Shown: one piece after another, positions 1-64,000 of the stretch
Layout of the letters: each line of letters opens with the position of its first letter
How positions within the stretch are numbered: position 1 is the stretch's first letter
From: Bacteroidales bacterium
GTDB taxonomy: Bacteria; Bacteroidota; Bacteroidia; Bacteroidales; UBA932
NCBI GenBank assembly: GCA_029098505.1
Contig: JAQXOE010000024.1
Coordinates: forward strand, 1 to 64,000
Length of the DNA stretch: 64,000 bases
Direction of reading: 5' to 3'
Notes under the pieces: generated by a model
Database searches by the model: none
What the model was told of the DNA's origin: nothing
Seen by the model: the letters and a program-made list of their open reading frames with translations, nothing else
Program-made: the position numbers and the translations under genes

Positions 1-550
1 GGAAGGAGTCGAGGGAGTGTTTGTGCTCGAGCTGAAACTGCTCGCAGATGTGGGTCTTGTGGGCTTCCCGAATGCTGGAAAATCGACGCTTCTAGCGACC
101 ATTACGGCTGCAAAGCCGAAGATTGCCAATTATGCGTTCACCACACTCGAGCCTAATTTGGGCATAGTCAAGTATTATGACGATCAATCCTTTGTAATGG
201 CCGACATTCCGGGCATCATCGAAGGAGCTCATCAGGGACGCGGTATCGGAATCAGATTCCTTAGACACATTGAGAGAAATTCCGTTCTGCTCTTTATGGT
301 TTCAGCCGAAGAAGACGATATCACTGCGGGATATCAGACACTTTTGAACGAGCTCAAGGAGTACAATCCAGAGCTGCTCGTTAAGGACAGAGTACTGGCC
401 ATCACAAAATGCGACTTAATTGACAAGGACATTGAGAAAGAAATTGAGCCGAGCCTCCCTAAGGATCTGCCTCACGTGTTCATCTCATCGATGAACCAGC
501 AGGGTCTGAAGGAGCTCAAGGAGTTGCTCTGGAAAGCACTTCACAAGTAA
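1..550 (+). CDS. obgE: GTPase Obg (5'-truncated by the window edge)
   Basis: [19 protein letters not shown] (G1), [33 protein letters not shown] (G3) and TKCD (G4) motifs of Obg; frame open to window start. Confidence 0.93.
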
Positions 551-1137
551 TGCTGACTGATTGGCTTGACAGTCTGGACCGGAGCGTCACTCTGGCCATC
601 AACGGTCTCCACTTCAAATATGGAGACCAGCTTTGGCAGCTCTTTTCCGATATCAAGCTTTGGATTCCCCTCTATCTGGCCATCATTGCCTTTCTTTACC
701 TGCGTTTGGGTTGGAAACGTGCTACAGTGGTGCTGGCTTCGCTTCTTTTGACTTTTGCAGCTTGCGACCAATTCTCAAATCTGGTGAAGGACTTGAGCGA
801 GAGATTGCGTCCCTGCTACGACAGTGATATGATTTCAAGAGGCCTTCATACCCTGGAGAACCGCGGGGGCTTCTACGGTTTTTTCTCTGCCCACGCTGCA
901 AACGCCTTCGGGGTGGCCGTCTGCTCTTTCATAGGCTTCAGAAATGACAAGAGCCACCGATACACAAAGTACAGGTGGTTCATCTTCATTTGGGCGCTGC
1001 TCGTAGCATTGAGCCGCGTCTTTGCCGGAAAGCATTATTTCGGAGACGTGCTCGTCGGTACAGTCACAGGACTTTGCGCAGGTTTTCTTTTCGCCCAGCT
1101 GGCAAAGTTGATAATCAATAAATTAGGTCTATCATAA
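550..1137 (+). CDS. PAP2-family phosphatase (membrane)
   Basis: Multiple TM segments; KDLSERLRPC, FFSAHAANAFG and SRVFAGKHYFGDVLVG match PAP2 motifs. Confidence 0.85.
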   Translation: MLTDWLDSLDRSVTLAINGLHFKYGDQLWQLFSDIKLWIPLYLAIIAFLYLRLGWKRATVVLASLLLTFAACDQFSNLVKDLSERLRPCYDSDMISRGLHTLENRGGFYGFFSAHAANAFGVAVCSFIGFRNDKSHRYTKYRWFIFIWALLVALSRVFAGKHYFGDVLVGTVTGLCAGFLFAQLAKLIINKLGLS

Positions 1138-2463
1138 GCAAGGCACGGTCTTCTCCATACGGATTCCGCGCGAGCCCTTGACCAGAATGCAGGCGCCTTC
1201 AGGAACTTCTTTCTCCAAATGCGAAGCCAAGGCATCGGAAGACTCAAACCAACCCAGGACATTATCCACAGGACCAAATTCATCAAGGGCCTTCCTGAAT
1301 TCGGAGCCCACCAGATAAGCCTTGAAATCAGCTGAGGCAATCCTGCCGACCAGAGCCAGATGCTCCTTGAGAGAGTCTGCTCCGAGTTCACGCATATCCC
1401 CCAGAAGGGCAATTTTCTTCTCCGCCTGAACAGCGGCAAAATTGTCAAGAGCGGCAGCCATACTGGACGGATTAGCATTGTAAGCATCAAGTATGAGGAC
1501 ATTGCGTTCCGTTCTCGACATCTGCGAGCGGCTGTTGGCTGGAACATATGCTTCAATCGCGGCAATGGCAGCATCTGCATCCACCTCGAAATAGCGGCCA
1601 ATGCAAAGGGCTGCAAGAACGTTCATCGCATTGTATGATCCTACCAGATGGGTATTTACCGTTTTTCCTCCGATTTCAAGCCTGAGGAAAGGCTGTTGCG
1701 GTGTTGAAGGGAGCAGGCTGACGCCATCGAAGCCAAGACCATATGGAATGATGCTCAGGCCGTCGCGGGCTTCCGCCATTGCCACCAGATCGGAATCATC
1801 GGCATTGAGGAAGACTGAGCCGCCGTGTGCGGCAATGAAGTCATAAAGCTGTCCTTTAGCGCGCTTCACACCATCGAAGCTTCCGAAGCCCAGCAGATGC
1901 GCCTTGCCCACATTGGTAATGAGGCCGAAGTCGGGCTCACAAACCTCAACGAGATGCTCGATATCGTCCGGGTGATTCGCGCCCATCTCAATCACAGCGA
2001 TGCGGGTCGAGTCCTTGATTCTGAGCAATGAGAGAGGCACCCCGATGTCATTGTTCAGATTGCCCTCGGTCGCAGTAATTTCGTATTTGGCAGAGAGCAC
2101 TGAACGTATGAGCTCCTTGGTCGTTGTCTTCCCGTTCGTTCCCGTCAATCCAATGACCGTCAATCTCTTACCGTCAACGAAGCAGTGATTCCTATGATAA
2201 TTGGCAAGCCTTCTTAGGGCAATGAAACTGTCCTCAACGGCCAGAATGCCGGGATGACCGGACGAAGCCGCGACGCTGTCAGAGTTGACCAAAGCATACT
2301 TCGCACCCGCCTCGAGAGCCTTCAGCGCGAAATCATTGCCATCAAAATTCTCTCCTTTCAGGGCAATGAAAAGCTCTCCGCCCTTGATGCTGCGGCTGTC
2401 TGTTGTGACGCACGCGCCGCATTCGAGATATTTCCCGTAAAGTTCCTCAATCGTCATATTCAT
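1132..2463 (-). CDS. murF: UDP-N-acetylmuramoyl-tripeptide--D-alanyl-D-alanine ligase
   Basis: [63 protein letters not shown]. Confidence 0.95.
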
Positions 2464-2894
2464 TCGTGTCCTGTGCTGCCGAAGCCTCCGGCTCCCCTTT
2501 CCGATGATTCAAGCGTCTCTGTTTCAACCCATTCAACCTGCTCACAACGAGCAAAAACCATCTGGGCTATTCTTTCTCCAGGTACAATTGTGAAGGCCTC
2601 CTGCGAGAGATTCACCAGGATTACTCCTACCTCGCCCCTGTAATCGGCATCGATAGTACCGGGAGAATTGAGCACAGTCACTCCCTTTTTAGCTGCAAGA
2701 CCGCTGCGTGGACGCACCTGGGCCTCATAGCCGGCAGGTATCTCCAAGAAAAGTCCGGTCGGAACTATAGTGCGGCAGAGGGGTTCGAGTATGATTTCGC
2801 TGGTGATGTTGGCCCGAAGGTCCACACCGGCGCTTTGTGCTGTGGCATACTGGGGCAGGGGCCACTGCGATTTGTTGATTATCTTAACTTTCAT
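2460..2894 (-). CDS. dut: dUTP diphosphatase
   Basis: [47 protein letters not shown] motifs. Confidence 0.95.
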
Positions 2895-2903
2895 ATCTTG
2901 TTT

Positions 2904-3992
2904 CTATTTAGGAGCCATTCTGTAAAGGACGGCAGCAATGATTGCAAAGAGCAGATTTGGAATCCATATGGCTATGAAAGGAGGCAGTACATCCGTCATC
3001 ACAAACATCTGCGAGAAGCGTTGGAAGAGGATGTATGAAAAGGCCAGGGCAATGCCTATTGCCAAATTCCAGCCTATGCCTCCCCTCCTTTTCCTTGACG
3101 ACAGAGCCACTCCGATAATGGTAAGGATAATCGCGGAGAAAGGCATCGCGAACCTGTTGTGAGCCTCTATCTGGGCATATATGATATTGGAGTCTCCCCT
3201 CATCTTCTGCGTCTTGATCAGGGCGCCGAGATCATCGAAGCCGAGTTTCTGGACGGTCTGCGAGTTACGATAGAAATCATCGACTGTCAAGGCTATGGTA
3301 GTGTCGATGGAGGCACCTGAAACCACCTTGTCCTCAAGACCTTCCGAATAATTGCGGAGGAAATATTTCCTCAGCTTCCAAGAGCCGCTGGTAGAGTCCC
3401 AGGCTGCTGATTCTGCGGAGAGTTTGCTCACGATTCTATTGTCCTCGATGGTCTCGAGGGTGAACTTGTATGCGGTATTGTTCCAGCTGCTGAAGCTTTC
3501 CACGAAGACGAATTGACCCGGAGCTATCTGATAATGGACATTGCGCACCGATGTATTCTTGGATTTTACGTACTGGTTCTCGAAAGCCAGTCGTTTGACA
3601 TTCGATGCGGGAATTACATATAGATTGAGGCCCAGAGAGAAAAGGGCAATCATCAAGGAGGCCACCAGATAAGGGACCATCATTCTGTGGAAACTGACTC
3701 CTCCGGACAGTATCGCGATAATCTCCGAGTTCGCCGCCATTCTGGATGTAAAGAAAATGACGGTTATGAACACGAACATAGGGCTGTACATATTGATGAA
3801 GTACGGAATGAAATTCAGATAGTAATCGAAGATGATGGCCTTCAGGGGTGCTTCCTTTTCAACGAAATCGTCTATCTTCTCATTTATGTCAAAGACTATC
3901 ACCAGAAGAATGATAAGCAACAAGGCCATCACGAAGGTCGTGATGAACTTCTTGAATATGTACCAGTCTATTTTCTTAGGTTTGAGTGTCAT
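2904..3992 (-). CDS. LptF/LptG-family (YjgP/YjgQ) LPS export permease
   Basis: YIFKKFITTFVMALLL N-terminus, SGGVSFHRMMVPY, C-terminal TM bundle typical of YjgP/YjgQ. Confidence 0.88.
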   Translation of the reverse strand: MTLKPKKIDWYIFKKFITTFVMALLLIILLVIVFDINEKIDDFVEKEAPLKAIIFDYYLNFIPYFINMYSPMFVFITVIFFTSRMAANSEIIAILSGGVSFHRMMVPYLVASLMIALFSLGLNLYVIPASNVKRLAFENQYVKSKNTSVRNVHYQIAPGQFVFVESFSSWNNTAYKFTLETIEDNRIVSKLSAESAAWDSTSGSWKLRKYFLRNYSEGLEDKVVSGASIDTTIALTVDDFYRNSQTVQKLGFDDLGALIKTQKMRGDSNIIYAQIEAHNRFAMPFSAIILTIIGVALSSRKRRGGIGWNLAIGIALAFSYILFQRFSQMFVMTDVLPPFIAIWIPNLLFAIIAAVLYRMAPK

Positions 3993-3997
3993 AGAAA

Positions 3998-5128
3998 CTA
4001 GAGTCTACTTGTGATTCTCTTGACAGTCGCCTCCTTCCATGCTGCAAAGTCCCCGGCTTCTATATGAGTGCGGGCCGTGCGTACAAGGTCGAGGTAGAAA
4101 GCCAGATTATGCTCGGTAGCAATCATCGCCGCAAACATTTCCTTGGCAATGAATAGATGCCTTAGATATGCCTTTGAATAGCAATGGTCAACGAAAGAAG
4201 TGCCGGTAGGGTCGAGTTCAGAGAAATCTTTCTCCCATTTGGCATTGCGCATATTCATTATGCCGTTCCAGGTGAAGAGCATTCCGTTGCGGCCGTTTCT
4301 GGTCGGCATCACGCAATCGAACATATCCACTCCCCTCGCAATGGCCTCGAGTATATTGGCGGGAGTGCCGACGCCCATCAGGTATCTGGCCTTGTCCTCA
4401 GGAATGACCGGATGGAGGACCTCAAGCATTTCGTACATCTTATCAGTAGGCTCGCCGACTGCAAGTCCGCCTATGGCAATGCCGGCATCGGCAAATCTGA
4501 GCGCATGTTCTGCAGCACGGATGCGGAGCTCGGGATAGATGCAGCCCTGGATAATGGGGAAGAAAGTCTGGTCATAGCCATAAAGCGCTTCGGTTTCATT
4601 GAACCTCTTTGAATAGCGCTCCAACCAGTCCTGAGTCAGGGAGAGGGATTTCTCAGCATAGCGGAAATCAGCGTCACCCGGACAGCATTCGTCAAGGGCC
4701 ATCATGATATCTGCGCCTATAATACGCTGAGTATCAACATTGTTTTCCGGAGTAAAGCAATGCCTGGAGCCATCTATATGTGAAGAGAAAGTACAGCCTT
4801 CCTTTGTAAGTTTGCGTATGCCTGTGAGGGAGAAGACCTGAAAACCGCCACTGTCAGTAAGTATGGGTCTGTCCCATGATTCGAACTTATGAAGACCTCC
4901 TGCCGCCTTGAGTGTATCAAGGCCGGGGCGTAGGTAAAGATGATAAGTGTTACCAAGAATGATTTCCGCCTTTATGTCCTCCTTCAGGTCTTTATGGAAA
5001 ACACCCTTCACTGCTCCGAGTGTTCCGACGGGCATAAAGATGGGAGTATGTATGTCACCGTGGTCCGTCGAAACGATGCCACATCTGGCATTGGAGTTCG
5101 GATCCTTGGCTAATAACTTGAATTTCAT
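3998..5128 (-). CDS. tgt: tRNA-guanine(34) transglycosylase
   Basis: TPIFMPVGTLGAVKG, LTDSGGFQVFSL, MGVGTPANILEAIARGVDMFDCVMPTRNGRNG; start chosen at MKFKLL. Confidence 0.95.
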   Translation of the reverse strand: MKFKLLAKDPNSNARCGIVSTDHGDIHTPIFMPVGTLGAVKGVFHKDLKEDIKAEIILGNTYHLYLRPGLDTLKAAGGLHKFESWDRPILTDSGGFQVFSLTGIRKLTKEGCTFSSHIDGSRHCFTPENNVDTQRIIGADIMMALDECCPGDADFRYAEKSLSLTQDWLERYSKRFNETEALYGYDQTFFPIIQGCIYPELRIRAAEHALRFADAGIAIGGLAVGEPTDKMYEMLEVLHPVIPEDKARYLMGVGTPANILEAIARGVDMFDCVMPTRNGRNGMLFTWNGIMNMRNAKWEKDFSELDPTGTSFVDHCYSKAYLRHLFIAKEMFAAMIATEHNLAFYLDLVRTARTHIEAGDFAAWKEATVKRITSRL

Positions 5129-5230
5129 TGATAGTATTGATATTTTAACTTCCAAAGATACAAATTATTGGACTAATTCTTTTATTTTTGCAATCTACCT
5201 GAGTTGAAATAAACAAAAACCACATCAGTT

Positions 5231-6520
5231 ATGAACAATAAAAGCATCAGTCTGAGGCTGATTATTATGAACTTTCTGGAGTACGCCGTATGGGGCGCGT
5301 ATCTCACTTCTATGGGAAGTTTCCTCGCCGGAGCCGGAATGGGCTCGAAAATAGGTCTTTTCTTTGCCACCCAGGGCTTTGTTTCCATTTTTATGCCTGC
5401 ATTGATGGGCATAGTCGCCGACAAATGGATTCCTGCACAGAAAGTATTGTCTCTCTGCCACGGTCTGGCGGGCATCTTTATGCTCGGAGCCGGTCTTTAT
5501 GCCACCACCTCCGGTTCAGCAATAGCCTTTGGACCATTCTACACCCTTTACCTTCTCAGTGTAGCTTTCTTTATGCCTACTATTGCCATTGCCAATTCTG
5601 TGGCCTACAACGCCCTTGAGGTAAGCGCTAAGGATCCAGTCAAGGACTTCCCTCCTATCCGCGTATTCGGTACAGTTGGCTTCATCTGCAGTATGCTCTT
5701 CGTGAATTTCGTAAAGGATGCCAACGGCATACAGTTCCAGCACTCCAGCTACCAGTTTATCGTTTCCGGCATACTCAGCCTCGTTCTCTGCGGATACGCC
5801 CTGACTATGCCAAACTGTCCTTGCAAGCCAAGCAGCGCTGAAAAGCAGTCGTTTATGGAGGCTTCCGGCCTCTCTGCCTTCAAGCTCTTCAAGGAGAAGA
5901 AATTCGCCATTTTCTTCATCTTCTCAATGCTTCTGGGAGCTTCTCTTCAGATTACCAACGGTTATGCCAATACCTTCATCTCGTCATTCGCCGGCCAGCC
6001 GGGCTACGAGAACGCTTGGGGCGCGAACAATGCAAATGCCCTGATCTCACTCTCGCAGATATCCGAGACCCTCTGCATACTTCTTATTCCGTTTGCAATG
6101 AAAAAGCTCGGCATCAAAGGAGTGATGCTTACCGCAATGTTCGCCTGGGTGCTCCGTTTCGGCTTCTTCGGCCTCGGCAATCCTGGCTCGGGTGTTTGGC
6201 TTTTCGTTCTCTCCTGCATTGTATACGGAGTCGCATTCGACTTCTTCAACATTTCAGGTTCTCTCTATGTCAATGAGAATACGGACACCAGCATACGCTC
6301 CAGCGCTCAGGGCCTGTTTATGATTATGACCAATGGTCTTGGAGCATCCATAGGCACCCTTGCTGCCGGTAAGGTAGTCAATGCTCTCGTCTATATCCCT
6401 CAAGCTGCCGGTGAAGCGGGCAATTGGGCTGCTGCCTGGTATATATTTGCTGGATATGCCCTTGTAGTGGCAGTACTCTTCGCTCTTCTCTTCAAGAGTC
6501 CTCAGAAGGCTGAAGCATAA
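5231..6520 (+). CDS. MFS transporter, nucleoside:H+ symporter-like
   Basis: 12-TM profile; MNFLEYAVWGAYLTSMGSFLAGAGM N-terminus resembles NupG/XapB-type permeases. Confidence 0.8.
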   Translation: MNNKSISLRLIIMNFLEYAVWGAYLTSMGSFLAGAGMGSKIGLFFATQGFVSIFMPALMGIVADKWIPAQKVLSLCHGLAGIFMLGAGLYATTSGSAIAFGPFYTLYLLSVAFFMPTIAIANSVAYNALEVSAKDPVKDFPPIRVFGTVGFICSMLFVNFVKDANGIQFQHSSYQFIVSGILSLVLCGYALTMPNCPCKPSSAEKQSFMEASGLSAFKLFKEKKFAIFFIFSMLLGASLQITNGYANTFISSFAGQPGYENAWGANNANALISLSQISETLCILLIPFAMKKLGIKGVMLTAMFAWVLRFGFFGLGNPGSGVWLFVLSCIVYGVAFDFFNISGSLYVNENTDTSIRSSAQGLFMIMTNGLGASIGTLAAGKVVNALVYIPQAAGEAGNWAAAWYIFAGYALVVAVLFALLFKSPQKAEA

Positions 6521-6896
6521 GTTCTGCAGACACACGCCCGAGCTTCATAATACGGCTCGGAGTACATTGATATCTGATATCGAAACAACGGTATTCGCTG
6601 CGACCTCTTATCTTACGATATGAGGTCGCATATTTCATATTGTAACCCATATCCTCCAACTTGTCTATGTCTATGCTCTCTATTCCGGCCGCGAGCAGTC
6701 GCTCGAGTATTTCATAGTTCCGGTCCAATTGACCGAGGACCTTAAGTCTGACGCTTTTTCTCGAATTATGGATACGGTTGTTGTGCTTACGCCTGCAAGA
6801 GTCGGAGCAATATACCTTGTCCGTCCTTCCATACACGATTTCATCTCCGCATTCCAGGCAGATATGAGGAGTTTCCGTTTGAATCTTGTATCCCAT
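6492..6896 (-). CDS. Hypothetical protein with N-terminal treble-clef/MYM-like zinc motif
   Basis: CLECGDEIVYGRTDKVYCSDSCRRKHNN (CxxC...CxxxC); ORF converges on and overlaps the MFS gene 3' end. Confidence 0.7.
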   Translation of the reverse strand: MGYKIQTETPHICLECGDEIVYGRTDKVYCSDSCRRKHNNRIHNSRKSVRLKVLGQLDRNYEILERLLAAGIESIDIDKLEDMGYNMKYATSYRKIRGRSEYRCFDIRYQCTPSRIMKLGRVSAELMLQPSEDS

Positions 6897-7165
6897 AACT
6901 TCAGTTTTTGCTAATTTCAAGGCTCTTATTCCAATAAGCAAGCTTTAATAAAAAAACAAGCAGGGTTTCCTATGAATTTTTAAAAGGACTCGAATGATAA
7001 AAAAAGCAGTCTTTATAAAAAACAATAAGCCTTTACAAAATACCTGAATACCTGACTCAGCTTTTTTATTGTTCCTTTCATCTTGAGCTTGTTCTATCTT
7101 TCTTTGCACAGGCCGTGAGACTGAAGCGCGCAAGTCCCGGCAGGACAATATAAACTATCAGTACT

Positions 7166-7513
7166 ATGGAACAATTGAACCGAATCGAGTTAAGAGGGAA
7201 TGTAGGAAGTGTGAGATTGCAGGCTGTCGGAGACAAGCAAGTAGCCAAGCTGACTGTAGCGACCAACTACATCTACAAGGGTAAGGATGGTGAACCGGTC
7301 ATTGAGACCACCTGGCACAATGTGACGGCTTGGGAGGGCAAGAACATAGCGAACCTGAGCAAAGTTGAAAAAGGAGACAAAGTCCATATTCTTGGCAGAT
7401 TGCGCAATCAGAAATTCATCGGTAACGATGGAGTGGAGCGAACAGCATATGACGTGCTGGCGAGCAAATTGGAGATACTGGATGAAGATGAATATCTTCA
7501 GTATGAGTCTTGA
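7166..7513 (+). CDS. ssb: Single-stranded DNA-binding protein (short, no acidic tail)
   Basis: MEQLNRIELRGNVGSVRLQ..., TTWHNVTAWEGKNIANLSKVEKGDKVHILGRLRNQKF OB fold; ends ...EYLQYES without a DDDIPF-like tail. Confidence 0.9.
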   Translation: MEQLNRIELRGNVGSVRLQAVGDKQVAKLTVATNYIYKGKDGEPVIETTWHNVTAWEGKNIANLSKVEKGDKVHILGRLRNQKFIGNDGVERTAYDVLASKLEILDEDEYLQYES

Positions 7514-9491
7514 GAAGAAGCTGCCAGCCCTGATATTGGTGTCGGCTCTCATACTGGCTTCTTGCTCCACTCAAAGAAAGATAGACAGGATACAGAAAAA
7601 GTCCATCGCAGCCCTTTTGTCGCTGGCTGACGACAAGGACTATTCGGACCTGCCTCCTGTGGGGACTGAACCTCACAGGGACACCTTGAAGGTGGAAGCT
7701 CCGGACGGGAACGAGGTCATAATTATGAGGGCGGTGCGGGATGAGAACGGAGAGATGGTTGCCAACGATGTCATAACCGCTTCTTATGTTGTTGCCCGCT
7801 TCAGGAATGTAGCGGAAAGGCACGGAAAGGTTGATCTCAGATTCCTGGTAACCGTGCCTGCTTCTCTGCAGGATAGCAAGTGGCAGCTCAGATTCAAACC
7901 GCGTATGTACGTACTCGGAGACACATTGGAGCTGGACCCTGTAATCATTACGGGTAAGGAATACAGACGTGCCCAGCTGAGAGGATACCAGCAGTACGAA
8001 CGTTTTCTGCAGTCAATCGTATCGGATACTTCAAGGTTCATACGTTTGAAGGAGCTGGAGATTTTTCTCAAGAGGAACCTCCCCAAAGTATACGAGTTGA
8101 AGACGGATACCACCTTCTATTCTGACGAAAGATTTGCATCCATTTATGGAGTTACCGAACAGGAAGCAGTTGAACACTATACTAACCAGTTCGTTGTTAA
8201 TGCCAACAGGAAGAAGCTTGCCAGGAAGGACAAGATGTTTGCAAAATATGTGAAGGTGCCTATAGTCAAAGACGGACTACGGCTTGACACTGTGCTGACA
8301 GACATCAATGGAGACTTCATTTACGAATATACCCAGACTATCAACACTCAGCCCAAACTGAAGAAGGCTGAAATTGCGATGTCCGGGCAGATATTCGAAG
8401 AGGACAGGCAATTGTACAGGATACCGGTTGAGAATCCTCTCACCTTCTACATCAGTTCTCTGAGCAGTTTCGTCAAGGATGAAGAGAAGTATCTGACTCA
8501 GGTTATCGAGCGTTCGGTTACCGCCAACTCGAGCTACTGGATTGAATTCGAGAGCGGAAAATCGGACGTCCTACCTGAACTTGGAGAAAACGCTGGGGAG
8601 ATAAGCCGGATAAAGAAGAATATAGGGGAACTGCTTTCCAATAAGGACTTCGACCTGGATTCCATTACTGTCAGCGCATCATGCTCTCCTGAAGGAAGTT
8701 ACGAGTTCAACCGCCGCCTTTCAAGCAAACGCAGCGCTTCCGTTTCAGAGTTTTTCGGGAAATACATCAAGCATTATCGGGATTCAGTCAAAAGGGATAA
8801 ATCTTTCACTTTCAATTTGGATGACAGTTACTCTGCCAAGGAAGAAGAAGTTATCAACCTAAGGTTTATTCCACACTCGATTCCAGAAAATTGGGAAAGA
8901 CTCGAAGCCATAGTCAAAAATGATTCCCACCTGAGCGATATCCAGAAAAGCGAGATTGCAGAAGTAATGCTTATCGACGATCCTGATTCAAGGGAAAAAA
9001 GACTTAAGGAGAAGAACAGTTACAGCTATCTCAGGGAAAAGGTATATCCACAGCTCCGGACTGTACGCTTCGACTTTTTCCTCCACCGAAAAGGTATGGT
9101 TAAGGACACAGTTCATACGACTGTGCTTGACAGTGCATATATGAGGGGCGTAGAAGCAATCAAGGACAGGGACTACAAGACAGCGGTGACTTTGTTGAGA
9201 CCTTATCACGATTTCAATACTGCCATAGCCTATTGTTCACTCGACTACAATCAGAGTGCATTGGAAATACTTCTGGAACTGAAAAAGGATGCAGATGTGA
9301 ATTATATGCTGGCCATCCTGTACAGCAGGCTCGGTGATGAGAGCAAGGCTGTGGGTCACTATATGGAAGCCTGCAAGCAGAACTCTTCCTATGTGCACAG
9401 GGGCAATCTTGACCCGGAAATATCTTCACTGATGAACAAATATGAATTGAACGTTATCGAAGAAACGCTAAACAACAACTTAAATTATTGA
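7503..9491 (+). CDS. OmpA-like/TPR lipoprotein at head of a fimbrial gene cluster
   Basis: Lipobox LILASCS; OmpA-like SYWIEFESGKSDVLPEL...SITVSASCSPEGSYEFNRRLSSKRSASV; C-terminal TPR-like repeats; start MSLEKK overlaps ssb 3' end. Confidence 0.75.
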   Translation: MSLEKKLPALILVSALILASCSTQRKIDRIQKKSIAALLSLADDKDYSDLPPVGTEPHRDTLKVEAPDGNEVIIMRAVRDENGEMVANDVITASYVVARFRNVAERHGKVDLRFLVTVPASLQDSKWQLRFKPRMYVLGDTLELDPVIITGKEYRRAQLRGYQQYERFLQSIVSDTSRFIRLKELEIFLKRNLPKVYELKTDTTFYSDERFASIYGVTEQEAVEHYTNQFVVNANRKKLARKDKMFAKYVKVPIVKDGLRLDTVLTDINGDFIYEYTQTINTQPKLKKAEIAMSGQIFEEDRQLYRIPVENPLTFYISSLSSFVKDEEKYLTQVIERSVTANSSYWIEFESGKSDVLPELGENAGEISRIKKNIGELLSNKDFDLDSITVSASCSPEGSYEFNRRLSSKRSASVSEFFGKYIKHYRDSVKRDKSFTFNLDDSYSAKEEEVINLRFIPHSIPENWERLEAIVKNDSHLSDIQKSEIAEVMLIDDPDSREKRLKEKNSYSYLREKVYPQLRTVRFDFFLHRKGMVKDTVHTTVLDSAYMRGVEAIKDRDYKTAVTLLRPYHDFNTAIAYCSLDYNQSALEILLELKKDADVNYMLAILYSRLGDESKAVGHYMEACKQNSSYVHRGNLDPEISSLMNKYELNVIEETLNNNLNY

Positions 9492-10489
9492 AAAGAATGA
9501 AAAACAGAATGATGATTCTTGCTGCAGCACTTTTGGCAGCAATATCCTGCAACAAGGAATTCGGTGAAAGCTGCAAAACAGCCGATGATGAAAAAGTAGA
9601 GGTGGGAGTACTCTTGGATATTCCCGAAACAAAGGCGATCGACATAGTCGACGGAAACGAGAAGAAGGTAAACAGCGTTCAAATCTATGTCTTCAGAGAC
9701 AATGGCGAACTGGAATCCTACGACCGGAGCAACGACGGAAACATCACACTCAGTGTAACCAAAGGGAATAAGGACTTTTATGCCTTGGTCAATGCACCTG
9801 CACACAAGTACGACACCAAGGAAGCTTTGCTGGCCGACACCAGTTATCTAAAGAACAATAAATTAAGCAGTTTTGAAATGGTAGGTTCGAAACACATAAC
9901 TATTACTGAGAATCAGGACATAGAGATAGTAGTCAAGAGATTGGTAGCCAAGGTCGAACTCCAGAAAATCAGCAGGAAATTCATCTCGGCATCCCAGGGA
10001 GCAGTCGAGATGAGCATAGATGCCATCTATCTTACCAATGTGGCAGGAGATACGAAATATGAGGAAGACACTTCAAAAATCAAATCAAGCCCATCAATAT
10101 GGCTGAACAAGATGCGTTATGAAAGTTCAGAAGCAGATGCACTGCTTTATGACGGTTCAATTGCACATACTCTTGCGGACAAGGCCGAATATAGTGTTAA
10201 ACATAGCTTTTATCCTTACAGGAATCCAACTGAAGCTAACGCAGACGGTGGAGAATGGTCACCAAGACATACCAAACTGGTTATCAGGACCACCTATGGA
10301 GGCAAGGTCAAATACTACCCTATCGTACTGCCGAAAATTGAAAGAAACAAAAAATATGTAATTACTGATCTCATCCTTACCAGGCCGGGATCCGACAGTG
10401 AGGACATACCTGTTAGCGCAGCTGACTGCCAGTTCTCCATCAAGGTCGATGAATGGGAGGATGGTAAAACATATACAGAAACCATATAG
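9488..10489 (+). CDS. FimA/Mfa1-type major fimbrillin lipoprotein
   Basis: Lipobox AAISCNKE; fimbrillin pattern ETKAIDIVDGNEKKVNSVQIYVFRDNGELESY...FYALVNAP. Confidence 0.75.
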   Translation: MKRMKNRMMILAAALLAAISCNKEFGESCKTADDEKVEVGVLLDIPETKAIDIVDGNEKKVNSVQIYVFRDNGELESYDRSNDGNITLSVTKGNKDFYALVNAPAHKYDTKEALLADTSYLKNNKLSSFEMVGSKHITITENQDIEIVVKRLVAKVELQKISRKFISASQGAVEMSIDAIYLTNVAGDTKYEEDTSKIKSSPSIWLNKMRYESSEADALLYDGSIAHTLADKAEYSVKHSFYPYRNPTEANADGGEWSPRHTKLVIRTTYGGKVKYYPIVLPKIERNKKYVITDLILTRPGSDSEDIPVSAADCQFSIKVDEWEDGKTYTETI

Positions 10490-10491
10490 CA

Positions 10492-11277
10492 ATGATGAAT
10501 GAAAGACGTATCTCAATTGCAGTGCTGCTGGTCTTTCTAATCATTTCACCGGGATGCACTGTCAAAGAAGATAGAGAGCTTTGCCCTTGTTGGCTCCTGG
10601 AGGATCTGTCCGAATGTTACGGTTCGGACAGTCCCTTATATATTTCCGCTTGGAAGAATGGCAGGCTGTTTCTGGAAGCTATCAATGTCAGGTACTTCCC
10701 TGCAGGTTTTGAAACAACAGTAGCGCGAAATGTAGTTGAAGTCAGTGCTTATCAGGGACTGAAAGAGATGTTCCAAGACGGGCACAGACTGCTTATTCCT
10801 TCCGGCAATGAAGCTGACAGTATATATGCTCACTGCAGTACTGTCAATGCGACGGGAGAAAACGCTTATGACTTAATCTCTCTCCACAAACAGTTCGCCA
10901 CAGTCACTGTGGTCATATCCGATTGCCCTGACTATGTTTCACACGAACTTGTGCTTAAGGGCAATGTTTGCGGGATGGACATACTGGATTTCTCACCGAT
11001 AGAAGGTTCATTCCATTGCCGGGCAAGGGAAATGGGCAAAGGAGTGTGGAGCTTCCGCCTACCGAGGCAGAAGGACGCATCCCTGACTCTCGAACTGATT
11101 GAAGATGGAGAATTTCTGAAAGAATACAGAGTCGGCGAAGCCATCCTATCAGGGGGTTATTCCTGGAACAAGGAGGATCTTGACGATATACATTTGGAAC
11201 TTGAATACAACAAATCAAGCGTATCCGTGACAGTAAAAGACTGGGAAGAGGAAAAGGACAGACAATACAACTACTGA
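10492..11277 (+). CDS. FimB/Mfa2-type fimbrial anchor lipoprotein
   Basis: Lipobox SPGCTVKEDRELCPCWLLEDLSEC; position directly downstream of fimbrillin; ends VSVTVKDWEEE. Confidence 0.72.
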   Translation: MMNERRISIAVLLVFLIISPGCTVKEDRELCPCWLLEDLSECYGSDSPLYISAWKNGRLFLEAINVRYFPAGFETTVARNVVEVSAYQGLKEMFQDGHRLLIPSGNEADSIYAHCSTVNATGENAYDLISLHKQFATVTVVISDCPDYVSHELVLKGNVCGMDILDFSPIEGSFHCRAREMGKGVWSFRLPRQKDASLTLELIEDGEFLKEYRVGEAILSGGYSWNKEDLDDIHLELEYNKSSVSVTVKDWEEEKDRQYNY

Positions 11278-11278
11278 T

Positions 11279-14200
11279 ATGAGCAGAATTTGGAAAAAGC
11301 TGATACTTCTGACTTTGATGGCCTTTTGCGGATGTGTCAACAAGGAAGGAACCCAAGTTCTTCCTTCACCATCTGACAATAAAAAGGCCATAGTCAGTTT
11401 CACGATGGTTACAGACACTTATATTGAAGCTGATACCAAATCGAGCTTCACTTGGGATGATAAAGAGATCAATGACATCGAGATCCTTGTCTTCGATGAA
11501 GAAGCTGGAATTTATGACATCATTTATTCTAAAACCTGGCCGGTCAATCTGAGCTTTATTGCTGAAGTAGGCTCTACATACAGTTTCTACGCCATAGCCA
11601 ATCTCGGAGAAAAGATCAGTGTTCAAACATTGGACGAACTCATGGCCATAAAAAGGAGCATCTCTTTTTCCGAGATAAACAAGTGCGGCATTCCAATGGC
11701 AGCGGTCGAGGGAGTAAGTTGCACCATAAAAGAAAGTGACAATGAAGTAGTAATTCCCCTTACAAGGCTGCTTGCCCGTATAGACTTCAGCATTGATAAG
11801 TCAGCATTGACCCACGCTGACGAGGAAGGTTTCAGAGTCAATTCAGTCTCTTTGTACAATGCCATCAATACTTTCAGCCCTTTCAGCAAGGAACAGCGGC
11901 AGGAAAGAAAAGGACAGATAGACTATAATTTCGACAAGTGCAGTCCAGAGGATATTGCCGTACTCAATTCTGGAGGCGGCATCAGTCTTTATGCCTTCGA
12001 GAACCTTCAAGGCACTCTCTTGCCTTTCAACTCCGACCCTTGGCTAAAAGTGCCGGAAATGGTGGAGGCCTCCGATTATTGCACTTATCTGGAAGTAAAG
12101 GCTTCATACTCGGCAGGTGGTCTGTCCTATGGCGAGCTAACTTACAGAATGTACCTGGGTTCCGACAATATTGGCAATTTCGACTTGCATAGGAACAGGA
12201 TATACAAGCTGAAGCTCATCCCGAGCGAAGAAGAGATGGACGGGAACAGGGGGTCCTGGAAAATTTCCTCAAAGGATTGGAATGACAGCAGAAGCTTGAG
12301 TTTCGTTCCGAAAGAAGTCAGGATTCCGCCTTTGGGCAGCGCAGAAGTTAAGATTGAGACTGAACCCGGAAAGTTCGATATCACTCTCTCCGGCTATGAA
12401 TGGTTGGCCGATGCGGGCTGCAGCCTCAATTTTGACAAGGAGGCATCGACCATTACCATCAGCAACACCCTGGGGCAGGAAGAGGAGGCTGAAGGCACCA
12501 TCATTGCGGAATCCTGGGACAAGGCAATCTTCGACATCTGCAATGTTACCGTGGAGTCCTACATACGTCCCGAAAGTATCAGATTCAAGGAAAAGGAAGC
12601 CGAGCTCTATGTCAATGGCCCCAATGCCGGAGACAAGGGCTGCTGGCATCCTGTCCTCATTGTAAGCTATTCTGACGGAAGTGAAAGAGAAGTATACGCC
12701 ACTCTCTCGTCTTCCGATTCTTCCATTGCGATAGCAGAAGGAAGCAGCATACTGGGTGCTGGTATTGGCACTGCTGAAATCAGCGCATCCTACACAGAAA
12801 AGGGCATAAGGATTGAAAGTCAGGAGCCTGCCACTGTCAGGGTATCTGATCCTCTTCTGGGCATCGACGCCGAACCGGAGCAGCTAAGAATAGACATATA
12901 CGCAGAAAAGAGATACAATGTCAAGAAGAATATGAACAACGGCAACATCAGAATCGTCGCTCATAGACCGAGCGGTGACACGCTGCTCAGCTGGTCCGAC
13001 ATAACTTGGACCTTCGGCGGGAAACTCCCTCACGGTTTCAAAATGGGCTCTTATCTCTCAGATGGAGAACTCCTTGTATATCAAGCATATAACGGCTCAT
13101 CTACAGATATGATTGCATCCTACACCCTTGATGGCATCACGAAGAGCGACTCAATAGAACTGCTCGCCTACACGGGTGATCTTGTACAGTTCTACATCCT
13201 GCCGCAAGAGAAAACTATTGAAATAGGAGAGACCATTCAATTGACCGGACGCGCCGTCTACAGCACAGGTTCAAAGATTAACGTATATAGTCTTTACTGC
13301 AAGACAGACAGTGATTGCGTTACGCTGGATAACAGCTACTATTCCTGTGACGTCACCGGGATCAGCAAAGGAACTGCAATAATAAGAGCAAGCTATAAGG
13401 GAGTAGAAGCTCAATCAATAATAACTGTTACTGCCGATGATGTCATCAGCTATGAACTTATCCTCTCCGACGAATCTTTAAATCTGGAGGCTGGATACGG
13501 CAAGCAAGTCACAGCCATATGGAAAACATTCAGGAACTCTGTACTCGAAGAAAGCAAAGATGTGAGTTCCAGCGCATCCTGGACAGTAAAAGACAATACA
13601 ATCGCTTCTGCAAGTTTGGGTTACATCAAGGGTTTATCGGCAGGAAGCACCACCGTAAATGTCCAATACGGAGAAAAAAGCGAGACCATCTATGTAAGTG
13701 TATGGGAGCCCGAACCGGAGCCAGAACCAGATCCTGAGCCGGAGCCGGAGCCTGAGATAGTATCCATATCAGTCCAGCCTGATCCGCTCAATTTGGAACT
13801 GAATGGGCAACAGACTATGCAGCTGACAGCAAGATGGTCTGACGGCAGCGAAAGCGTCATCGAGAATGAACTGTGCGACTGGTCAATTACATCAGGCCAA
13901 AACAGTTTCAGCATTTCCTCGGATGGTACAGTGAAATGCATTGCCGCCGGAGAGAACGGAACAGGCAAGGCCAGCCTTAAGGGAAATGCCTCAATCAGCG
14001 ACAGTTTCGCCATCAATTGCAGCACCGTCCTCAAACTTACCTCCAGCGTAAGCAGACTTGACACCTGGGGAGGAAACAGCTATAGCCTGAGCTTCCGTTA
14101 CGGAGGGACAAGCGTCTCCCCTAAGCTTAAGAGTCTCAGCATTTCCGGCAATGCCCCAGATGATTTGCTCAGCTACAAGGACTGTGTTCTGACAGCAGCA

Positions 14201-14905
14201 GACTGGTGGGGACGCAGCAGCAGCTGGATGACAGCGAAACCTGAGTACAGAGCAGTTTTCGAATATGAAGGCAGTGAAGTGACTATCAGTGGAGAAATGC
14301 ACGGAACCAGCGGATTCAAGGATGTTGTTATTTCAGACTCATATTTCCGTGAAATTCTTACTACTCCTTCTGTCAGCAAGGCAATGCTTACAGGAAGCGA
14401 AGATCTTGATTGCAAGGAAAAGCTGATACTTAACGCTGTGTATAGTGATGCAGATTTGAGCAAGGGCCACCTCAAGGTCGGGCAGTATGAAGTTGAGTAC
14501 AGTCTGGTGGATCCTACAAACGGCATAAGCAGAAGCGGCAAGGGCAGTTTCTCGGTCATAACCAATGTAATCAACATATGCGGTGAAGTCACAGTTTACG
14601 ACTGTGTCTATGCCCCGGATGCAAACAAAACATACGAGGTCAAGAGCGAGATTAATGGAGGAACTGCCGTATCGATAGGCATACCTACAGACGGTCAGGA
14701 TGATACCCTGTTCAAGGTATATTATGACTTGAAATATACCGATATTCATGGTAATGTTCATCTCGCACGTGAGGAACTGGATGTTCCGGACTATGGAGAA
14801 GTACCGCCACTGAATTCAGGTGGAGGAGTAGTCCCTCAAGAACAAACCTTCGATGAATATGTCGTGAACGGATTCAAGTTCATTATTCACTGGTATGCTA
14901 TGTAG
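11279..14905 (+). CDS. Large fimbrial/adhesin lipoprotein with fimbrillin-like N-terminus and Big-2-like Ig repeats
   Basis: Lipobox MAFCGCVNK; IEILVFDEEAGIYD...FYAIANLGE fimbrillin-like region; repeated VSYSDGSEREVYATLSSSDSSIAIAEGSSILGAGIGTAEISASY-type Big_2 units; PEPEPEPDPEPEPEPE linker. Confidence 0.75.
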   Translation: MSRIWKKLILLTLMAFCGCVNKEGTQVLPSPSDNKKAIVSFTMVTDTYIEADTKSSFTWDDKEINDIEILVFDEEAGIYDIIYSKTWPVNLSFIAEVGSTYSFYAIANLGEKISVQTLDELMAIKRSISFSEINKCGIPMAAVEGVSCTIKESDNEVVIPLTRLLARIDFSIDKSALTHADEEGFRVNSVSLYNAINTFSPFSKEQRQERKGQIDYNFDKCSPEDIAVLNSGGGISLYAFENLQGTLLPFNSDPWLKVPEMVEASDYCTYLEVKASYSAGGLSYGELTYRMYLGSDNIGNFDLHRNRIYKLKLIPSEEEMDGNRGSWKISSKDWNDSRSLSFVPKEVRIPPLGSAEVKIETEPGKFDITLSGYEWLADAGCSLNFDKEASTITISNTLGQEEEAEGTIIAESWDKAIFDICNVTVESYIRPESIRFKEKEAELYVNGPNAGDKGCWHPVLIVSYSDGSEREVYATLSSSDSSIAIAEGSSILGAGIGTAEISASYTEKGIRIESQEPATVRVSDPLLGIDAEPEQLRIDIYAEKRYNVKKNMNNGNIRIVAHRPSGDTLLSWSDITWTFGGKLPHGFKMGSYLSDGELLVYQAYNGSSTDMIASYTLDGITKSDSIELLAYTGDLVQFYILPQEKTIEIGETIQLTGRAVYSTGSKINVYSLYCKTDSDCVTLDNSYYSCDVTGISKGTAIIRASYKGVEAQSIITVTADDVISYELILSDESLNLEAGYGKQVTAIWKTFRNSVLEESKDVSSSASWTVKDNTIASASLGYIKGLSAGSTTVNVQYGEKSETIYVSVWEPEPEPEPDPEPEPEPEIVSISVQPDPLNLELNGQQTMQLTARWSDGSESVIENELCDWSITSGQNSFSISSDGTVKCIAAGENGTGKASLKGNASISDSFAINCSTVLKLTSSVSRLDTWGGNSYSLSFRYGGTSVSPKLKSLSISGNAPDDLLSYKDCVLTAADWWGRSSSWMTAKPEYRAVFEYEGSEVTISGEMHGTSGFKDVVISDSYFREILTTPSVSKAMLTGSEDLDCKEKLILNAVYSDADLSKGHLKVGQYEVEYSLVDPTNGISRSGKGSFSVITNVINICGEVTVYDCVYAPDANKTYEVKSEINGGTAVSIGIPTDGQDDTLFKVYYDLKYTDIHGNVHLAREELDVPDYGEVPPLNSGGGVVPQEQTFDEYVVNGFKFIIHWYAM
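13706..13756 (+). repeat. Pro-Glu codon repeat (PEPEPEPDPEPEPEPE linker)
   Basis: gag-ccc-gaa-ccg-gag-cca... tandem 6-bp units inside the adhesin gene. Confidence 0.9.
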
Positions 14906-15038
14906 TGGCGGTATGGTAAGTTTGGATGGCGTGGCCGCCATTGGCCTCGTGAACGGGAGAGCCCGCGACGCAGTCGTGGGAGGGATGAAGTCGGAACTTG
15001 TTCCGACGGAACCATGCCAAACTTACCCTGGCACCACT
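14904..15038. repeat. GC-rich palindromic multi-hairpin element (REP/MITE-like candidate)
   Basis: Outer inverted repeat AGTGG-N6-GGTAAGTTTGG / CCAAACTTACC-N6-CCACT; internal hairpins CCCgCGAC-GCA-GTCGtGGG (14962-14980) and GTCGGAAC-TT-GTTCCGAC (14990-15007). Confidence 0.7.
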
Positions 15039-15062
15039 GTCGTCATATCCATATAAATTACG

Positions 15063-15108
15063 AAAGAAGGTGACTAAAATCACATATCAGTCACCTTCTT
15101 TATTTAAT
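15063..15108 (+). terminator. Rho-independent terminator of fimbrial operon
   Basis: AAAGAAGGTGACT-N13-AGTCACCTTCTTT followed by T-rich tract. Confidence 0.85.
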
Positions 15109-15133
15109 ATCTTGCAAGCCCCTGGGGATTGTG

Positions 15134-15913
15134 TCAGAACACTATGCGGGCACAGAATGACTGTGTGTCTTCCACCTTCCCCTCAATAATGAAGATATGG
15201 TCCTCTCCGGCTTGTTCTTCGTGTCTATACAGAGACACTGTCTCTCCCAGATGGGTTTCCCTGTTGAAATTAATCGCCACTTCCTTAAGCGGACAATTGT
15301 CAGTCACCTCTGCGTCTATGCAATCCATAGCCCAATCCATATATCTGACATTGTTCGTATGCTTGTTCAAGTCAATGTCAGAGTACGAGACTATGTGATC
15401 GTGTACAAACTCTGCCTGTACCTTCCTTGGAATCATCACCTTGGGAGCAAGAGCCTCAATCGCATCTTCTTCCAGCATCGGTTCCGGTGAAATTACAGGC
15501 GGGAGCTCGTTCATACGGACCAAAGTCCTTTCCTTGAGGTTCAGAACCACCCAGGAACTGGTTCCTATCATCGACAGTTCACCGTCCTCCCCGAGAAGTT
15601 CAAAATCCCTGACATAGAACACGCTGCGCACTCCCTTGTGCCAGGTCCTGATTCTCACGAACTCCCTCCACATCACAGGACGGAGAAACTTGAAATGGAA
15701 ACGTGAAAGCACCCAGGCCATCCCGTAGTTAGGGAACAGGTCATCATAGCCGAAACCCAGTATCTCAGCACTGTTCATTGCCATTTCCTGAGCCTGAGTC
15801 ATAAAGGCAGAAGCCTTGAGCCTGCAGTTTCCATCAGTCATATAACACGGGACAAAAAAGTCCATCACGTGTTTTCCTGAAGCTTCAACAATTACTCTTG
15901 GGTCCTTTTTCAT
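15134..15913 (-). CDS. Acyl-ACP thioesterase (FatA/FatB-like)
   Basis: Double hot-dog pattern; SRFHFKFLRPVMWREFVRIRTWHKG, SWVVLNLKERTLVRMNELP, SYSDIDLNKHTNNVRYMDWAMD. Confidence 0.85.
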   Translation of the reverse strand: MKKDPRVIVEASGKHVMDFFVPCYMTDGNCRLKASAFMTQAQEMAMNSAEILGFGYDDLFPNYGMAWVLSRFHFKFLRPVMWREFVRIRTWHKGVRSVFYVRDFELLGEDGELSMIGTSSWVVLNLKERTLVRMNELPPVISPEPMLEEDAIEALAPKVMIPRKVQAEFVHDHIVSYSDIDLNKHTNNVRYMDWAMDCIDAEVTDNCPLKEVAINFNRETHLGETVSLYRHEEQAGEDHIFIIEGKVEDTQSFCARIVF

Positions 15914-15918
15914 ATCAG

Positions 15919-16899
15919 CTAAATTGACAGAATGGCCAAACAATCAATCAGTTCTTTGTCTACTGGCTTGTCGAGTTTAATAGCTTTGGAAATAGGAACA
16001 TACACTATCTGGTCGTTCTTCACGCCTATCATCACATTACGCTGGCCCTCATTGAGAGCCTCAATTGCTGCCACTCCCAAACGGCTGGCAAGGATACGGT
16101 CACATGCAGTAGGAGTACCTCCGCGCTGAAGGTGTCCGAGTATAGTCACGCGCACGTCATACTGAGGGTACTCATTGCGCACACGCTCGGCATAATGCAT
16201 TGCACCGCCGTCTTTCTTGCTTTCCGAAACGATGACGATACTGCTGTTCTTGCTCTTGCGGAATCCGCGTCCGATGAACTGAGCGAGCTGGTCGATATTA
16301 GTCTGCTCTTCAGGGATGATGGCAGCCTCTGCACCGCTGGCAATGGCGCTGTTCTGGGCAAGGAAGCCGGCGTCGCGTCCCATCACCTCGACGAAGAAGA
16401 TGCGGTCGTGCGAAGTGGCGGTATCCCTGATTCGGTCAACGCACTCCACAATTGTATTGAGAGCGGTATCGTAGCCTATGGTCGAGTCTGTGCCATAAAG
16501 GTCATTGTCAATGGTTCCAGGGAGTCCGATTACAGGAACATCATACTCGCGCGCAAGCGCCTGGGCTCCAGCCAGCGATCCATTGCCGCCAATCACCACA
16601 AGGGCGTCGATGCCGAACTTGATCATATTGTCATAAGCCTTCTTTCGTCCTTCCGGGGTACGGAATTCCTCGCTGCGGGCAGTTTTTAGTATGGTACCGC
16701 CACGCTGGATGGTATTGCTGACACTGCTGGATGTGAACTCCTTGATATCTCCATTGATAAGGCCTTCCCAGCCTCTATAGATTCCGAAAACCTTCCAGCC
16801 CTGATAAATGGCTGAACGTGTCACGGCCCTTATTGCTGCATTCATTCCCGGAGCATCTCCACCCGAAGTGAGCACTCCGATACTTTTGATTTCTTTCAT
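15919..16899 (-). CDS. pfkA: ATP-dependent 6-phosphofructokinase
   Basis: [85 protein letters not shown]. Confidence 0.96.
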
Positions 16900-16958
16900 A
16901 ATATTGTCCGGTTTGTATACTTTCTAACTGCAAAAATCATACTTCAAAATATGTAGCA

Positions 16959-17627
16959 TCACCCGAGGAGCAATGCTGCCAAGCCATCAACATTGTCGGC
17001 AATCGCATCAGGGCCCGCCTGTTCAAGACTCTCCCTCGGCCTGAAGCCCCAGGACACGGCAACAGTCTCCACCCCGGCATTGTGTCCAGTGGCAATGTCC
17101 GTAGCTGAATCCCCTATCATTGCCACTCGGGCTGACGCTGAAAGACCTGCCGCCGCCATTGCAGAATGTATAATCTGCGGATCCGGCTTGAGCGGAGAGC
17201 CCTCCCTGTTGCCCATAACGGAAACAAAAGGAATCTCAGGGAAGAACTCGGAAATCAGCGCCTCTGTCCCTTCCTGGAACTTATTGGAAGCCACTGCGAT
17301 AGCGCTTCCTTGCCGCGTCAACGCCTCCAATAGGGCACTTATCCCGGGATAGGGTTTGGTGTGGGCATCTATATGCTCCGTGTAATACTTTTTGAAGCGT
17401 GCCAGATGCAGATCGACATTCGACTCGTCACGCATTTCCTCCGGCAAGGCACTGCGGACCAGATTTCTGACCCCGTGCCCGACCATTTTCCGATACTCAT
17501 CCAGGCTGTGAAGAGGCAACGAAGAGCAGTCAAGTGCATAATTGACTGCTTCAGCCAAATCCTCCAAAGTCTCCAGCAAAGTGCCGTCAAGGTCGAAAAC
17601 CAACAGATTATACTTCATCTTCAGCAA
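16959..17627 (-). CDS. HAD hydrolase, phosphoglycolate phosphatase-like
   Basis: VFDLDGTLLETLEDLAEAVNYAL, VASNKFQEG, KPDPQII, MIGDSATDIATGHNAG. Confidence 0.9.
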   Translation of the reverse strand: MLKMKYNLLVFDLDGTLLETLEDLAEAVNYALDCSSLPLHSLDEYRKMVGHGVRNLVRSALPEEMRDESNVDLHLARFKKYYTEHIDAHTKPYPGISALLEALTRQGSAIAVASNKFQEGTEALISEFFPEIPFVSVMGNREGSPLKPDPQIIHSAMAAAGLSASARVAMIGDSATDIATGHNAGVETVAVSWGFRPRESLEQAGPDAIADNVDGLAALLLG

Positions 17628-17666
17628 AAATTCATTCTACAAATTTATAAAAAAATTTACCTAACC

Positions 17667-17698
17667 TTTGTTTTTTCGGATAACTATACCTAAATTGC
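17667..17698 (+). promoter_or_regulatory. Candidate Bacteroidetes promoter for the thr leader
   Basis: TTTG (17667-17670), 20-nt spacer, TAAATTGC (17691-17698), one or two mismatches to TAnnTTTG. Confidence 0.5.
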
Positions 17699-17706
17699 TC
17701 CCCGAA

Positions 17707-17772
17707 ATGAAGAACAGTTTTATCGTCACTACCATTACCACTACAGGGCAGATTTCCGGTCTGGCTAGGTGA
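17707..17772 (+). CDS. thrL: thr operon leader peptide MKNSFIVTTITTTGQISGLAR (not in ORF track)
   Basis: ATG...TGA of 22 codons with Thr-Thr-Ile-Thr-Thr-Thr run, upstream of an attenuator hairpin and thrB-thrC. Confidence 0.88.
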   Translation: MKNSFIVTTITTTGQISGLAR

Positions 17773-17840
17773 TGTTGACGCATAAAACATTGAAAGAGAG
17801 TTAATAAGCCTGCCAGACTAACTGACAGGCTTTTATGTTT
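17759..17840 (+). promoter_or_regulatory. Transcription attenuator of thrBC: antiterminator 17759-17769/17809-17818 versus terminator 17806-17832 plus U-tract
   Basis: GTCTGGC(t)AGG can pair with CCTGCCAGAC; alternatively AAGCCTGCCAG-ACTAA-CTGACAGGCTT + TTTATGTTTT forms a terminator. Confidence 0.87.
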
Positions 17841-17859
17841 TACCTTACAAGCGATAATT

Positions 17860-18792
17860 ATGAAAAAAGTCAGAGTATTTGCTCCGGCATCCATTGCCAA
17901 CATGGGTTGCGGATTTGACGTTATCGGTCTGGCTCTCGACGAGGTCGGCGATATTCTCGAGATTACCCAAAGCGAAGGAGACGGCCTCACCATCACGAAC
18001 AAGAGCAATGTTCCGCTGCCGGATGACATCGAAAAGAATGTCATCACCCCTGTTGTACGAAGCTTCCTGCGAAAAATAGGAAAGACTGCACAGATAGATG
18101 TGTGCATTTGCGAGAAGATTTTCCCAGGGTCCGGCATAGGTTCGAGCGCAGCTTCGTCTGTAGCCGCAGCATATGGAATGAACGAGCTGTTCGGATGTCC
18201 ATTGTCAGAAGAGGAGCTGGTAATATGTGCGATGGAGGGAGAAAATCTCGCCAGCGGCGGTTATCACGCTGACAATGCGGCCCCGGCATTACTTGGAGGC
18301 ATAGTGCTCATCAGAGGATATGAGCCTCTCGACATAGTGAGTCTGCCGGTTCCGGGCAATTTCTATTGCGCCGTAGTACACCCTGACATCGTAGTAGCCA
18401 CCAAGGAGGCCAGGGAGATATTGCCGAAGGCCGTTCCTATGCATGATGCTGTGCGCCAATGGGGCAATGTCGGAGGCCTTGTTGCCGGTCTCTATTCGGG
18501 CAATATCGGCCTCGTAGGACGCTCTATGCAGGATTTTGTTGCTGAACCTTATAGAAAGCAGTTCATTCCAGGCTTCGACGAACTCAGAAAGAAGGTGCTG
18601 GATTCAGGAGCATTGGCAATGAATATCTCCGGCTCCGGCCCGTCCGTCTTCGCACTCTGCGACCATAAGAACAAGGCGAATGCAGCAGGCTGGGTACTGA
18701 AGCAGCATTTCGAGAGTCTTGGCATACATAGCAACGTGTATGTAGTCAAGGTTTCCAATAAAGGAGCCAAGCTAACAGGCATCACCATTTAA
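17860..18792 (+). CDS. thrB: Homoserine kinase
   Basis: VFAPASIANMGCGFDVIGLALDEVGD; PGSGIGSSAASSVAAAYGMNEL GHMP-kinase ATP motif. Confidence 0.95.
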   Translation: MKKVRVFAPASIANMGCGFDVIGLALDEVGDILEITQSEGDGLTITNKSNVPLPDDIEKNVITPVVRSFLRKIGKTAQIDVCICEKIFPGSGIGSSAASSVAAAYGMNELFGCPLSEEELVICAMEGENLASGGYHADNAAPALLGGIVLIRGYEPLDIVSLPVPGNFYCAVVHPDIVVATKEAREILPKAVPMHDAVRQWGNVGGLVAGLYSGNIGLVGRSMQDFVAEPYRKQFIPGFDELRKKVLDSGALAMNISGSGPSVFALCDHKNKANAAGWVLKQHFESLGIHSNVYVVKVSNKGAKLTGITI

Positions 18793-18814
18793 TAACTTTC
18801 AGGAAAACTATTCA

Positions 18815-20122
18815 ATGAAATATTACAGTACCAGAGACAAGGAGCGTAAGAACGCCTACTCCCTAAAAGAAGCGGCTTTTCTCGGGCTGGCGCCTGATGG
18901 AGGCCTGTTTATGCCGGAAAGCATACCGCAAGTAGATCTTGATGAAGTCCGAAGGCTTGCTGCACTTTCATATGCTGATCTGGCAATATACCTGGCCGGG
19001 CTCTTCTTCGGAAACGACATACCTGCAGAAAGCCTGGAGTCAATGATAAGGAATGCGTATGACTTCAACTGTCCCCTCCGCAAGCTTGAAGACGGGAAAT
19101 ACGTACTTGAACTGTTTCACGGTCCTACTGCAGCCTTCAAGGACTTCGGAGCCAGATTTATGGGCGGTATGCTCGGCCTGCTGTCCGAAAAAGACAGGAA
19201 ACTTACCGTACTCACAGCCACCTCTGGGGATACAGGCAGCGCAGTCGCTGCAGGTTTTCATAAAGTAAGGAGTATCAATGTGGTCGTTCTCTATCCTCAG
19301 GGCAAGGTCAGTCCTCTTCAAGAAGCCCAGATGACCACTTTGGGAGACAATATCCACCCAGTTTGCGTCAAAGGCAGCTTCGATGATTGCCAGGCCTTGG
19401 TCAAGGCAGTTTTCAATGATTATTCCTTCCGTCAGAATATTGACGTGACTTCCGCAAACTCCATCAACGTTCTCAGGTGGATACCCCAATCCTTCTACTA
19501 TTTCTACGCTTGGGCTCAGTGGTACAATGAAACGGGAAGAAAACGCCCTGACATCGTAGTACCAAGCGGAAATTACGGAAATCTCACAGCAGGAATGCTG
19601 GCCGAGGCAATGGGCCTTCCTGTTCACAGATTCGTTGCCGGAGCTAATGCCAATTCAGTTATTCCTGACTATTTGGAAAGCGGAGTCTATGCTCCGAGGC
19701 CTTCAATCAGAACCGTAGCCAATGCAATGGATGTCGGTGCTCCGAGCAATTATGAAAGGATGATGTACCTGTATGACAATGATTTCTACAAACTGAACGG
19801 CAAACTCAGCGCATACTCTTACTCTGACGAATGGATTAAGGAAGCTATTAGGAAGATTCACAAGAAGTACGGCTTCATCTCCGACCCTCATGCTGCGGTG
19901 GGCTATTTGAGTCTGGAGGCTTCAAATGCCGAGGGTTTCTATCTCGCGACTGCACATTGTGCCAAATTCTCTGAAGTGATAAAGGAGGCAATAGGTCTTG
20001 AAGTCGAGCTTCCGGAGCAGCTTGCCCAATTGACCGGAAAAGAAAAGAGCTACATTATTATGGACAATGATTGCAAGGCCCTCGAGCAGTACATCAGTAA
20101 GCTTGTAAAGAAGAAGGTTTGA
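18815..20122 (+). CDS. thrC: Threonine synthase
   Basis: MKYYSTRD, LAPDGGLFMPE, HGPTAAFKDFGARFM (PLP Lys), TATSGDTGSAVA. Confidence 0.95.
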   Translation: MKYYSTRDKERKNAYSLKEAAFLGLAPDGGLFMPESIPQVDLDEVRRLAALSYADLAIYLAGLFFGNDIPAESLESMIRNAYDFNCPLRKLEDGKYVLELFHGPTAAFKDFGARFMGGMLGLLSEKDRKLTVLTATSGDTGSAVAAGFHKVRSINVVVLYPQGKVSPLQEAQMTTLGDNIHPVCVKGSFDDCQALVKAVFNDYSFRQNIDVTSANSINVLRWIPQSFYYFYAWAQWYNETGRKRPDIVVPSGNYGNLTAGMLAEAMGLPVHRFVAGANANSVIPDYLESGVYAPRPSIRTVANAMDVGAPSNYERMMYLYDNDFYKLNGKLSAYSYSDEWIKEAIRKIHKKYGFISDPHAAVGYLSLEASNAEGFYLATAHCAKFSEVIKEAIGLEVELPEQLAQLTGKEKSYIIMDNDCKALEQYISKLVKKKV

Positions 20123-20181
20123 CCGTCCTCCACCATTGACAGCCATCATTGTTTCAGCAGATTCCTTACCTTTGCAGTATT

Positions 20182-21375
20182 ATGACAATATCGGAAAGAG
20201 CACAAAATATGCCCAGTTCTCCTATCAGGAAACTGGCGAAATATGCGGATGCCGCGAAGCGCAACGGCATTAAGGTTTATCACTTGAATATTGGACAGCC
20301 TGATATTAAAACCCCTGAGTGCGCATTGGAGGCTATCAGAACCATTGACAGAGATATATTGGAGTACAGTCCTTCTCAAGGCTACAAAAGCCTGAGAACC
20401 AAGCTGGTAGCCTATTATGCCGAATACGGCATTGACCTGAGTCCAGATGAGATAATCATTACCGCCGGAGGCTCAGAGGCCGTACAGTTCGCCTATATGG
20501 CCTGTCTCAACCCAGGAGACGAGATTATCGTTACCGACCCTTCCTATGCCAATTATATGGCCTTTGCCATCAGTGCCGGAGCTGTTGTAAAGTCAGTAAA
20601 GACCAATATAGAAGACGGATTCAGGCTACCTCCAGTCGAGGAATTCGAGAAGCAGATAACGGAAAAAACCAAGGCTATTCTGATTTGCAACCCGAACAAC
20701 CCTACCGGCTATCTCTATACAAAGAATGAGATGGCCCAGATAAGGGATATCGTAAAGAAACACGACTTGTACCTGTTTTCGGATGAGGTATACCGTGAAT
20801 TCATTTATACAAAGCAACCCTACATCTCGGCATGCCATTTGGAGGGAATAGAAAACAACGTCATTCTGATTGATTCAGTATCAAAGAGATACTCGGAATG
20901 CGGCATCAGAATAGGTGCTCTCATCACCAAGAACAAAGAAGTCAGAAATGCCGTAATGAAATTCTGCCAGGCGCGACTTAGTCCGCCTCTTGTCGGGCAG
21001 TTGATTGCCGAGGCCTCATTGAGTACGCCGCAGGAATATATGGATCAGGTATATGACGAGTATCTTGAGCGCAGAAATTTCTTAATCAACGAGCTCAATA
21101 AGATAGACGGTGTATTCTCACCCACACCAATGGGGGCCTTCTACACTATGGTCCAACTGCCTGTGGATGATGCCGAAAAGTTCTGTCAATGGTGCTTGAC
21201 TGACTTTTCATACGAAGGGCAGACCGTTATGATGGCTCCGGGAGCCGGTTTTTATACCGATCCGGAGGAGGGCAAGAACCAAGTCAGAATGGCCTATGTC
21301 CTGAATAAGGAAGATTTGGGAAATGCAATGAAGGTGCTGAAAAAGGCACTTGAAGAATACAACAAAGCATTATGA
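20182..21375 (+). CDS. Pyridoxal-phosphate aminotransferase class I/II (aspartate aminotransferase-like)
   Basis: PSSPIRKLAKYADAAK, HLNIGQPDIKTP, NPNNPTGYLYTKNEM, SVSKRYSECGIRIGAL. Confidence 0.9.
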   Translation: MTISERAQNMPSSPIRKLAKYADAAKRNGIKVYHLNIGQPDIKTPECALEAIRTIDRDILEYSPSQGYKSLRTKLVAYYAEYGIDLSPDEIIITAGGSEAVQFAYMACLNPGDEIIVTDPSYANYMAFAISAGAVVKSVKTNIEDGFRLPPVEEFEKQITEKTKAILICNPNNPTGYLYTKNEMAQIRDIVKKHDLYLFSDEVYREFIYTKQPYISACHLEGIENNVILIDSVSKRYSECGIRIGALITKNKEVRNAVMKFCQARLSPPLVGQLIAEASLSTPQEYMDQVYDEYLERRNFLINELNKIDGVFSPTPMGAFYTMVQLPVDDAEKFCQWCLTDFSYEGQTVMMAPGAGFYTDPEEGKNQVRMAYVLNKEDLGNAMKVLKKALEEYNKAL

Positions 21376-22325
21376 AGAAGTTTTTGAGAATCCTCGCCAT
21401 TGTGGCAGCCGTATTGGCCGCAGCCTGTGTCTTTGTAGGCATATATATGTGCAATTATGCCCTGCTCCCGGAAGAGCACGGCAATGAGATTGAGGCAGAC
21501 CGCGCCAAAATCGACCAGAAGTATCCCGGCCTTATCGCCTGGTATGACGATCTTCACGAAAACGGATACTTCCGTGATACTACCATCATTGGAGAGAACG
21601 GATACAAACTACACGCAGTCTATTCAGCCGCAGCCCAGCCGGAAACAGCCAATGGTACAGCTGTTGTCGTTCACGGTTACACGGACAACCACCTGTGTTT
21701 CCTGAACCTTGTCCGAATGTACAGGGATGAACTGAACTACAATGTAATGGTCCCTGATCTCCATTACCACGGCTATTCTGAAGGCCGGGCAATACAGATG
21801 GGATGGCTGGACAGACTTGATGTGAAAAGGTGGACAGAGCTTGCCCACGAGATATGGGATGACGACTTTATGCTTGTCCACGGAGTGTCAATGGGTGCTG
21901 CTACGACTATGATGCTCAGTGGGGAGGAACTTCCAGACTATATCAAGGCCTTTGTTGAGGATTGCGGATACAGTTCCGTTTGGAACCAGTTCGCCCATAA
22001 TCTCAAGGATATCTTCAATCTCCCTCCATTCCCCGTCCTCCACAGCGCCAGCCTGATTTGCCGCATCAAGTACGGCTGGGGATTCAAGGAAGCATCGGCA
22101 GTGAAACAGCTTGCAAAGTGCGAACGTCCAATGCTCTTTATTCACGGTGGCAATGACGATTTCGTCCCGACTGATGACATATATGACAATTACGAAGCCA
22201 AAGTCAAGGGCTACAAGGAGATGTGGATTGCTCCGGGTTCCGAGCACGCAGAATCATACAGGGACTACCCGGAAGAGTACACTGCGCATGTACGTGATTT
22301 CCTTGCCAGGGTCAAGGCAATGTAA
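21372..22325 (+). CDS. Alpha/beta hydrolase (membrane-anchored, S9-like)
   Basis: N-terminal TM; VVVHGYTDNH, HGVSMGAATTM nucleophile elbow, FIHGGNDDFVP, PGSEHAES. Confidence 0.85.
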   Translation: MKKFLRILAIVAAVLAAACVFVGIYMCNYALLPEEHGNEIEADRAKIDQKYPGLIAWYDDLHENGYFRDTTIIGENGYKLHAVYSAAAQPETANGTAVVVHGYTDNHLCFLNLVRMYRDELNYNVMVPDLHYHGYSEGRAIQMGWLDRLDVKRWTELAHEIWDDDFMLVHGVSMGAATTMMLSGEELPDYIKAFVEDCGYSSVWNQFAHNLKDIFNLPPFPVLHSASLICRIKYGWGFKEASAVKQLAKCERPMLFIHGGNDDFVPTDDIYDNYEAKVKGYKEMWIAPGSEHAESYRDYPEEYTAHVRDFLARVKAM

Positions 22326-22409
22326 CTGCAATGCAAATACGTCGTATTGTCGTTTATGACTAATTAGGTCAAGTGGCTGGAATTGTGGTTGTTAAGAGTC
22401 TGGCTAATG

Positions 22410-22444
22410 AAAAAAGCCTTGCAGAAAAATCTACAAGGCTTTTG
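22410..22444 (-). terminator. Rho-independent terminator downstream of tRNA-Ala
   Basis: AAAAGCCTTG-N12-CAAGGCTTTT; T-tract on the minus strand. Confidence 0.8.
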
Positions 22445-22447
22445 GAG

Positions 22448-22520
22448 TGGAGATAAGGAGATTCGAACTCCTGACCCCCTGCTTGCAAAGCAGGTGCTCT
22501 ACCAACTGAGCTATACCCCC
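22448..22520 (-). tRNA. tRNA-Ala (TGC)
   Basis: GGGGGTATAGCTCAGTTGGTAGAGCACCTGCTTTGCAAGCAGGGGGTCAGGAGTTCGAATCTCCTTATCTCCA folds as a cloverleaf; anticodon TGC; CCA not encoded. Confidence 0.95.
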
Positions 22521-22614
22521 GATTGCGAGTGCAAATATATGAAGTTTTTTTGGATTCACACATTTTTTTTGAACAAAATCGTTTTTTATCCTTTTTTCGT
22601 AAATTTGCAAGGTT

Positions 22615-23034
22615 ATGGAATACGATTTACAGAGATTCAAAGCTGCGCAGAACGAGGGCAACGCCTACAAGAACGCGCTTAAGGAAATAGGAAACGGTCA
22701 GAAGGAAGGTCACTGGATGTGGTATATTTTTCCCCAACTCAGAGGATTGGGAAAATCGGACAGGGCGATGTACTATGGCATAATAGGCAAGGGCGAGGCC
22801 AAGGCCTATCTAGCAGACAGGCAGTTGGGCAGCAGGCTGAGGGAGATTTGTAACTCAGTGCTTCAAGTCAGGGGCAAGTCTGCAGTTGAAATTTTCGGTC
22901 CAGCGGATGCAGTGAAACTGAGGTCTTCTATGACTCTGTTCTATATTGTTTCCGGAAAAGAAGAAATATTCAGAAAGGTTTTGGCCAAGTACTTCGATGA
23001 GAAACTTGACAAGAAAACCATTGAAATGCTATAA
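22615..23034 (+). CDS. DUF1810 family protein
   Basis: YDLQRFKAAQNE, GHWMWYIFPQLRGLGKSDRAMYYGI. Confidence 0.85.
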   Translation: MEYDLQRFKAAQNEGNAYKNALKEIGNGQKEGHWMWYIFPQLRGLGKSDRAMYYGIIGKGEAKAYLADRQLGSRLREICNSVLQVRGKSAVEIFGPADAVKLRSSMTLFYIVSGKEEIFRKVLAKYFDEKLDKKTIEML

Positions 23035-23050
23035 AAAGAGAAACGGAATT

Positions 23051-24304
23051 ATGAGATACTCCACCGCACTGACGGTTCTCATCCTTTCCCTTTCATTGCT
23101 GCTTATCGGTTCCTGCAGGAGCAGGGGGCACAATCAGGAGGAAGCGCAGACTGTCAACGATTCTATACCTCCACTCGGATTTTGGGAAGAGGACTACGAT
23201 ATTACTGAGGGCAATGTTAAGAATGGGGACACTTTTTCCGGACTTATGGGCCGTTTGGGAATGGAGACGTCCCGAGCCATTGCCTTGGCAAATGCCTGCG
23301 ATTCCTGTTTCGATGTCAGGAAACTGAGGGCCGGCAACAGCATCAAAGCATATTCCGACAGCGTCAGCGGCAAGCTGGAATATGCAGTATATTCAGTTGA
23401 CAAGACTCATCAGATAATTTTCAGTTGTGGAGATTCGCTTGGTGTCTGGACTTATACGAAACCGATAGAGACTCACAGGAAGTACACAGATGTGACAATC
23501 AGTTCATCTCTATGGAACGATATGAGCGCATCAGGCTCCTCTCCCCTGCTGATTCTCAGCCTCTCCGATGTTTATGCCTGGACTGTGGATTTCTTCGGGC
23601 TCCAGAAGGATGACAGATTCCGCGTCATTTATCAGGAGAAGAGCTGTGAAGGCGAACTCATAGGCATAGACACCATTTACTTCGCAGCCTTCACAAGGGA
23701 AGGCAAGGACCTTTATGCGATTATGTACGACCAGGGAGACGGAGGCAATATTTACTGGGACGAGAAGGGAGGAAGTATGAGAAGGGCCTTCCTCAAGGCT
23801 CCACTTGAATTCAAGCGCATCTCATCCGGTTTCTCATATAAGAGAAAGCATCCTGTAACGGGCCAGATCAAGGCCCACACCGCCGTGGACTATGCAGCCC
23901 CGACAGGTACGCCGGTGGTTTCAATCGGTGACGGCACCGTCATCAGCGTCGGTTGGGCCGGAGGCGGTGGCAATACCGTCAAAATTCGCCACAACAGCGA
24001 ATATGTCACCAGCTATATGCATCTTTCCAAGTATGCTTCGGGTATAAAGAACGGTGTCAGGGTGAGTCAGGGTCAGGTTATTGGCTATGTCGGAGCAACA
24101 GGTACTGCAACAGGCCCACATCTGGATTTCAGGGTTTACAAGAATGGAACTGCCATCAATCCTCTAACGATGGATTCTCCTTCCGCCGAACCAATCAAGG
24201 AAGAGAATCTTGCAGCCCTTGACTCGGTTTTCGTCATCTACAAGGCTGAACTTGACAGCCTTACGGCTCTTGGAGACAATGTACAGAGTAATACCGTTCT
24301 ATGA
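23051..24304 (+). CDS. M23-family peptidoglycan metallopeptidase, lipoprotein
   Basis: Lipobox LLIGSCRS; RISSGFSYKRKHPVTGQIKAHTAVDYAAPTGTPV, TGPHLDFRVYKNG (HxH) motifs. Confidence 0.92.
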   Translation: MRYSTALTVLILSLSLLLIGSCRSRGHNQEEAQTVNDSIPPLGFWEEDYDITEGNVKNGDTFSGLMGRLGMETSRAIALANACDSCFDVRKLRAGNSIKAYSDSVSGKLEYAVYSVDKTHQIIFSCGDSLGVWTYTKPIETHRKYTDVTISSSLWNDMSASGSSPLLILSLSDVYAWTVDFFGLQKDDRFRVIYQEKSCEGELIGIDTIYFAAFTREGKDLYAIMYDQGDGGNIYWDEKGGSMRRAFLKAPLEFKRISSGFSYKRKHPVTGQIKAHTAVDYAAPTGTPVVSIGDGTVISVGWAGGGGNTVKIRHNSEYVTSYMHLSKYASGIKNGVRVSQGQVIGYVGATGTATGPHLDFRVYKNGTAINPLTMDSPSAEPIKEENLAALDSVFVIYKAELDSLTALGDNVQSNTVL

Positions 24305-25005
24305 TGAACATTGAGCCTATAGCCTTTTTCAAATCTCCGTTCAAAACAAAGTTCGGCATCCCGCGCCAAAGCGGTGTCGTTGAGACGCTGCGCGGGGAAA
24401 TCCGATTTACTGAGAAGTACAGGAGGACGGAGGCTGTTAAGGGATTGGAAAGTTTTGACTATCTTTGGTTGATTTGGGGCTTTTCTGCCAATGCCAGGAG
24501 CAAGGGAGATTGGAAGCCGGTAGTCAGGCCACCCCGCCTCGGGGGCAATGCCACTATGGGAGTATTTGCCACGCGCTCCCCTTTCAGGCCGAATCCACTG
24601 GGCTTGTCCAGCGTCCGGATTGAAAAGATATGTATGGAAGGAAGCGATGCACCTCTGATTCAAGTCAGTGGAGCGGACTTGATGGACGGCACCCCAATCT
24701 ATGATATCAAACCTTATATCCCCTATAGTGATGCCCATCCGGAAGCCTCTGGCGGCTTTACCGACAGCTCTGAATGGACTGAAAAAGAGCTTTATATTGA
24801 AGCAGGAGTGATGGATGAATTGCAGAAGAGCCTCAATGCAGAAGACATTGAGACTCTAAAAAAGATTCTTGCACAGGATCCCCGGCCTCATTATCAGAAA
24901 GCCGGAGACAGGGTTTATGGTATGGAATTCAAGGAGTATGATATTCACTTCTGCGCAGAAGGAAAAGGCATCAGGCTTCTTGATATCACAGTATCCAACA
25001 AGTAG
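24301..25005 (+). CDS. TrmO/TsaA-like tRNA (t6A37) methyltransferase
   Basis: PIAFFKSPFKTKFGIPRQ, GVFATRSPFRPNPLGLSSVRIE, DLMDGTPIYDIKPYIPYSD. Confidence 0.9.
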   Translation: MMNIEPIAFFKSPFKTKFGIPRQSGVVETLRGEIRFTEKYRRTEAVKGLESFDYLWLIWGFSANARSKGDWKPVVRPPRLGGNATMGVFATRSPFRPNPLGLSSVRIEKICMEGSDAPLIQVSGADLMDGTPIYDIKPYIPYSDAHPEASGGFTDSSEWTEKELYIEAGVMDELQKSLNAEDIETLKKILAQDPRPHYQKAGDRVYGMEFKEYDIHFCAEGKGIRLLDITVSNK

Positions 25006-25008
25006 GGA

Positions 25009-26190
25009 CTAAAGCAGTACTGCAGTGAGTTCCGCGAGAGCCATATTGTAGTCTTTTTCGGCCTCCAATGTCTCCAACAGATTCTCATAGTATAGATCAA
25101 GCTCACTTATGTACTCAATCAAGGAGATTTCGCCCTGTTGTCTGGCTTTCTTAAGCAGTTCCCTGTTATCCGAGGTATCAAGTGCGGCTCTGTAACCCTC
25201 TGCAATAGACTTGAGAGCAGAAGCCTCATCATACAGCGACAGCAATTGGAAGTAGAAAGCCTGAATGGTCTCATCCTTGCGCATCTTCGCAGCAGTATAT
25301 TTGGCCTTGGATTGCTTGACCTTGTTCGAATTGCTCCATAGAGGGATGGATACGCTGAAGGTCAAACCCCTATATGCTTCAGGCTTAGCGACTTCAGCCA
25401 TATACCCTATTGAGAGTCCAGGGACCCAGGCACTCCTGTTTATCTTCAGCTCCGCCTCGCTTACATCAATATTGCTCTTTGCATAATTGACAGCAGGACT
25501 TTCGGCAGAGGCATAATCAAAAAAGGAATCAAAATCCGGAGAAAGAGGGCTCATCCCAAGCGAATCGAAACCAGTCAGGCTAAGGCTTGGTTCCTGTCCT
25601 CCATTCAGGCTTTTGAGCAGTGTCTGAGCCTTTTTCTTGCCCAAACGGGCCTTTTCCAATTGCCCTTTGATATCAGTATGGTGAAGCATAGCATTGTTCA
25701 TCTCCAAGGCTGAGGATTCACCTAATTCCAGAGCTCTCTCGTACGCATCCACAAGGGTCCGGGCATTTGAAAGATGAAACGAAAGTTCCTGTTCCAGGGC
25801 ATTGTAATAGACGAGTTCTATGCAGGCCTTCTCCGCCTCGAGCAGTACATCCTGACGCATTGCCTTATATTCCAGCGATGCAAGGGCATTCTTGCCGGAG
25901 CTAAGGTTTGAGCGTTGACCGCTGAGCAAAGCGAAATCAATGCTTTGGGAAATGGCGAAATCGTGGCGGCGAGCGTTGTCATTGCCCCAAAGATAGTTGA
26001 ATTCAATCTCGGGATCGGGAAGGAGGGCTGCCTCTTTGTTTTCGAGGAACATCGCTTCCTGCTCGAGTCTTGCACTCTTGAGAGTCGGATTATTCCTCTC
26101 AATCTCGCCGAGCACCCTCTCCAGAGGAGTCTGCGCTGCCAGCGCAATGCCGCAAAATGCGAGTGCGGCCGTCAATATTGTCCTAAGCAT
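25009..26190 (-). CDS. TolC-family outer membrane efflux protein
   Basis: TolC/OEP helical repeats; adjacent to RND pump; signal peptide AALAFCGIALAAQ. Confidence 0.85.
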   Translation of the reverse strand: MLRTILTAALAFCGIALAAQTPLERVLGEIERNNPTLKSARLEQEAMFLENKEAALLPDPEIEFNYLWGNDNARRHDFAISQSIDFALLSGQRSNLSSGKNALASLEYKAMRQDVLLEAEKACIELVYYNALEQELSFHLSNARTLVDAYERALELGESSALEMNNAMLHHTDIKGQLEKARLGKKKAQTLLKSLNGGQEPSLSLTGFDSLGMSPLSPDFDSFFDYASAESPAVNYAKSNIDVSEAELKINRSAWVPGLSIGYMAEVAKPEAYRGLTFSVSIPLWSNSNKVKQSKAKYTAAKMRKDETIQAFYFQLLSLYDEASALKSIAEGYRAALDTSDNRELLKKARQQGEISLIEYISELDLYYENLLETLEAEKDYNMALAELTAVLL

Positions 26191-29100
26191 CTTTGTTCCT
26201 GGTGATTAGTATATACATTATTGGGATGATGTAAGCGTTCAATATCGTAGAAGTCACAAGGCCTCCGAGTATTACCTTGGCCATTGGCGACTGGATTTCA
26301 TTGCCCGGAAGCGAGCCTCCGAGGGCAAGAGGAAGCAGTGCGAGTGCAGATGTGATGGCGGTCATCAGTATAGGATTGAGGCGGTCGAGTGAGCCTGCGC
26401 GTACGCTGTCCATCAGGTTGCAACCATCGGCACGGAGAGCATTGTACCTGTCAATCAGCAGCATACCATTTCTGGTGGCAATGCCGAAAAGGGAGATGAA
26501 ACCTATGATGGCCGGAATACTCAAAAGGCTGTCCGTCAGATAGATACCGAAAACACCTCCGATGAGGGCAAGAGGGAGGTTCAAGAGGACTACCAAGGTT
26601 TGCTTCGTATTATTGAATTCTCCGAAAAGCAGGATGAAAATCAGGATAATCGAAATAATTGTAAGGAGGAAGATGGTGCGTGATGCACTCTCTTCGGATT
26701 CAAACTGTCCGCCGTATTCGATGTGATAGCCTTCGGGCAGTTCGATGTTCTCGTCAATGAGCTTTTCTATGGCATTAACAGCGTGTCTGAGTTCACCGCC
26801 CACCACATTGCAGGAAATCACCAGTTTTCTGGAAACATTCTCCCTGTTGATGGTATTCGGTCCTGAAGCAGATCTGACATCAGCAAGATAGGAAAGAGGC
26901 ACCATACCATTCTCACCTTTGATATTGACATCCACCAAAAGGTCTTCTATGGCCTCTTTCGAAGTTCTTTCAGCGTCCTCGACCTTCAGTGTCAGGTCAA
27001 AAGCCCTGTTGCCCTCATAGACCTGGGATACCACCTGTCCTTGGAGCAGGACCTCCACCATTTCGCGGAACTCGCTGAGTGTCACTCCGTAGCGGGCAAG
27101 CATTTCCCTTCGCGGCTCGATGACCAGTTCAGGTCTCTCGACCTGCTGCTCCACATTGAGGTCTGTAATGCCCTCAACCCCTGCGATTACGGTCTTTATC
27201 TGATTGCCAAGGGCATACATCTTATTGAGATCTGTGCCGAAGAGCTTTATGGCAATATTGGCCTGGGTGCCGGAGAGCATTGCATCAATCCTATGGGCAA
27301 TCGGGCCTCCGATTTCAATATTGACTCCCGGAAGGATTGAGAGCTTTTCACGGACCTCGGCCATAAAGTCTGCACGGGAGCGCTTTCCAAGCTCGAAAGG
27401 ACAGTCAAACTCGGAAGTATTGACCCCGAAAGAATGTTCCGCCAGTTCGGCGCGGCCCGTACGTCTGCACACATTCTTGATTTCAGGCACACTTAGCAGC
27501 AATATCTCCGCTTCGTGACCTATCCTGTCCGACTCTTCGAGGGATATGCCTGGAACGGTGCTGACAGAAACCGTGAGCGAGCCTTCATTGAAGGCAGGAA
27601 GGAAGCTGCGGCCGAGGGAGAAGAACATCACCAGGGCAACTGCCAGAAGAACAACAGTGCCTGAAAGAATTATCGCTTTGTGCCTCAATGCCCATTCGAG
27701 CGAGCGTTCATAGAGTTTTTTAAGTTTCAGTACGAGCCAAGCTTCCTTGTTTTCCTTTTCACCGTCCTTGGAGCCCTTCAGGAGATATGAGCACAACACA
27801 GGAGTCAAGGTAAGGGCAACAAGGGTGGAAGTAAAGAGCGAAATGACGAAGGAAATGCCAAGAGGTATCAGCATTCTGCCCTCAATTCCCGAGAGGAAAA
27901 AGAGAGGAAGGAAGCAGGCTACAATAATCAGGGTGGAATTCAGCATAGGCATACGTACCTCCTTCGATGCTTCGAAGACGGTTTCTATCACCGTTCTGCG
28001 CTTTTCCTTCGGTAAGAGCCTGTTCTGCCTCAGACGCTTGAACACATTCTCCACATCAACTATGGAGTCATCCACCAGGGATCCTATCGCTATGGCTATT
28101 CCTCCCAGAGTCATAGTATTCACGGACAGCCCGAGAAGTTTAATCACTATCAAGGTGATAATCACGGACATAGGTATGGATATCAAGGAAATGACCGTAG
28201 TCCTCCAGTTCATAAGGAAGATGAAGAGGACAATTATGACGAAGAAACTACCCTCAAGCAGGGATTTCTTTACATTGCTGATGGAATTTTGGATGAAATC
28301 AGCCTGTCGGAAGACCTGAGTATTGATGGAAACATCAGAAGGGATGGTCTTCTTGAGGTCATCAAGTGCCGATTCAATATTCTCTGTCAGCTCAATTGTG
28401 CTGGCATTAGGCTGCTTGGTAATGGCAAGGGTAACAGCCGCTTTTCCGTTTACCGATGCAACACCGAGTTTTGGAGTCTTGCTGCCTGTCTTGACTTCGG
28501 CAATATCATCAAGAGTTATAGGATAGCCCGATTCGGTCTGCTTGACCAGGGCCTTGCGCATCTCATCCAGACTGTCAGTAGATAGAAGGCCTCTGACTAT
28601 ATACTCATTGCCGTGCTGATATATTGTACCGCCGGGGGCATTGAGATTCATATCGTTGACGGCAGCGATTACCTCATCCATTGAGACGCCGTAATGCTTC
28701 ATCCTGGATGTCTTCAACTGGATTTGATACTCCTTGATATCACCGCCCATTACTGTAACCTGGGCCACACCACCTATTGACAAGAGGCGCTGCCTTATGT
28801 TCCAATCGGCTATGGTCCTGAGATCGGCCATAGAGGTACTCTCCGCCGTGAGTCCGACTATGAACATCTCACCAAGTATCGATGATTGAGGGCCAAGGGT
28901 CGGAGAGCCCACGGTTTCCGGCAATTCTTCGCTGATGACGGCCAATTTTTCGGAGACAATCTGTCTGGCCCTGTATATGTCCGTTCCCCAGTCAAACTCA
29001 ACCCAAACTGTGCAATAACCCGGGTTCGATGATGATCTCACCCTGCGCACGTCAGTCGCCCCGTTCAGGGCAGTCTCGATAGGAAAGGTGACCAGGCGTT

Positions 29101-29284
29101 CAACCTCTTCAGGAGCCATTCCTTCCGCCTCTGTCATCACTACTACAGTAGGGGCATTCAAATCGGGGAATACATCCACGTCCATAGTGGATGTGGAGTA
29201 GAATCCGGCTATCATTAGCAGCACTGCACAGACCAGGACAACTATCCTGTTGTCCAAGGCAAATCTGATTATTCTGTTGAGCAT
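26183..29284 (-). CDS. CusA/CzcA-family heavy-metal RND efflux pump
   Basis: MLNRIIRFALDNRIVVL, STMDVDVFPDLNAPTVVVMTEAEGMAPEEVE, GGIAIAIGSLVDDSIVDVENVFKRLR. Confidence 0.93.
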   Translation of the reverse strand: MLNRIIRFALDNRIVVLVCAVLLMIAGFYSTSTMDVDVFPDLNAPTVVVMTEAEGMAPEEVERLVTFPIETALNGATDVRRVRSSSNPGYCTVWVEFDWGTDIYRARQIVSEKLAVISEELPETVGSPTLGPQSSILGEMFIVGLTAESTSMADLRTIADWNIRQRLLSIGGVAQVTVMGGDIKEYQIQLKTSRMKHYGVSMDEVIAAVNDMNLNAPGGTIYQHGNEYIVRGLLSTDSLDEMRKALVKQTESGYPITLDDIAEVKTGSKTPKLGVASVNGKAAVTLAITKQPNASTIELTENIESALDDLKKTIPSDVSINTQVFRQADFIQNSISNVKKSLLEGSFFVIIVLFIFLMNWRTTVISLISIPMSVIITLIVIKLLGLSVNTMTLGGIAIAIGSLVDDSIVDVENVFKRLRQNRLLPKEKRRTVIETVFEASKEVRMPMLNSTLIIVACFLPLFFLSGIEGRMLIPLGISFVISLFTSTLVALTLTPVLCSYLLKGSKDGEKENKEAWLVLKLKKLYERSLEWALRHKAIILSGTVVLLAVALVMFFSLGRSFLPAFNEGSLTVSVSTVPGISLEESDRIGHEAEILLLSVPEIKNVCRRTGRAELAEHSFGVNTSEFDCPFELGKRSRADFMAEVREKLSILPGVNIEIGGPIAHRIDAMLSGTQANIAIKLFGTDLNKMYALGNQIKTVIAGVEGITDLNVEQQVERPELVIEPRREMLARYGVTLSEFREMVEVLLQGQVVSQVYEGNRAFDLTLKVEDAERTSKEAIEDLLVDVNIKGENGMVPLSYLADVRSASGPNTINRENVSRKLVISCNVVGGELRHAVNAIEKLIDENIELPEGYHIEYGGQFESEESASRTIFLLTIISIILIFILLFGEFNNTKQTLVVLLNLPLALIGGVFGIYLTDSLLSIPAIIGFISLFGIATRNGMLLIDRYNALRADGCNLMDSVRAGSLDRLNPILMTAITSALALLPLALGGSLPGNEIQSPMAKVILGGLVTSTILNAYIIPIMYILITRNKDA

Positions 29285-29288
29285 AGCA

Positions 29289-30449
29289 TCAATGTGAATG
29301 GTTATGACCTGATGGAACTGCACTTACAGAGGCGAGCTTGATCTGCATCGCTCCCTTGGTCACCAGTTCGTCTCCTTCGTCCAAACCGCTGAGTATCTGA
29401 ACATTGACCCCGTCTGACATACCCAATTCAACATCCTTCTTCACGAAGGCATCAGGTTCGATTTTCACAAAGACACTGTACACGCCCTGGCTTTCGACTA
29501 TGGCTTCGAGAGGCACTGCTATGCAGTCCTCACTTTTTCTCGTCTTCAGATATATCTCAACATATGAGCCCGGGATAAGATCTGAATTGTTATCAAGCTC
29601 AAAAGATACTGGTAAAAAATGGTCCGATGCATTTCTGCCGTAGCTCAAGAGACGTCCATTGTGGTCCTCGAGACAAACTGTCTTGCCCTCAGGGGTAACG
29701 ATATTAGCTGTCACAATATCCTTTGCTGCGCTGCTATACTTTTCACTTAGTTCCGCACGAATCTGCAGTCTTCTGTTCTGGCTTACAACAGCAAGGACCT
29801 CACCCGTATTGACATATTGTCCTTCAGACACATAGATGGTCTTGATATAGCCCGACATAGGCGAAGATACACTCAGTCCGCTATCTCCGTAACCGTTTCT
29901 GGTGAGGGCTTCATATGCACTCTTTGCCTGGCTGTACTCAAGCTTGCTCTGCTCATAATGGCTGAGCGAGATGATATTGTCCTTAAGCAGTTCAGTGTCG
30001 CGCAGATACTCCTTCTCGGCTGTTTCGAGCGCAGCCTTCGCCTTTGACACCGGATCACCGCCATCGACGCTTTGGGTATTGATTACGGCAATAAGCGCAT
30101 TCTTGGCGACATAGCTGCCCTCGCTGAGCAACTTGCCTTTGAAGTGGAATACACCGGAAGTCGTAGCCGACAGCGTTATCTCATCTCCACTGGCAGGAAG
30201 AATCTCTCCTCCGGTACGAATAATGGATGAGAAAACCTGTTTTCTGACTTCACTTGTTTCGATGCCGAAGCGTTCCTGTTTGTGCTCGTCGAAGATAATC
30301 TCATCAGCGTGGGCTTCATCCTCGTGGTGATGCTCCATTTCACTTTCGCTGTGTTCGTGGTCCTCACCTTCGTGATTATGGCCGCTATGGCAAGCCGGGA
30401 ATGTTATACAGGCTGCAGCTGCCAGCAGAATAGCTATTGTTTTCTTCAT
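29289..30449 (-). CDS. RND periplasmic adaptor with His-rich N-terminus
   Basis: Lipobox ITFPACHSGHNHEGEDHEHSESEMEHHHEDEAHADE; HlyD/CusB-type barrel-sandwich SPMSGYIKTIYVSEGQYVNTGEVLAVV. Confidence 0.9.
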   Translation of the reverse strand: MKKTIAILLAAAACITFPACHSGHNHEGEDHEHSESEMEHHHEDEAHADEIIFDEHKQERFGIETSEVRKQVFSSIIRTGGEILPASGDEITLSATTSGVFHFKGKLLSEGSYVAKNALIAVINTQSVDGGDPVSKAKAALETAEKEYLRDTELLKDNIISLSHYEQSKLEYSQAKSAYEALTRNGYGDSGLSVSSPMSGYIKTIYVSEGQYVNTGEVLAVVSQNRRLQIRAELSEKYSSAAKDIVTANIVTPEGKTVCLEDHNGRLLSYGRNASDHFLPVSFELDNNSDLIPGSYVEIYLKTRKSEDCIAVPLEAIVESQGVYSVFVKIEPDAFVKKDVELGMSDGVNVQILSGLDEGDELVTKGAMQIKLASVSAVPSGHNHSH

Positions 30450-30548
30450 AACTCGAATATGTTACTTCTTTTGTTTCAAGTTACAAAGATACCCTTGTGT
30501 GGATGCAAAGGCAATCACAAATTATAGGGATTTTTTACGCCGGAACAG

Positions 30549-31559
30549 CTATTCGGCGCAAAGTCGAGAAAAATAGGTCATCACCTCATTCCAGTCCTTG
30601 AAGCCGTCCGAACCAAAGTGGATGAGTGTTCCCATAAAGTCATTGCCTCCGCATTCCCCGGGATGGGCATCCACCAGGAAGTCCCCGAGAAGCAGCTCCT
30701 TATGCGTAGTCAAACTGACTCTGTTCCAGGCAGGTACGGCAATATGCTCCTCTACCCAGTTTCTCTTGAGAAGCATCTCCTCCCATCCATCGGCAGCACC
30801 ACTGACCACGAAGTGCAAATCATATCGTGGAGCAAGGTACTGAACCGCTTTCGAGGCAGCAGCCACCATTTCGGAATTGTGCCTGTAGCGCAGTACATCA
30901 TCAAAGGCAATGAGCAGGGACGGTCGCGAAACTGCATTCTGAATATCGTCTATCCATTGGATTACCGGAAGGACGGAGTGTAGCAATGCCGCATCATTAA
31001 GATAATGTGTGCCATCGAAACGTATGCACTGACTGTAATGTTCCCTGGTCAGGTCCCAGGTATCCACCATTGTGTCGTGCGTGCCAAACAAGGCAAAAAC
31101 TTTCGCATCCTCTTCAGCATCAATATTTTCAAAACAATGCGAGGACATCTCCCTGAAAGCTTCCAGCAGGCCCTTGGTCACAATGAAGCTTTTCTGGCCA
31201 TCCTGGCGCGGGTTATGATATTCCCTGAGTCCGAGACCGTTGTTTTTCAGAATCGTGTCAGCAAGACAGAAGGCAGGATTGACCAATATTCTGTAACTGC
31301 CGTGCAGGAGTTCAGCATACATTGCCCCCATCGAGGTGCCGATAATCAACTCAGGTTTGAGTTCCTCGACCAAGGATTCCAACAACGCAAGTGCCTCGGA
31401 AGGCTCAACAGGAAGGTCCGGGGCAATTATTTCTGCCTGTGGCAGAAGCAGCCGCAGGGTTTTGACACTGCCATTCTGGCCGCTTGATGCAAAACCGTGC
31501 ACATACAATATCCTCTTTCCGGACATCAGCTTCGGCCGTGCATATTCATACAATTCCAT
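30549..31559 (-). CDS. YqiA/YcfP-like alpha/beta hydrolase fused to a degenerate HAD (5'-nucleotidase-like) domain
   Basis: RILYVHGFASSGQNGSVKTL, IIGTSMGAMYAELL, LFGTHDTMVDT; C-terminal LLIAFDDVLRY...KELLLGDFLVDAHPGECGGNDFMGTLIHFGSDGFKDW. Confidence 0.75.
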   Translation of the reverse strand: MELYEYARPKLMSGKRILYVHGFASSGQNGSVKTLRLLLPQAEIIAPDLPVEPSEALALLESLVEELKPELIIGTSMGAMYAELLHGSYRILVNPAFCLADTILKNNGLGLREYHNPRQDGQKSFIVTKGLLEAFREMSSHCFENIDAEEDAKVFALFGTHDTMVDTWDLTREHYSQCIRFDGTHYLNDAALLHSVLPVIQWIDDIQNAVSRPSLLIAFDDVLRYRHNSEMVAAASKAVQYLAPRYDLHFVVSGAADGWEEMLLKRNWVEEHIAVPAWNRVSLTTHKELLLGDFLVDAHPGECGGNDFMGTLIHFGSDGFKDWNEVMTYFSRLCAE

Positions 31560-31594
31560 ATATCTTTTTTTTCGCAAAAATAAGAAGAAAAGAT

Positions 31595-31602
31595 TAACTT
31601 TG
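31595..31602 (+). promoter_or_regulatory. -7 box TAACTTTG upstream of the SEC-C protein gene
   Basis: Exact TAnnTTTG match 13 nt upstream of the predicted start; weak -33 element. Confidence 0.4.
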
Positions 31603-31614
31603 TTTCTTCGGGTT

Positions 31615-32802
31615 ATGAATACGGATTTGCATCAATATTTCAATTACTACAGGAAGTCGGAACTTGAGTTCCTACTTCGGTTTTTCAACGTTGATTACGT
31701 CGGGAAGCCGAAAAAGGAAGAACTTGTCAGGATGGCTGTGGAATTGATTGGGAATGACCCGGTTTCCTGGCTTTTCAAACTACCAGAAAGGGATTTGCGT
31801 CTTCTTGCTTCATTGATCGAGAAAGGAGACTCCGTATGGCATGAGCTGGAAGCACCTGACTTTCCTTGTTTTCTGGACAGCCTTGGGCTCATTATCGTCG
31901 ATGACATCAACCCCTTGCTTACAAGGGTGATGCTCCCCTTTCCAATAGCGGTCCTTACATCACCTTTTGTTCTGGACGTCATCGAAGATAAAGAGAGAAT
32001 GGGTCTTTTCGAAGAGGAAAGAATAAGCGTGGGCATTCTGAATATATATGGTGCCATTCCTCTTGATGACTTCATCCAGATTTTGTTGGAAGTCTTGGAT
32101 TATGATGAAGAAAGATTATTGAGAGCAATAAGGAACCCGATACTGACACATTTGCAAGGAGAATACAAGGAAAAATGGTACACCCACTCCCCTTATGTTG
32201 ACGATGTGGGTCTTATAGTGGAAAACAGGAAACCGTTCTCCCGAAAGATAAGGAAGTATCTCCCTTGCAGCCTGGAACAAGCCAAGGCAGCAGGCGCGAA
32301 CATCCCGTATTGCGCTTATGGCAGCGGAAGCGGAGAGGCCGCCGAAGTTCTGAAAGTGCTGGAGGAGCTCGGATACTCCGAGGCGGAAGCCATCAAGGAA
32401 TTGAACAGGATTTGGTTCAATGCCCAATTCGCTTCTGATGAAGCATATGCCGAGGCTATGTTCAATTGCGTCAATGAAAGAATGGACGATATACCTTCAT
32501 TCGCACTCTACAGGCAGTATATCGACACCATTGCCGCTTATTCCAACTCCATCCCTAAATGGCTGCTGAAGGGCAGAAGCTCCAATGAAAGCAATATGCT
32601 CAAGTTGCTTATCAAGGTAGAGGAAAGCGACGATTTCGAGCCTTTGTCATTAGACCAATCCGAGCTTTCCATCCCTGAATCAGGAACACTCGAACAGTTC
32701 TACAGAATGGGAATAGGGGTTCGTCACGTGCTTCCTGAGGACCCTTGTCCTTGCGGCAGCGGCCTCTCTTACAAGAATTGCCACGGGCGCAAGCTCAATT
32801 AA
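31615..32802 (+). CDS. SEC-C metal-binding motif protein
   Basis: C-terminal EDPCPCGSGLSYKNCHGRK. Confidence 0.8.
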   Translation: MNTDLHQYFNYYRKSELEFLLRFFNVDYVGKPKKEELVRMAVELIGNDPVSWLFKLPERDLRLLASLIEKGDSVWHELEAPDFPCFLDSLGLIIVDDINPLLTRVMLPFPIAVLTSPFVLDVIEDKERMGLFEEERISVGILNIYGAIPLDDFIQILLEVLDYDEERLLRAIRNPILTHLQGEYKEKWYTHSPYVDDVGLIVENRKPFSRKIRKYLPCSLEQAKAAGANIPYCAYGSGSGEAAEVLKVLEELGYSEAEAIKELNRIWFNAQFASDEAYAEAMFNCVNERMDDIPSFALYRQYIDTIAAYSNSIPKWLLKGRSSNESNMLKLLIKVEESDDFEPLSLDQSELSIPESGTLEQFYRMGIGVRHVLPEDPCPCGSGLSYKNCHGRKLN

Positions 32803-33548
32803 GCCCCCAATAGAGACTCCAGAATGGCCTTTATGGCGAGATTGGTCTTCAGATTCAGTTCGAGTTCCGCTGCTTCGGCTCCTTTTTCGCGTGTCAGCTC
32901 ACCGCAAATGTCCACTCCTATGATTCTGTGCTTTGATGCCACTTCGCCCAGAAGCAGTTCCAATTGGCGCAGGCTCATATTGCCCTGATCCCAATCAGTA
33001 GCAGCATAAGACGGAGAAAGTGCATCCTTGTCAATGGAGATATAGACTGGGATGCGGGCTTCAAGCAGTGACAGCATTTCCCGCACATCCTCCGAAAGAG
33101 CAGAATCATTGCGCCCCAAATCCTCCTTCGTTGCAGCCAGCACGCCGTCGAACATAAGGTCGAGGAACTCCAACTCCAAATCAGGATTAATGCCGACCAT
33201 CAGCAATTGCGAGAATCTCTCCAATGAAGTGAAGGCATCCCTCGCCCAGGAGCCGCAGGAAAGTGCTCCAAAGGCGGATTCGTGCATATCAGGATGATGG
33301 TCAACAAGGAGGAGGGCGAAGGGTTCGTCTATCCTCTCAAGCCAGAATCGGCTGATATAGTGATAGTCGCCGCTGTCAATCCAATGTACGGCCTCAAGCG
33401 GAAGATTAGCGATGGCGCCGCGTATCTTTGCAGCGCTCTCATCGTCACAAAAGCAATTTGTACCATCAAGGGCAGAAAGGTCAATGACCCTGCTGCCCTC
33501 AATAGCTTTGTCAAGTCCTTCGTCGGTATAGACTCCGGACAAGTTCAT
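32799..33548 (-). CDS. Arginase/formiminoglutamase-family ureohydrolase
   Basis: LLLVDHHPDMHESAFG, VYISIDKDALSPSYAATDWDQG, IIGVDICGE; start chosen at MNLSGVYTDEG just after the bglX stop. Confidence 0.85.
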   Translation of the reverse strand: MNLSGVYTDEGLDKAIEGSRVIDLSALDGTNCFCDDESAAKIRGAIANLPLEAVHWIDSGDYHYISRFWLERIDEPFALLLVDHHPDMHESAFGALSCGSWARDAFTSLERFSQLLMVGINPDLELEFLDLMFDGVLAATKEDLGRNDSALSEDVREMLSLLEARIPVYISIDKDALSPSYAATDWDQGNMSLRQLELLLGEVASKHRIIGVDICGELTREKGAEAAELELNLKTNLAIKAILESLLGA

Positions 33549-33550
33549 TA

Positions 33551-35896
33551 TTATATGTTCTGAGTATCCCATACCTTGGTTTCGGTGCAATCCAGCATTA
33601 TTCCGAGGCCTCCGACTCCGAAGCGGAACGCTCCCTTCTCCAGGGTCCAGCGACCGTCAGCATTTACGAATGCAAGGCTTGTAGCAGGGACCTTGAGAGT
33701 AACGGTCTTGCTTTCGCCCGGCTGCAGTTCAATCTTGTCGAATGCACGGAGACGCTTTACATCAGGGATTATGGAAGCCACGACATCGCTTGAGTAGAGA
33801 AGCACGCTCTCCTTTCCTGCAACTTTTCCGGTATTGGTTACCGTCACCTCGAATACCAGTTCGTCATCGGCTCCAAACTCGTTTACGGAAGCTTTCAAGT
33901 CGCTATAAGCAAAACTCGTATAGCTGAGACCATAGCCGAAAGGCCACTGAATATCCATAATCGCGTCATAATTGTATGAGCCGGACATAGTTTCCACTGC
34001 CTCAGATACCTTGTAATCATAAGTATGGAGGGAGTTCGTGTACTTAGGATAGGTGAAAGGAAGCTTTCCGCTGAAATTCTCGTCTCCTGAAAGCAGGAGG
34101 GCAAGGGCATCTGCTCCATAGTTGCTCGGGAGCATAATATCCACCACAGCTGAAGCAAGAGCTTCAATATCATTAATTACACGAGGACGGCCCTCGTTGA
34201 GGACAAGGACTATAGGTTTTCCGGTAGTGGCAAGCTGCTTGACGAGTTCAAGCTGATTTGCCGAAAGGGTAATATCCTCGATATTGCCCGGGGTTTCGCA
34301 ATACGAATTCTCTCCTATGCAGGCCACTATGACATCAGCGTTTCGTGCAGCGGCAACGGCAGCAGGGATATTCACATTCACTTCATTCTGCCACATATTG
34401 TTGCGCTCATCATACTCAAGGCCTGGAACATAAGTGACATTGGCAGCACCGAACCTGTTCCTGAGGGCTGCATAAATAGTATTGAAACCCTTAACGAAAT
34501 CACCGCCCATACCCTGCCAAGTATAGCTCCATCCCCCATTGAGAGCGCGGACTGTATTGGCATTAGGGCCGGTTACGAGTATTTTTTTGCCTTCGGCAAT
34601 AGGAAGGATACCATCATTCTTGAGCAATACTTCGGACTCGAGCGCAGCTGCAAGAGAGGCCTCTTTCCATTCCTCTGAAGCGAAACGATCATAATTGTCC
34701 GTATTCCAAACCGGTTCGTCGAAAAGACCGAGCCTGTACTTGAGACGAAGTATGCGGGCCACGGCATCGTCAATGCGTTCCATCGGAATTGCACCCTCAT
34801 TTGCAAGCTCTATGATAAGATCGCAGGCTGTTGGGTCATAGGTTTCCATTACCATATCTATGCCGGCATTGATACCGATGCGTAGAGCATCCTTCTTGTC
34901 AACTGCTATGTGCTCACGGGTGTAAAGGTTATTGATATCTGCCCAGTCGGTGATTATCATACCGTCCCAATTGAGGCCTTCCTTGAGCCAGCCGGTAAGA
35001 AGCTTGTGGTTGGCGTGCGTAGGAACACCGTTGATGGATGCAGAATTGACCATAACGGTGAGAGCACCAGCCTCGATGCACTCCTTGAATGGAGCGAAGT
35101 ACTTCTCTCTCAGATCATTTGGGGCAATGTACGCAGGTGTGCGGTCCTTGCCCGAACGGGTAGCTCCGTAACCAAGGTAATGCTTGATGCTGACTGCAGT
35201 ATGCTCCTTGTCAATATGGTTGGGGTCCGGTCCCTGAATAGCCTCCGTTTCAGCTCTGGCCATAACTGACTGGAGATATGGATCCTCTCCCCAGCTCTCC
35301 CAATTCCTCGACCAAACAGGATTCCGGGTGAGGTCCATTACAGGCGAGAAAACCCAAGGAATCTGGGCTGCTCTGGTTTCGTAACCTATTGCTTCTCCCA
35401 TTATCCTGGCATATTCAGGATTGAAAGTAGCAGCGAGGTTGATTTCCTGTGGGAAGAAGCTTCCGTCAGTAAGGTAACTGGCTCCGTGTATCATATCCAT
35501 TCCGTAAATGGTCGGAATACCAATGAGTTCCATAGACCTTTCCTGGAGATGGGATATCATCTCAGATGTATAAGCGCGGCTTGCAGCCTTGTCCTGGAAA
35601 GTGTTCAGTATGGAGCCAACCTTGTATTTTCCAAATATATTCTCGATAGCCTCCTCATTCCAGCTTCCATCAGGGTTCAAGAGCACCCCTACTGTAAGCT
35701 GCATCATCTGGCCGGCTTTCTCTTCTATGCTCATACCCTTCAGAGTCTTCTGAACTCTGGACTCAAGCTCCTTGTCGACAGGGATAGCCGGTTTTACATT
35801 AGGAGTTGGACAAGCATTATCGCAGACATTTTGACAAGCAGATAACAAGCTTGCTGCCATTGCAATAGATAAAAATACTCTCAGTGTTCTTCTCAT
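33551..35896 (-). CDS. bglX: Glycoside hydrolase family 3 beta-glucosidase, lipoprotein
   Basis: Lipobox SLLSACQN; GIDMVMET-, KHYLGYGATRSGKDRTP, IITDWADINNL GH3 nucleophile region; C-terminal FnIII-like domain. Confidence 0.92.
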   Translation of the reverse strand: MRRTLRVFLSIAMAASLLSACQNVCDNACPTPNVKPAIPVDKELESRVQKTLKGMSIEEKAGQMMQLTVGVLLNPDGSWNEEAIENIFGKYKVGSILNTFQDKAASRAYTSEMISHLQERSMELIGIPTIYGMDMIHGASYLTDGSFFPQEINLAATFNPEYARIMGEAIGYETRAAQIPWVFSPVMDLTRNPVWSRNWESWGEDPYLQSVMARAETEAIQGPDPNHIDKEHTAVSIKHYLGYGATRSGKDRTPAYIAPNDLREKYFAPFKECIEAGALTVMVNSASINGVPTHANHKLLTGWLKEGLNWDGMIITDWADINNLYTREHIAVDKKDALRIGINAGIDMVMETYDPTACDLIIELANEGAIPMERIDDAVARILRLKYRLGLFDEPVWNTDNYDRFASEEWKEASLAAALESEVLLKNDGILPIAEGKKILVTGPNANTVRALNGGWSYTWQGMGGDFVKGFNTIYAALRNRFGAANVTYVPGLEYDERNNMWQNEVNVNIPAAVAAARNADVIVACIGENSYCETPGNIEDITLSANQLELVKQLATTGKPIVLVLNEGRPRVINDIEALASAVVDIMLPSNYGADALALLLSGDENFSGKLPFTYPKYTNSLHTYDYKVSEAVETMSGSYNYDAIMDIQWPFGYGLSYTSFAYSDLKASVNEFGADDELVFEVTVTNTGKVAGKESVLLYSSDVVASIIPDVKRLRAFDKIELQPGESKTVTLKVPATSLAFVNADGRWTLEKGAFRFGVGGLGIMLDCTETKVWDTQNI

Positions 35897-36000
35897 ATGT
35901 TTTTGTGATTGGAATTAGGGCATAAAGTTAACACTTTTTCAATGTATTAGAGTACAAGTTGTTAGATTTGTTGTAAATTTGTATGTTTTGAATTTATTTT

Positions 36001-36465
36001 ATGGAACTGCAACAGACATACCCGCTCGATCCTGAGAAAGTGTATCTTTCTACAGACGAACTTACATTGGAAACCGAAGAAGGAGAGAAAACATTGAGAG
36101 TTGGCGCATGGCTGAACTATGACCCTGTACGTATCCATAAGATGATTATCAAGGAGAAGGTACTTCAGGTAGACACCCTTGAAGTACTCAATCCCCTTAT
36201 CAGCAAGCTCAGAAGAGCAGATCCTGAATATTACAAGAGGTTTATGGGTTTGAACCTGATTATTGACTATCCGGGATACAGCAACGGAATCAAGGCCAGC
36301 ATCCCTTTTGACAATGATCCTGTAGGTTTCTATAAATGGTGGAGAAAGGGCAAGCACGAAAACAAGGTTCACCTTTCCCTTGGAAACCAGATTCGCCTTT
36401 TCCAGAAGGTGGCCCTGATGGACCGGAAAGTTATACTGAAAAAGGATCTCGAAATTCTCAGATAG
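36001..36465 (+). CDS. Conserved hypothetical protein
   Basis: Complete ORF ending just upstream of the RluA-like gene; TAAATTTG -7-like box at 35974-35981; family not recognised. Confidence 0.6.
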   Translation: MELQQTYPLDPEKVYLSTDELTLETEEGEKTLRVGAWLNYDPVRIHKMIIKEKVLQVDTLEVLNPLISKLRRADPEYYKRFMGLNLIIDYPGYSNGIKASIPFDNDPVGFYKWWRKGKHENKVHLSLGNQIRLFQKVALMDRKVILKKDLEILR

Positions 36466-36467
36466 AA

Positions 36468-37415
36468 ATGGCACAAATATTCAGAATCAATAACGACTCC
36501 ACCCTTCTCAACTGTCTCTATGAGCTGTTCCCAGGCCAGAGCCGCACGGGAGTGAAGGCATACCTCAAGGACGGGCGTGTCATTGTCAACAGGCAGAATA
36601 TCAGCGCCTTTGACCACCCTGTTAAAAAAGGAGATACCATCGAAATCCTCTCCAAAGGTGCTTCCATAGGACGCGATATGAAGCTCGAGGCCAAGGATAT
36701 CCTCGCCAGAAACGGAGTGAGAATCATCTATGAAGATGAGCATCTCATCGTAATCGACAAGAATGCAGGCCTGCCTTCCATTGCCCCTAAAAGCAAAAGC
36801 GACCGCAGGGCAAAATCCGCATACTCACTGCTGACCGACTATATGCATACAGAGAAGCGCGCCAACATCAAGTCGGGCGAAGGCGATTACAAGGCTTCTT
36901 CGCGTGTATTCGTCGTACACAGGCTGGACCGCGACACCTCCGGTCTCCTGCTGTTTGCCAAGGATGAGTACACCAAGCAGCTGATGCAGAGCAAGTGGGA
37001 TGAAATGATGCTCGAAAGAAAATATGTAGCCGTTCTGGAAGGCAAACCGGACAAGGATTCAGGCAGAATCGAGTCCTGGTTGAGCGAGAATGAAAAATCA
37101 TTGAAAGTCAGCTCGAGCCCTGTTCCCGTTGAAGGAGGCCAGCATGCAGTGAGCTATTTCAAGGTCCTGGAGTCTAGGAAACGCTGCTGTGTAGTGGAAT
37201 TTGAACTTGAAACAGGCAGAAAAAACCAAATCAGAGTCCACGCTTCAAAGGTCTTGGGTAAACCTATCATAGGAGACAAAAAGTATGATGCTTCCACAGG
37301 CTTCAGGGGCAGGATAGCCCTGCACGCAAAGACTCTGGTTTTCAGAAATCCCTACGGAGGTATGATTATGAGCTTCGAAAGCCCGGTACCTAAAGAATTC
37401 GACTACCTGAAATAG
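36468..37415 (+). CDS. RluA-family pseudouridine synthase with S4 domain
   Basis: S4 domain SRTGVKAYLKDGRVIVNRQ; VVHRLDRDTSGLLLFAKDE, QIRVHASKVLGKPIIGDKKY. Confidence 0.92.
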   Translation: MAQIFRINNDSTLLNCLYELFPGQSRTGVKAYLKDGRVIVNRQNISAFDHPVKKGDTIEILSKGASIGRDMKLEAKDILARNGVRIIYEDEHLIVIDKNAGLPSIAPKSKSDRRAKSAYSLLTDYMHTEKRANIKSGEGDYKASSRVFVVHRLDRDTSGLLLFAKDEYTKQLMQSKWDEMMLERKYVAVLEGKPDKDSGRIESWLSENEKSLKVSSSPVPVEGGQHAVSYFKVLESRKRCCVVEFELETGRKNQIRVHASKVLGKPIIGDKKYDASTGFRGRIALHAKTLVFRNPYGGMIMSFESPVPKEFDYLK

Positions 37416-37438
37416 AACATTATCAATATAATATCGAT

Positions 37439-37888
37439 ATGGAACTTGAAAAACAGATTCAGGAGGACATCAAGTCCGCAATGAAAGAAAAGAACAACGT
37501 CAAACTCAATGCCGTAAGATCCATCAAATCAGCCATTCTGCTGGCTAAAACGGCAGAAGGAGGGCCGAAAGAACTCGAAGATAGCGATATCATCAAATTG
37601 ATTGAGAAGCTCTCGAAGCAGCGTAAGGAAGCTGCGGAGCAATATATTGCTGCGGGACGTAAGGAACTGGCGGACAATGAGTTGGCTGAGGCTGTCATTC
37701 TCGATGCATATCTACCGAAAAAGCTTGACGAAGCTGAAGTGGAAGAAAGGCTGAAAGCCATCATTGCACAGCTTGGAGCATCTGGCCCTCAGGATATGGG
37801 CAAGGTTATGGGAACTGCGACCAAAGCTCTCGCCGGTCTCTCTGACGGAAAGACCATTTCAAGCATAGTAAAAAGGCTGCTTTCTTAG
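37439..37888 (+). CDS. GatB/YqeY domain protein
   Basis: IQEDIKSAMKEKNNVKLNAVRSIKSAI, YLPKKLDEAEVEERLKAII, MGKVMGTATKALAG. Confidence 0.92.
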   Translation: MELEKQIQEDIKSAMKEKNNVKLNAVRSIKSAILLAKTAEGGPKELEDSDIIKLIEKLSKQRKEAAEQYIAAGRKELADNELAEAVILDAYLPKKLDEAEVEERLKAIIAQLGASGPQDMGKVMGTATKALAGLSDGKTISSIVKRLLS

Positions 37889-37899
37889 AAAAAGCAGCC
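37871..37899 (-). terminator. Terminator of manC, embedded in the 3' end of the YqeY-like CDS
   Basis: GGCTGCTTT-CTTAGAA-AAAGCAGCC; minus-strand U-tract from aaaa at 37871-37874. Confidence 0.75.
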
Positions 37900-37905
37900 G
37901 GTAGC

Positions 37906-38949
37906 CTACTCAGTGAATTCCTTGATGCGCTGTTCTTCAGAAAGACGGCACACAAGCAAAGACCCATCCTTCTCGGCGACGATGTATCCATCGAGACCCT
38001 GAAGGATTACTTTTTTCAATGATGAGGTACGAACAACGCAACCTTCGCATTCAAACATATGTACATCGGAACCTATGGTAGCATTGCCCTTATCGTCCAT
38101 CTCACTATTGATTCTCAAAGAACCCCAACTCCCGAGATCACTCCATCCGAAGGTGCCCGGAATGGTGTAGATGTGTTCCGCCTTCTCCATAACGGCATAG
38201 TCGATGCTGATTTTCTCACAGGTCGGGAACAGCAGGGTTACAGTGGCAGCCTCCATCGGAGTGTCGAAGTCCTTGGACATCTCATCCATTATCGATGCAA
38301 TCTGGGGAGCATATTGCTCCATTGCGGCTGTGATAGTCTTTACATTCCAAACGAAAATTCCGGCATTCCAGAGGTAGTTTCCATCTGCAACATATTTTTC
38401 AGCAGTCTGATAGTCAGGCTTTTCCTTGAATGAGCTTACTTTTCTCAACTCCTGTCCCGCTTCTGCGGCCCCAGCATAGATATAGCCGTATCCTGTCTCT
38501 GGACGGGACGGTTTAATGCCTACGGTCACTATCGAGTCGCTGTTTTCTGTGAAGTCCAAGGCCAGATTGATGACACGCCGGTATTCAGTCTCATTGAGTA
38601 CAAGAGCATCGGAAGGGCTGACAACGATATTGGCATTTGCATCCTTGGTCTTTATCTTCCAACAGGCATAAGCTATGCAGGGGGCCGTATTGCGTGCTGC
38701 AGGTTCGGAAAGAATATTTTCAGCAGGAAGCTGCGGAAGCTGATTCTTGACTATATCCACATAAAGTGCTGAAGTAACCACCCACATATTCTCATATGAA
38801 CATATAGGGGCGAATCTCTCAACTGTCATCTGAATAAGTGTCTTGCCGCATCCAAGGACATCTATGAACTGCTTTGGATATTCCGGTGTACTCATAGGCC
38901 AGAAACGGCTACCTATGCCGCCCGCCATAATTACGACGTGGTTGCTCAT
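37906..38949 (-). CDS. manC: Mannose-1-phosphate guanylyltransferase
   Basis: VIMAGGIGSRFWPMSTPEYPKQF, PETGYGYI, FKEKPD, WNAGIFVWN, GWSDLGSW. Confidence 0.93.
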   Translation of the reverse strand: MSNHVVIMAGGIGSRFWPMSTPEYPKQFIDVLGCGKTLIQMTVERFAPICSYENMWVVTSALYVDIVKNQLPQLPAENILSEPAARNTAPCIAYACWKIKTKDANANIVVSPSDALVLNETEYRRVINLALDFTENSDSIVTVGIKPSRPETGYGYIYAGAAEAGQELRKVSSFKEKPDYQTAEKYVADGNYLWNAGIFVWNVKTITAAMEQYAPQIASIMDEMSKDFDTPMEAATVTLLFPTCEKISIDYAVMEKAEHIYTIPGTFGWSDLGSWGSLRINSEMDDKGNATIGSDVHMFECEGCVVRTSSLKKVILQGLDGYIVAEKDGSLLVCRLSEEQRIKEFTE

Positions 38950-38962
38950 AATAGAAATTGAA

Positions 38963-39751
38963 TTATATCAGATATTTGACGGGGTCTGTTGGCCTTCCGT
39001 ACATTTCCACACGAACAGCGGGAAAGCTCTCCATCACAATATCCTTTATCAGTTCTTGTGTATATTGTTCACTATGGTAATGACCGAGCGCAGCAATAAG
39101 CATACCATCATTTTCGAAGAAGCGGTGATATGAGATTTCGCCCGTGATAAAGCAATCCGCCCCAAGTTCCCTGGCCTTTGGCATAAGGAAAGAGCCTGAA
39201 CCTCCACAAAGGGCTACCCTGCGTATAGGGAAAGCAGGAAGCTCGCTATGAAAAAGGCAAGGAACCTTGAATACAGTTTTCACCCTTCTCAAAAAAGAGC
39301 ACGCTTCTTCTGCCTGAGGCAAGGTTCCGATCAAGCCACTGCCGCAGTTCCTTCCGTCTATGGGCTGCATCGCTTCTATCCAGTCAAGATCTGCAAGACC
39401 AAGCTTTTCGGCCATGCGATGATTCACCCCGCCTTCGACATTGTCAAGATTCGTATGCATAGAGTAGAGAAGCACATCGTTCTTCAAGGCCTTGATTACA
39501 CATCGCTGCTGATAGCTGAAATCAGACACAGTTTTCAAGGGCTGGAAGATTAGGGGGTGATGGGTCACGACCATATTGCAGCCGCGCCTGACAGCCTCAT
39601 CAACAACGTCTTCAGTAAGGTCCAGAGCTATCATAACACCCTTAAGCTCTTGAACGGCAATTCCGACCTGAAGGCCGGAATTGTCATAATCCTCCTGAAG
39701 TCGCAGAGGTGCGAACTCTTCAAGGCTGCTTATTAAATCTTTAATGGTCAT
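38963..39751 (-). CDS. Nif3-like dinuclear metal center protein
   Basis: PLRLQEDYDNSGLQVG, VVTHHPLIF, HTNLD, GELSYH-like GEISYHRFFE. Confidence 0.9.
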   Translation of the reverse strand: MTIKDLISSLEEFAPLRLQEDYDNSGLQVGIAVQELKGVMIALDLTEDVVDEAVRRGCNMVVTHHPLIFQPLKTVSDFSYQQRCVIKALKNDVLLYSMHTNLDNVEGGVNHRMAEKLGLADLDWIEAMQPIDGRNCGSGLIGTLPQAEEACSFLRRVKTVFKVPCLFHSELPAFPIRRVALCGGSGSFLMPKARELGADCFITGEISYHRFFENDGMLIAALGHYHSEQYTQELIKDIVMESFPAVRVEMYGRPTDPVKYLI

Positions 39752-39774
39752 TTCAATGCTACAAATCAGGACTT

Positions 39775-42201
39775 CTACTCATCATTGGTATAATACGAGC
39801 CGTAACCATATGAATAATAGCCGCGTCTGCATCCATCAATGCTTATTTTTGACAGTTCGGTTCCATTGAGGATAATGGTAAGTTTGTGGAATCTCGAATC
39901 TCTGTAGAAGCCTTGAAGATCAGGCAGCAGGGTCTTGTCACAACGACCGGCGCGTATTACGAAGAGAGTTCTGTCGACATACTGGTTGATAATCTGAGCA
40001 TCCGCTACTATATCTACAGGAGGGCAGTCAAGGAAAACATAATCATAATCCTTCTTGAGATCCTCCAGGGTCCTCTCGAATTTTGGATCGGAGATGAGCT
40101 CAGTCGGATTCAGCGGGATGGAGCCTACAGGGAGGATAGCCATACCCTTGTACTCTTCAACAGGCTTTATCAATTCACGGATATCAGATTCATAACCACT
40201 CAGATAATCTGCAAAGCCTTTTTCCGGATGTCCCACATAGTGCGACAGTGAACCGTGACGGAAGTCACAATCGACAGCCAGAACTTTCTTGCCCTTGATG
40301 GACAGCACAGATGAGAGGTTGGCAGAAATAAAGGATTTACCCGATCCAGGATTAAAGGAGGTGAGTGCAATCACCTTCTCATTATCTCCCCTCAACATAA
40401 ATTCAACATTGGTTCTGAGAACTCGGAAGGCTTCATTGATTACGTTTCGGTTACCCGGCTTGACAACGAATGAAGAAGGTTCCTTGTCCATGCTTCTGAG
40501 CTTGGCAAGAGATTTCTTGATTCTTCTTGCAGTAGTATCCTTGCCGGAAGCCAGAGGAATCTCTCCTGCGAAAGGCATAGTAAGACGAGAGAGATCGGAC
40601 TTCGCACAAACCTTTCCGTTCATCACCTCAAGAATATATATTATACCGAAAGGAATGGCAATACCAAGGACCAAAGCCAGTAACAATACCATTCTGGTAC
40701 GTGGTGATGTAGGGATAGAACTGCCGTGAGGAGGATCAATCATTCGCGTATTGTATGCAGTGAAGGCCTGAGAAAGCTCATTTTCCTCACGCTTCTGGAG
40801 GAGGAAGAGATAGAGAGCCTCCTTTACTGTCTGCTGACGTTCAACCGAGAGGAGGTATTTGGCCTGGGTTGGACTCGCCGCAATTCTGGCAGTGGCCTGA
40901 CGGCCACGGGCTGACAGGGAACTGATCTGATTGTTCAGGGCAAGTATCTGATTATCAACGGAAGTAATGATGGCCTGACGCATTCCCTCCAGGGCTCTGT
41001 CAAGGTCTATTACGAGAGGATTTGACTCAGAACTGCTCTCCACGAGATTGTTTCTCTGAATAAGGGAGCGGTTGTACTCCGTAATCTGGCTCTCGATATT
41101 CGAATTGGAGATACCGGAATTTACCGGGAGCAGATTGTTGGTATTTGAAGAGTTGGACAAGTACTCGCGGATATACTTGGTCATATAGAGCTGGTTGTTC
41201 AGGTTGGTCACCTCGGCATTGATTTCATTGCTCTGGGACATATAGAGGCTCGAAGCAGCCTGAACATCAGGAATAAGGTTCTCACTCTTGAATGAAGATA
41301 TATCGCTATCCACTCCAGCGAGTTCATTTTCAATTACTGACAGACGCTCATTAATGAATGCAGAGGTACTAACCGCCATCTGGTTCTTGTCGGCAACCCA
41401 GTTCTCGTTATACACTGAGATGAGGGTATTCAGAATGTCGTCAGCGCGTTCGATTGAGATGTCATTAATGCTGAGCTTGATGACCTGGGCCTGCTTGTCG
41501 CTGAGGCTGACGCTTAGAGCATTGCCATATCTGTTTACAGCGGAGGCAAGCAAGGTCTTATGAACGTGGATGGTTGGATAATCGTTCTCAATGAAGTGAA
41601 CCGTAGGAGTAACCACCATCCTGCCAAGTGGAGTCTGCAGGGTATCGGCAAAGACACCGGACACAGGCTCGGCGTCAAGTTTGACTTTATTATCAATGAA
41701 ATCAGAGATTCTGTAGCCTCCGTTCTTGCTGAGATTAAGATCAAACTGCACTGAGCGGTTTTCATCAACATCGAGGAGATCTACGCTAACAGGAAGGCTC
41801 TTACCGTAGAGGGTTTCGTCGTGGAATGATCCGTCAGTGGTATAGTTCAAGTCCAGATGGAGCCTCTTGACGCTCTCCACCATATTCATATTTGAACTGA
41901 AAGCAAGCACTTCATTGTAAACAGATGCGCTGGTCGAGAACAGACCGAGATCAGTGAACTGTGAAAGATCGGCAGATGTATTACCGTTCTTGTCTGATTT
42001 GATCTGAACTTCTGCTGTACGAGTATACACTGAGGGGGTCCTCAGTAAAAAGAAGATGGCTCCGGCGAGACAAAGGACGACGGAAATTATGAACCAATAC
42101 CATTTCGCAAGGCAAAGATTCACGATTTCCTTAATATTGAGCATCTCAAGATCCTGAGACTGGGTCTGATTCATTAAATTGTTATCCTGATACTGTTCCA
42201 T
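39775..42201 (-). CDS. Wzc-like polysaccharide co-polymerase / bacterial tyrosine kinase
   Basis: Wzz domain; ALTSFNPGSGKSFISANLSSVL (Walker A), VLAVDCDFR, DYVFLDCPPV; Tyr-rich tail RGYYSYGYGSYYTNDE. Confidence 0.93.
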   Translation of the reverse strand: MEQYQDNNLMNQTQSQDLEMLNIKEIVNLCLAKWYWFIISVVLCLAGAIFFLLRTPSVYTRTAEVQIKSDKNGNTSADLSQFTDLGLFSTSASVYNEVLAFSSNMNMVESVKRLHLDLNYTTDGSFHDETLYGKSLPVSVDLLDVDENRSVQFDLNLSKNGGYRISDFIDNKVKLDAEPVSGVFADTLQTPLGRMVVTPTVHFIENDYPTIHVHKTLLASAVNRYGNALSVSLSDKQAQVIKLSINDISIERADDILNTLISVYNENWVADKNQMAVSTSAFINERLSVIENELAGVDSDISSFKSENLIPDVQAASSLYMSQSNEINAEVTNLNNQLYMTKYIREYLSNSSNTNNLLPVNSGISNSNIESQITEYNRSLIQRNNLVESSSESNPLVIDLDRALEGMRQAIITSVDNQILALNNQISSLSARGRQATARIAASPTQAKYLLSVERQQTVKEALYLFLLQKREENELSQAFTAYNTRMIDPPHGSSIPTSPRTRMVLLLALVLGIAIPFGIIYILEVMNGKVCAKSDLSRLTMPFAGEIPLASGKDTTARRIKKSLAKLRSMDKEPSSFVVKPGNRNVINEAFRVLRTNVEFMLRGDNEKVIALTSFNPGSGKSFISANLSSVLSIKGKKVLAVDCDFRHGSLSHYVGHPEKGFADYLSGYESDIRELIKPVEEYKGMAILPVGSIPLNPTELISDPKFERTLEDLKKDYDYVFLDCPPVDIVADAQIINQYVDRTLFVIRAGRCDKTLLPDLQGFYRDSRFHKLTIILNGTELSKISIDGCRRGYYSYGYGSYYTNDE

Positions 42202-43016
42202 TATCTAGATGCTGGTACGGTTCTTATTAAAAGGGTAGCTATGCTGGCTGCGAGCGAAGATAACGAAATCCAGAATGAAGTGCTCCTGACATTGTTTCCG
42301 TTGACGGTTGACTGGCGAGCACGCACATCATTAGGTTCCACATAAATCTGATCATCCTGCTGGATGTAATAGACCGGTGAAGTCACGACATCCTGGGCGC
42401 GGCACAGATTAACTTTGTATGACTTTTGCACACCGTTTTCAATCCTTAGCACCTTGACATTGTCCCTCTTTCCATAAATTGTCAGGTCTCCCGCCATAGC
42501 CAAAGCCTCAGGAAGGGTGAGTTTATCCTTTTCAATGGCATAGCGGCCCGGTTTGGTCACTTCTCCCAGGACGGAAACACTAAGGTTCATAAACTCGACA
42601 GTGACGACCACATCCTTGGCAAGATTGTTATCGACCAGGAGTCTCTTCATATGTGTCGCCACCTCATCTCTGGTCATTCCCCCTACGTGCACCTTACCAA
42701 GTATCGGAAAATCGATGTCTCCGTTTGCATCGAGAGTGTAACCAGATATGCCCTGAGAATTGGAGTATGCAACAGACTGGCTGATCTGACCTATCCTCGT
42801 GGAAACATAAGGCAGATTGTAAAGGTTAGTAAGCTGATCATTGGAGGTATTGACAATGATGGAAATCTTGTCTTCAGGTCTGAGCTTTATGTGATTGACA
42901 GTAACGGGAACCGAAAGGTCGAATCTGTCTATGTCCTGATAATAGGAAATCTGAGCAGGGGTTCCGCAGGAAGCAAGCAGCAGGACCGCAGCTAACAGAT
43001 AGATAGTTTTTTTCAT
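42201..43016 (-). CDS. Wza-like polysaccharide export lipoprotein (SLBB)
   Basis: Lipobox LLASCGTP; YTLDANGDIDFPILGKVHVGGMTRDEV; SVLGEVTKPGRYAI. Confidence 0.92.
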   Translation of the reverse strand: MKKTIYLLAAVLLLASCGTPAQISYYQDIDRFDLSVPVTVNHIKLRPEDKISIIVNTSNDQLTNLYNLPYVSTRIGQISQSVAYSNSQGISGYTLDANGDIDFPILGKVHVGGMTRDEVATHMKRLLVDNNLAKDVVVTVEFMNLSVSVLGEVTKPGRYAIEKDKLTLPEALAMAGDLTIYGKRDNVKVLRIENGVQKSYKVNLCRAQDVVTSPVYYIQQDDQIYVEPNDVRARQSTVNGNNVRSTSFWISLSSLAASIATLLIRTVPASR

Positions 43017-43159
43017 TTTTCTGATTTTTTCCTTAGTCCGGCAAAGATAATACATTCCAAGATTAAAATCATAAAAAGTAATTCATATTCTGCTAAAAAT
43101 GGTCTAATTGCTGGAAATAATACTTACATTTGCCTTATCGAAATCAAAAACCTAATGTT

Positions 43160-43570
43160 ATGAAGAGATTCTTTGCAACAATTTTTGCCGTTCTGGCCAT
43201 CTCTGCATTGGCCAGTGCAGCCGACTATTCAATCAATGACGATGCAGTAGATGCACTCATCGAAGCTGCCGTCGAAGTATCACCTTCAATGTCTGACCTT
43301 ATGGCTTCCGCCCCGGCATCTCTTCCTTCTGCTACCGTTTCAAGCGCAAGCCCTGTCGCGTCATTCATCCTCTGTACCTTCCTCGGCGGATTCGGAATCC
43401 ATCGCCACTATATGGGTACCAGGCCTTATATGTGGGTACTCTACACCTTCACCTTCGGAGGACTCTTCGGAGTGGTTCCTATGGTAGACTGGGTATTCCT
43501 CCTTATCGGCGTTGTAGAGGACAATATCAGCCAGTACTGCGGAAACACCAAATTCTTCATGTGGGCTTAA
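43160..43570 (+). CDS. TM2-domain membrane protein with signal peptide
   Basis: ASFILCTFLGGFGIHRHYMGTRPYMWVLYTFTFGGLFGVVPMVDWVFLLIG. Confidence 0.85.
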   Translation: MKRFFATIFAVLAISALASAADYSINDDAVDALIEAAVEVSPSMSDLMASAPASLPSATVSSASPVASFILCTFLGGFGIHRHYMGTRPYMWVLYTFTFGGLFGVVPMVDWVFLLIGVVEDNISQYCGNTKFFMWA

Positions 43571-43573
43571 GCC

Positions 43574-44269
43574 GTGAAGGACAGAATAACATTTCTGCTA
43601 CTTACCATCTTGATATTCAGCGCTTCGAACGCATTTGCACAAAAAAAGGTCAGTGCTGACGTTGAGGTCAAACAGGTGGCTAAGGGCAAGGTGACGACCA
43701 TTACGAAAAGCGTCTATTGTGCGAACAATGGACGCTTGGTCGTTCATTTCCACAAGCCAGAGGATTATTTCGTCCTGACTAATTCAAAGGGAGAGACCAG
43801 GATTTATATGCCTAAGACCAACGAGGTCTTCTCGGACAACAGTAATGCCTTGAGTTCCAAGGATGAACTCCTTTCCATCTTTATGAGCGGCAGGGTTGAC
43901 GATCTGGCACTGGGACTCTACGGCTACAGGCTGCAGTCAAGCAGCAATGAGGAGGGAAAGTTGAAAAAACTGTTCGTATCAAGCGACCCTTCGGCCCCGA
44001 AGGTGGAAGTGGTTTTCGAGAACTTCCTCCCAATTTATATGGCCTATCTGGATGCTTCCGGCAAAATCACCGCCAAGACCTACTTCAGCAAATACACCAC
44101 AACGGGGAGATTCACTTTCCCTACCCGCAGCACCAGCATCAATTACGTAGCCAAGGACTCCACAGTTACCAGGACCATCTACTCCAACATCCAGGTAGAC
44201 AAAGATGCGCCTGAATTCAATTTCGAAATACCTGCAGGAGCAAAGGCGGTGGCAATCCCTACGAAATGA
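43574..44269 (+). CDS. LolA-like outer membrane lipoprotein carrier homolog (GTG start)
   Basis: Signal peptide; ADVEVKQVAKGKVTTITKSVYCANNGRLVVHFHKPEDYFVLTNSKGETRIYMPKTNEV. Confidence 0.7.
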   Translation: MKDRITFLLLTILIFSASNAFAQKKVSADVEVKQVAKGKVTTITKSVYCANNGRLVVHFHKPEDYFVLTNSKGETRIYMPKTNEVFSDNSNALSSKDELLSIFMSGRVDDLALGLYGYRLQSSSNEEGKLKKLFVSSDPSAPKVEVVFENFLPIYMAYLDASGKITAKTYFSKYTTTGRFTFPTRSTSINYVAKDSTVTRTIYSNIQVDKDAPEFNFEIPAGAKAVAIPTK

Positions 44270-45390
44270 GAAAGCTCTTTTTGACCTTAGCGCTGATTGT
44301 GGCGGCAATCAGCCTCAATGCCCAGGGACGTTTCGGTTCCAGCCGTTTCGAGCCTGACAACAGGACATTCTTCAAACAGGCCAGAGAAGAGTTCGGCCTG
44401 TTTCCTGCCATCATATTCACAAGTGACAGGTTGACGCGCGGTGGGCGTATAGGCACCGCTGGAGTCAATATGGCCGGAGAAGACGGGCTCATACACGAAG
44501 GCATTGACGCATACCGGTTCAGATGGAAAGATGCATCAGTCTATAAGATGGTTCCCAAAGGGAAAGGAGGCACAAAGGCATTGCCCCTCCCAGCTGACGG
44601 GAGCGGCATCGGCAAATACGCAAGCAAGGATTTTGACTTCGTCGATTATCTTTTGGGCAATGATATGGGCGATGAGGCTCTCAAACTCCTGTCCGACGGA
44701 AGTTACCATCCCTCTGACAGTCTAAGCTATCTGAGAGCTTGGACCGATTACTCGCTCAAGCTCCTCCCGGAGGCAGCCGCCGAATTCTCACAGGTGCCCT
44801 TCGGCTCCCCTTTTTATGACAAATCCCTCTTCTTCAATGTGATTTCCAATGCTCATCTGGGCAATTGGAGCAGGTGCGAAGAGCTGCTTGACTCGTATTC
44901 AGGTCCGTATAAAGAACTGGAAGCCCTGGAAAGAGCCGGTATGGCAATGATTTGCAATGACAGGCAGGCGTTTCTGGAAGCATCCCGCAGTTTCAGCTTC
45001 TCCCATTACCTCCTGTCCGAGAGCGAGAGGGAAATGCAGCAGCTGTACACCCGCAAATTTGAACGTAAGGAGAAGAATCCCTGGCTGGCTGCAGGAGCAT
45101 CCGCCATTGTCCCAGGTCTTGGAAAAATCTATGCCGGAGAACTGGGAGAAGGAGTAGCATCCTTTCTGGCTGTTGCTGCGCTTTCTGCTATCACTGCGGA
45201 GAACTGGAAGAAAAATGGAGCTACAAACTGGAAAACCATATTATTCGGTACCGCAGGAACCATTTTCCATCTTGGAAACATTTATGGGAGCTACATCTCA
45301 GTAGGCATACATAATGACTTTATAAACAATGAATTGGACACGGCTATTCTTTACAATATGCATATTCCTCTCCGCAGTTTCTTCGATTGA
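44266..45390 (+). CDS. Uncharacterised membrane protein with DUF5683/TM2-like 'PGLGKIYAGELGEG' hairpin
   Basis: Signal peptide; AAGASAIVPGLGKIYAGELGEGVASFLAVAALSAITAENW. Confidence 0.75.
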   Translation: MRKLFLTLALIVAAISLNAQGRFGSSRFEPDNRTFFKQAREEFGLFPAIIFTSDRLTRGGRIGTAGVNMAGEDGLIHEGIDAYRFRWKDASVYKMVPKGKGGTKALPLPADGSGIGKYASKDFDFVDYLLGNDMGDEALKLLSDGSYHPSDSLSYLRAWTDYSLKLLPEAAAEFSQVPFGSPFYDKSLFFNVISNAHLGNWSRCEELLDSYSGPYKELEALERAGMAMICNDRQAFLEASRSFSFSHYLLSESEREMQQLYTRKFERKEKNPWLAAGASAIVPGLGKIYAGELGEGVASFLAVAALSAITAENWKKNGATNWKTILFGTAGTIFHLGNIYGSYISVGIHNDFINNELDTAILYNMHIPLRSFFD

Positions 45391-46036
45391 CGCACAGGAT
45401 TGGGCTATGGAAGCCGTGGAATGCGAACGCCAGGTTTTCGAAGCTGACAATCCTCAGTCTGCAAACGAAGCACTGATACGGAAAGCCCTGTGTTACAGGA
45501 AGATGAACGACTATTCCAAGGCAAGTGAAAGCTTGGGAAGGGTCAGGATGTACTTGATGGAGCCTGAAGAAAGGAACGAATTGCTCCTGAACAAGGCCTT
45601 ATGTTCAGCAAAGGCGCAGAACACCGAAGATGCACTTTCCTGTCTGGAGCAGATTATTGCCTCCGGAACAGAAGCGGGTGCAGAGATCAAAAGCCAACTG
45701 GATGAGCTCCAGAACTCACGCCCAGCCCCGAAAAGCGAAGACAGGGCGATGCTGCTTGCTATGCTTCCTCCTCTGGGGCATTGCTATACAGAAAATTACA
45801 AAGAAGGGGCAGTTTCCCTGGCATTGAACGCACTGGCTGCCGGATGGACGCTCTGGCAATGTCTGGAAGGATGCTGGATCAGCGGCTTGCTGGGCGGCGG
45901 CATTGCCCTTGATTATACTTATATGGGAGGCATCGGTGAGTCGATTGCCCTTGTCGGAAAATACAATGACGAGCAGAAACTCCGTTTCAATGAAGCCCTG
46001 CTCGCCCTCATTTGCGCTCACATCCCTGCGGAATAG
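45329..46036 (+). CDS. Uncharacterised helical-repeat protein with TM2/DUF5683-like C-terminus
   Basis: Signal peptide FTICIFLSAVSSIDAQ; TPR-like EALIRKALCYRKMNDYSKASESL; LLAMLPPLGHCYTENYKEGAVSLALNALAAGW. Confidence 0.7.
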   Translation: MNWTRLFFTICIFLSAVSSIDAQDWAMEAVECERQVFEADNPQSANEALIRKALCYRKMNDYSKASESLGRVRMYLMEPEERNELLLNKALCSAKAQNTEDALSCLEQIIASGTEAGAEIKSQLDELQNSRPAPKSEDRAMLLAMLPPLGHCYTENYKEGAVSLALNALAAGWTLWQCLEGCWISGLLGGGIALDYTYMGGIGESIALVGKYNDEQKLRFNEALLALICAHIPAE

Positions 46037-46042
46037 AAGCTC

Positions 46043-46516
46043 CTATTCTGTCAAGAGACGTTCCAGTTCTGCCCTGTCAATCACTCCGTCCATACAGATG
46101 AAAGTACACTCGCCCTCATCATAAGCGGACATCACGAATGAATTGATAACTTCATCATTGCCAATGGTATAGAATCTCGTAGCCATACCATCATCCTTCG
46201 CTTCCATCATCAGCTCGAATTTTCCGTTGCCGATGAACTTCTTCACATCAGCCTTGATGCTCTCGACAATTTTCGGATTCTCGGTGCTGATGAGGTAAAA
46301 GCCATTCAGGTTGCGGACTACCCCGCTGATATCCTGTGAACCGTTTCCCATATCAATCTCAGGAATACGGCCTATCATCTTGAACATCGCCGGTGAAATA
46401 TAGACGGCCGAGACTCCTTTCTCATCAGAGTACTTGTTGTAAATGTATTTGCTGTCCTGGGCAAAGGCATTTACTGTCATTATCAAGAAAGTTAAGAAAA
46501 CCAAAGCCTTTTTCAT
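46043..46516 (-). CDS. DUF4252 family protein
   Basis: KYSDEKGVSAVYISPAMFKMIG...DISGVVRNLNGFYLISTENP. Confidence 0.85.
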   Translation of the reverse strand: MKKALVFLTFLIMTVNAFAQDSKYIYNKYSDEKGVSAVYISPAMFKMIGRIPEIDMGNGSQDISGVVRNLNGFYLISTENPKIVESIKADVKKFIGNGKFELMMEAKDDGMATRFYTIGNDEVINSFVMSAYDEGECTFICMDGVIDRAELERLLTE

Positions 46517-46926
46517 CACTTTTGTATTTTGGTCATTATTTGTTTTGTCTGTTCTATGATTGAAGAATTGGCATTATGTGCCATGCTGGCGCCTGTTTCG
46601 ATTTTATCGGACATCAGCGAGAATGCGCGCTCCAGTTCAGCATAGGCAAGAGCCGGATCCGTGAAGGTATCCTGAGGAGTTGTATTCAGGCTCATCATAC
46701 GAAGCCCTACCCCAAGAATCAGGGCAATGGACGCAGCCGCGCTGAGGCCGTACAAGAAACGCCTTCTCGTAGCGCTTCGCGCCTTCTCCACCTTTGATTC
46801 TTCCTGAAGCTCAAGAATGGCAATGCTTGCTCGAATTTCAGTATCAAGGGACTCGGGGACCTTTACGCTTTCATCAGAAGCAATTCGTTCGAGCTCTTCC
46901 AGGGAAATATTATCAAACTCTCTCAT
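46516..46926 (-). CDS. Putative anti-sigma factor (single TM)
   Basis: Directly downstream of and overlapping the ECF sigma gene; TM FLYGLSAAASIALILGVGLRMM. Confidence 0.7.
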   Translation of the reverse strand: MREFDNISLEELERIASDESVKVPESLDTEIRASIAILELQEESKVEKARSATRRRFLYGLSAAASIALILGVGLRMMSLNTTPQDTFTDPALAYAELERAFSLMSDKIETGASMAHNANSSIIEQTKQIMTKIQK

Positions 46927-47404
46927 ATTCCTGCAGTTTTTGTTTCAAAGTCTTCCTTGCTATACTTAACTGGACCCTGGCGTTTATTTGGGACAAACCC
47001 ATCCTGTTGGCTATCTCTTCATATTCCAGGTTCTCAAACACCCTCAATCTCAGAATCTCCTTCTGTTTTGGAGGAAGTTGTTCCATCAGCATCAAGGTCC
47101 TCCTGAGGGTTTCACGGGAATAGACTGAGTTTTCCGGTGGCTCGTCAATTTTTTCAGGCATATACCCGTTTACCTGCTTGCTCCGTTTCCTTATCCTGTC
47201 AATACATAGATTCTTGATAAGGGTAAAGGAATAGGCCTGAAGGTTTGAAATCACGTCTAAATGTCCCCGCTGGTTCCAAAGCTTTATCAGAAGGTCCTGA
47301 ACCGCATCCTTTGCTTCAGCATCGTCCTCAAGAAAGCGGTAAGCAATCCTGTACAAGCCACTGCTGAGTGAGCTGATGCGCTCTTTGAATACTTCTGAAG
47401 TCAT
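46913..47404 (-). CDS. ECF-type RNA polymerase sigma factor
   Basis: AYRFLEDDAEAKDAVQDLLIKLW, LEYEEIANRMGLSQINARVQLSIARKTLKQKL. Confidence 0.93.
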   Translation of the reverse strand: MTSEVFKERISSLSSGLYRIAYRFLEDDAEAKDAVQDLLIKLWNQRGHLDVISNLQAYSFTLIKNLCIDRIRKRSKQVNGYMPEKIDEPPENSVYSRETLRRTLMLMEQLPPKQKEILRLRVFENLEYEEIANRMGLSQINARVQLSIARKTLKQKLQEYERV

Positions 47405-47417
47405 ATAAAGGACAATA

Positions 47418-47921
47418 TTAGCGGATTTCCATCAATTTGTCCAATGAAATGGTTCCGAAAAGACAGATCAAGGAGTTATCGCTTGATGAGTGTAGGACAA
47501 AATCCTTGACGGTAGAGCCGTCTTCGGTAACAAAGCCATAGATTTTCATACTGTCACTATCATCCTTGACATCTACAAGAAGATTGTCGGCGTCAAGTAC
47601 CTTTTCAATCTTCCTGTTGAATTTTGAACTGAGCGACTCATTGCAGGAACTATAGTCGATAACGGCTATCTTCTTGATGCCCATAAGAGCATTGAGCATT
47701 TCCTTCTCCTGAGGGTCAGTGACATCATTCATTCCGGCCTTGATGGCCTTTCTTAATAGACCGGTACCCAACGAACCGAGTTTGACGACCTCGACTCCCG
47801 GTGTTCGGCTAATCTGATTGACCAGGCTTTCAAGTTCCGTGTTCCTGGTTCGCTGCTGCCCGCCAGCCATTCCGATCAATGGCATCATAACAAGCAACAA
47901 TAGTATTGCAGTTCTTTTCAT
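47418..47921 (-). CDS. DUF4252 family protein
   Basis: Signal peptide; similar architecture to the 46043-46516 protein; first gene of the sigma operon. Confidence 0.72.
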   Translation of the reverse strand: MKRTAILLLLVMMPLIGMAGGQQRTRNTELESLVNQISRTPGVEVVKLGSLGTGLLRKAIKAGMNDVTDPQEKEMLNALMGIKKIAVIDYSSCNESLSSKFNRKIEKVLDADNLLVDVKDDSDSMKIYGFVTEDGSTVKDFVLHSSSDNSLICLFGTISLDKLMEIR

Positions 47922-47970
47922 ACTTGATTGTGATTTTTCGTTTAGCACCTTGAAGACGCAACACCCGGGG

Positions 47971-48039
47971 GTCTGTTAAGAAAAAAAATAAAAAAAAGAG
48001 GATGACCCAACTGTCAAATCTGACGTCAAATCATCCTCT
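47971..48039 (-). terminator. Terminator of tRNA-Phe
   Basis: AGAGGATGA (47997-48005) / TCATCCTCT (48031-48039) with long U-tract on the minus strand. Confidence 0.8.
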
Positions 48040-48046
48040 CTAAAAG

Positions 48047-48119
48047 TGGTGCTGGCAGGAGTTGAACCGGCGACACATGGATTTTCAGTCCATTGCTCTA
48101 CCACCTGAGCTACAGCACC
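48047..48119 (-). tRNA. tRNA-Phe (GAA)
   Basis: GGTGCTGTAGCTCAGGTGGTAGAGCAATGGACTGAAAATCCATGTGTCGCCGGTTCAACTCCTGCCAGCACCA cloverleaf; anticodon GAA. Confidence 0.95.
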
Positions 48120-48170
48120 ATTGTTTATGTCCTCAGGAACTTAACTTGAATACCGTTCCGTTTGGGATTA

Positions 48171-48201
48171 CAAAGGTAGGCATTTTTTCCGAACTTCCAA
48201 A
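48171..48201 (-). promoter_or_regulatory. Promoter of tRNA-Phe
   Basis: TTTG-N19-TACCTTTG, exact match to the Bacteroidetes -33/-7 consensus on the minus strand. Confidence 0.75.
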
Positions 48202-48363
48202 CATATTCTTAAATTTTTTGAAGAAAAATAGAAATAGCACGCTTGGGACGGCAAGGCGCAGTCCGATACAATATTATATATTGGATTCCGTAACAAAATT
48301 TGGAAATATTGAAATCCGTAGCTAACTTGCGTAGGTGAAATTATTGGAAAAAAGTATATAATC

Positions 48364-49050
48364 ATGAAAAAGTACATCGCAATGTTCCTTTGCGGAACAA
48401 TGATTTTCTCAGGATGCTCTTCACTCTCGAAGATGGCGCAGGCTTCTCTTATTGGCACAGGTTCAGGCGCTGCAGTAGGTGCCGGAATCGGTGCTGCAAT
48501 CAGCAAGGACGGTAAAGGAGCAGCCATCGGAGCTGCTATCGGTTCAGCAGTAGGAGCTACAGCTGGTGCGATAATCGGAAAGAAGATGGACCAGAAGGCT
48601 GAGCAGCTCGCAGCAATCGAGAATGCTCAGGTAGAGACCATCGAGGACGCTAACGGCCTGACTTCCATCAAGGTCACCTTTGACAGCGGTATTCTCTTCG
48701 CCACCAACAAGGCTGATCTCAGCACCGCATCGAAGAATTCCCTCTCCAAGTTCGCGGAGCAGATGGTGGATCTTCCTGATACCGACATTACTATCTACGG
48801 TCACACAGACAGCACAGGTTCTGACGCTATCAACGAGAAGCTTTCCCTTCAGAGAGCAGAGTCCGTGGCAGATTATCTTAAGAACTGCGGCATTTCAAGA
48901 AAGCGTATGACAGTTGAAGGCAAGTCATACAGTATGCCTGTAGCTTCCAACGAGACCCTCGAGGGTCGTGCCCAGAACCGTCGCGTAGAGGTTTACATCT
49001 ATGCAAACGAGGATATGATCAAGAAGGCCGAGAACGGAGATCTCCAGTAA
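48364..49050 (+). CDS. OmpA-family lipoprotein with glycine-zipper domain
   Basis: Lipobox IFSGCSS; GAAVGAGIGAAISKDGKGAAIGAAIGSAVGATAGAIIG; TIYGHTDSTGSDAINEKLSLQRAESV...GRAQNRRVEVYI. Confidence 0.92.
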   Translation: MKKYIAMFLCGTMIFSGCSSLSKMAQASLIGTGSGAAVGAGIGAAISKDGKGAAIGAAIGSAVGATAGAIIGKKMDQKAEQLAAIENAQVETIEDANGLTSIKVTFDSGILFATNKADLSTASKNSLSKFAEQMVDLPDTDITIYGHTDSTGSDAINEKLSLQRAESVADYLKNCGISRKRMTVEGKSYSMPVASNETLEGRAQNRRVEVYIYANEDMIKKAENGDLQ

Positions 49051-49073
49051 AAGCCCTTGAGCAGAAACAGAAA

Positions 49074-49119
49074 AGAGGATGACTAAGCGGTCAAAAGACT
49101 TTTTAGTCACCCTCTTTTT
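49074..49119 (+). terminator. Terminator of the ompA-like gene
   Basis: AGAGGATGACTAA ... TTAGTCACCCTCT (one mismatch) + TTTT. Confidence 0.85.
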
Positions 49120-49155
49120 CGTTATCTTAGCAGTCCCCGTAGAGAAGACAGATTA

Positions 49156-51048
49156 GTGGAAGAGAAGGAAAGATATATCAAGGTTATGCTCCCTATTCAC
49201 TTGAGCTGGGAGCCATATTACCGTTGCTTCGAAGAACTCAGCATAGGTGAAAGGGTCCGGGTTTCCTTCGCCGGCAGGCGCTACATAGCTGTGGTCAGCG
49301 CCGTTGACCTTGTTCCAGACATAAACACAAGCAGAATCCAGAATATTGAAGGTGTCGAAAGACGCTTGGAAACCATTAGCGCCGGGGAAATTGCATTATG
49401 GAAGTTCATTTCCTCTTACTATCTCTGCAGCCCCGGAGAGGTTTACAGACTCGCCTACCCTGCCGTCAGGACATCAGGCGAAGAATCCCAGGCGCACTCC
49501 GAAGAAAAACGTGAAGCGAAAGAAGCGAAGCAGCGCAATGTCCTGCTCGCCAGAATATCCAGAATACAGGAAAGGCTGAAAAAAAAAGAAGTGGCACTCC
49601 AAGGAAGGCACGGAAGCAAGATTGCGGAACAACTTAAGGAGCAGAGGGACAGTATTGCCGGAGAGCTGGAAGAAGCAAGGAAGGAACTGCAAATGCTCGA
49701 AAGCGGAAAGGGATGGGGCAATTGCCAACGCCACGAACCACTTCCATTGCCAGAATTCAAGCATTGCCCCGAAAACGATGAAATCAAGAGGGCGTTCAAT
49801 GACGGAAAAACGGTGTTGCTGAACGGAGGGCCTGCGAGGATTGACCTGATCATCGAAGCCGCTGCTGAAAGCATTGCATCCGGAAAGGATGTGTTACTGC
49901 TCGTGCCCGATCTCGCCCTCTCGAAGAATCTTCAAGAGAAGCTGGGGAGCGTTTTCGGACAGAGGCTTAGACTCTACCATTCTGATGCTACGTCCGCCGA
50001 ACGGAGGGAAACGGCCAGTTTACTCCGGGATAAGGAATCCGAGGCCAGTCTCGTCCTTGGAACCAAAAATGCTATCTTTCTTCCATTCAGCAAATTAGGC
50101 CTTGTGATAGTTGAGGAAGAACACGATGTCAATTATAAGGAACAGGACAGAATCCCACATTTCAATGGACGGGATTGTGCCATAATCCTTGGTACCATCC
50201 ATAAAGCTGCCATCCTTCTATCCTCCCCTTCCCCATCGTTGGAGTCAATACTTAACAGCATTAACGGAAGGTACTCATCCATTAGCATTGCACCTTCCGC
50301 AGTCAAGATGGAACTTATAGACACAAGTGAGGAATACAAAAAAAGAGGAATGGTAGGAAGTCTCTCAAGGCTTCTGATCAAAAGCATGGACGAGGCTCTG
50401 AAAAATCATGGCAAGATATTGATACTTAGGCCTTGGGGACCTGTTGATGATCTGAAAGAAGAACTCAAGAATCTATGGCCGGAAGAAAGTGCCAAGGGTG
50501 GTCTTGATTGCCTCACAGTATTTGAGGCGAAGCGTTTGGACCTGTCTTCCTATGCACTGCTCTCAATTATCCAAGCTGAACTCCTGCTCGAGAAAAGCGA
50601 TTTCAGGGCAGACGAGCGCGCAATTCAGACTCTGGAACAAATCAGAGGACGTATGAAGGGCAGAATGATCATCCAGGTCAAGCAGAGCACACATCAAGTT
50701 TTCAGCCTGGGGCCGAATCTTATCCCAAGTCTGCTCTCTGAGCGCCGGGAATTCGCTTTTCCTCCCTATACGCGCCTGCTGGACATCGTAATCAAGGACA
50801 ATAACAGCTCCCGATTGGATAAACTTTCATATGAGTTGACCAAGCAGCTCGGCGACTTCAATCCCCTCGGGCCTTTCACCCCAATGGAAGGCAGGAAGAG
50901 CCTTGATGAGCGCAGATGCATCAGAATCAGTCTCTCCAGAAATGCTGCTCTGAAGGACAATAAGGAAAGAATAGCTGCGGCGGTCGATAGTTTCGGGAAA
51001 GAGCGCAACTACAGTACCCACATTTCCTTGGATGTGGACCCAATCTAG
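49156..51048 (+). CDS. PriA-like protein, degenerate helicase (GTG start)
   Basis: PriA landmarks: YIKVMLPIHLSWEPYYRCFEELSIGERVRVSFAGR, LLLVPDLALSKNLQEKLG, VLGTKNAIFLPFSKLGLVIVEEEHDVNYKEQD, SDFRADERAIQTLEQIRGRMKGR; Walker A and zinc cysteines absent. Confidence 0.8.
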   Translation: MEEKERYIKVMLPIHLSWEPYYRCFEELSIGERVRVSFAGRRYIAVVSAVDLVPDINTSRIQNIEGVERRLETISAGEIALWKFISSYYLCSPGEVYRLAYPAVRTSGEESQAHSEEKREAKEAKQRNVLLARISRIQERLKKKEVALQGRHGSKIAEQLKEQRDSIAGELEEARKELQMLESGKGWGNCQRHEPLPLPEFKHCPENDEIKRAFNDGKTVLLNGGPARIDLIIEAAAESIASGKDVLLLVPDLALSKNLQEKLGSVFGQRLRLYHSDATSAERRETASLLRDKESEASLVLGTKNAIFLPFSKLGLVIVEEEHDVNYKEQDRIPHFNGRDCAIILGTIHKAAILLSSPSPSLESILNSINGRYSSISIAPSAVKMELIDTSEEYKKRGMVGSLSRLLIKSMDEALKNHGKILILRPWGPVDDLKEELKNLWPEESAKGGLDCLTVFEAKRLDLSSYALLSIIQAELLLEKSDFRADERAIQTLEQIRGRMKGRMIIQVKQSTHQVFSLGPNLIPSLLSERREFAFPPYTRLLDIVIKDNNSSRLDKLSYELTKQLGDFNPLGPFTPMEGRKSLDERRCIRISLSRNAALKDNKERIAAAVDSFGKERNYSTHISLDVDPI

Positions 51049-51049
51049 C

Positions 51050-51616
51050 CTACTCTTCTGCCTCTTCCGTATCAACGCCCTTCACAAGTTCGAGATAGCC
51101 GTCAATCACCACACCCATATTCTTATGGAGGTCATCCTGTTTCGAAGCGATGCCAAGGAGCTTTCCATCAGGTGTCAGGGCAGCATAGGACTCCTTGAAA
51201 AGCGTCTTTCCTCCCTCTGATACGGCCTCGGCATTGAACCTGTATTCATAGTAGGCGACATCATCCAAACGCTCTGAAATCGACATTTTGATACTGTCGA
51301 GTCCGGCAAGAATAGCGATATCCCGCTTCAGGCTTTCCTGCTTCAGTGCAGCATTTTTCTTTTTCTTTTCAGCCGTATATTTGAGAAGGAACTGCTCGTC
51401 GCTCTTCTTCTTGGACTCGAAGATGCGGCTTCTGCGCTCGATTTCCTGCCCGAAAGTAGTGGAATCAAGCTTCACCAGTTCAAGAAGTTTGACCTTGGTA
51501 AAATTAGGGTCATAGGACATAATTTCAGAAATTACAGCCTCGGATACAGGGTCTGGAGTTCTGTCCGTACATCCTGAAAGAAGCAAGAGAATAGCAAAAG
51601 GAATGATTTTCTTCAT
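51050..51616 (-). CDS. Hypothetical lipoprotein, coiled-coil
   Basis: MKKIIPFAILLLLSGCTDRTP lipobox; KKKSDEQFLLKYTAEKKKKNAALKQESLKRD. Confidence 0.7.
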   Translation of the reverse strand: MKKIIPFAILLLLSGCTDRTPDPVSEAVISEIMSYDPNFTKVKLLELVKLDSTTFGQEIERRSRIFESKKKSDEQFLLKYTAEKKKKNAALKQESLKRDIAILAGLDSIKMSISERLDDVAYYEYRFNAEAVSEGGKTLFKESYAALTPDGKLLGIASKQDDLHKNMGVVIDGYLELVKGVDTEEAEE

Positions 51617-51635
51617 ATGGAGCGGGTATAAAACA

Positions 51636-51663
51636 CAAAAGAGGATGACTTCAATCATCCTCT
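51636..51663 (-). terminator. Terminator of tRNA-Glu
   Basis: AGAGGATGA-CTTCAA-TCATCCTCT with TTTT on the minus strand. Confidence 0.8.
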
Positions 51664-51667
51664 CATT

Positions 51668-51742
51668 TGGTACTGGATAGGAGAATCGAACTCCTATTGC
51701 AAGATTGAGAATCTTGAGTACTAACCGTTATACGAATCCAGC
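51668..51742 (-). tRNA. tRNA-Glu (CTC), CCA encoded
   Basis: GCTGGATTCGTATAACGGTTAGTACTCAAGATTCTCAATCTTGCAATAGGAGTTCGATTCTCCTATCCAGTACCA; anticodon loop TTCTCAA. Confidence 0.82.
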
Positions 51743-51773
51743 ATTTGTTGGTGACAAGCGTCATTCAACGATG

Positions 51774-51804
51774 CAAAGGTACAACTTTTTTTTGAATCCG
51801 CAAT
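51774..51804 (-). promoter_or_regulatory. Promoter of tRNA-Glu
   Basis: ATTG-N19-TACCTTTG on the minus strand. Confidence 0.65.
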
Positions 51805-51828
51805 ACTTTCACCTCAAAAATGACCGAT

Positions 51829-52200
51829 TTACTTCAAAAAAGCGAAGAAAACGGCCAAAACGAGGCAGAAAAAGGAAAGCAGATGATTCCAATGCAGGCT
51901 CTCGCCCTTAAAGAAGAGGGCCACAATGACCGTAAATACAGTCAACGAAATCACTTCCTGAATAATCTTCAGCTGTATGAGCGAAAAAGGACCTCCGTTG
52001 ATGTTGGAGCCCAACCTGTTTGCAGGTACCTGAAGGCAATATTCGAAGAATGCTATACCCCAGGAGAAAAGGATTACGAGTATCAGAGGCCAGCCATCGG
52101 ATATATGCATATCCTGGAGTTTGAGATGACCGTACCAGGCGAAGGTCATACAGATATTGGAACCTATCAAAAGCAGTATTGCCCAGAAACCCTGTGTCAT
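51829..52200 (-). CDS. DUF486 family small membrane protein
   Basis: NICMTFAWYGHLKL, SWGIAFFEYCLQVPANRLGS, FSLIQLKIIQEVISLTVF. Confidence 0.88.
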   Translation of the reverse strand: MTQGFWAILLLIGSNICMTFAWYGHLKLQDMHISDGWPLILVILFSWGIAFFEYCLQVPANRLGSNINGGPFSLIQLKIIQEVISLTVFTVIVALFFKGESLHWNHLLSFFCLVLAVFFAFLK

Positions 52201-52280
52201 ATATAAAATCTTATTTGTTCAAGGGCGGCAAATTTACACATTATTATTAAATTTGTGTTTTCAAATAACGCATTTATTGT

Positions 52281-53699
52281 ATGACGCTCATTAAATCTAT
52301 ATCTGGCATCAGAGGCACCATAGGAGGTGCGGCGGGAGAAGGTCTTACCCCGGTTGACATAGTCAAGTTCACATATGCATATTGCGCTAAGTTGCGTGAA
52401 CGCAAACCCTGCCCCAACGGCGGGAGATACAAGGTCGTTGTCGGAAAGGATGCACGTCTCAGCGGCGCGATGGTGGAACAGCTCGTCTGCGGTACACTCA
52501 TATCCTGCGGAGTGGACGTCGTAAAATGCGGCTTTGCTTCAACACCGACCACGGAAATGGCAGTAGTCTTTGCCAATGCCGATGGCGGTATCATCATCAC
52601 GGCTTCCCACAACCCTCGCCAATGGAACGCTCTAAAGCTGCTCAATGAAAAGGGTGAGTTCCTGAATGCCGCTGAAGGACAGGCGATTCTGGACTGCGCT
52701 GCGGCGGAGGACTTCAATTTTGCAGAAGTGGATGAGCTCGGAACGATAAGCGAACACGACTTCACCGACGAGCACCTTGATGCTGTCCTTGCTTTGGATG
52801 CAGTGGACACGGAAGCTATCAGAAACGCACATTTCAAGGTGGTTCTCGATGCCATCAATTCGGTCGGCGGCATCATTATGCCAAAACTGCTCGAACGTCT
52901 TGGAGTAGAATGCATAGGTCTGAATTGTGAGCCAAGCGGAGACTTTGCCCATAATCCTGAACCCCTGCCAAAGAACCTCGAGGAACTCAGCGATACCGTA
53001 GTCAGGGAAGGAGCGGATCTGGGTATCAGCGTGGATCCTGACGTGGACAGACTCGCCTTCATCTGTGAGGACGGAAAGCCTTTCGTTGAGGAGTACACCC
53101 TGGTCAGCGTTGCCGACTATCTGCTCGAAAGGGCAGAGAGTGAAGGCAGAACGGGAATGACCACGGTCAGCAATCTTTCATCCACCAGGGCTCTGCGCGA
53201 TGTCACCGAGAAGCACGGAGGCAAGTATTTTGCCGCCGCTGTAGGTGAGGTCAATGTAACCACCAAGATGCGCGAGGTCAATGCACTGATAGGCGGCGAG
53301 GGCAATGGCGGAGTCATCTACCCAAGCCTGCACAGCGGCCGCGACGCAATGGTGGGAGTCGCTCTCTTCCTCAGCAATCTCGCTCACAAGAAGGTCAAGG
53401 TCACTGAGCTCAAGGCCGGATATCCACAGTACCACATTGCCAAGAATAAGATTGAACTTGCCGACAAGGCCCTGATTGACAAGATTCTGGAGGCAATGAA
53501 GAAGGAGTTCGCGGCAGAAAGGATAAATGACATCGACGGTGTCAAAATCGATTTCGAGGCCGAAAGGCAATGGGTGCACCTGCGCAGATCGAACACTGAA
53601 CCTATCATCCGCATCTACTCTGAAGCTCCGGATGAGGCTGCCGCACAGGCACTTGCGGAGAGAGTCATTGCTATTGCCAACAAGATTATCGAAGGCTGA
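52281..53699 (+). CDS. glmM: Phosphoglucosamine mutase / phosphohexomutase
   Basis: ISGIRGTIGG, IITASHNPRQWNALKLLN, DPDVDRLAFI, GGEGNGGVIYP, RRSNTEPIIRIYSEA. Confidence 0.9.
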   Translation: MTLIKSISGIRGTIGGAAGEGLTPVDIVKFTYAYCAKLRERKPCPNGGRYKVVVGKDARLSGAMVEQLVCGTLISCGVDVVKCGFASTPTTEMAVVFANADGGIIITASHNPRQWNALKLLNEKGEFLNAAEGQAILDCAAAEDFNFAEVDELGTISEHDFTDEHLDAVLALDAVDTEAIRNAHFKVVLDAINSVGGIIMPKLLERLGVECIGLNCEPSGDFAHNPEPLPKNLEELSDTVVREGADLGISVDPDVDRLAFICEDGKPFVEEYTLVSVADYLLERAESEGRTGMTTVSNLSSTRALRDVTEKHGGKYFAAAVGEVNVTTKMREVNALIGGEGNGGVIYPSLHSGRDAMVGVALFLSNLAHKKVKVTELKAGYPQYHIAKNKIELADKALIDKILEAMKKEFAAERINDIDGVKIDFEAERQWVHLRRSNTEPIIRIYSEAPDEAAAQALAERVIAIANKIIEG

Positions 53700-54796
53700 T
53701 GTTCTCGTTCAGGACCACCGCGATTGGAGAGCAGTTGGACAAGGCCCTGCTTGAAGGAAAACTGGCCTGTTTCTGCACTCAGAACTGCTGGGACACTGCT
53801 TCCGGCAAGTACCTGTACGACATCTTCAGGGAGAGGGGCAATCTGGTAAGAGTCTTCACTCCCGAAGATGCGGAGCTTAGCCCCAATACAAACCACATCA
53901 GATTCAGCATTGACGAATTAAGGGAGCTCAATGCGGTCGTTGTGGAAATCCAGGACGTTGGTTCGAGATATTTCAACTATACGAGGGATGTCCTCAGACT
54001 GATGACTATGGTCAATCAGCTTGAAAATGAGAGGGCAGCATCTTCCGATGAGTATGCCACTATCCCTTCCGTATATATTGTAGATCACGTGAATCCCGCA
54101 GGCAGAACCGTTGAAGGTACTATGCCACTCGCCGGGGACGACCCTTCTATGCCGAGGGTCCCGCACCGACACGGACTCACACTCGGAGAGCTCTGCCACG
54201 TTTTTTACAACGATCTGGGAGCCAAATTTCCTCTCCATATCATCTCGGCCAGGGCCACCGACGCCAACAGGCTGCTTATGCCCTGGACCATAGCCCCGGC
54301 CTCAGACATACCCGGAATGTTCACTTGCCAGATGTATAGTGGAGGAGGCCTTTGGAACAGCACCAGCATAACCCCCGGCATAGGTACTGCAAGGCCATAT
54401 GAATACTTGGGAGCACCTTTCATCAATGCTTCCGCAGATAGTAATCTGCCGGTTCCTGAAGGCGTACTGATGAGACCCTGCTCCTTCAGGCCAGCCACAG
54501 GCAAGTATCAGGGAGAACGCTGCTCAGGATATCAGATTATCCTTGAGCCCGGGGCAGAGTACCATTCCCTGCTTCATACGGTGAGACTTATGAGACACTT
54601 CGCTGAGACCTATTCAGAGTTCAACTTTGACGAGGGTTTCTTCGACAAGCTGGCGGACCCTGTCATTGAGGAGTATTTGAAAGGCAATATCACCTTCGAT
54701 ATCGTTCAGGAACACGTCAAGCTCGAGGAACAGAAATGGATTAGAAAGGCCAAGAGATACACCTTGTATGAAGAACAGCCTTTTAGAATAAAATAA
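53699..54796 (+). CDS. DUF1343 protein, NamZ-like exo-beta-N-acetylmuramidase
   Basis: VVEIQDVGSRYFNYTRDVLRLM, IVDHVNPAGRTVEGTM, PHRHGLTLGELCHVF. Confidence 0.85.
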   Translation: MFSFRTTAIGEQLDKALLEGKLACFCTQNCWDTASGKYLYDIFRERGNLVRVFTPEDAELSPNTNHIRFSIDELRELNAVVVEIQDVGSRYFNYTRDVLRLMTMVNQLENERAASSDEYATIPSVYIVDHVNPAGRTVEGTMPLAGDDPSMPRVPHRHGLTLGELCHVFYNDLGAKFPLHIISARATDANRLLMPWTIAPASDIPGMFTCQMYSGGGLWNSTSITPGIGTARPYEYLGAPFINASADSNLPVPEGVLMRPCSFRPATGKYQGERCSGYQIILEPGAEYHSLLHTVRLMRHFAETYSEFNFDEGFFDKLADPVIEEYLKGNITFDIVQEHVKLEEQKWIRKAKRYTLYEEQPFRIK

Positions 54797-54828
54797 TTTG
54801 GTTCTTTCCGAAATAATTGCTACTTTTG
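54797..54828 (+). promoter_or_regulatory. Promoter of rpmE2
   Basis: TTTG-N20-TACTTTTG, exact match to TTTG/TAnnTTTG. Confidence 0.8.
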
Positions 54829-54867
54829 TGGACTGTTTAAACATAACTACTTTAAATATTTAAAGAA

Positions 54868-55119
54868 ATGAAAAAAGGAATTCATCCCGAAACCTACCGT
54901 CTTGTAGCTTTCAAGGATATGTCAAACGACGTGGTATTCATCTCACGCTCTTGTGTCAACACCAAGGAGACCATTGAAATCGAGGGCGTTGTTTATCCAC
55001 TTGTAAAGGTCGAGATTTCCAACACATCTCACCCATTCTACACAGGTAAAGTCAAGATTGTTGACACCGCCGGTCGTGTTGATCAGTTCTATCAGAGATA
55101 CAAGGCCAGAAAGAAGTAA
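54868..55119 (+). CDS. rpmE2: 50S ribosomal protein L31 type B
   Basis: [29 protein letters not shown]...[28 protein letters not shown]. Confidence 0.96.
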
Positions 55120-55142
55120 TTCTTTCCGCTTACATAGGAAAC

Positions 55143-55193
55143 AGAAGAGGAAACCTCAAGCCGCAAGACTTATCGGGTTTCCTCTTCTTTTTA
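55143..55193 (+). terminator. Terminator of rpmE2
   Basis: AGAAGAGGAAACC ... GGTTTCCTCTTCT followed by TTTTT. Confidence 0.88.
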
Positions 55194-55278
55194 TTGTACT
55201 GTTCCGGACATATTGTACTAAAAAATGCTTATATTTGAAAATTGTGAGCAGTATGGAATATAATCAAATTTATCAGAT

Positions 55279-55701
55279 ATGAAAACCAGGACCAAAGTCA
55301 TCAGCATCGTATCGCTTGTGATTGCGCTGGTGCTTGCTGCCGTTATCGGATTCAAGTTCTATTTCGTCTTCGGAGAAGGCGTCAAAGCAGGGCAGCTCAA
55401 TCAAGTTATGTACAAAGGTTATGTATTCAAGACCTATGAAGGCCGCCTGATACAGGCAGGATTCAAGGGAGCTAAAGGGTCAAGCAGCATCCAATCCAAC
55501 GAATTTGATTTCTCCATCGTGGACAAGGGCATTGCCGATACCTTGATGCGTTGCGGAGGAAAGACAGTGGAACTGCATTACAAGGAATACCTCGGAGCTC
55601 TTCCCTGGAGAGGTATGCAGAAGGTCATAGTGGATAAGATAGTATCCATTAGCGATTCCGATAATTCTACAGTGATACCGATTATTACCGATACTGAATA
55701 A
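55279..55701 (+). CDS. Hypothetical membrane-anchored protein
   Basis: N-terminal TM VISIVSLVIALVLAAVIGFKFYFVFGEGVKAGQLN; complete ORF. Confidence 0.7.
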   Translation: MKTRTKVISIVSLVIALVLAAVIGFKFYFVFGEGVKAGQLNQVMYKGYVFKTYEGRLIQAGFKGAKGSSSIQSNEFDFSIVDKGIADTLMRCGGKTVELHYKEYLGALPWRGMQKVIVDKIVSISDSDNSTVIPIITDTE

Positions 55702-55705
55702 CAGC

Positions 55706-57772
55706 ATGAACAAGAAAAGCACGATTGCATCCGGAATGATGCTCGTAGCCCTCTGGCTCTCACAGCCGGCAGGCATTGCGCAGGAAATTCTCAAGGTACG
55801 TCCTGCAGGCAACGGCGACAAGGAACTCACAATGAAAGACGTTACTGTCAGCCGCGATGTTTACCCTTCATCATTCTCAGCCCAATGGCTGGATGCTTCC
55901 CATTATCTTTACCGTGACGGAGGACGCATCCTGCAGGCAGGCATCGACGGCAGCGTTTCCGAGTACAAAGCACAGGCTTCTCAGCAGGCACGTCCCGAGC
56001 TGCCGCGCGAAGCCAGAAACATCACAGCTGGAAACGGTGACTGCACCGCCTACACTATCGGACAGAGCCTCTATCTGGCGACTCCCGAGAAGGCGGGCAT
56101 AGTCATTGCCGAAAGCAAGGACCCTGACATCAGCTATGGCCAGACGGTCAGCCGCAACGAGTTCGGTATAAATGGTGGCATTTTCTGGTCAGACAGCGGC
56201 AGGAAGCTGGCGTTCTACAGAAAGGATGAGAGTCTGGTCACCAGTTTCCCTCTTCTGGATATCAACACCCGCGTCGGCGAACTTATCAGCATCAAGTACC
56301 CGATGAATGGAATGGACTCAGAACGCATTGCCCTGGGTATTTACGATGTAGCTACAGGCTCCACTGTCTATGTCAAGGCGGATGATTTCGAGGAGGACAG
56401 ATACTTGACGAACATAAGTTGGTCTCCGGATGACAAGTATGTATTCATACAGGTCCTCGACCGTGCCCAGCACCATATGAGGCTCAATATGTACAGAGCC
56501 TCGGACGGAGAATTCGTGCGCACCCTGCTTAGCGAGGAAAACGATGCCTGGGTTGAGCCTCAGTGGCCTCTAAGCTTCATAAAGGATACTTACCAGTTCA
56601 TCTATACAAGCGACAACAGGGACGGCTACAAGAACCTGTATCTCTGTGATACACTTGGAGGAGTGCGCCGGCTTGTCGATGTAGATGCTGACCTGGAGTA
56701 TGTAAGCAATGACGGAAGATACGTCTATTACAACTCAGCGGAAGTTTCTCCAGCCGAGAGGCATTACTATAGGGTGGAACTTAAGCAGAGCAAGAAGAAG
56801 GAACTGGCAAAGGTCAGGATAGGCCAGCCTCAAAGGATGACAGCGGCGGAAGGATGGCATAGCATTGCCCTTTCACCTGACTGCAAGTACCTCATCGATT
56901 CATACAGCAGTTTCAATGTACCTCGCGTCGTGGAGCTCCGTAGCGCGGACGGAAAGCTCGTGCGCGAGCTCTTCAGAGCTGAAGATCCGCTTAAGGATTA
57001 CAGGACAGGTGAGATGAAATTCGGCTTTGTAAAGAGTGCGGACGGTCAGTACGACAACCATTTCCGTCTCTTCCTCCCTGCCGGATTTGACCCTGCAAAA
57101 AAGTATCCTGTAATACTTTACGTGTATGGAGGTCCTCATTCCCAGATGGTTACCGACAGTTGGCTTGGCAGCGTGCGTATGTGGGAGGTATTGATGGCAC
57201 AGAGAGGATATATAGTCTATGTTCAGGACAACAGGGGTACACCTAATCACGGCACTGCTTATGAAAAGGCCATCAACCGCCAGTGCGGACAGGTAGAGAT
57301 GCAGGACCAGATGGTAGGCATTAACTGGCTCCGAAGTCTCCCATACGTGGATGCGGAACGTATAGGTGTTCACGGCTGGAGTTATGGCGGCTTTATGACC
57401 ACCTCACTTATGACCAATTATCCGGATGTTTTCAAGGTCGGTGTAGCCGGAGGTCCGGTAATTGACTGGAAATGGTATGAGGTAATGTACGGAGAAAGGT
57501 ATATGGACAATCCTGAAACCAATCCTGAAGGCTTCGCCAAGACTTCCCTTATCAACAAGGCAGCCGATTTGAAAGGCAAGCTGCTCATTTGCCAGGGTGC
57601 CATTGACAATACTGTAGTATGGGAACACTCTCTGAGTTTCGTGCAAAAGTGCATTGAGGAGAACGTTCAACTCGACTACTTCCCTTACCCTCGTTCCGAG
57701 CACAACGTAGCAGGAGCCTGGAGAGAGCATCTGATGCAGAAAGTGACCAATTATTTTGACGACAATCTATGA
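55706..57772 (+). CDS. S9 family dipeptidyl peptidase IV-like protease
   Basis: VYGGPHSQMV, GVHGWSYGGFMT nucleophile, GAIDNTVVWEHS, YPRSEHNV. Confidence 0.92.
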   Translation: MNKKSTIASGMMLVALWLSQPAGIAQEILKVRPAGNGDKELTMKDVTVSRDVYPSSFSAQWLDASHYLYRDGGRILQAGIDGSVSEYKAQASQQARPELPREARNITAGNGDCTAYTIGQSLYLATPEKAGIVIAESKDPDISYGQTVSRNEFGINGGIFWSDSGRKLAFYRKDESLVTSFPLLDINTRVGELISIKYPMNGMDSERIALGIYDVATGSTVYVKADDFEEDRYLTNISWSPDDKYVFIQVLDRAQHHMRLNMYRASDGEFVRTLLSEENDAWVEPQWPLSFIKDTYQFIYTSDNRDGYKNLYLCDTLGGVRRLVDVDADLEYVSNDGRYVYYNSAEVSPAERHYYRVELKQSKKKELAKVRIGQPQRMTAAEGWHSIALSPDCKYLIDSYSSFNVPRVVELRSADGKLVRELFRAEDPLKDYRTGEMKFGFVKSADGQYDNHFRLFLPAGFDPAKKYPVILYVYGGPHSQMVTDSWLGSVRMWEVLMAQRGYIVYVQDNRGTPNHGTAYEKAINRQCGQVEMQDQMVGINWLRSLPYVDAERIGVHGWSYGGFMTTSLMTNYPDVFKVGVAGGPVIDWKWYEVMYGERYMDNPETNPEGFAKTSLINKAADLKGKLLICQGAIDNTVVWEHSLSFVQKCIEENVQLDYFPYPRSEHNVAGAWREHLMQKVTNYFDDNL

Positions 57773-60591
57773 GAAGGACAATAATAATAGCAATATTGCT
57801 GATACTCAGCGCATTGCAGCTTCCAGCCCAGAAAAAACCATTGGACCATAGCGTCTATGACAGTTGGCAGAGTGTCAGTAGCACATCCATTACAGACGAC
57901 GGCAAATACCTCACCTATAGCATAGTGCCGCAGGAGGGAGACAGGGAACTGGTGATTGTCGAAATTGAGACGGGAAAGGAACTCAGGGTGCCGAGAGGAG
58001 GAGCGGCAAGCTTCACCAGCGACGGCAAGTGGGCGATATTCAGCATCCGCGCGCCTTTCAAGGAGACCAGAGCGGCCAGAATTGCAAAGAAAAAGTCTGA
58101 AGATATGCCCAAGGACAGTGCCGCCATCGTCAGATTGAGCACCTTCGAGATGACCAAACTCCCTGAGACCAGCAGTATCAGCATCCCAGTGGACAAGAAG
58201 AGTATCATCGCTTACAATGTCACGGACAGCACGGACAAGAGCAAGAAATACAAGGTATTCCGCGACTTGAACAGCGACTTCGTTGACACACTCAGGAACG
58301 TCGACAAGTACGAATTCAACAAGAGCGGAGACAAGCTCGCTGTAGTTTACAAGAAGGACAAGAAGGATTCGCTCTCGCGCAACGAAGTCGTGCTCTACCA
58401 CTTTCCTTCAATGACTCCGGTCGTGCTCTCACGTGACAAGAAATATTACTCAAGCCCGGTCTTCAACGAGGACGGCAACAAGCTCGCTTTTCTCGCTTCT
58501 CTCGACTCCAACAGCACGGGCAACAAGCATTGCTCCGTAATGTTGTATGAGGAAATCGTGAAGGGTAAGGGCAAGAAGGCCGTAAAGACCGGGAGCGTCC
58601 GGGAGATTATTGCCCCTGACTATACTGTGGACGGAAAACTCTGCGTCACCGAGAACAGTTCGCTCTATTTCTCCAAAGCAGCTACCAGGCTCTTCCTCGG
58701 TATCTCGGAATGCCAGCCGGAAAAGGATACCACCATCATCGAGTCTGAAACAGCCAAGCTTGACATCTGGAACTGGGACATTGCTATGACTCCTCCTATC
58801 CAGAAGAGCAGGCTGTCTTCACTCAAATCAGCCACTTATCCAGCAGTCATCAACCTCTCGGACCCGGGCAGAATCATACGTCTCACTCCTTCAACCGAGA
58901 ACAGGCTCAGTCTCATCAACGGAGCTGACGGTGAGTTGGCTATGTACACCGACGACAGGGCATACCAGCTCGACGCCACCTGGGATAGCAATTCCTACAC
59001 TGACATTTACCTTGTAAACCTCAACACGGGCGAATCAAAGACTGTTTTCACCAAGTTGAACGGCAGTCCTAGCCTTTCACCGTCAGGCAAGTACATCTGC
59101 TGGTACAGTGAGAACGAAGACGAGCTCGGATGGTTCACATACAGAATCTCCGATGGAAGAGTTGTCAATGTCAGCGAAGCTGCAGGCGTTCCTTTCTATG
59201 ATGAAGAGGACGATCACCCAAGCGTTCCGCCATCAACCGACAGGCCTCACTGGTACAACAACGACGAATATTTCCTTATGTCCGACAAATACGATATCTG
59301 GAGGTTCGACCCTGATGCCGAAGATGCTCCGGTAAACCTCACCCTCGGCTGGGGACGCCAGTACAACATGCAGTTCTCATACACGGACATTACAAAGAGC
59401 AACATCTCGATGGCACTCTCGAGAGTGGGAGTAAGCAAGACCATTAACAAGAAGGACAATATCACTCTCAAGGTCTTCGATAGAAACAACAAGGAAAACG
59501 GATTTGCCACCGTGAATGCATCAAAGCCGGGAATCATCAATTTCTTCACCGACAAATTCGAGTACCAGAGCGTATCCAAGGCCCGAAATGCAGATATTAT
59601 CACCTTCAAGAAGGGCAATTTCAACCAGCCTTGTGACCAGTACACCACGACCGACTTCTTCGTAACGGAAAAAAAATGGAGCTCAATCAATCCTCAGCAG
59701 GCTGAATACAATTGGGGCAATATCCAGCTCGTCCATTGGACAGCTTATGACGGCACCCCTCTTGACGGACTGCTCATCACTCCGGAGGATCTCGATCCGA
59801 ACAGGAAGTATCCGATGATGATATACTTCTATGAGAAATACTCGGAGACTCTCTACCAGTACAGACAACCGGCTCCAAGCGCTTCCACTGTCAATCTTCC
59901 GTTCTTCGCGAGCCGCGGCTACGTGGTCTTCGTTCCGGACATCGTATACAAGGACGGCCATCCGGGAGAAAGCGCATACAATTGCATCTGTTCGGGTGCG
60001 GAAGCTATGTGCGAACAGTTCCCGTTCATCAACAAGGACAAGATGGGCATCCAGGGACAGAGCTGGGGCGGATATCAGACTGCATATCTCGTCACCAGGA
60101 CGGATATGTTCGCCGCTGCAGGAGCTGGGGCCCCGGTAGGCAATATGACCAGCGCATACGGCGGAATCAGATGGGAATCAGGTATGGTACGTGCCATGCA
60201 GTACGAGCACGGACAGAGCCGTATTGGCAAATCTCTTTGGGATGAAGGAGGCCTGGACCTGTATATTGAGAATTCCCCAATATTCCACACCCAGAACGTC
60301 ACTACTCCTACTCTTATAATGCACAATGATGCAGACGGTGCAGTTCCTTGGTATCAGGGCATAGAGTTCTTTATGGCGCTGAGGCGCTTCCATCATCCAG
60401 CCTGGCTGTTGCAGTACAATGATGAAGCCCATAATCTTTCCCAGAGAAAGAACCGCAAGGATCTCTCAATCCGCCTCTCCCAATTCTTCGACCACTACCT
60501 GAAGGATGAGCCAATGCCGGCTTGGATGAAGACGGGCGTACCTATGACCAGAAAGGGGGAATACTTTGGTTTTGAATATGTAAACGATTGA
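57769..60591 (+). CDS. S9 family prolyl oligopeptidase-like peptidase
   Basis: GIQGQSWGGYQTAYLVT nucleophile, HNDADGAVPWYQG, NDEAHNL. Confidence 0.9.
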   Translation: MRRTIIIAILLILSALQLPAQKKPLDHSVYDSWQSVSSTSITDDGKYLTYSIVPQEGDRELVIVEIETGKELRVPRGGAASFTSDGKWAIFSIRAPFKETRAARIAKKKSEDMPKDSAAIVRLSTFEMTKLPETSSISIPVDKKSIIAYNVTDSTDKSKKYKVFRDLNSDFVDTLRNVDKYEFNKSGDKLAVVYKKDKKDSLSRNEVVLYHFPSMTPVVLSRDKKYYSSPVFNEDGNKLAFLASLDSNSTGNKHCSVMLYEEIVKGKGKKAVKTGSVREIIAPDYTVDGKLCVTENSSLYFSKAATRLFLGISECQPEKDTTIIESETAKLDIWNWDIAMTPPIQKSRLSSLKSATYPAVINLSDPGRIIRLTPSTENRLSLINGADGELAMYTDDRAYQLDATWDSNSYTDIYLVNLNTGESKTVFTKLNGSPSLSPSGKYICWYSENEDELGWFTYRISDGRVVNVSEAAGVPFYDEEDDHPSVPPSTDRPHWYNNDEYFLMSDKYDIWRFDPDAEDAPVNLTLGWGRQYNMQFSYTDITKSNISMALSRVGVSKTINKKDNITLKVFDRNNKENGFATVNASKPGIINFFTDKFEYQSVSKARNADIITFKKGNFNQPCDQYTTTDFFVTEKKWSSINPQQAEYNWGNIQLVHWTAYDGTPLDGLLITPEDLDPNRKYPMMIYFYEKYSETLYQYRQPAPSASTVNLPFFASRGYVVFVPDIVYKDGHPGESAYNCICSGAEAMCEQFPFINKDKMGIQGQSWGGYQTAYLVTRTDMFAAAGAGAPVGNMTSAYGGIRWESGMVRAMQYEHGQSRIGKSLWDEGGLDLYIENSPIFHTQNVTTPTLIMHNDADGAVPWYQGIEFFMALRRFHHPAWLLQYNDEAHNLSQRKNRKDLSIRLSQFFDHYLKDEPMPAWMKTGVPMTRKGEYFGFEYVND

Positions 60592-60593
60592 TT

Positions 60594-61940
60594 ATGAAAC
60601 AGTATATCGAACAGAACAAGGACAGGTTCTTTGAAGAGCTTTTTTCGCTCCTCAGAATTCCTTCCATCAGTGCAAAAAGTGAGAACAAAGCCGATATGAA
60701 GCGCTGTGCGGACAGACTCGTGCAGCTGCTTCTCGAGGCGGGAGCGGATGAGGCCGGAGTTTACCCTTCCAAGGGCAATCCTGTCGTGTACGGACAAAAG
60801 ATCGTCGACCCTTCTATCAAGACAGTTCTCGTTTACGGCCACTATGATGTTCAGCCTCCTGAGCCTCTCGAGAAGTGGAACAGTGACCCATTCGAACCGG
60901 AAATCCACGATGGAGCCATCTGGGGACGCGGTGCCAATGATGACAAGGGTCAGCTGTTCATGCATATCAAGGCCTTCGAGTTCCTGGTCCGCAGCGGGCA
61001 GTTGAAGCACAATGTCAAGTTCATGTTCGAAGGTGAGGAGGAGATAGGCAGTCCTTCACTCCCAGCCTGGATAGAAGAGCATAAAGATATGCTCAAGGCG
61101 GATGTTTGCCTCGTTTCCGACACTACGATGATAAGCGAGAAGGTCCCTTCAATCAATTGCGGAATGCGCGGCCTGTCCTATCTTGAAGTCAAGGTTGTGG
61201 GACCGAACAAGGATCTCCATTCCGGTCACTACGGCGGAGCAGTTGCCAATCCGATTACCGTCCTGTGCGAGATGATTGCCACACTTCTCGATAAAGATGG
61301 AAGAGTCACCGTTCCGGGGTTCTACGACAAGGTGGTCGAGCTCTCCAAGGAGGATAGGGAGTTGCTTGCAAGAGCTCCTTTCGATATAGAGGAATACAAG
61401 AGCTTCCTCGACATTGCTGAAGTGCGCGGTGAAAAAGGCTATACAACCCTGGAGCGCACAGGCATACGTCCTTGTCTCGACGTTTGCGGCATATGGGGCG
61501 GATACACGGGCGAAGGTGCCAAAACCGTCCTGCCTTCGGAGGCACACGCCAAGATTTCAATGAGGCTCGTGCCGAATCAGCTCAGCTCGGAGATTACAAG
61601 ACTCTTTGCCGAGCACTTCAAGGCCATTGCCCCAGCCTGTGTAAAGGTTGAGGTCAAGGAATGCGAAGGTGGAGACGGTTTCCTCATTCCTATCAGTTCG
61701 GATGCATACAAAGCAGCATCGAGGGCAATTGCAGAGGTTTATGGAATAGAGCCTGTGCCTTCGCGCGGAGGCGGCAGCATTGCGGTGCTTGCCGAGGTTC
61801 AGAAGATTCTGGGCATTGACCCTCTCCTTATGGGATTCGGCCTCGAAAGAGATACCATACACTCCCCTAACGAGAGTTATCTGCTGAAGCAATTCTTTGG
61901 AGGAATGGAATCAATTGCACTGTTCTATCGATACTATTGA
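60594..61940 (+). CDS. M20 family dipeptidase
   Basis: VYGHYDVQPPEPLEKWNSDPFEP, GRGANDDKGQLFMHIKAFE, FEGEEEIGSPSL, RGGGSIAVL. Confidence 0.94.
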   Translation: MKQYIEQNKDRFFEELFSLLRIPSISAKSENKADMKRCADRLVQLLLEAGADEAGVYPSKGNPVVYGQKIVDPSIKTVLVYGHYDVQPPEPLEKWNSDPFEPEIHDGAIWGRGANDDKGQLFMHIKAFEFLVRSGQLKHNVKFMFEGEEEIGSPSLPAWIEEHKDMLKADVCLVSDTTMISEKVPSINCGMRGLSYLEVKVVGPNKDLHSGHYGGAVANPITVLCEMIATLLDKDGRVTVPGFYDKVVELSKEDRELLARAPFDIEEYKSFLDIAEVRGEKGYTTLERTGIRPCLDVCGIWGGYTGEGAKTVLPSEAHAKISMRLVPNQLSSEITRLFAEHFKAIAPACVKVEVKECEGGDGFLIPISSDAYKAASRAIAEVYGIEPVPSRGGGSIAVLAEVQKILGIDPLLMGFGLERDTIHSPNESYLLKQFFGGMESIALFYRYY

Positions 61941-62851
61941 TGATACGGAACGGATCAAAAACAGCAGGGCACCTCGCTTGCGCAGGTGCCTATATCATAT
62001 TTGGACTGAATATAGTCTTCTGTAAGGACATTGCCAACTCGGATGTAATCTCCCCTATTGCCCTGTTCAGTCTCAGGGCATTGGGCGCATCCGCGCTTTT
62101 CTGGCTTGTTTCCGTCTTTCTTCCCCAGGAAAAAGTTGAAAGGAGCGACTTCCCCAAGATTGCCCTGGCCTCATTCCTGGGTCTTTTTCTCACTCAGGTC
62201 TCGTTTCTGGTAGGCATCAGGATGGTCACCTCCATAGATTGCTCTATTATGGGTACCCTGGGGCCGGTGATAACGATGCTGATTGCAGCCATATTCATAA
62301 AAGAGCCCATCACCTGGAAGAAGGCCTTGGGAGTATGCACCAGCCTTGCCGGTGTTATCTTCCTGATACTTAATTCAATAACAGCAGGAAGCGGAGCTGC
62401 TCAGACCAAGCCTTTGGGCATACTGATGATGCTCGTCAATATCAGCAGTTTTTCCGCCTACTTAGGAATATTCAAGCCCCTTATCAGCAAGTACAGTGTA
62501 GTGACTTTTATGAAGTGGATGTTTCTTTTCTCGCTTCTTATGTCCCTGCCTTTCTCCTTGAAAGGTCTGTTGGAATTCGACTACCTCCGAATTCCGAAGA
62601 ATGTCGCCCTTGAAATCGGTTTCCTGATTTTCTTCGCCACCTTTGTAGCATACTTTCTCATTCCCTTCGGCCAAAAGAGGATACGTCCCACTTTGGTCAG
62701 TATGTACAACTATATACAGCCCATTCTGGCCGTCGTAGTCAGCATATGCATAGGTATGGACAGACTTACCGCAGACAAGGTCATTGCGATAGTCTTCGTT
62801 GTAGCCGGAGTGCTGATTGTAAACCGTAGCCGCTCGGCTCAGACCCAATAA
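61937..62851 (+). CDS. EamA/DMT-family transporter
   Basis: 10-TM profile; duplicated EamA pattern AYIIFGLNIVFCKD ... LGPVITMLIAAIFIKEPITWKKALGV. Confidence 0.87.
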   Translation: MMIRNGSKTAGHLACAGAYIIFGLNIVFCKDIANSDVISPIALFSLRALGASALFWLVSVFLPQEKVERSDFPKIALASFLGLFLTQVSFLVGIRMVTSIDCSIMGTLGPVITMLIAAIFIKEPITWKKALGVCTSLAGVIFLILNSITAGSGAAQTKPLGILMMLVNISSFSAYLGIFKPLISKYSVVTFMKWMFLFSLLMSLPFSLKGLLEFDYLRIPKNVALEIGFLIFFATFVAYFLIPFGQKRIRPTLVSMYNYIQPILAVVVSICIGMDRLTADKVIAIVFVVAGVLIVNRSRSAQTQ

Positions 62852-62865
62852 AGCCGGAAGAAGGC

Positions 62866-64000
62866 TTAGATATTGGCAAGTTTGGCCTGAGCGTATTCCA
62901 GTGTGACAGTGAACGCCTTTTTCTTTGATGACGGTGCCTCGTACATTGCATCATTCATTATCTGTTCACAAATGCTGCGCAGGCCCCTGGCTCCGAGTTT
63001 GTTCTTGATGGCTGTATCTACGATGAGATCGAGGACTTCAGGCTTGATGACAAGCTTCATCCCGTCCATCTCGAAAATCTTCTCGTACTGCTTGATGATA
63101 GCGTTCTTCGGTTCGGTCAGGATACGCTTGAGCGCTTCCCTGTCGAGCTGGTCTAGATATGTGATGACAGGCAGACGTCCGATTATCTCAGGAATGAGTC
63201 CATAACCGCGCAAATCCTGCGCAGAAACATACTGGAGCAGGTTCTCCTTGTCCACTCTCTGCTTGTCCTGAGCGCCAAAACCTATTACCTGGGTATTCAG
63301 TCTCTGTGCGATTCTGCGCTCTATGCCTTCAAAGGCTCCTCCGCAGATAAAGAGTATGTTCTGGGTGTTGACGTGCACGAATTCCTGTTCGGGATGCTTG
63401 CGGCCTCCCTTTGGCGGGACATTGACGACATTGCCCTCAAGCAGTTTCAGCATAGCCTGCTGCACTCCCTCTCCAGATACATCGCGGGTAATTGACGGAT
63501 TGTCGCTTTTACGGGCAATCTTGTCGATTTCATCGATGAAGACTATTCCTCTCTCTGCTTTCTGGACATCATAATCCGACTCCTGGAGGAGACGTGTAAG
63601 TATACTCTCAACATCCTCTCCGACGTAGCCGGCTTCGGTCAGGACAGTAGCGTCCACTATGGTGAAAGGAACATCGAGAAGTTTGGCGATGGTCTTGGCC
63701 ATCAAGGTTTTACCCGTGCCAGTAGGGCCGACCATAAGGATATTCGACTTCTCGAGCTCAACCCCGTCATCAGACTTCTCCACCAGATTGTGGTTGATTC
63801 TTTTGTAGTGATTGTACACCGCTACTGCAAGAAGTTTCTTGGCCCTGTCCTGACCTATGACATATTGGTCAAGAAAAGCCTTTATAGCCTTCGGTTTCTG
63901 AAGTTCTCCAAGTTCGAGGGCAGTATTCTCCTCTTCCCTTCTCGTCTGCTCCATTTCCTTCAAATATTCCGAGGCAATATGGACACAGTCCGTGCAGATA
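62866..64000 (-). CDS. clpX: ATP-dependent Clp protease ATP-binding subunit ClpX (N-terminus beyond window)
   Basis: [73 protein letters not shown]; frame continues upstream as ...[18 protein letters not shown] (zinc domain). Confidence 0.95.

Follow-up and report, generated by a model that had tools for sequence, protein, structure and literature searches.

A predicted threonine leader-peptide attenuator upstream of thrB-thrC in a Cryptobacteroides-like Bacteroidales genome

Anatomy of the thrB-thrC leader region

The window, a stretch of 64,000 nucleotides (64 kb) from a fragmented assembly of a Cryptobacteroides-like gut Bacteroidales bacterium (G000), carries thrB, encoding a homoserine kinase of the GHMP type (17860..18792, + strand; 361 bits with NF002288 and 240 bits with TIGR00191, each exceeding its cut-off), followed by thrC, encoding threonine synthase (18815..20122, + strand; TIGR00260, 262 bits, above cut-off). 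These curated models bore out the order proposed in an earlier sequence-only reading of the DNA, with thrB as the first structural gene; it is the sole thrB match in the genome. A PLP-dependent aminotransferase gene (20149-21375) lies close behind thrC and may share the operon; in a related genome (G383), apparently the same aminotransferase gene is located directly upstream of thrB. The upstream neighbour (16959-17627, minus strand) is divergent, and a sense-strand terminator in front of thrB thus has no upstream gene to end. The thrA gene of the same genome was found on a different contig, behind a gene that we read from its sequence as a probable homoserine O-acetyltransferase (metX-like), forming a metX-thrA pair, while lysC heads a lysC-dapB-dapA set. 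Control by an attenuator in front of thrB would therefore be confined to the branch specific for threonine.

The leader region (17667-17860) contains an ORF of 66 nt on the + strand (17707..17772; ATG at 17707, TGA at 17770-17772) encoding a peptide of 21 residues, MKNSFIVTTITTTGQISGLAR. Five of six consecutive codons at 17728..17745 specify threonine (Thr-Thr-Ile-Thr-Thr-Thr, TTITTT), the end product of the pathway, so that the short leader ORF carries the clustered codons typical of an attenuator. These are directly followed, on the same strand, by GGGCAGATT (17746..17754), the Gly-Gln-Ile codons, which can pair as a protector (strand 1) with strand 2, GTCTGGC(t)AGG (17759..17769). Strand 2 consists of the last leader codons, ends at the stop and represents the 5′ arm of the antiterminator. 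Strand 3 (17806..17818, +) is used twice: it provides the 3′ arm of the antiterminator, with the strand-2 partner CCTGCCAGAC at 17809-17818, as well as the 5′ arm of the terminator hairpin AAGCCTGCCAG-ACTAA-CTGACAGGCTT (17806..17832, +), whose 3′ arm is strand 4 (17822..17832, +). By sharing strand 3, antiterminator and intrinsic terminator exclude each other. The terminator extends to 17841 with the U-tract TTTTATGTTTT (17831..17841, +), the end of which is separated from the thrB start by 18 nt. The leader ORF and its threonine cluster were thus present where the sequence-only reading had placed them. The terminator was also recovered at the predicted position, but its hairpin is of modest strength (–12.5 kcal/mol) with one C.A mismatch, and its U-tract is not continuous, with A and G in between. 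The same reading had considered the attenuator complete; leader, antiterminator and terminator were indeed found, but strand 1 (GGN CAG) had been missed.

A putative promoter of the Bacteroidota type (TTTG-N20-TAAATTG; 17667..17697, +) precedes the leader as a pattern match, and similar motifs (TTTG-N20-TAnnATTG) were seen by eye before the leaders of three related loci described below (L068, L069 and L086). Such patterns occur three times in the window compared to 1.74 expected, i.e., near chance, and the promoter pattern was dropped as evidence and retained only as a suggestion. If used, this promoter could place the leader ATG very close to the 5′ end of the mRNA. Initiation without Shine-Dalgarno sites, as claimed earlier, agreed with the window's long ORFs, which showed no Shine-Dalgarno signal: an SD-like 4-mer was present in 4 of the 37 window ORFs of at least 250 aa and in 17.6% of random 17-mers, that is, at a rate below random.

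To put these features into perspective, we compared them with chance expectations. Of 200 dinucleotide shuffles, all but one folded less well than the leader region (z –3.1). The pairing of strand 2 with CCTGCCAGAC, which had been proposed as the antiterminator, held up with a 2:3 duplex of –17.6 kcal/mol that was matched by 0.5% of shuffles; values for this duplex in the window ranged from –17.6 to –20.0 kcal/mol. A search of the 64 kb on both strands and for all amino acids returned 17 short ORFs with five of six identical residues, among which the threonine leader was the only one with an intrinsic terminator behind it. The Thr/Ile codon run by itself was discarded as evidence, since bare runs of this kind are common in the genome (52 versus 79 for the reversed-pattern control).

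Modelled switching and ribosome geometry

The RNA left free by the ribosome was folded codon by codon, with each codon in turn in the A site and 12 nt covered downstream. In equilibrium folding, a ribosome at the start gave the window terminator a mean pair probability of 0.97. This value fell to 0.00–0.02 with the A site on codons of the Thr cluster, rose to 0.41 at Gln and reached 0.93–0.97 from the next codon, the third past the cluster, to the stop, being 0.97 at both of these positions. In these models, the two structures were mutually exclusive and the choice between them depended on codon position, reproducing the switch that the sequence-only reading had predicted for a ribosome stalled on the Thr codons versus one at the stop. 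The stall site is placed such that a stalled ribosome would leave strand 2 free, while a ribosome at the stop would cover it. Without a ribosome, the outcome for the window was ambiguous, the 2:3 pairing winning in the truncated RNA and the terminator in the full RNA.

The same calculation was applied to the related leaders introduced below. L067 and L086 showed a switch similar to that of the window at equilibrium. In L068, L072, L203 and L204, the terminator was always favoured because the terminators of these leaders are stronger; the antiterminator would therefore have to form first (kinetic capture). With strand 4 not yet transcribed, upstream capture of strand 3 in the window had a probability of 0.89 for a ribosome on the Thr codons and 0.30 for one at the stop. 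For all Bacteroidota leaders, the corresponding capture probabilities were 0.72–0.97 and 0.03–0.58, and E. coli K-12 thrL gave 0.64 and 0.00. The geometry is in agreement with this behaviour: the distance between the final Thr-run codon and the start of strand 2 is 12–16 nt in all eight Bacteroidota leaders (15 nt in the window), an offset corresponding to the leading edge of a ribosome with the last Thr codon in its A site.

Strand 1, GGN CAG (Gly-Gln), directly follows the Thr run and is invariant in six Cryptobacteroides leaders. Before strand 3 exists, the probability of the 1:2 pairing was mostly about 0.85–1.0 per paired base across these leaders, with about 0.9–1.0 for the majority of strand-1 bases in the window. 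Modelling and conservation thus suggest that the Gly-Gln codons may act as a protector; as strand 1 would hold strand 2 when no ribosome is present, the default would be termination.

Very probably, expression of thrB-thrC is controlled at this locus by a ribosome-mediated transcription attenuator responsive to charged tRNA-Thr. Under threonine shortage, the ribosome would stall with a Thr codon of 17728-17745 in the A site and cover the Gly-Gln codons of strand 1, leaving strand 2 (17759-17769) free. Strand 2 would then capture strand 3 (17806-17818) once it is transcribed; with the terminator blocked, RNA polymerase would continue into thrB-thrC. With ample threonine, the ribosome would reach the stop at 17770 and cover strand 2, allowing 3:4 pairing and ending the transcript near 17840. 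In an untranslated leader, 1:2 pairing would let the terminator form again. For this scheme we infer that a promoter near 17667-17697 is used, that ribosomes translate the leader and stall on it, that transcripts terminate near 17840 and that the system responds to threonine.

Conservation of the design in related genomes

Sampling of thrB loci covered genomes of named species and 400 genomes of the genus Cryptobacteroides. The comparison with relatives that the sequence-only reading had proposed recovered the device, with diverged sequence, in front of thrB in five further Cryptobacteroides genomes (L067/G368, L068/G242, L069/G347, L072/G012 and L086/G111). One of these, L067/G368, is a separate assembly with 98% ThrB identity to the window and almost the same leader, in which the frame ends at a shifted position owing to a difference of one base. 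The leader peptides of the relatives are MKNSFTVTTITTIGQITSLPGEVDA, MTQNFTTTTTGTTGQR (twice), MRFNLTTTTTTTTGQFYWHG and MRHSYTTTTTTTGTGQTSGRLL. Their C-termini vary (GQISGLAR, GQITSLPGEVDA, GQR, GQFYWHG and GQTSGRLL) and the position of the stop moves, while the Thr cluster, GGN CAG, the alternative pairing and the terminator are kept in all six leaders. This combination of differing peptide ends with persisting codons and pairings fits selection on a cis-acting RNA/translation device rather than on the peptide. The 2:3 pairing beat shuffles at P < 0.01 for the window leader and for five out of six further Bacteroidota leaders; in L068, this pairing taken by itself was no better than chance (P 0.11).

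In a different Bacteroidia family, two genomes (G687 and G790; L203 and L204) carry this design ahead of thrA, built from unrelated sequence. Both leaders are thrL-like with 21 aa (peptides MTTNNTIIITIITTGINLGGR and MTINNTTIITIITTGKYFGGK) and have switchable terminators, in which strand 2, CGGAGGAA, pairs with the CTTCCTCC arm. Their cognate 2:3 pairs reached –19.2 and –13.6 kcal/mol, compared to about –6 to –10 with a Cryptobacteroides strand 3. The equivalent of strand 1 in both thrA leaders is a weaker CCGG/UCGG pairing. No Thr leader satisfying the run criterion was found before thrA at 23 loci with related thrA-thrB-thrC operons.

Homologous loci without the leader had been named beforehand as an observation that would speak against the attenuator. 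Such loci exist, so that this condition applies in part: most Cryptobacteroides thrB loci lack the leader, including some with 83–85% ThrB identity. However, the leader is missing there because thrB sits in another gene context, and the patchy distribution is compatible with a leader gained or lost along with rearrangements.

The absence of the leader from most relatives, which manage without it, would also suit a plain intrinsic terminator next to a chance short ORF, with the hairpin insulating thrB and a promoter of its own located after 17840; the abundance of bare Thr/Ile codon runs in the genome points in the same direction. Yet the divergent orientation of the upstream gene leaves nothing to insulate from, only the 18 nt between U-tract and thrB start are available, and neither the maintenance of the design in six genomes with diverged sequence nor the pairing statistics of the window and the other Bacteroidota leaders would be expected, which makes this explanation very improbable. 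Similarly improbable is another route, with termination being secondary: recognition of a regulator or metabolite by the hairpin, in the manner of a riboswitch or T-box, or action of the peptide in trans. A long-range pairing within the leader (about 17717-17728 with 17776-17788), which belongs to the best fold, could be taken in its favour. Against it, no curated Rfam riboswitch or T-box family matched in the window, where only tRNAs were matched, and the peptide C-terminus varies while the Thr codons and the ribosome-edge geometry are conserved.

Relation to known attenuators and other candidate leaders

The attenuator proposed here resembles that of E. coli thrL/thrABC in several respects. 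Both leader peptides have 21 aa with many Thr (and Ile) residues. Strand 2 comprises the last codons and the stop in each case; its start precedes the stop by about 10 nt in E. coli and about 12 nt here. In both, a 2:3 antiterminator excludes the 3:4 terminator with the same modelled codon dependence. The differences concern gene order and details of the RNA: the E. coli leader precedes thrA as the first gene, whereas here thrB is first, the leader would control thrB-thrC and thrA lies elsewhere. Moreover, the terminator is weaker than that of E. coli, there is no SD, and the strand 1 formed by the Gly-Gln codons is absent from the E. coli fold in the same calculation. In Trp- and His-type attenuators, a protector 1:2 hairpin sequesters strand 2 when no ribosome covers strand 1. 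The leader described here shares this sequestration in the absence of a covering ribosome, but its strand 1 is formed by the two codons that come next after the regulatory ones, not by the regulatory codons themselves.

With 18.9 bits against a gathering threshold of 55 bits, the leader falls outside the Rfam family RF00506 (Thr_leader). The RF00506 model matches unrelated terminators across Bacteroidota at 30–55 bits and is unspecific in this phylum; the sub-threshold match is therefore uninformative. Most of the best matches checked among 399 genomes of the phylum turned out to be ordinary terminators located at the ends of genes. The matches L179-L208 illustrate that in Bacteroidota the model finds ordinary, often bidirectional terminators, and the only one above threshold in the 399 genomes (L179) combines a Gly/Thr-rich protein end with a terminator and has no thr leader. 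The Thr_leader match was accordingly rejected as evidence of homology, its score lying below dozens of unrelated matches. Hence, the enterobacterial thrL logic invoked by the sequence-only reading was retained for anatomy and modelled codon dependence, while the weak Rfam match lends it no homology.

The mechanism is of a known kind (E. coli thrL-like) in a little-studied phylum, with an RNA sequence of its own outside Rfam Thr_leader. Only tentatively, and with more doubt than confidence, can the Bacteroidota threonine attenuators be regarded as a lineage-specific RNA family independent of enterobacterial thrL, characterised by a near-leaderless non-SD mRNA and a Gly-Gln protector. For the same phylum, leader-peptide attenuators have been proposed upstream of amino-acid operons of Flavobacterium psychrophilum (PMC9723704), and leader-like sORFs in long 5′ UTRs have been described in Bacteroides thetaiotaomicron (PMC7366714). 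The available portions of both articles, which share the phylum and the leader peptides with our case, contain neither a named threonine leader nor a dissected mechanism; an earlier prediction for the Bacteroidota may still exist. Attenuation in this dominant gut phylum was suspected from transcript maps, without dissection in the portions of the literature examined, and the locus offers a concrete, testable case of the ribosome-mediated type. It raises the question of how ribosome and polymerase are coupled where Shine-Dalgarno sites are hardly used, and whether distant phyla have thrL-type leaders that agree in length and layout by common descent or by convergence.

Other amino-acid leaders in the genome were searched partially, by patterns and in selected stretches. 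On the minus strand of a stretch elsewhere in the genome (L036; G000:C25:3000-10000, about 4144-4218), a Lys-rich short ORF, MMCFSKQLKKSKKQVNSLPGLVVI, is located upstream of lysC-dapB-dapA and followed by GGCAGTCCCACAGGACTGCC-TTTTTTTT. This element is a candidate lysine leader-peptide attenuator, judged from its sequence, that could be due to chance; a Lys-rich leader was not conserved at the ten nearest related lysC loci. The thrB genes of Alistipes-like bacteria (Rikenellaceae) are preceded, at a distance of about 150–330 nt, by long Thr/Ile-rich leader peptides, most of which end in TPxGV (L133-L135, L137, L138, L140-L142 and L144-L146). No intrinsic terminator was seen in these leaders and no Rfam match was obtained in the three tested. 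They share an ACCCC-NTG-GGGGT hairpin across the peptide end, the conserved motif TTTGCCG and a further hairpin that covaries and has the loop CCNAGG, possibly representing a different threonine-leader mechanism.
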